Shown here: one piece after another, positions 1 through 17,736 of the stretch | How positions within the stretch are numbered: the stretch's first letter is position 1 | Layout of the letters: every line of letters starts with the position of its first letter | Assembly: GCA_030591105.1 (NCBI GenBank) | Contig: JAUVBS010000006.1 | Span: 1-17,736, forward strand | DNA: 17,736 nucleotides | Source of the DNA: a bacterium | GTDB lineage: Bacteria > Krumholzibacteriota > Krumholzibacteriia > LZORAL124-64-63 | Direction: 5' to 3' | The notes under the pieces: model-generated | Database searches by the model: none | Told to the model about the DNA's origin: nothing | The model's input: the letters and a program-made list of their open reading frames with translations, nothing else | Translations under genes and position numbers: made by a program

Positions 1-885
1 ATCGGTAGCACGGAAGGTCTGGCTCATTTGCCGCTGGCGTATGTCGAGGAGGGCGACAATGTCCTGGTTCCGAACCTGGGCTACCCGGTCTACGGCGAGG
101 CCGTGGTCCTCGCCGGGGCGCAGCCACGTGCTTTTCGGCTCGACGCTGACCTCGGTTTTCGACCGGATCCGACCGAACTGAGGCGGCTCGCCGACCGGCG
201 ATCGCGCCTGCTGTTCGTCAACTATCCCAATAACCCGACCGGTGCGGTGGCCGACGCCGATCTGTGGCGCGCTTTGACCAGCCTGGCCACCGAGCGGGGT
301 CTGGTCCTGGTCAACGATGCAGCCTATCTGGAGCTGAGCCTCGACGGGAGCCGGCCGACCAGCTTGCTCGCCGTGGCTGACTGCGCGGTAGACCGCGTCG
401 TCGAGTTACACAGCTTCTCGAAGATGTTCAACATGACCGGCTGGCGGATCGGTTTCGCGGTGGGTAACGCCGAGGTGATCGCGGACCTACGGCGCGTCAA
501 ACAGACCATCGACAGCGGCGTGTTCACGGCGATCCAGTCAGTTGCGGCCTACGCGCTGGGTGAGCGGTTCGATGCCTTGCTCGCCGACGTGCTGGCACCG
601 TATCCGCACCGGCGGGAGATCATCGTAGCTGCCCTCGGCAAGGCCGATATCGAGGTCTTCCCAACGGCGGCGACGTTCTATGTCTGGGCACGCGTACCGA
701 ATAATGGTGATTCGATCGCTTTCTGCGCGCAGGTTCTGACCGACACCGGCGTGGTGGTTGCGCCGGGAGTTGGCTTTGGACCGGGAGGCGAAGGCTGGTT
801 CCGCATCAGCTTGACGGCTCCGGACGAGCGGATCGCGGTGGCCGCCGAACGTTTAACCGACGCTGCGCTGCGCGGGAGGTCGTGA
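1..885 (+). CDS. dapL: LL-diaminopimelate aminotransferase-like PLP enzyme (5' partial)
   Basis: The reading frame is open from base 1, so the N-terminal third lies outside the window and 294 residues remain. It is a fold-type I PLP aminotransferase. Visible signatures are the start motif GSTEGLAHLPLA at fragment residues 2-13, NYPNNPTGAVA near residue 74, NDAAYLE near 105, and SFSKMFNMTGWRIGF, whose lysine (codon 421-423, fragment K141) should form the Schiff base. The later DSGVFTAIQ, FYVW and GWFRISL motifs also fit. The combination NYPNNPTGAVA, DAAY and DSGVF is typical of LL-DAP aminotransferases (DapL), which convert tetrahydrodipicolinate to LL-diaminopimelate for lysine and peptidoglycan. 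A related aspartate or alanine aminotransferase is possible, because the substrate-binding N terminus is missing. The stop overlaps the folB start by one base (TGATG), so the two genes are probably co-translated. Confidence 0.8.
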   Translation: MGSTEGLAHLPLAYVEEGDNVLVPNLGYPVYGEAVVLAGAQPRAFRLDADLGFRPDPTELRRLADRRSRLLFVNYPNNPTGAVADADLWRALTSLATERGLVLVNDAAYLELSLDGSRPTSLLAVADCAVDRVVELHSFSKMFNMTGWRIGFAVGNAEVIADLRRVKQTIDSGVFTAIQSVAAYALGERFDALLADVLAPYPHRREIIVAALGKADIEVFPTAATFYVWARVPNNGDSIAFCAQVLTDTGVVVAPGVGFGPGGEGWFRISLTAPDERIAVAAERLTDAALRGRS

Positions 886-1274
886 TGGATCGGATCAGGC
901 TCGAAGGGATCGACGTCTACGCCCACCACGGTGTGCATCCGGCCGAGCGAGAGCTGGGTCAGCGTTTCGTGATCGACGCGGACCTGTGGGGTGACTGCAG
1001 CGAGGCGGCGCTGGAGGACTCGCTGAGCCACGCCCTCGACTATACCGCCGTGCATCGGTGTATCTGTGAGGTGACGGCCGAGACCAGTTTTCACCTCATC
1101 GAGGCGCTCGCGCTGCACATCTGCCAAGCGTTGCTGATGGAGTTCCCGCTCGAGAATGTCGCGGTCACCGTCCAGAAACCCAATCCGCCGATCGCCAACT
1201 TCCTCGGCAAGGTTTCAGTGACTTGTGAGCGTGATCGCTCCTGGCTCGAATCACTAGGGGAGGACGAATCGTGA
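885..1274 (+). CDS. folB: Dihydroneopterin aldolase
   Basis: This cytosolic enzyme of tetrahydrofolate synthesis cleaves 7,8-dihydroneopterin to 6-hydroxymethyl-dihydropterin and glycolaldehyde. The 129-aa product has the usual length. It shows GIDVYAHHGVHPAERELGQRF at residues 8-28, with E21 matching the catalytic/binding Glu of the family. HLIEALA follows, with E73 as the pterin-anchoring Glu, and VQKPNPPI carries the catalytic lysine K98. I chose ATG 885 because GGGAGG at 874-879 sits 5 nt upstream; an in-frame GTG at 882 is one codon earlier. The gene overlaps the aminotransferase stop by 1 nt and the folK start by 4 nt (GTGA). The next pathway enzyme, FolK, is therefore translated from the same message. 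Confidence 0.95.
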   Translation: MDRIRLEGIDVYAHHGVHPAERELGQRFVIDADLWGDCSEAALEDSLSHALDYTAVHRCICEVTAETSFHLIEALALHICQALLMEFPLENVAVTVQKPNPPIANFLGKVSVTCERDRSWLESLGEDES

Positions 1275-1909
1275 CCGCCCCGCGGGCCGGAGCGGCCGTT
1301 GTGTGGCTGGAGCGATCGGCGGTCTGGGCCGCGCCGACAGTACCGGAATCGGTCTCGATCGGACTCGGCTCGAATCAAGGCGACCGCCTCGACCACCTGC
1401 GCCGCGCCCTCTTCGCACTGCTGACCCATCCGGAGATCCGGGTGCACGCGGTCAGTCCGGTCTACGAGACCGAGTATGTCGGACCGGGTCGGCAGGCCGA
1501 TTACCTCAACGCCTGTGTCGAAGTGAAGACCCGGCTTGCACCCAAGGTACTGCTCTCGGTACTGAAGGGGACCGAGCAGCGTCTCGGTCGCGCACCCGGC
1601 GGCCACCTGCGTCCGCGGATCATCGATCTGGACATCCTGCTCTACGGCGACCGCGTCGCCACCGACCCGGTTTTGACGTTGCCGCACCCACGCTTGCCGG
1701 AGCGAGCCTTTGTTGTGGCGCCTCTGGCGGACCTCGCGCCGGAGCGGAAACTGCCCGATTCGGGAGAGACAGTCGCGACCGTCTGTGCGAGAATCCTCGC
1801 CCGTGGCGGGCCCTGGATCAGGGTCCGCGCCGAGCACCCGCTATTGCCGCAGGAGGCTGGTGATGGGGAGGAGGCCTGGCGTGCTTCCCTGGCGTTACAT
1901 TGTCGTTGA
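1271..1909 (+). CDS. folK: 6-hydroxymethyl-7,8-dihydropterin pyrophosphokinase (HPPK)
   Basis: HPPK transfers pyrophosphate from ATP to 6-hydroxymethyl-dihydropterin, the step after FolB. The core is recognisable from SIGLGSNQGD (residues 29-38) through SPVYETEYVG (62-71), DYLNACVEV (78-86) and PRIIDLDILLYGD (115-127), where D119 and D121 should bind the two Mg2+ ions. LPHPRLPERAFVVAPLADLAP (137-157) completes the core. The product is 212 aa against roughly 160-170 for the family. About 26 residues are extra at the N terminus and about 35 at the C terminus (from about residue 178). GTG 1271 overlaps the folB stop (GTGA); an internal in-frame GTG at 1301 would remove ten residues of the N-terminal extension. 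The C-terminal tail is the part overlapped by the next gene, so it may simply be read-through into the coupled start. folP is not adjacent. Confidence 0.93.
   Translation: MTAPRAGAAVVWLERSAVWAAPTVPESVSIGLGSNQGDRLDHLRRALFALLTHPEIRVHAVSPVYETEYVGPGRQADYLNACVEVKTRLAPKVLLSVLKGTEQRLGRAPGGHLRPRIIDLDILLYGDRVATDPVLTLPHPRLPERAFVVAPLADLAPERKLPDSGETVATVCARILARGGPWIRVRAEHPLLPQEAGDGEEAWRASLALHCR
1851..1883 (+). promoter_or_regulatory. Tandem Shine-Dalgarno/start sites for the deoxynucleoside kinase inside folK
   Basis: AGGAGG at 1851-1856 lies 6 nt before ATG 1863. A second perfect site, GGAGGAGG at 1867-1874, lies 6 nt before an in-frame GTG at 1881. Both lie inside the folK reading frame in a different phase. 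Either start could be used, and they differ by six residues (MGRRPG) ahead of the kinase core. ATG 1863 is used for the annotated CDS because ATG is the stronger codon. Confidence 0.55.
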
Positions 1910-2525
1910 TGGGGTTATCGGGGTCGGCAAAACGAGCCTCGCCAAGCTGTTGGCCACGCGTATCGAGGGTCGTTTGAACCTCGAGGTCGTCGAGGAAAAC
2001 CCGTTCTTACGCCGCTTCTACGGCGACCGTGACGCCTACGCCTTTCAGACGCAAATATTCTTTCTGCTCAGCCGATTCCGTCAGCAGCAGCAGTTGGTGC
2101 AACACGACCTGTTCAGCCGCACGCTGATTTCGGATTACCTGTTCGCCAAGGACCGTATCTTCGCCAACCTGAATTTGGGCGACGACGAACTGGAGCTCTA
2201 CAACCAACTCGCGGGAATCCTCGAACAACGCGTGCTGCAGCCCGACCTGGTGATCTACCTGCAGGCACGGACCGAAGTACTGCTCGAGCGTATCCGTTGG
2301 CGTGGCCGTTCCTACGAGAAGGACATCGACACTGCCTACATCGATGCGCTCAATCGGGCTTACAGTTATTATTTCCATCACTACCAGGGTGGACCGTTGC
2401 TCGTGGTGAACACCGACGATCTGGACTTCGTCAATGTGCCGCGCGACTTCGATCTGCTATTCGAGCATCTACAACGAGAGTTTTCCGGCGCGCGGTTCTT
2501 CGCGCCGGAATCGCGGGGACGCTAG
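1863..2525 (+). CDS. Deoxynucleoside kinase (dGK/dCK/dAK family)
   Basis: This 220-aa P-loop kinase phosphorylates deoxynucleosides to dNMPs for salvage. The Walker A loop GVIGVGKTSLAK starts at residue 17. VVEENPFLRRFY is the family's EE-N motif. The (D/E)R(S/Y)-type segment appears as SDYLFAKDRIFA, and the LID-type arginine cluster as RIRWRGRSYEKDID. The C terminus has the LLVVNTDDLDF strand common in this family. Substrate preference (deoxyguanosine, deoxyadenosine or deoxycytidine) cannot be read from the sequence. The gene starts 47 nt inside folK (29 nt if GTG 1881 is used) in another frame with a strong ribosome site, which implies coupling. A 44-nt gap separates it from panB. Confidence 0.9.
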   Translation: MGRRPGVLPWRYIVVDGVIGVGKTSLAKLLATRIEGRLNLEVVEENPFLRRFYGDRDAYAFQTQIFFLLSRFRQQQQLVQHDLFSRTLISDYLFAKDRIFANLNLGDDELELYNQLAGILEQRVLQPDLVIYLQARTEVLLERIRWRGRSYEKDIDTAYIDALNRAYSYYFHHYQGGPLLVVNTDDLDFVNVPRDFDLLFEHLQREFSGARFFAPESRGR

Positions 2526-2569
2526 CGGGTGCGACGATCGCCATCGATCCCGACCCGGGGGTGCCGACG

Positions 2570-3505
2570 ATGGGCAAGCCACAGACACTGACTTTATTTG
2601 CACGCAAGAAACGCAAGGGCGAGAAGATCGTCGTGCTGACCGCCTACGATCTGACCAGCGCGACCATCGCCGCTGCTGGTGGGGTCGACGCGATCCTGGT
2701 CGGCGACTCGCTCGGCATGGTGGTGCTCGGCCATGACAGCACCTTGCCGGTGACCATCGATGACATGGTGCACCACTGCCGTGCCGTGGCGCGGGCGCAT
2801 CCCGGCGTACCGGTCATCGCCGACATGCCGTACGGTAGCTTCCACGTCGCGCCGGAAGAGACGGTACGCCACGCGCTGCGTCTGGTCAAACAGGCCGGCG
2901 TCTCGGCCGTGAAGCTCGAGGGCGGGCGGCGCCGGCAGGCGATGATCGAGGCGTTGCTGGCTGCGGAAATCCCGGTCATGGGGCATTTGGGTCTGACGCC
3001 GCAGTCGATCCACCGCCTGGGTGGTTACAAGGTGCAGGGCCGCGGACGCGGCGCGGCGGCGGTGATGCTCGAGGAAGCACGCTTCCTCGCCGAGGTCGGT
3101 TGTTTCGCGCTGGTGCTCGAGGCGATTCCGGCCGACCTGGCCGGACGCATTACGGCGGCGATCGGTATCGCGACCATCGGCATCGGTGCCGGTCCGCAGT
3201 GCGACGGTCAGGTACTAGTCTACCACGATCTGCTCGGTCTATTCACCGGGATCAAGCCGCGCTTTGTCGAACGCTACGCCGAGCTGGGTGAAACTGCAGT
3301 GGCCGCGATCCAGCGTTTCGCCGCCGACGTGCGCGACGGCACTTTTCCCGGCGCGCAGCACTCCTATACCGATCCGACGACCTCGGCCAGCGAGGCGCGC
3401 GAGCACGGGGCTGAAACCACCGACACGCTGCCCGAGCACGAGCGTGACAACGCTCGGCCCACCAACGAGGGCTACCTGGCTTCGCTCCAGGACGAGGAGA
3501 ACTGA
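2570..3505 (+). CDS. panB: 3-methyl-2-oxobutanoate hydroxymethyltransferase
   Basis: PanB makes ketopantoate from 2-oxoisovalerate and 5,10-methylene-THF, the first committed step to pantothenate and CoA. Family motifs are VGDSLGMVVLGH (D46, metal), IADMPYGSF (D85), AVKLEGG (K115, E117) and VLEAIP (E184, general base), followed by IGIGAGPQCDGQVLVYHDLLGL. ATG 2570 gives the normal N terminus (MGKPQTLTLF). An in-frame GTG at 2561 is also possible, and the longer open frame upstream overlaps the kinase and is not credible. The core ends near residue 264, but a polar, acidic tail of about 45 residues (TDPTTSASEAREHG... to DEEN) makes the protein 311 aa, longer than the usual 260-280. No strong Shine-Dalgarno is seen; only a G-run at 2557-2561 precedes the ATG. 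panC follows after 6 nt. Confidence 0.95.
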   Translation: MGKPQTLTLFARKKRKGEKIVVLTAYDLTSATIAAAGGVDAILVGDSLGMVVLGHDSTLPVTIDDMVHHCRAVARAHPGVPVIADMPYGSFHVAPEETVRHALRLVKQAGVSAVKLEGGRRRQAMIEALLAAEIPVMGHLGLTPQSIHRLGGYKVQGRGRGAAAVMLEEARFLAEVGCFALVLEAIPADLAGRITAAIGIATIGIGAGPQCDGQVLVYHDLLGLFTGIKPRFVERYAELGETAVAAIQRFAADVRDGTFPGAQHSYTDPTTSASEAREHGAETTDTLPEHERDNARPTNEGYLASLQDEEN

Positions 3506-3511
3506 GGCACG

Positions 3512-4393
3512 GTGCTGGTGCTGCGATCCCGACCGGAACTGGAGCGCCTCGCGACGTTGCGTGCGAGCGGCGCGCTGACGTTGGTACCGACCATGGGCTC
3601 CCTACACGAGGGGCACCTGAGCCTGATCGAGCGGGCGCGCACCATCGGACCGACGTTGGTTTCGATATTCGTCAACCCGGCGCAATTCGGTCCGGGAGAG
3701 GATTACGCCGCCTACCCACGTGACCTGGCTCACGATCTCGAACTGATCGAGCCGCTCGGAGTCGATGCGGTGTTCGCGCCGTCGGCGGCAGAGATGTACC
3801 GGAGCGCTGACACCGTTCGCATCGAGCCGGGAACGCGGGCGGACGTGCTGTGCGGAGCAGGTCGGCCGGGACACTTCGCCGGTGTGTTGACCGTGGTGGC
3901 CAAGCTGCTGAACTTACTACGCCCCGAAGTGGCGATATTCGGACGTAAGGATGCCCAGCAATGTCTGGTCATCGCCGAGATGGTCGAAGCCCTCGACTTC
4001 CGGGTAAGGCTGATCGACCACCCGACCGTGCGCGAGTCAGACGGCCTGGCGCTCTCGTCGCGCAATCGCTACCTCGGTGCCGAGCATCGCCGGCGCGCGC
4101 AAGCGCTGTGGCGCGCGCGCAACGGCGCGCGCGAACAGCGCGAACAGGGTGAGCGGGAACCCGCCCGCCATCGCCGCACAATGGCCCGGCAACAGGCTGA
4201 GACCGACCGCGTCGATTACGCGGAGATACGGTCAGTGCCCGATCTAATCACACCTGAGCTTGCTGCCGGTAAGATATTGCTCGCGGTCGCTGCCCAGGTC
4301 GGTCCGGCGCGCTTGATCGACAACCTGGTGCTACAGATCGACGGGCAACGGATCACCGAGACCGCCCTGTTGGCAGAGGGGGATGACCGATGA
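3512..4393 (+). CDS. panC: Pantothenate synthetase (pantoate--beta-alanine ligase)
   Basis: PanC joins pantoate and beta-alanine using ATP through a pantoyl-adenylate. It is a 293-aa HIGH-superfamily nucleotidyltransferase. PTMGSLHEGHLSL holds the HxGH motif (H32, H35). SIFVNPAQFGPGEDYAAYPR, GRPGHFAGVLTVVAKL, IFGRKDAQQ (K146, D147, Q149) and LSSRNRYL (182-188) are all present. The start is GTG 3512, or GTG 3518 two codons later; GAGGAGA at 3494-3500 and TGAGG at 3503-3507 are the available ribosome sites. Residues 191-232 (bases about 4082-4207) are unusually Arg/Gln/Glu-rich and encoded by GCGCGC runs, where relatives have an Ala/Leu-rich helix. The reading frame and the C-terminal domain (RVDYAEI ... 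ARLIDNL) are nevertheless intact. ATGA couples it to the next gene. Confidence 0.95.
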   Translation: MLVLRSRPELERLATLRASGALTLVPTMGSLHEGHLSLIERARTIGPTLVSIFVNPAQFGPGEDYAAYPRDLAHDLELIEPLGVDAVFAPSAAEMYRSADTVRIEPGTRADVLCGAGRPGHFAGVLTVVAKLLNLLRPEVAIFGRKDAQQCLVIAEMVEALDFRVRLIDHPTVRESDGLALSSRNRYLGAEHRRRAQALWRARNGAREQREQGEREPARHRRTMARQQAETDRVDYAEIRSVPDLITPELAAGKILLAVAAQVGPARLIDNLVLQIDGQRITETALLAEGDDR

Positions 4394-5181
4394 ACGCCGG
4401 TGCGCAGCACGACACGGTGGACGCCATAATTCTGGCGGCCGGCAAAGGTACCCGGATGAAGTCTGATCTGGCCAAGGTGCTGCACCGGATGGCCGGTGAA
4501 CCGCTATTGACGCACATCGTCGCGACGGTCCGCGCGGCGCCTATCGACCGCACGGTGGTCGTAATCGGCCATCAGGCCGACCTGGTGCGCGCGACCTGCG
4601 TCGCACCCGACCTGGTGTTCGTCGTGCAAGAGCCCCAACTCGGTACCGGCCACGCGGTTCAGGTCGCCGCGCCCGAGTTGCGCGAGGGTGGCTACACGGT
4701 GGTTACCGCCGGAGACGTTCCGCTATTGACAGTCGCGACGCTGCGTCGGCTGATCGACACGACGATCGCGGAGCGCGCCGCGGCCACCGTATTGACCTGC
4801 GTCGTCGAGGACGCGGGGATGTACGGCCGCATCGTCAAGGACGGCACCGGCCGTCTGATCCGGATCGTCGAGGCTCGCGATGCGGCGGCGGCAGAGCTGG
4901 CCATCGGCGAGTACAATACCGGCGTTTTCTGTTTTCGGACCGATCGCTTGCGCGAAGCGCTGGCGAACTTGACCGACGACAACGATCAAAAAGAGTATTA
5001 TCTGACCGACACCGTTGCGTATCTGGTGGGTCGCGGCCACCCGGTGGCGACTCTGATCACCGACGATCCCGAAGAGGTGGTCGGCATCAACACGGTCGCC
5101 GAATTGGCGGCGGCCGAGCGCATTTACCTAGCCAGGCGCGATGGCGCAGAGAGCGCCGATGGTGCGGCGAACGTGGACTGA
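4390..5181 (+). CDS. glmU: UDP-GlcNAc pyrophosphorylase domain (GlmU N-terminal type, no acetyltransferase)
   Basis: The family makes UDP-GlcNAc from UTP and GlcNAc-1-phosphate for peptidoglycan and surface glycans. LAAGKGTRM (15-23) followed by K29 in LAKVLH is the nucleotide-binding signature. QLGTGHAV, TAGDVPLL, MYGRIV, EYNTGVF, a QKEYYLTDTV segment matching the GlmU QGEYYITD region, and GINTVAEL (N244 region, metal) follow in GlmU order. At 263 aa it ends right after the Rossmann domain. The left-handed beta-helix acetyltransferase half of bifunctional GlmU (about 450 aa) is absent and not encoded nearby, because the stop is followed 6 nt later by the HIT gene. The activity should therefore be uridylyltransferase only, and GlcN-1-P acetylation must be done elsewhere. 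A related sugar nucleotidyltransferase specificity is possible. Confidence 0.85.
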   Translation: MNAGAQHDTVDAIILAAGKGTRMKSDLAKVLHRMAGEPLLTHIVATVRAAPIDRTVVVIGHQADLVRATCVAPDLVFVVQEPQLGTGHAVQVAAPELREGGYTVVTAGDVPLLTVATLRRLIDTTIAERAAATVLTCVVEDAGMYGRIVKDGTGRLIRIVEARDAAAAELAIGEYNTGVFCFRTDRLREALANLTDDNDQKEYYLTDTVAYLVGRGHPVATLITDDPEEVVGINTVAELAAAERIYLARRDGAESADGAANVD

Positions 5182-5187
5182 GACGAC

Positions 5188-5685
5188 ATGGACAGGTTGT
5201 ACACGCCCTGGAGGTATGCATACGTGACTGGTCAGATCCAGGAACCCGGCTGTGTTTTCTGCAACCGGCTCGAGTGCGCCGAGCAGGAGCACTACATTCT
5301 GCACCGCGGCCGCCATTGGTACATCGTTCTGAACCTATTTCCCTACAACAACGGACACATGCTACTCGTGTTGAATCGGCACGCGCAGGCTCTGTCCGAG
5401 TGTCAGCCTGACGAGCTGGCGGAGATGGCTCAGCTGTTGTGGTTGATGGAGACGGCCGTGCGCCGGGCCATGAATCCCGATGGAATCAACTGTGGTTACA
5501 ACGGGGGTATCAGTGCGGGTGCCGGGATTCCCGAACATCTGCACCTGCACTTGCTGCCACGCTGGAAGAGCGACACCAATTTCATGAGTAGCGTCGGCGA
5601 GACCCGCGTCATGCCGCAGACGCTCGCCGAGTCGTACCGACATCTCGCCCCGGTGATCGCGGAGCTGGCCGCGGAGCTGGCATGA
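5188..5685 (+). CDS. HIT family nucleotide hydrolase/phosphorylase (Ap4A phosphorylase-like)
   Basis: This is a 165-aa histidine-triad protein. The N-terminal LYTPWRYAYV and GCVFCNR (C22, C25, a likely zinc site) are followed by LNLFPYNNGHMLLV. The triad HLHLHLLPRW carries H117, H119 and H121, the nucleotidyl-transfer histidines. The GAGIPEH and SDTNFMSSVG segments around the triad are typical of the actinobacterial-type Ap4A phosphorylase group. The likely role is breakdown of diadenosine polyphosphates or nucleotide conjugates. ATG 5188 has no clear ribosome site, but the conserved LYxPWR segment requires this start rather than GTG 5224. It lies 6 nt after the uridylyltransferase and overlaps the next start (ATGA). 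Confidence 0.9.
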   Translation: MDRLYTPWRYAYVTGQIQEPGCVFCNRLECAEQEHYILHRGRHWYIVLNLFPYNNGHMLLVLNRHAQALSECQPDELAEMAQLLWLMETAVRRAMNPDGINCGYNGGISAGAGIPEHLHLHLLPRWKSDTNFMSSVGETRVMPQTLAESYRHLAPVIAELAAELA

Positions 5686-6152
5686 CCCGCGCCCGGACCT
5701 TCTGGCTGGCAATGATCGTGGTGTTGTGCGGCGTGTCGCTCTGGCTGGGACGCCGGCCGACGCCCGCAGCGAACGTTGCGGCGAACGCCGGACCCGCCCG
5801 TACCGACGCGGCGTTCTGGGCCGACACCCCAGGGCGCGAACCGGTCCACCTGGTGGTGCTCAACGGTTCGGGGGTCGGTGGTCTGGCGCGTGAAGTCAGT
5901 CTGGAGCTGGCCGTCGCCGGCTGTGTGGTCGAGCGTGTGGCCAACGCACCCCACGATCATTTCGCCCGCACACTGCTGATCAATCGTACCCTCGCCGGTG
6001 AGCACGCACGGATCCTGGCCGCCCTGCTGGGCGGGGTTCCGGTCCTGCGCGAATGGAACGGACGTGGTGCCGAGGACGCCGTTCTCGTACTCGGCATCGA
6101 TCACGCCGAAGTCCGCGCGGCCCTACGCCGCAGCACTGCTCCTGCCGATTGA
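5682..6152 (+). CDS. Membrane-anchored LytR_C domain protein
   Basis: The 156-aa product has one hydrophobic segment at residues 6-23 followed by an Ala/Pro-rich linker, so it is probably a single-pass protein facing the envelope. Residues 55-140 match the LytR/CpsA/Psr C-terminal (LytR_C) domain: VHLVVLNGSGVGGLAREV, then AGCVVERVANA, then FARTLLINRTLAGEHA, then LAALLGGVPVL. The catalytic LCP domain, which attaches glycopolymers to the wall in LytR proteins, is absent. In several phyla such free LytR_C proteins follow a HIT gene, as here, but the role is unknown. It starts in a 4-nt overlap with the HIT gene and is probably the last gene of this transcription block. Confidence 0.8.
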   Translation: MTRARTFWLAMIVVLCGVSLWLGRRPTPAANVAANAGPARTDAAFWADTPGREPVHLVVLNGSGVGGLAREVSLELAVAGCVVERVANAPHDHFARTLLINRTLAGEHARILAALLGGVPVLREWNGRGAEDAVLVLGIDHAEVRAALRRSTAPAD

Positions 6153-6184
6153 CTGCTGTTTTCCGCTCCGCACGATGGCGGTGT

Positions 6185-6236
6185 GGGCCTTTGCGACGCC
6201 GGGTGACCAGGCCCGATTCTCGATAAAACGAGGAAT
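6185..6236 (+). other. Two small stem-loops in the 6153-6337 spacer
   Basis: GGGCCT (6185-6190) pairs perfectly with AGGCCC (6209-6214) across an 18-nt loop. Next, ATTCTCG (6216-6222) pairs with CGAGGAAT (6229-6236) with one bulged G and an ATAAAA loop, followed by TTGTTGTTGG. The second could be a weak transcription terminator for the upstream operon, but there is no clean U-run. No gene is visible in the 185-nt spacer. Confidence 0.3.
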
Positions 6237-6242
6237 TTGTTG

Positions 6243-6272
6243 TTGGTTCCCTGCTCGTGGGGCGTCTATATT
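6243..6272 (+). promoter_or_regulatory. Candidate sigma70-type promoter for DUF4321-tatA-mrfAB
   Basis: TTGGTT at 6243-6248 and TATATT at 6267-6272 are separated by 18 bp. This lies in the only sizeable gap between the biosynthetic block and the DUF4321 gene and would give a leader of about 60 nt. It is a consensus match only. Confidence 0.45.
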
Positions 6273-6337
6273 GCGGTGTCGAGATCAGCACACTCTGTCC
6301 CGCAACTGTCCGTGTCCTTTGGCGTCCGCGAGGTGAT

Positions 6338-6601
6338 ATGCGTAAGTCACTCGGCACTGTCGTGTTGACGTTGATGGTCGGCGTCTTGATCGGCGCCATC
6401 TTCAGCGAAGTGCTCGGCCTCTTTCTACACGAAGGCAGCGTGGCGGAGCAACTGTTCGTCCGTTACGTTACCTTCGGCCCTGAGATCAATACTTGGAACC
6501 TGGTGATCATCGAGATCACCTTCGGTTTCCAGGTCCACTTCAATCTGATGAGTGTGATCGGCGTTTTCGTCGCCGCGCAGATGTTGCGCTGGTATCGCTG
6601 A
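6338..6601 (+). CDS. DUF4321 family membrane protein
   Basis: This 87-aa protein has two predicted membrane helices (residues about 7-26 and 67-84). The segments LMVGVLIGAIFSEVLG and TFGFQVHFNLMSVIGVFVAA fit the DUF4321 family, small integral membrane proteins of unknown function. ATG 6338 is preceded directly by AGGTGAT (6331-6337), an anti-SD complement, with GAGG at 6330-6333. The longer open frame upstream from 6257 lacks a ribosome site and runs across the candidate promoter. It lies 24 nt before tatA, so the two are probably co-transcribed. I infer an envelope role but cannot name one. Confidence 0.8.
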   Translation: MRKSLGTVVLTLMVGVLIGAIFSEVLGLFLHEGSVAEQLFVRYVTFGPEINTWNLVIIEITFGFQVHFNLMSVIGVFVAAQMLRWYR

Positions 6602-6625
6602 GCCGAACGAGGAGGGAATCGCGTC

Positions 6626-6880
6626 ATGAAACCGATGTTGGCATTCTTCAACATGGGGGCGACGGAGTGGGTCGTCATCGGCGTGATCGTACTGATCATA
6701 TTCGGTCCGCGCCGTTTGCCTGAAATCGCCGATGCTTTCGGCAAATCGATCACGCGCTTTAAGTCCGCTACTCGCAGCGCCACCGATGACGTCAAGCGGG
6801 AGCTGGATGACGCCGCCCGGGAGGTCAAGGAAGCCGGGGAATCAGTGCGGGATGCCGACGAGGATATCAAGCGGCCCTGA
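6626..6880 (+). CDS. tatA: Twin-arginine translocase subunit TatA/E
   Basis: TatA oligomers form the passage for folded proteins in the Tat system. The 84-aa product has the canonical layout: an N-terminal membrane helix (EWVVIGVIVLIIFG, about residues 14-27), the FGPRRLPEIADAFGKSITRFK hinge and amphipathic helix, then a charged tail rich in Asp, Glu and Lys. AGGAGGG at 6610-6616 supports ATG 6626. The later ATG at 6653 (MGATEW) has no ribosome site. The sequence fits TatA rather than TatB (short tail), and tatC is not in the window. A 65-nt gap separates it from the helicase gene. Confidence 0.92.
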   Translation: MKPMLAFFNMGATEWVVIGVIVLIIFGPRRLPEIADAFGKSITRFKSATRSATDDVKRELDDAAREVKEAGESVRDADEDIKRP

Positions 6881-6945
6881 AGCGACGCGTCCTCTGCCCG
6901 CCCGTCCCCACCTTTGCCACGCCCCGGTACGGTCCGGAGGCAGCC

Positions 6946-9231
6946 TTGAATCTGGCCCAGCTCCTCGATCGCCTGCGTGCTGACCGCACCTTCATGCGCA
7001 ACGTTACCCGCTGGGAAGTCATTCCGCCGCAACCCGGTCGCTACGCCGAATTCCCAGCCGAGCTGGACGAACGTCTGGTTGCTGTCATGCGTCGACGCGG
7101 TGTCGAACGGCTCTACAGCCACCAGGCCGAGGCGGTGCGCCTGGCGCTGTCCGGGCGCTCATTCGTCGTGCCGACCCCGACCGCTTCGGGCAAGACACTT
7201 TGCTACAATCTGCCAGTGCTGCACACGATCCTGCGCGAGCCGCAAGCGCGCGCCCTCTACCTTTTTCCCACCAAGGCGCTGGCGCAGGACCAGATGCACG
7301 AAGTCCACGGCATCATCACCGACCTCGGGCTCGACATCAAGACGTTCACGTTCGATGGTGACACCCCCGAAACCGCGCGTCGGGCGATCCGCAGCAGCGG
7401 CCATATCGTCGTGACCAACCCGGACATGCTCCACCAGGGGATCCTGCCGCACCACACGCTCTGGGTGAAACTGTTCGAGAATCTACGCTACGTCGTCATC
7501 GACGAGGTCCATCAGTACCGTGGTGTCTTCGGGAGCCACGTGGCCAACGTCGTGCGCCGTCTACGCCGGATCGCGAAGTTCTACGGCGCAGAACCGCGAT
7601 TCATCTGCTGTTCGGCGACCATCGCCAATCCCCATGAATTGGCGGAGCGCCTGATCGGCGAACCGGTGGCCGAGATTGCCGATAACGGTGCGCCGCGCGG
7701 CGAGAAACATTTCGTGTTCACCAACCCGCCCGTGGTCAACGCCGAGCTCGGCATCCGCCGTTCGGCGGTCAAGGAGGTGCGCGCGATCGCTGAGCGTTTC
7801 CTCGCCGCCGACACGCAGTTGATCGTCTTCGCCCGCAGCCGCATGCGGGTCGAGTTGCTTTTGACCTATTTGCGCCAAGCGGGGCGGCGGGTCGGTATCA
7901 AGACGGGTGAGGTGCGCGGTTACCGCGGCGGTTATCTGCCGAGTGAGCGGCGTGCCATCGAGCGCGGCTTGCGCGAGGGATCGGTCAATGCGGTTGTATC
8001 GACCAACGCGCTGGAACTGGGTATCGACATCGGCCGGCTCGATGTCTGTATCATGGCGGGCTACGCCGGCACCGTGGCGAGTACCTGGCAACAGGCGGGG
8101 CGCGCCGGCCGTCGCCAGAACCTCAGCGCGGTGATCCTGGTTGCCACCAGCAGTCCCGTCGACCAGTACGTCGTGACCAATCCTGATTTCTTTTTCGGGC
8201 GTTCTCCGGAATACGCGACCATCGATCCGGAGAACCTGGTGATCTTGATGAGCCACCTCAAGTGTGCCACGTTCGAACTGCCGTTCCTGACGGACGAGCG
8301 CTTCGGCGACCGCCAGGTGAGTGAGATCCTCGACTACCTGGTCGAGCAAGAGGTTCTGCACCGCGGCGCAGACAAATACCACTGGATGGCCGATACCTAT
8401 CCGGCCGAAGAGGTCAGTCTGCGTAGTGCCGCACCGGACAACGTGGTCATCATCGACGGCTCGGTTGCTGGCGGGCGGGTCATCGGTGAGATGGATCTGT
8501 TCAGCGCCCAGGAGATGCTTCACGACGAAGCGGTCTATATCCACGGTGCTCAGCAGTATCACGTCGACCGTCTCGACTGGGATCGGCGCGAAGCCCATGT
8601 CACGCCGGTTACCGTCGATTACTACACCGACGCCCAGCGCAAGAGCGAGCTCAAGACCCTCACCGCGGAGGAGCGCCGTCCGGATCGGCTCGGCGAACTG
8701 GCTGCCGGGGAGATCGGGCTGATCACCAAGGTGACGGTGTTCAAGAAGATCAAGCTGGGGAGCCACGAGAACGTCGGCGCCGGCCGGGTCCACCTACCGG
8801 AGATGGAGATGCACACCACCAGTTTCTGGTGGGAACTACCTGACGAACTGGTGGTGACCATGGCCGACGAGGGGCTCGATCTGGGCGACGGACTCAAAGG
8901 TCTGGCGCACCTGCTCGGGCGTGTGGCGCCGATGTTCGTGATGGCCGATCCAGCCGATCTACACGCCCAAGCCATGGTCCGCTCGCCGTTCACGAAGAGG
9001 CCCACTCTCTATCTCTACGACGCTTTCCCCGGCGGTGTCGGGTTCGCGCGACGAATTTTTCAGCAGTTCGAGCAAATCCGCGCAGCCGCTGCGGTCCATC
9101 TGCAGCGATGTGGTTGCGAGCGCGGCTGTCCGTCGTGCGTTGGTGCGGCGATCGAGTCCGGTGGTACCGCCAAGCGTGCCGCCGCCTGGTTGCTGACACA
9201 GGCTTCAGCCGGGGCGTCAGCAGCCGGCTGA
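6946..9231 (+). CDS. mrfA: MrfA/YprA-type DEAD/DEAH helicase with C-terminal Zn-binding (DUF1998/MZB) domain
   Basis: This 761-aa superfamily 2 helicase is close to the length of Bacillus MrfA (YprA), which acts with the exonuclease MrfB in UvrABC-independent repair of mitomycin-type DNA lesions. Motifs in order: Q-like YSHQ (57-60), motif I TPTASGKT (77-84), Ia PTKALAQDQ (108-116), TNPD (157-160), DEVH box (186-189), SAT (213-215), motif V TNALELGIDIG (363-373) and motif VI QAGRAGRR (393-400). The C-terminal cysteines C722, C724, C728 and C731 (CxCxxxCPSC) are the zinc-binding cluster of this family. Start TTG 6946 is set by GGAGG at 6936-6940, 5 nt upstream. The MrfB-type gene starts 19 nt after the stop, the same pairing as in Bacillus. 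Confidence 0.93.
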   Translation: MNLAQLLDRLRADRTFMRNVTRWEVIPPQPGRYAEFPAELDERLVAVMRRRGVERLYSHQAEAVRLALSGRSFVVPTPTASGKTLCYNLPVLHTILREPQARALYLFPTKALAQDQMHEVHGIITDLGLDIKTFTFDGDTPETARRAIRSSGHIVVTNPDMLHQGILPHHTLWVKLFENLRYVVIDEVHQYRGVFGSHVANVVRRLRRIAKFYGAEPRFICCSATIANPHELAERLIGEPVAEIADNGAPRGEKHFVFTNPPVVNAELGIRRSAVKEVRAIAERFLAADTQLIVFARSRMRVELLLTYLRQAGRRVGIKTGEVRGYRGGYLPSERRAIERGLREGSVNAVVSTNALELGIDIGRLDVCIMAGYAGTVASTWQQAGRAGRRQNLSAVILVATSSPVDQYVVTNPDFFFGRSPEYATIDPENLVILMSHLKCATFELPFLTDERFGDRQVSEILDYLVEQEVLHRGADKYHWMADTYPAEEVSLRSAAPDNVVIIDGSVAGGRVIGEMDLFSAQEMLHDEAVYIHGAQQYHVDRLDWDRREAHVTPVTVDYYTDAQRKSELKTLTAEERRPDRLGELAAGEIGLITKVTVFKKIKLGSHENVGAGRVHLPEMEMHTTSFWWELPDELVVTMADEGLDLGDGLKGLAHLLGRVAPMFVMADPADLHAQAMVRSPFTKRPTLYLYDAFPGGVGFARRIFQQFEQIRAAAAVHLQRCGCERGCPSCVGAAIESGGTAKRAAAWLLTQASAGASAAG

Positions 9232-9250
9232 CCGACGTGGGAGATCGGTC

Positions 9251-10516
9251 TTGGATCTGCGGAAACGTCTCGCCCAACTCGATCGGCTGACCGGTCAACC
9301 GCACCGGGATCGTTCTGGCAACACTGCTGCTGCCGTCGCGCCGGTCGATACCAGCGCTGTCTGCCGTCTCCTCGAACTCGACGCGCGGCCTTGTCCCGAG
9401 GGTACGCTGTGGCAGCGGAGCTACCGCCCCGACGATCTGTTAACCCCTCCGAAATCGTTACCTGACTTGACCGGCATTCTGCCGCAGGCCACCTCCACCA
9501 CGGTAAATAGCGAGGAGCTGCTCTTCCTGGACACCGAGACTACGGGGCTGGTCGGCGGTACCGGGAGCCTGGCGTTTCTGATCGGAGTGGCGTGGTGGGA
9601 AGCCGGCGCGTTTCACGTCCGCCAATATTTTCTATGCGGGCCGGGACACGAGGAGCCGATCCTGGGCGAGTTGCGTCGCCTGGCCGCACGTTTCAGGGTC
9701 GGGGTCACCGATAACGGCAACGGTTTCGATCTGCCGCTGCTCCGCACGCGCGCGCTGCTGTCTCGTCTGCCGGATCCTTGCGGCCAACTGGTGAGCTGGG
9801 ATCTGCTCACGGCGGTTCGCCGGTTATGGGGACGCCGTCTGCCCGACTGCCGCCAACAAACCGTCGAAACGGCCATCGGCAAGAGTGTGCGTGGTGTAGG
9901 CGACATCCCGGGTGCCGAGATCCCCCAGGTCTATTTTCGCTACTTGCGTAGCGGAGATCTCCAGCGGTTGCCCAACGTGTTGCGGCACAATCGGCGGGAC
10001 ATGGCCGGCATGGGGACGATTTTCACGAATGTGGCCGCCGCCGCGACGAAACTCGCCGCGACGGTGCCGCCCCGTACAGCTCAGCTCAGCTGGCAAGACG
10101 GCTGGTCGTGGGGGCGGATCTGCGAGGCGAGACGCGACCGGAAAGGTGCCGCCGGCTGGCTCACCTACGCAGTGACGGCGTCGGGGCTGCTGGGCGACGA
10201 GAAGCCGGTCGCGCTGCCCGACCGCTTCCTCGCCGACGCGGTACGCATTCTGAAGCGTACCGGCGACTGGCCGCTGGTCATGCGGGTGGTGACCAGCTCA
10301 CTGGCGCGGCCGGCAGCTCCGGGCTGGTTACACCGTGAGGCGGCGATCCTCTACGAGCACCGGCTCGGCCGTCCTGATCTCGCGCTCGCCCACGCCGAAG
10401 CGCTCGCTGATGCACACCGCCTCGGCAGGCTGCGCCGGAAACTAGCCCGGGTGCCCAATTCCGGACACGGTTCAGATGTGGGTGGGCGTTGCCGGCGGCG
10501 ATCTGGCCCGGTATAG
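9251..10516 (+). CDS. mrfB: MrfB/YprB-type RNase H-fold DEDDh 3'-5' exonuclease
   Basis: This 421-aa protein has a ribonuclease H-like exonuclease domain at about residues 85-260. The acidic metal-binding set is visible: D94 and E96 in FLDTETTGL, D160 in DNGNGFDLPLL, and H246/D250 in LRHNRRDM. The HNxxD spacing matches YprB. Residues 300-410 are helical, Ala/Leu/Arg-rich and repeat-like, probably an interaction region. In Bacillus the YprB homologue works with the YprA helicase in DNA repair, and the adjacency here supports the same role. TTG 9251 is chosen because GGGAG at 9239-9243 lies 7 nt upstream. The gene ends in TAG within a promoter-like TATAGT and is followed 19 nt later by a small unknown gene. 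Confidence 0.88.
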   Translation: MDLRKRLAQLDRLTGQPHRDRSGNTAAAVAPVDTSAVCRLLELDARPCPEGTLWQRSYRPDDLLTPPKSLPDLTGILPQATSTTVNSEELLFLDTETTGLVGGTGSLAFLIGVAWWEAGAFHVRQYFLCGPGHEEPILGELRRLAARFRVGVTDNGNGFDLPLLRTRALLSRLPDPCGQLVSWDLLTAVRRLWGRRLPDCRQQTVETAIGKSVRGVGDIPGAEIPQVYFRYLRSGDLQRLPNVLRHNRRDMAGMGTIFTNVAAAATKLAATVPPRTAQLSWQDGWSWGRICEARRDRKGAAGWLTYAVTASGLLGDEKPVALPDRFLADAVRILKRTGDWPLVMRVVTSSLARPAAPGWLHREAAILYEHRLGRPDLALAHAEALADAHRLGRLRRKLARVPNSGHGSDVGGRCRRRSGPV

Positions 10517-10517
10517 T
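10489..10517 (+). promoter_or_regulatory. Promoter-like pair overlapping the mrfB stop
   Basis: TTGCCG (10489-10494) and TATAGT (10512-10517) are 17 bp apart. Transcription would begin near 10524, exactly at the AGGAGGT ribosome site of the next gene, leaving almost no leader. That makes a functional promoter doubtful; a chance match within mrfB is equally likely. Confidence 0.25.
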
Positions 10518-10535
10518 GGACGCAGGAGGTGTACT

Positions 10536-10967
10536 ATGGCCAACCTGACCCGAACCGAAGGTCACTTGATCGTGGCGGCCGTTCGTGTGCTCACCCATTC
10601 CCTGCAACGCTCCCCGGAGCCCGGCGAAATCGCCGACTTGCTCGCTATGCCAGCGGCGTCGGCGCGCGTACAGATCGTGGCCCTCGCGGACTTGGGGATC
10701 TTGGTCGTGGTCGAGAGTGCGTTCGCCACCCACGTGGAAGTCCGCGACTACACCCGGCTGGAGCAACTACCGGCTGCGGACGAGAGCGAGTTTGCCGAAG
10801 AGCTGGCCGACTTCGATCGTCGCAAACAGGAAGAAGCGGATAAGATGTCCCAGCTATTCGCCGACGGCGAACACGATCGTCGTCATGCCGATAAACTGGG
10901 TAAGATGGACGAAGATCTGCGAGCATTCCAGAAGCAGAAACCCAAGGATCCCTTTGCCGACGACTGA
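10536..10967 (+). CDS. Unrecognised small acidic protein with winged-helix-like N terminus
   Basis: I do not recognise this 143-aa protein. Residues 5-75 look like a helix-turn-helix or winged-helix fold: helices around residues 9-24, 29-38 and 41-52 (EIADLLAMPAASARVQIVAL), then a hydrophobic beta pair (GILVVVESAF, THVEVRDY). Residues 83-143 are highly charged (EFAEELADFDRRKQEEADKM, later DEDLRAFQKQKPKD) and predicted helical or coiled. The start ATG 10536 has an excellent AGGAGGT at 10524-10530, so translation is well supported. It follows mrfB by 19 nt in the same direction and converges on the ppiD-like gene with a 31-nt gap. It could be a regulator or accessory subunit of the MrfAB pair; that is inference from position. 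Confidence 0.7.
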   Translation: MANLTRTEGHLIVAAVRVLTHSLQRSPEPGEIADLLAMPAASARVQIVALADLGILVVVESAFATHVEVRDYTRLEQLPAADESEFAEELADFDRRKQEEADKMSQLFADGEHDRRHADKLGKMDEDLRAFQKQKPKDPFADD

Positions 10968-10998
10968 TATTGCCAGGGCAACGGTTCTGAAACGAATT

Positions 10999-12810
10999 CT
11001 AGCTGCCCTGCCGCGCCTCGTCGCGTAGATCGACGATATCCGCTGCGGCCAGTTTGGTCGTGAACCAACCATCGAGTAGCGTATTTTGCTTGCGGGCGAG
11101 TAAACTCGCACGGATGCCGGCGCGTCGGGCTTCGAAATCGTCTTCAGAGACCGGTTGCTGCCAGATAGGACGTACGGCGTACAGACCGCGCAGCGTGGCG
11201 ACTTCCGGTACCAGTTCGCCTACCGGCGACGAGAGAGCCACTTCGTTGAACGCAGTGCCATAGCCGACGTCGGCAACGTTGCTCGCAACGGTCAGGGTAT
11301 CGGTGACCGCGTGAGCGAGACCGAGTTCGCTGGCGACCTCGGCCAGGGACTGTCCTAGCTGTACCTTGCCCACGGCGGGCGAGAGTTGGGCTGCGGCCAG
11401 CTCGCGGTTATGGGTCCGCTTCAACTCGAGCGAAACTTGCGAGCGCACACGTTCGAGCGGTGCCGGACCGGCGGGAGTGACGCCGGCGGCTCGCACGAGA
11501 TAGAAGGAATTACTATTCTCCAGCACAGAGCTGATCTCGCCGTCCTCGGCGCGGAAGGTATAGTTACTGCCGGCGACGCTCAGCGGTAAGCCTGGGATAT
11601 CGCGTCCCTTGACGAATGGGGGCGGATCGTTGACCTGGAGCGATTCAGCCTTGGCGGTTTCGACGAAAGTGTCGGCGGAGACGCGCTCGCGGAATTCGTT
11701 GGCAAGGGCGTAGATATCACCCAACGTCTCGGAACTCGGATCGACCCGGAACAGGATGTGACGGGCGTGGACCTTTTCCACCTCACCGGTGTCGTCGGTG
11801 AAGCGTTCGAGTACTTCGATCAAGTGATAGCCGAATCGCGTCTTGACCGGTTCGCTGAGCTCGCCGACCGGTAGGCTGAAGGCGACGTCAGTAAACGGCT
11901 TGACCATGCGACGCTGATCGAACGTGCCGAGGTCTCCGCCCTGCTCCGCGGTACCGTCTTGGCTATACAACTCGGCGGCGTCGGCGAACGTGCGCTCGCC
12001 TGACGCGATCTCCTGGCGGACTTCCTCCAGGTCGCGCCGTACTTCGTCGTAGTCGATGGTACTCGGCTCTTTCGGCCAGGAGACGATGCTCGCCTGCGCT
12101 TGTTCCTCGCGGTGGTACTTGCCCAGGTGGGTTTCGTAGTACTCCGTAATTTCCGAGTCCGGCGGCTCGTAGTCGCTATCGAGGTCGGCGTAGAGCACAC
12201 CGATCCATTCCGCCACCGCTCGGCCGGTCTGGCGCAAGTAGGCCTCACGTACTTCGGCGTCGCTGATCACGGCACCAGCGGTGATCATCTGCTGCAGCTT
12301 GCGCTGGGGTAGAGTGGCGCGGATGAACTGCTCGGCGAGGCTCCAATCACGTGCGGGGTTCTGTAGATCGGCGTAGTACCGAGCCAGGTCGGGCTGTCCG
12401 TTTTCGTCGAGGTAGCCGGCGAGCAACTCCGGCGGTGGATTGTTACGGAAGGTGTCGAGGATCTCGTCGTCGGTGACGGTGATCCCGAGGCGCTCGATTT
12501 CCTGGTCGACGATTACGCTTCGCACCAACTGATCCCAAGCCCGTTCCGACGCCTCGGCGACCTGGTTGGCCGTCAGGGTTCGATCGGCCGCTTGCTGCCG
12601 GAACTGGGAGACGGTCTGCTGATAGGTTCGGCTCCAGGCGACGCCGCTGATGGTCACGCCGTTGACCGAACCGACGGCACTACCACCCGAGGACCGGCCC
12701 GGCTGGCTGCCGCTGTAGTCCATTCCCCAGGCCAAAAAGATAAATGCGATGAATGAGACCGCGATCACCCAGTAGAAGATCTTGGCCTTCGAGCGCAGGA
12801 ATTTAAACAT
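10999..12810 (-). CDS. PpiD/SurA-like membrane-anchored peptidyl-prolyl isomerase or chaperone
   Basis: The 603-aa product has an N-terminal cytoplasmic stub (FKFLRSKAK), a single membrane anchor (about residues 11-29) and a large extracytoplasmic part, the PpiD layout. Residues 45-230 resemble the SurA_N-type chaperone region. A parvulin unit spans about 235-336 (FADAAELYSQDGTAEQGGDLG, then FSLPVGELSEPVKTRFGYHLIEV). A second, shorter unit starts at VHARHILFRVD (347-357), and a third partial match (VALSSPVGELVPEVATLRG) lies near 524-542. The first unit lacks the usual ARHIL start (AQASIVSW instead). The role is probably folding of secreted proteins. ATG at 12810 is chosen because the anchor follows directly and GGGAG lies 9 nt upstream; a longer frame from 12918 adds a non-signal extension. 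Confidence 0.85.
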   Translation of the reverse strand: MFKFLRSKAKIFYWVIAVSFIAFIFLAWGMDYSGSQPGRSSGGSAVGSVNGVTISGVAWSRTYQQTVSQFRQQAADRTLTANQVAEASERAWDQLVRSVIVDQEIERLGITVTDDEILDTFRNNPPPELLAGYLDENGQPDLARYYADLQNPARDWSLAEQFIRATLPQRKLQQMITAGAVISDAEVREAYLRQTGRAVAEWIGVLYADLDSDYEPPDSEITEYYETHLGKYHREEQAQASIVSWPKEPSTIDYDEVRRDLEEVRQEIASGERTFADAAELYSQDGTAEQGGDLGTFDQRRMVKPFTDVAFSLPVGELSEPVKTRFGYHLIEVLERFTDDTGEVEKVHARHILFRVDPSSETLGDIYALANEFRERVSADTFVETAKAESLQVNDPPPFVKGRDIPGLPLSVAGSNYTFRAEDGEISSVLENSNSFYLVRAAGVTPAGPAPLERVRSQVSLELKRTHNRELAAAQLSPAVGKVQLGQSLAEVASELGLAHAVTDTLTVASNVADVGYGTAFNEVALSSPVGELVPEVATLRGLYAVRPIWQQPVSEDDFEARRAGIRASLLARKQNTLLDGWFTTKLAAADIVDLRDEARQGS

Positions 12811-12948
12811 CGATCTCGTCTCCCGAGCGGGGATAATTCGTGGCCTACCGTGACGGCGTACGGGCGCCGTCCCGAGCGATGGCCCGTTTAAAATGACCGG
12901 CGCGAAGCCGTAATGCACGCCGCTGCCGTGAACTGCTACCGATCGCTA

Positions 12949-12976
12949 AAGATAGCCGCGATCGCGAAGAACACAA
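12949..12976 (-). promoter_or_regulatory. Candidate promoter for the ppiD-like gene
   Basis: Read on the minus strand, TTGTGT (12976-12971) and TATCTT (12954-12949) are separated by 16 bp. A start near 12942 would give a leader of about 130 nt to ATG 12810. It lies in the 315-nt divergent intergenic region (12811-13125), back to back with the glnA promoter candidate. I see no other gene in that region. Confidence 0.4.
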
Positions 12977-13001
12977 GGATTGTAGGGTGTTAAAGTGGTG
13001 G

Positions 13002-13030
13002 TTGGGCTCGGGCGAGAAGTCTGCTAGCTT
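13002..13030 (+). promoter_or_regulatory. Candidate glnA promoter with extended -10
   Basis: TTGGGC (13002-13007) and TAGCTT (13025-13030) are 17 bp apart, with TG at 13022-13023 forming an extended -10 (TGC before TAGCTT). The start would be near 13037, giving a leader of about 90 nt. No GlnR-type TGTNA...TNACA operator or NtrC/sigma54 GG-GC element is evident. Confidence 0.45.
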
Positions 13031-13045
13031 AGGCGGGTCTTCGCC

Positions 13046-13086
13046 CTCAATCCGGGCCGATGAGTGAACGTGGGTCCCGGATTGAG
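13046..13086 (+). promoter_or_regulatory. Perfect 11-bp inverted repeat in the glnA leader
   Basis: CTCAATCCGGG (13046-13056) is exactly complementary to CCCGGATTGAG (13076-13086), with 19 nt between. In RNA, two further C-G pairs (13057-13058 with 13073-13074) can form past a bulged U, leaving a 14-nt loop. The arms are centred 30 bp apart, about three helical turns, so a protein operator is also possible. It lies just downstream of the candidate transcription start and 25 nt before the ribosome site GGAGGT (13112-13117), so it does not itself cover the start. A small GGCG/CGCC hairpin (13032-13045) abuts it on the 5' side. Confidence 0.6.
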
Positions 13087-13125
13087 CGGCCGCGACCAGA
13101 AGGTTCGACACGGAGGTAGCTTGCC

Positions 13126-14523
13126 ATGGCTGACGCCAAGCCATTCGATTTCAATCGCCCGTTTGCCGACGGAGTCGTCGATTCGAACCAGGAGCGGCAA
13201 TCCCTCCTGAATCAAATGCGCGATGATCGGGTACATTTTTTACGCCTGATTTTTACCGATGTGATGGGTCAGAACAAGAACGTGGAGGTGCCGGCGAGTC
13301 AGTTTGCGAAGGCGCTGGGCGGCGAGATCATGTTCGACGGCTCATCCATCGAGGGTTTTAGCCGCATCGAGGAATCGGATATGCTCCTGGTACCGGATCT
13401 GCGGTCGTACGCGGTGTTTCCGTTCCAGGAGAATGGCGATCGAGTGGCACGGCTGATCTGCGACGTTTACAACGCCGACCGCACGCCGTTTGCGGGGTGT
13501 CCGCGTTTGACCCTGCAGCGGACGCTGGAACGCTACCAGCAACGCGGTCTGAACCCCGTCTGCGGCCCCGAGCTGGAGTTTTTCCTCTTCCGCCGCGACG
13601 CCGACGGACACCCGACGGTCGCGACCCACGACGCTGGCGGTTACTTCGATCTGCTACCGGTCGATCGCGGAGAAGACGCCCGCCGCGATATCGTCAACAG
13701 TCTCGAGGCGATGGGCTTCGAGATCGAGGCGGCCCACCACGAAGTAGCGCCGGGCCAGCACGAGATCGACTTCCGGTACGCCGAGGCTCTCGAGACCGCC
13801 GATCGCGTCACCACGTTCCGCATGGTCGTAAAAAAGATCGCTCTGGACTACGGCCTGCACGCTACCTTCATGCCGAAGCCGCTCGCGGGGGTGAACGGTT
13901 CGGGCATGCATACCCACCAGTCGATTCTCATTGGTGAAGCAGAGGAGGCGCGCAACGCGTTCTTCGACGCCGACGGGCCGGGTCAGTTGAGCGACATGGC
14001 CCGCTTCTATATCGGCGGGCTACTCGCACACGCCTGCGCTTTCGTCGCCATTACCAACCCGCTGATCAACTCGTACAAACGGCTCGTACCCGGTTACGAG
14101 GCGCCGGTCAATGTCGCCTGGAGCGATCACAACCGTTCGCCGCTGATTCGGGTACCGGCGCGGCGGCGCGAAGGCACGCGGGTCGAAGTACGGGTCCCCG
14201 ACCCGAGTTGTAACCCCTACCTGGCGTTCGCGGTGATGCTCGCGGCCGGGCTCGACGGCATCGAGAATCAAATCGACCCCGGTCCACCGGTGAACCGCAA
14301 CGTTTTCGGCATGACGGCCCGGGAGAAGGAAGAACTGAATATCCGCCAGTTGCCGGGCACTCTCTACGAGGCGTTGCAGGAGCTGAAGCAGAACGAGGTC
14401 ATGCGCGATGCCCTCGGCGATCACATCTTCAATAACTTCATCCAGGCCAAGGAAGACGTGTGGTGGCGGTACCAGGCGGAGGTGCATCAGTGGGAGCTCG
14501 ATCGGTATCTCGGTTCGTACTAG
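13126..14523 (+). CDS. glnA: Glutamine synthetase, GSI-alpha type
   Basis: GlnA makes glutamine from glutamate, ammonia and ATP. The 465-aa product follows the type I pattern: FDGSSIEGFSRIEESDM (70-86), GPELEFFLF with metal ligands E149 and E151, HHEVAPGQHEIDF (E206, E213), NGSGMHTHQS (H262), NSYKRLVPGYEAP (R319) and the RVEVRVPDPSCNPYLA C-terminal active-site segment. It aligns closely with the Firmicutes-type GSI-alpha enzyme. The NLYDLP adenylylation site of GSI-beta is absent; the equivalent stretch reads NIRQLPGTLYEAL. Regulation is therefore more likely by feedback or transcription than by GlnE. The N terminus is about 18 residues longer than in Bacillus. ATG 13126 has GGAGGT 8 nt upstream. 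The next gene is 88 nt downstream. Confidence 0.95.
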   Translation: MADAKPFDFNRPFADGVVDSNQERQSLLNQMRDDRVHFLRLIFTDVMGQNKNVEVPASQFAKALGGEIMFDGSSIEGFSRIEESDMLLVPDLRSYAVFPFQENGDRVARLICDVYNADRTPFAGCPRLTLQRTLERYQQRGLNPVCGPELEFFLFRRDADGHPTVATHDAGGYFDLLPVDRGEDARRDIVNSLEAMGFEIEAAHHEVAPGQHEIDFRYAEALETADRVTTFRMVVKKIALDYGLHATFMPKPLAGVNGSGMHTHQSILIGEAEEARNAFFDADGPGQLSDMARFYIGGLLAHACAFVAITNPLINSYKRLVPGYEAPVNVAWSDHNRSPLIRVPARRREGTRVEVRVPDPSCNPYLAFAVMLAAGLDGIENQIDPGPPVNRNVFGMTAREKEELNIRQLPGTLYEALQELKQNEVMRDALGDHIFNNFIQAKEDVWWRYQAEVHQWELDRYLGSY

Positions 14524-14539
14524 TCGGTGCGGCCGGTGA

Positions 14540-14565
14540 ACCGAGCCCCGTCCCGGGGTGCCGGT
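14540..14565 (+). terminator. GC-rich stem-loop after glnA
   Basis: CCCCG (14546-14550) and CGGGG (14554-14558) form a tight hairpin with a TCC loop, flanked by ACCG (14540-14543) pairing with CGGT (14562-14565). It starts 17 nt after the glnA stop. There is no U-run after it, so intrinsic termination is uncertain; 3'-end protection is an alternative. Confidence 0.35.
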
Positions 14566-14611
14566 CTGCGTACCATCAAGCCGAAGTGGGGGCGACAAGG
14601 ACACCACGGCC

Positions 14612-15040
14612 ATGCTGAATCCGGGTCTAGTAGCCGTTGCCAGCGGGTTGGCGGCGCAGGCGGCCAAGGTGGTGGTGGAGCTGTTCGTTCGCCGCCGCTG
14701 GCGTCCCGCGCTGTTCTTTTCCTCCGGGGGTATGCCGAGTTCCCACACCGCGACGGTGACCACGCTCAGTTGGCTGGTGGCCCGTCAAGAAGGGGTGGAT
14801 TCGTCGGTTTTCTCGTTGGTGTTGATCTTCAGCATCTACGTGGTTTTTGAAGCGACCGGTTTGCGGCAGGAGGTAGGCAAGCAGGCCGAACTTCTCAACG
14901 ACCTGATGGACCGGGTCATCGCCACCCATCATCTGGACCACCACCGGTTACGCGAGTTGGTGGGCCATACGTGGCTCGAGGTCGTCGTCGGCTTTCTTTT
15001 CGGTTTGGTGTTCACCGCGCTCTATCTGCGATTGGGTTGA
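14612..15040 (+). CDS. Divergent PAP2 (DUF212/YuiD) family membrane protein
   Basis: This 142-aa protein carries the DUF212 signature SSGGMPSSHTATVTTLSW (37-54), FEATGLRQEVGKQAELLNDL (about 79-98), and LRELVGHTWLEVVVGFLFGLVF near the C terminus, with about three to four membrane segments. The family is distantly related to PAP2 lipid phosphatases and vanadium haloperoxidases. Its substrate is not established. ATG 14612 gives the expected N terminus (membrane helix about residues 5-25). The ribosome site is weak (AAGG at 14597-14600), and a GTG at 14558 opens the same frame but adds a non-conserved stretch. It lies between glnA and the parA promoter and probably forms its own unit or is read from glnA. 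Confidence 0.85.
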   Translation: MLNPGLVAVASGLAAQAAKVVVELFVRRRWRPALFFSSGGMPSSHTATVTTLSWLVARQEGVDSSVFSLVLIFSIYVVFEATGLRQEVGKQAELLNDLMDRVIATHHLDHHRLRELVGHTWLEVVVGFLFGLVFTALYLRLG

Positions 15041-15095
15041 TGCTGCGCTGCCATCGGCCGGCGTACCCGCCATGGTTTTCCCTTAACATCTTTGC

Positions 15096-15124
15096 TTGAC
15101 AGTGTTTTCATCTCTCGACATGAT
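15096..15124 (+). promoter_or_regulatory. Strong sigma70-type promoter for the parA-CBM48 operon
   Basis: A perfect TTGACA (15096-15101) and CATGAT (15119-15124, four of six consensus bases) are separated by the ideal 17 bp. Transcription would start near 15131, leaving a leader of about 117 nt before ATG 15248. This separates the ParA unit from the DUF212 gene. A short GGCG/CGCC hairpin followed by TTTT (15060-15079) just upstream may be a weak terminator for that gene. Confidence 0.6.
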
Positions 15125-15142
15125 GCGGATGGAACAACGGTC

Positions 15143-15184
15143 GGACGGGAAAACGGACACCCACGACGACCATACAGTCCGTCC
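15143..15184 (+). other. Alternative stem-loops in the parA-CBM48 leader
   Basis: GGACGG (15143-15148) can pair with CCGTCC (15179-15184), and ACGGAC (15153-15158) with GTCCGT (15177-15182). The two pairings share the same 3' strand and are mutually exclusive. They lie in the presumed 117-nt leader, about 50 nt before the ribosome site GAAAGGA (15234-15240). They could be a simple leader fold or a switch; the short stems make chance plausible. Confidence 0.3.
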
Positions 15185-15247
15185 AGAGAGGAGCCATCGC
15201 GCAAGCGCAACGCCGGATAACCTGACTACTGGCCGAAAGGATTCGCC

Positions 15248-16321
15248 ATGAGAGTCATAGCCGTTGCCAATCAAAAAGGAGGGTGCGGGAAGACGACCAC
15301 TGCGACGAACCTCGCCGCCGCCCTCGCCCGACTGGAAAAACGAGTTCTCCTGGTGGACAACGATCCCCAGGGGCACGCCACCCTCGCGTTCGGTTACCGC
15401 GAACGCGATTTCACCCTCAGCACCTACGATCTCTACCTGACCACCGATGTCCTCGTCGAGGATGCATTCCTCGAGATCGAACCGGGCCTGCATCTGGTGC
15501 CGGCCGGTGTCGAATTGAGCGCGGTAGAACAGGTGCTGGCCCGCGAACCCGAGAAGGAATTGCGGCTGCGCAGTAGCTTGCAGCGATCCAGCATGCCGTA
15601 CGACTACGTGCTGATCGATTGTCCACCGAGTGTGGGACTACTCACGTTCAACGCGCTGCTGGTCAGCAGCGAAGTGATCATTCCGGTCGATCCCAGCGGA
15701 TACAGTCTGCAGGCGGTACGCAAGCTGAAAGAGACGCTCGTGGTTTTGCGCGATAAGAAGGGCCACGACGTCGTTCCTCACGTGTTGATATCCGATTTCG
15801 ATACGCGGCCGCGTTTCTGCCACACCTTGATCGAGGAACTCCAGGCGCTCTACGGAGACGAACTGCTGGACACCATGATCCACCACACGGTCCGCTTCAA
15901 GGAGGCGGCGGGCAGCGGCCAACCGGTGGTGCGTTACGATGCCGGCTCGCGTGGGGCACTCGATTTCCGCAACCTCGCCAGCGAACTGACGGCGCAGGAA
16001 ACCGACTTGACCGTGACTACCCTAGACCACTGGGTAGCGATGCTCCACGGGCCGCGGGTCACAGCAGAGAGCGTCTGCTTCGTGGCCGATTTCCCGCGGG
16101 CGAGGAGCGTGTGCGTCACCGGCGGCTTCTGTGCTTGGTCGGCCAAGGGGGTTGCCATGTTGCGGCGCTCCGACGGACTCTGGGAGTGTGAGATCGCCTT
16201 GACCGAGGGCGATCACGAGTACCGCTACATTGTGGATGGAGCTTGGCTACCCGACCCGCATAACGATGCAGTCGTGGCGAACGAGTTCGGTGGTGCCAAC
16301 AGCCTGATCACCGTGCCGTGA
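15248..16321 (+). CDS. ParA-family ATPase fused to a C-terminal CBM48/AMPK-beta glycogen-binding domain
   Basis: Residues 1-253 are a complete ParA/Soj-type ATPase: deviant Walker A NQKGGCGKTT (K10 signature lysine, K15), VDNDPQGHATL (36-46), Walker B VLIDCPPSVG (121-130), VDPSGYSLQAVRKL (147-160). The Soj-like C-terminal stretch TVRFKEAAGSGQPVVRYD (214-231) includes R216, the position of the non-specific DNA-binding arginine. Residues about 273-356 are a CBM48-type early-set domain: VCVTGGFCAWS, LWECEIALTEGDHEYRYIVDG, WLPDPHND, NSLITV. W297, R326, W333 and N351 occupy the places of the glycogen-binding W100, K126, W133 and N150 of AMPK-beta, so binding looks retained. ATG 15248 has GAAAGGA 7 nt upstream. 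No parB or parS is nearby. A role in polysaccharide-granule positioning is inference. Confidence 0.9.
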   Translation: MRVIAVANQKGGCGKTTTATNLAAALARLEKRVLLVDNDPQGHATLAFGYRERDFTLSTYDLYLTTDVLVEDAFLEIEPGLHLVPAGVELSAVEQVLAREPEKELRLRSSLQRSSMPYDYVLIDCPPSVGLLTFNALLVSSEVIIPVDPSGYSLQAVRKLKETLVVLRDKKGHDVVPHVLISDFDTRPRFCHTLIEELQALYGDELLDTMIHHTVRFKEAAGSGQPVVRYDAGSRGALDFRNLASELTAQETDLTVTTLDHWVAMLHGPRVTAESVCFVADFPRARSVCVTGGFCAWSAKGVAMLRRSDGLWECEIALTEGDHEYRYIVDGAWLPDPHNDAVVANEFGGANSLITVP

Positions 16322-16337
16322 CCAGAGGGGGTCGGGC

Positions 16338-17246
16338 GTGTCGAGCGTCGGATGTCGGACCGGGGGCAGCCACCACATTGCCGATGTCGTCCATCACTTT
16401 CTGAGCGATGGCCACGGCGAGTGCTCGCGCGGGACGCCGGCGGCCGAAACCGGTAGCGCGCCGGTACGTTTTTTTGCTGTCGCCGCGGCGGGACGTAATC
16501 CGACCGCCGCGGTCGCTGCGGCGGGTCTGGCCACCGGGATCGTTCCGGAGCTACGCGGTGACGTCCGCCAGCGCACGGCAGTGTTCCTGCGCGAGAGGCC
16601 GGGCCAGCGGTGGTCGGCTTTCAATTATTTGCACGGTCGCGACGCCGATGGTTCGCAGCGGGTCGTCGATTCTACCCACGGTGGGTCCCGACAGGGCGGA
16701 TGTGCCGGACTCGGTGGCGGTCTGATCGTGGCGGGGCGGGTCGTCGCCGGGCGGCCTCTTACCGAACCGCTGCCGGTGGTCAACTGGTGGAACCTGGGGC
16801 CGCTGGACGCGGCCCGGCTGGCCGACCTGGAGGCTGCGAGGAGTTGGCGTGAAGAAATCGGTTGCCCTGTGGCCGGCCGTGACGGTCTGGTCTGGTGCCT
16901 GCTGCCGCACGAGGTCGGTTCGTACCGGTGTGCCTATGCGTTGGGACGTCTGGCGGCGGCTTGCCGTCCGCGTCGGGTCGTGCTGTTGATCTTCCCCGAC
17001 TGCCGGGCGACCGCGGCTGTAGCTCGAGCTGTCCCTTCGGCCGCGACGACCGACCTGTCGGCGGTGGATCGCTCGGCGGCGTGGCTGCGGCGCTGCAGTG
17101 CATTGGCGGAGGCGGTCCTGCCGCGGGTGCCGGTCACCGCCGTGTACCTCGGTTGCAGTTCCAGCGACGGTTGCCAGGTCGAAGAGTCAGTAGCCGCGGG
17201 TTTGGGACGCGTCGCGCACAGCTTGCTCGCTTCGTCGCGTTCGTAA
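16338..17246 (+). CDS. Unrecognised Cys-rich protein, partner of the ParA-CBM48 gene
   Basis: I cannot assign this 302-aa protein to a family. GTG 16338 is preceded by GAGGGGGT (16325-16332) and lies 16 nt after the ParA-CBM48 stop, so the genes are probably co-transcribed. Visible features are an amphipathic N-terminal helix (HIADVVHHFLSD, 13-24), a hydrophobic strand plus Ala-rich helix (VRFFAVAAAGRNPTAAVAAAG, 43-63), and a strand PRRVVLLIFPD (211-221) with helices after it. VPVTAVYLGCSSSDG (264-278) follows. It has eleven cysteines and no signal peptide or clear membrane helix. The 47-65 segment sits in the same strand-loop-helix pattern as the ParA P-loop (AVA...LA, equal spacing) but lacks the glycines and lysine. 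It might be a degenerate P-loop protein, which is weak. Its job may be partner or adaptor of the ParA. Confidence 0.7.
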   Translation: MSSVGCRTGGSHHIADVVHHFLSDGHGECSRGTPAAETGSAPVRFFAVAAAGRNPTAAVAAAGLATGIVPELRGDVRQRTAVFLRERPGQRWSAFNYLHGRDADGSQRVVDSTHGGSRQGGCAGLGGGLIVAGRVVAGRPLTEPLPVVNWWNLGPLDAARLADLEAARSWREEIGCPVAGRDGLVWCLLPHEVGSYRCAYALGRLAAACRPRRVVLLIFPDCRATAAVARAVPSAATTDLSAVDRSAAWLRRCSALAEAVLPRVPVTAVYLGCSSSDGCQVEESVAAGLGRVAHSLLASSRS

Positions 17247-17310
17247 GAAACAGGACGGGTGTTTCGGCGCGGCCGATTCCCGTTTGATCGTAACCTAGTT
17301 ACCCGTTACG
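17247..17310 (+). repeat. Small inverted repeats in the 17247-17321 spacer
   Basis: GAAACA (17247-17252) and TGTTTC (17260-17265) form a 6-bp stem with a GGACGGG loop directly after the upstream stop codon. Further on, CGTAAC (17289-17294) can pair with GTTACG (17305-17310), or GTAAC (17290-17294) with GTTAC (17298-17302). These may be a 3' hairpin of the upstream operon and an operator-like element before the next gene. No U-run is present. Confidence 0.3.
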
Positions 17311-17321
17311 CTGGTGAACTT

Positions 17322-17736
17322 ATGGTACATCTTGGCATTCAGCAGGACTCTGGTCGGTGGTCGCACCGCGAAGTTGTGGCGGCGGTGATCTGCCTTGGCC
17401 TGCTCGTCTCGCTCACGACCGCTGCGGTGGCGGACGAGGATCCAGATCAGGTCGTGGACCAGGGCGCGGGCGATTGGCCGCACCCTCGGACACCCGGTCT
17501 GCTGATACTGACCGCGGCGCCGGATACCGCTACCGCATTTACGTGGCTGCCGTTGGCCGAAGAGCGGCGTCGGTTGTTGGTTTGGGACCAAGGGGTACTG
17601 TCGATCCCCGACACGCTCGAAGTTCAGCTGCTGGGCCGCGACTTGGCCGTACCCTACCTGCCGGGGCTGATCGGTGTCAGCCACCGCAGCGGCTTGCGCT
17701 TCGAGACCGGACACTACGATATCAAGCAGCCGCTGC
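17322..17736 (+). CDS. Secreted or periplasmic protein, unrecognised (3' partial)
   Basis: The frame from ATG 17322 stays open to the window end (138 codons). The N terminus is a plausible Sec signal peptide: a short charged region (GRWSHRE), a hydrophobic core (VVAAVICLGLLVSLTTA) and a signal-peptidase I-type site AVA before DEDPDQ, near residue 37. The mature start is acidic, then come hydrophobic strands (TPGLLILTAAPD, RRLLVWDQGVLSIPDTLEVQLLG) that suggest a beta-rich envelope protein. GGTGA at 17312-17316 is a weak ribosome site. GC at third positions fits coding on this strand, whereas the opposing minus-strand frame has no recognisable content. It follows the ParA-CBM48 pair by 75 nt and may belong to a different unit. 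No family is recognised. Confidence 0.65.
   Translation, partial: MVHLGIQQDSGRWSHREVVAAVICLGLLVSLTTAAVADEDPDQVVDQGAGDWPHPRTPGLLILTAAPDTATAFTWLPLAEERRRLLVWDQGVLSIPDTLEVQLLGRDLAVPYLPGLIGVSHRSGLRFETGHYDIKQPL

Follow-up and report, generated by a model that had tools for sequence, protein, structure and literature searches.

ParA-type ATPases move DNA and organelles in bacteria, and CBM48 domains of the AMPK-beta type grip glycogen in other proteins. In the 17,736-base window analyzed here (the whole stretch of DNA under study, from a Krumholzibacteriota genome), one gene encodes both domains in a single polypeptide, and several described systems resemble this fusion in part. From the Soj/ParA of chromosomal ParABS systems it differs by its own CBM48, by the cysteine in its KGGCGKT motif, by the absence of parS from the window, and by candidate adaptors that lack a ParB body in the loci scanned; a separate Soj-ParB pair is found elsewhere in the genome. 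McdA is not known to carry a domain that binds its cargo, whereas the fusion carries a candidate cargo module. BcsQ, like the fusion, is a ParA/MinD ATPase tied to a polysaccharide pathway, but it has no CBM and its fold ranks well below that of Soj in comparisons with the fusion. The glycogen-binding domain of AMPK-beta belongs to a kinase subunit, whereas the CBM48 described here sits on a ParA.

In a recent review of organelle positioning, McdB is the component that binds the carboxysome, and PhaM, PhaF, and PhaH (for PHB) and AlgP (for polyP) act as two-ended tethers that space granules along the nucleoid (PMC13052382). As proposed for the fusion, each of these tethers is one protein with one end for a storage granule and another for non-specific DNA binding; unlike the fusion, they are not ParA homologues, their use of ATP is unknown, and they hold another polymer (PMC13052382). 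The review covers magnetosomes as well as carboxysomes, PHB, and polyP granules, but nowhere uses the word glycogen (PMC13052382). According to the cited part of a second paper, E. coli glycogen gathers passively at the old pole, pushing the nucleoid aside (PMC12706056). Among the papers listed in searches of open-access full text, we found none that describes a ParA-CBM48 fusion or the placement of glycogen by a ParA, in line with the original prediction, which knew of no such described system.

The fusion is a single unbroken reading frame (Table 1). Profile searches place Pfam AAA_31 at residues 1-170 (2.5e-46) and AMPK1_CBM (PF16561) at residues 285-356 (2.5e-11; score 44.1 bits, cut-off 26.8 bits), while CBM_48 (PF02922) falls below its own cut-off (9.1e-4; 20.0 bits against 22.4). 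Both halves also match solved structures in sequence: residues 2-251 match the ParA 8ray (3e-48), and residues 285-356 match the AMPK-beta2 CBM 4y0g (3.5e-8). These results confirm the original observation of a ParA joined in one frame to an AMPK-beta-type CBM48. The two domains recur together across genomes: PF16561 is listed in 86 of 87 clusters homologous to the CBM part and PF13614 in 85 of 87, nearly all of them about 357 residues long, so the fusion is not a chance event. The strong promoter attributed to the gene fared less well, since the sigma-70-like element is a single match (10 of 12 bases) of a kind expected 0.4 times by chance.

Table 1. Coordinates of the fusion gene, its domains, and flanking features in the window.
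Feature	Position	Strand	Details
DUF212 "divergent PAP2" membrane protein gene	14558..15040	+	PF02681, 1.4e-38
Sigma-70-like promoter match	15096..15124	+	TTGACA-17-CATGAT; consensus match only
ParA-CBM48 fusion gene	15248..16321	+	357 aa; ATG start; stop 16319-16321
ParA/Soj-type ATPase domain	15248..15997	+	residues 1-250; KGGCGKT, D39, Walker B D124, R187, R216
Linker	16001..16048	+	residues 252-267; disordered; pLDDT <50 (structure model)
AMPK-beta-type CBM48	16100..16315	+	residues 285-356; W297, R326, W333, N351
Adaptor candidate	16338..17246	+	302 aa; GTG start, 16 bases past the ParA stop; N-terminal SHHIADVVHHFLS

The ParA domain of the fusion has a Soj-type fold, and its nearest solved relatives agree with this assignment. 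Its deviant Walker A motif carries the signature lysine, and K10, K15, and D39 are invariant in all 32 aligned sequences (a subset of the 87 clusters, with the query counted in). R187 and R216 fall in the alignment columns of the FDSR and NVRL arginines of 8ray, which we take to be the residues that contact DNA in Soj. Together, these alignments support a ParA-type ATPase with its predicted DNA-contact arginines in place, and bear out the original description of a Soj-like ParA with a deviant Walker A motif and a DNA-contact arginine region. In PHROGs the fusion matches merely a general ParA family. Two fusion proteins, P0015 and P0044, have KGGCAKT rather than KGGCGKT as their Walker A motif.

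In a structure model, the C-terminal domain superposes on the AMPK CBM at 1.2-1.3 Å, a comparison that the original prediction proposed. W297, R326, W333, and N351 are invariant in the same 32 aligned relatives, and among 49 ParA-linked domains from many phyla, both tryptophans are kept in 49/49, arginine or lysine at 326 in 46/49, and asparagine at 351 in 40/49. The retention of likely sugar-contact residues therefore stands as predicted, but it is not distinctive: all 56 ordinary CBM48 copies that we sampled in the same genomes retain the corresponding W, K, W, and N, a control that consists mostly of tandem arrays of the same phylum and was found with the ParA-linked-domain profile, which favors likeness. 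Since the controls keep them equally, these residues fit glycan binding without singling the domain out, and we dropped their conservation as discriminating evidence. Tandem AMPK1_CBM arrays, with up to five copies in frames of about 900-1300 residues, occur in many Krumholzibacteriota (L194-L209, e.g., L197 and L199).

The fusion family profile matches 62 of 80 Krumholzibacteriota genomes (E up to 1e-60), some of the matches being contig-end pieces. With the 87 clusters and the named genomes of other phyla, this recurrence rules out an artefact of a single assembly. A search with the CBM part of a family f5 relative returned 233 proteins, the best 120 of which nearly all have both domains, and a search from a Desulfobacterota-like relative returned 88, of which nearly all those listed likewise have both. 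A pattern scan of named genomes gave at least 570 fusion relatives; the titles of the best 80 of these, our loci set, name Krumholzibacteriota, Eisenbacteria, Latescibacterota, Omnitrophota, Planctomycetota, Desulfobacterota/Deltaproteobacteria, Myxococcota, Acidobacteria, Gammaproteobacteria, Nitrospirae, Rokubacteria, and Auribacter. Full-length loci in this best-80 set thus carry the titles of about ten groups beyond Krumholzibacteriota and Omnitrophota, and 79 of the 80 contain the CBM motif by pattern, the 80th being missed by the pattern and not by sequence. By hand count, 147 of 236 Omnitrophota genomes match the fusion at E <1e-100; a further 67 match at 1e-70 to 1e-99, mostly through unfused Soj with some unsure cases, and 22 have no match.

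A tree built from 122 ParA domains groups the 30 canonical Soj sequences in a clade of their own (support 100/97). The split between fusion and Soj is poorly supported (30/91 on the dividing branch), and the fusion may have a single origin. Judged from these sequences, the fusion is ancient and widespread. The named records seen here were metagenome bins, and three titles disagree with the ParA tree, probably because the bins are misnamed: L128 (Methanomassiliicoccales) falls in Desulfobacterota, L126 (Planctomycetales) in Omnitrophota, and L085 (Gemmatimonadales) in Krumholzibacteriota. Genome G074 holds two fusion paralogues (L075 and L076), one of which is followed by a stand-alone 111-residue CBM48 (AMPK1_CBM 1.5e-17), as in genome G079.

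The original prediction took the fusion to be without a partner, which is not supported as stated: its commonest neighbor is a gene just downstream whose product carries a ParB-type motif at its N-terminus. In Krumholzibacteriota the gene after the fusion encodes about 270 residues and opens with a short conserved motif (HHISSIAHHFLS, NLRDVSHLFLS, or similar). We counted this motif in 34 of 41 loci, or in 37 of 41 with three added at a second look, using patterns fitted by eye; a further pattern match, at L067, was discarded because its reading frame was wrong, and the sequence of L073 stops short. In the window's own copy the motif is worn to HHIADVV, whereas a literal LGRGL is found in four adaptors of other lineages, and the protein beyond its N-terminus is a fast-evolving domain without a Pfam match. 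A terminator-like stem with a T tail lies inside this reading frame (16449-16465), one of two such elements found, against 2.2 in shuffled sequence.

The bodies of these proteins vary. The adaptor versions of the families are homologous to one another (hhalign, 96.7% and 97.8%). The f2 adaptor is a decayed MinD/ParA, with an f2/f3 profile that matches the ParA profile at 91% and a CbiA match at 1e-3; the f5/f6 profile reaches a probability of 9% in the same hhalign comparison. In other lineages the same position is held by MinD-like proteins in L095 (CbiA 6.6e-10), L108, and L117, by a MerR-like HTH with RodZ_C in L121, and by bodies with no Pfam match in L102 and L156. A PDB profile search with the adaptor alignment gave no match up to E 1, and PHROGs returned nothing for the adaptor.

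In four lineages the N-terminus carries a literal ParB-type ParA-binding motif (LGRGLEDVSHLFLS), reading LGRGL(E/A/S)(D/E)(V/I)S..FLS. The pattern LG[RK]G[LI], which matches the chromosomal ParB N-termini of Krumholzibacteriota (KKVLGRGLEALIS), occurs within the first 70 residues of only 4 of 1776 ORFs in the 80 loci (the best 80 of at least 570), one in each of these lineages, and all four ORFs lie directly after the fusion, at spacings from a 1-base overlap to 48 bases. The adaptor pattern also matches the motif Leu-x-Arg-x-Leu-x-x-Leu-Ile of M. xanthus ParB, in which one study reports that ParA is bound and activated through the Leu, Arg, Leu, Leu, and Ile residues (PMC12462528), and a survey of ParA/MinD systems describes the charged N-termini of partner proteins as the ATPase-specific contact and the remainder as cargo-specific (PMC10241942). 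A PSSM of ParB motifs ranks four adaptors in the top 14 of the 1776 ORFs, with unrelated ORFs scoring equally or higher, so that counting the exact pattern is the clearer test. A broader motif, shaped on these same loci, is found at 20 of 38 loci outside Krumholzibacteriota and Omnitrophota against 28 of 864 other ORFs, leaving 18 of the 38 without an adaptor motif. In Omnitrophota the gene downstream of the fusion has no motif; an upstream membrane protein begins with MDKKDIYEHLAKIYLD in many loci, a weaker likeness. Overall, the adaptor family shows a ParB-type peptide that has apparently been separated from ParB and put to use on a variety of proteins.

The source genome has four ParA-family places, one of which is a Soj directly before a ParB whose N-terminus contains VLGKGLSALIPG. 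This separate pair, beside an rsmG-like sequence, and the presence of ParB in 71 of 80 Krumholzibacteriota genomes rule out the fusion as the chromosome-partition ParA. The predicted absence of ParB and parS holds in the window, where a parS-like 16-mer search with up to three mismatches gave no match and no ParB with a DNA-binding/CTPase body lies beside the fusion (the downstream protein is without a Pfam match, its relatives MinD-like or likewise unmatched); it does not extend to the next gene, a candidate ParB-like adaptor, or to the genome, with its Soj-ParB pair. A further ParA at L003 (G000:C469), with TKGGVGKT and a small downstream ORF, lies apart from both that pair and the fusion, on a long tree branch.

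We suggest, as the best reading though one to which we give slightly less than even credence, that the fusion is a positioning ATPase which links alpha-glucan to the nucleoid and is released by the ParB-like adaptor peptide. ATP-bound dimers would sit on the nucleoid through the predicted DNA-contact arginines, and the flexible linker would let the C-terminal CBM48 hold an alpha-glucan body, either glycogen or amylose-like. The N-terminal peptide of the adaptor encoded next door would trigger ATP hydrolysis and release, so that glucan bodies might be anchored to the nucleoid, spaced, and distributed along it. By analogy, we favor a logic in which the fusion would amount to a PhaM-like tether with an added ATP switch and a ParB-type off-signal. 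Sequence comparison and structure modeling establish the parts on which this reading draws: the predicted folds, the putative catalytic, DNA-contact, and sugar-contact residues, the conservation of the fusion, and the repeated presence downstream of a gene with a ParB-type motif.

The variety of adaptor effectors (decayed MinD, HTH with a membrane segment, and others) would also be explained by a constant sensor with varied outputs. In such a carbon-status sensor, the CBM48, which is of the AMPK type, would read free glucan ends as in AMPK-beta and gate the ATPase, and the adaptor's effector would report carbon status. We consider this unlikely, though worth weighing: positioning would require just such DNA-contact residues of the ParA type and an adaptor peptide of the ParB type, and no output target is known.

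Neighboring genes bear on the nature of the glycan. Downstream of the fusion in genome G079 come a stand-alone CBM48, a pair of GT4/GT5-type synthase-like genes, and a GH57 branching enzyme, and the cluster continues with a glucan phosphorylase, a second GH57, a GH77, and a GlgX-like gene. Among 28 Omnitrophota loci, 10 have a GH57 gene immediately before the fusion (all 10 are among the 21 loci whose upstream sequence extends at least 2.3 kb), as does L126; GlgB immediately follows the fusion in L128 and is convergent with it in L121. In all, alpha-glucan genes adjoin 15 of 120 loci, 14 of them distinct, in a scan for which several queries were taken from these same loci; classical GlgA and GlgP queries gave no match near the 120 loci scanned. 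Other neighbors point toward the envelope. In families f1 and f4 the genes that follow the adaptor encode an O-antigen ligase (Wzy_C 1.4e-11 and 8.1e-16), a GT4, and WecA/MraY-type transferases (1.2e-32 and 9.1e-31), L034 has a weak GNVR match, the PAP2-related DUF212 gene is upstream of the fusion in 32 of 41 Krumholzibacteriota loci, and the fusion itself has a BcsQ Pfam match (2.1e-17), with BcsQ far below Soj in the fold ranking for the ParA domain. Because of the genes behind the f1/f4 adaptor, an envelope-polysaccharide role is a possibility, and the ATPase could position or gate a glycan assembly complex, much as BcsQ does for cellulose synthase, with its CBM48 on a non-glycogen glycan; we judge such an envelope or exopolysaccharide machine fairly improbable.

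Linkage of the fusion to glycogen synthase is weak. In Krumholzibacteriota the synthase is found in 52 of 62 fusion genomes versus 12 of 18 without the fusion (fragments counted; p 0.18), and in Omnitrophota in 141 of 147 versus 76 of 89 (p 0.006 or 0.009 by threshold, uncorrected for kinship). It is present in 38 of 49 other fusion genomes, yet in 0 of 6 Phycisphaerae. In G074, a single-contig genome with two fusions, we detected no GlgA over the cut-off and no phosphorylase, GlgB, GH57, or GH13 at the thresholds used; this does not prove that the pathway is absent, because one of these searches also missed the divergent GlgX-like gene of G079. The 38 family f1 genomes mostly have GlgA and phosphorylase, with 36 of 38 lacking GlgB at 1e-40 and 31 of 38 lacking GH57 at 1e-20, so the f1 glucan may be little branched.

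Glycogen as cargo, the interpretation first offered for this gene, is thus partly supported: the domains and the alpha-glucan neighbors of some copies speak for it, and the fusion genomes without glycogen synthase and the f1/f4 envelope neighbors strain it. That the CBM48 fold is a mere interaction or dimerization module without a glycan ligand, on an ordinary ParA for another cargo, is distinctly improbable: a fold alone leaves the ligand undefined and some fusion genomes have no detected glucan pathway, but both tryptophans persist across many phyla and alpha-glucan genes adjoin some loci.

Returning to the tethering of alpha-glucan to the nucleoid, its extension to the whole family, as an ancient and widespread alpha-glucan positioning system whose adaptors share a ParB-type activating peptide and carry exchangeable effector domains, is plausible but falls on the doubtful side of even. 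If true, it would add a class of cargo not previously assigned to ParA/MinD ATPases and would be the first machinery described by which glycogen is actively spaced or inherited. The reuse of a ParB-type peptide on varied adaptors bears on how ParA/MinD systems acquire new cargo. Our findings suggest, short of proof, that in some bacteria sugar stores are actively positioned or apportioned, and a ParA with a built-in CBM48 across many phyla would make active glycogen placement or inheritance in bacteria directly testable.
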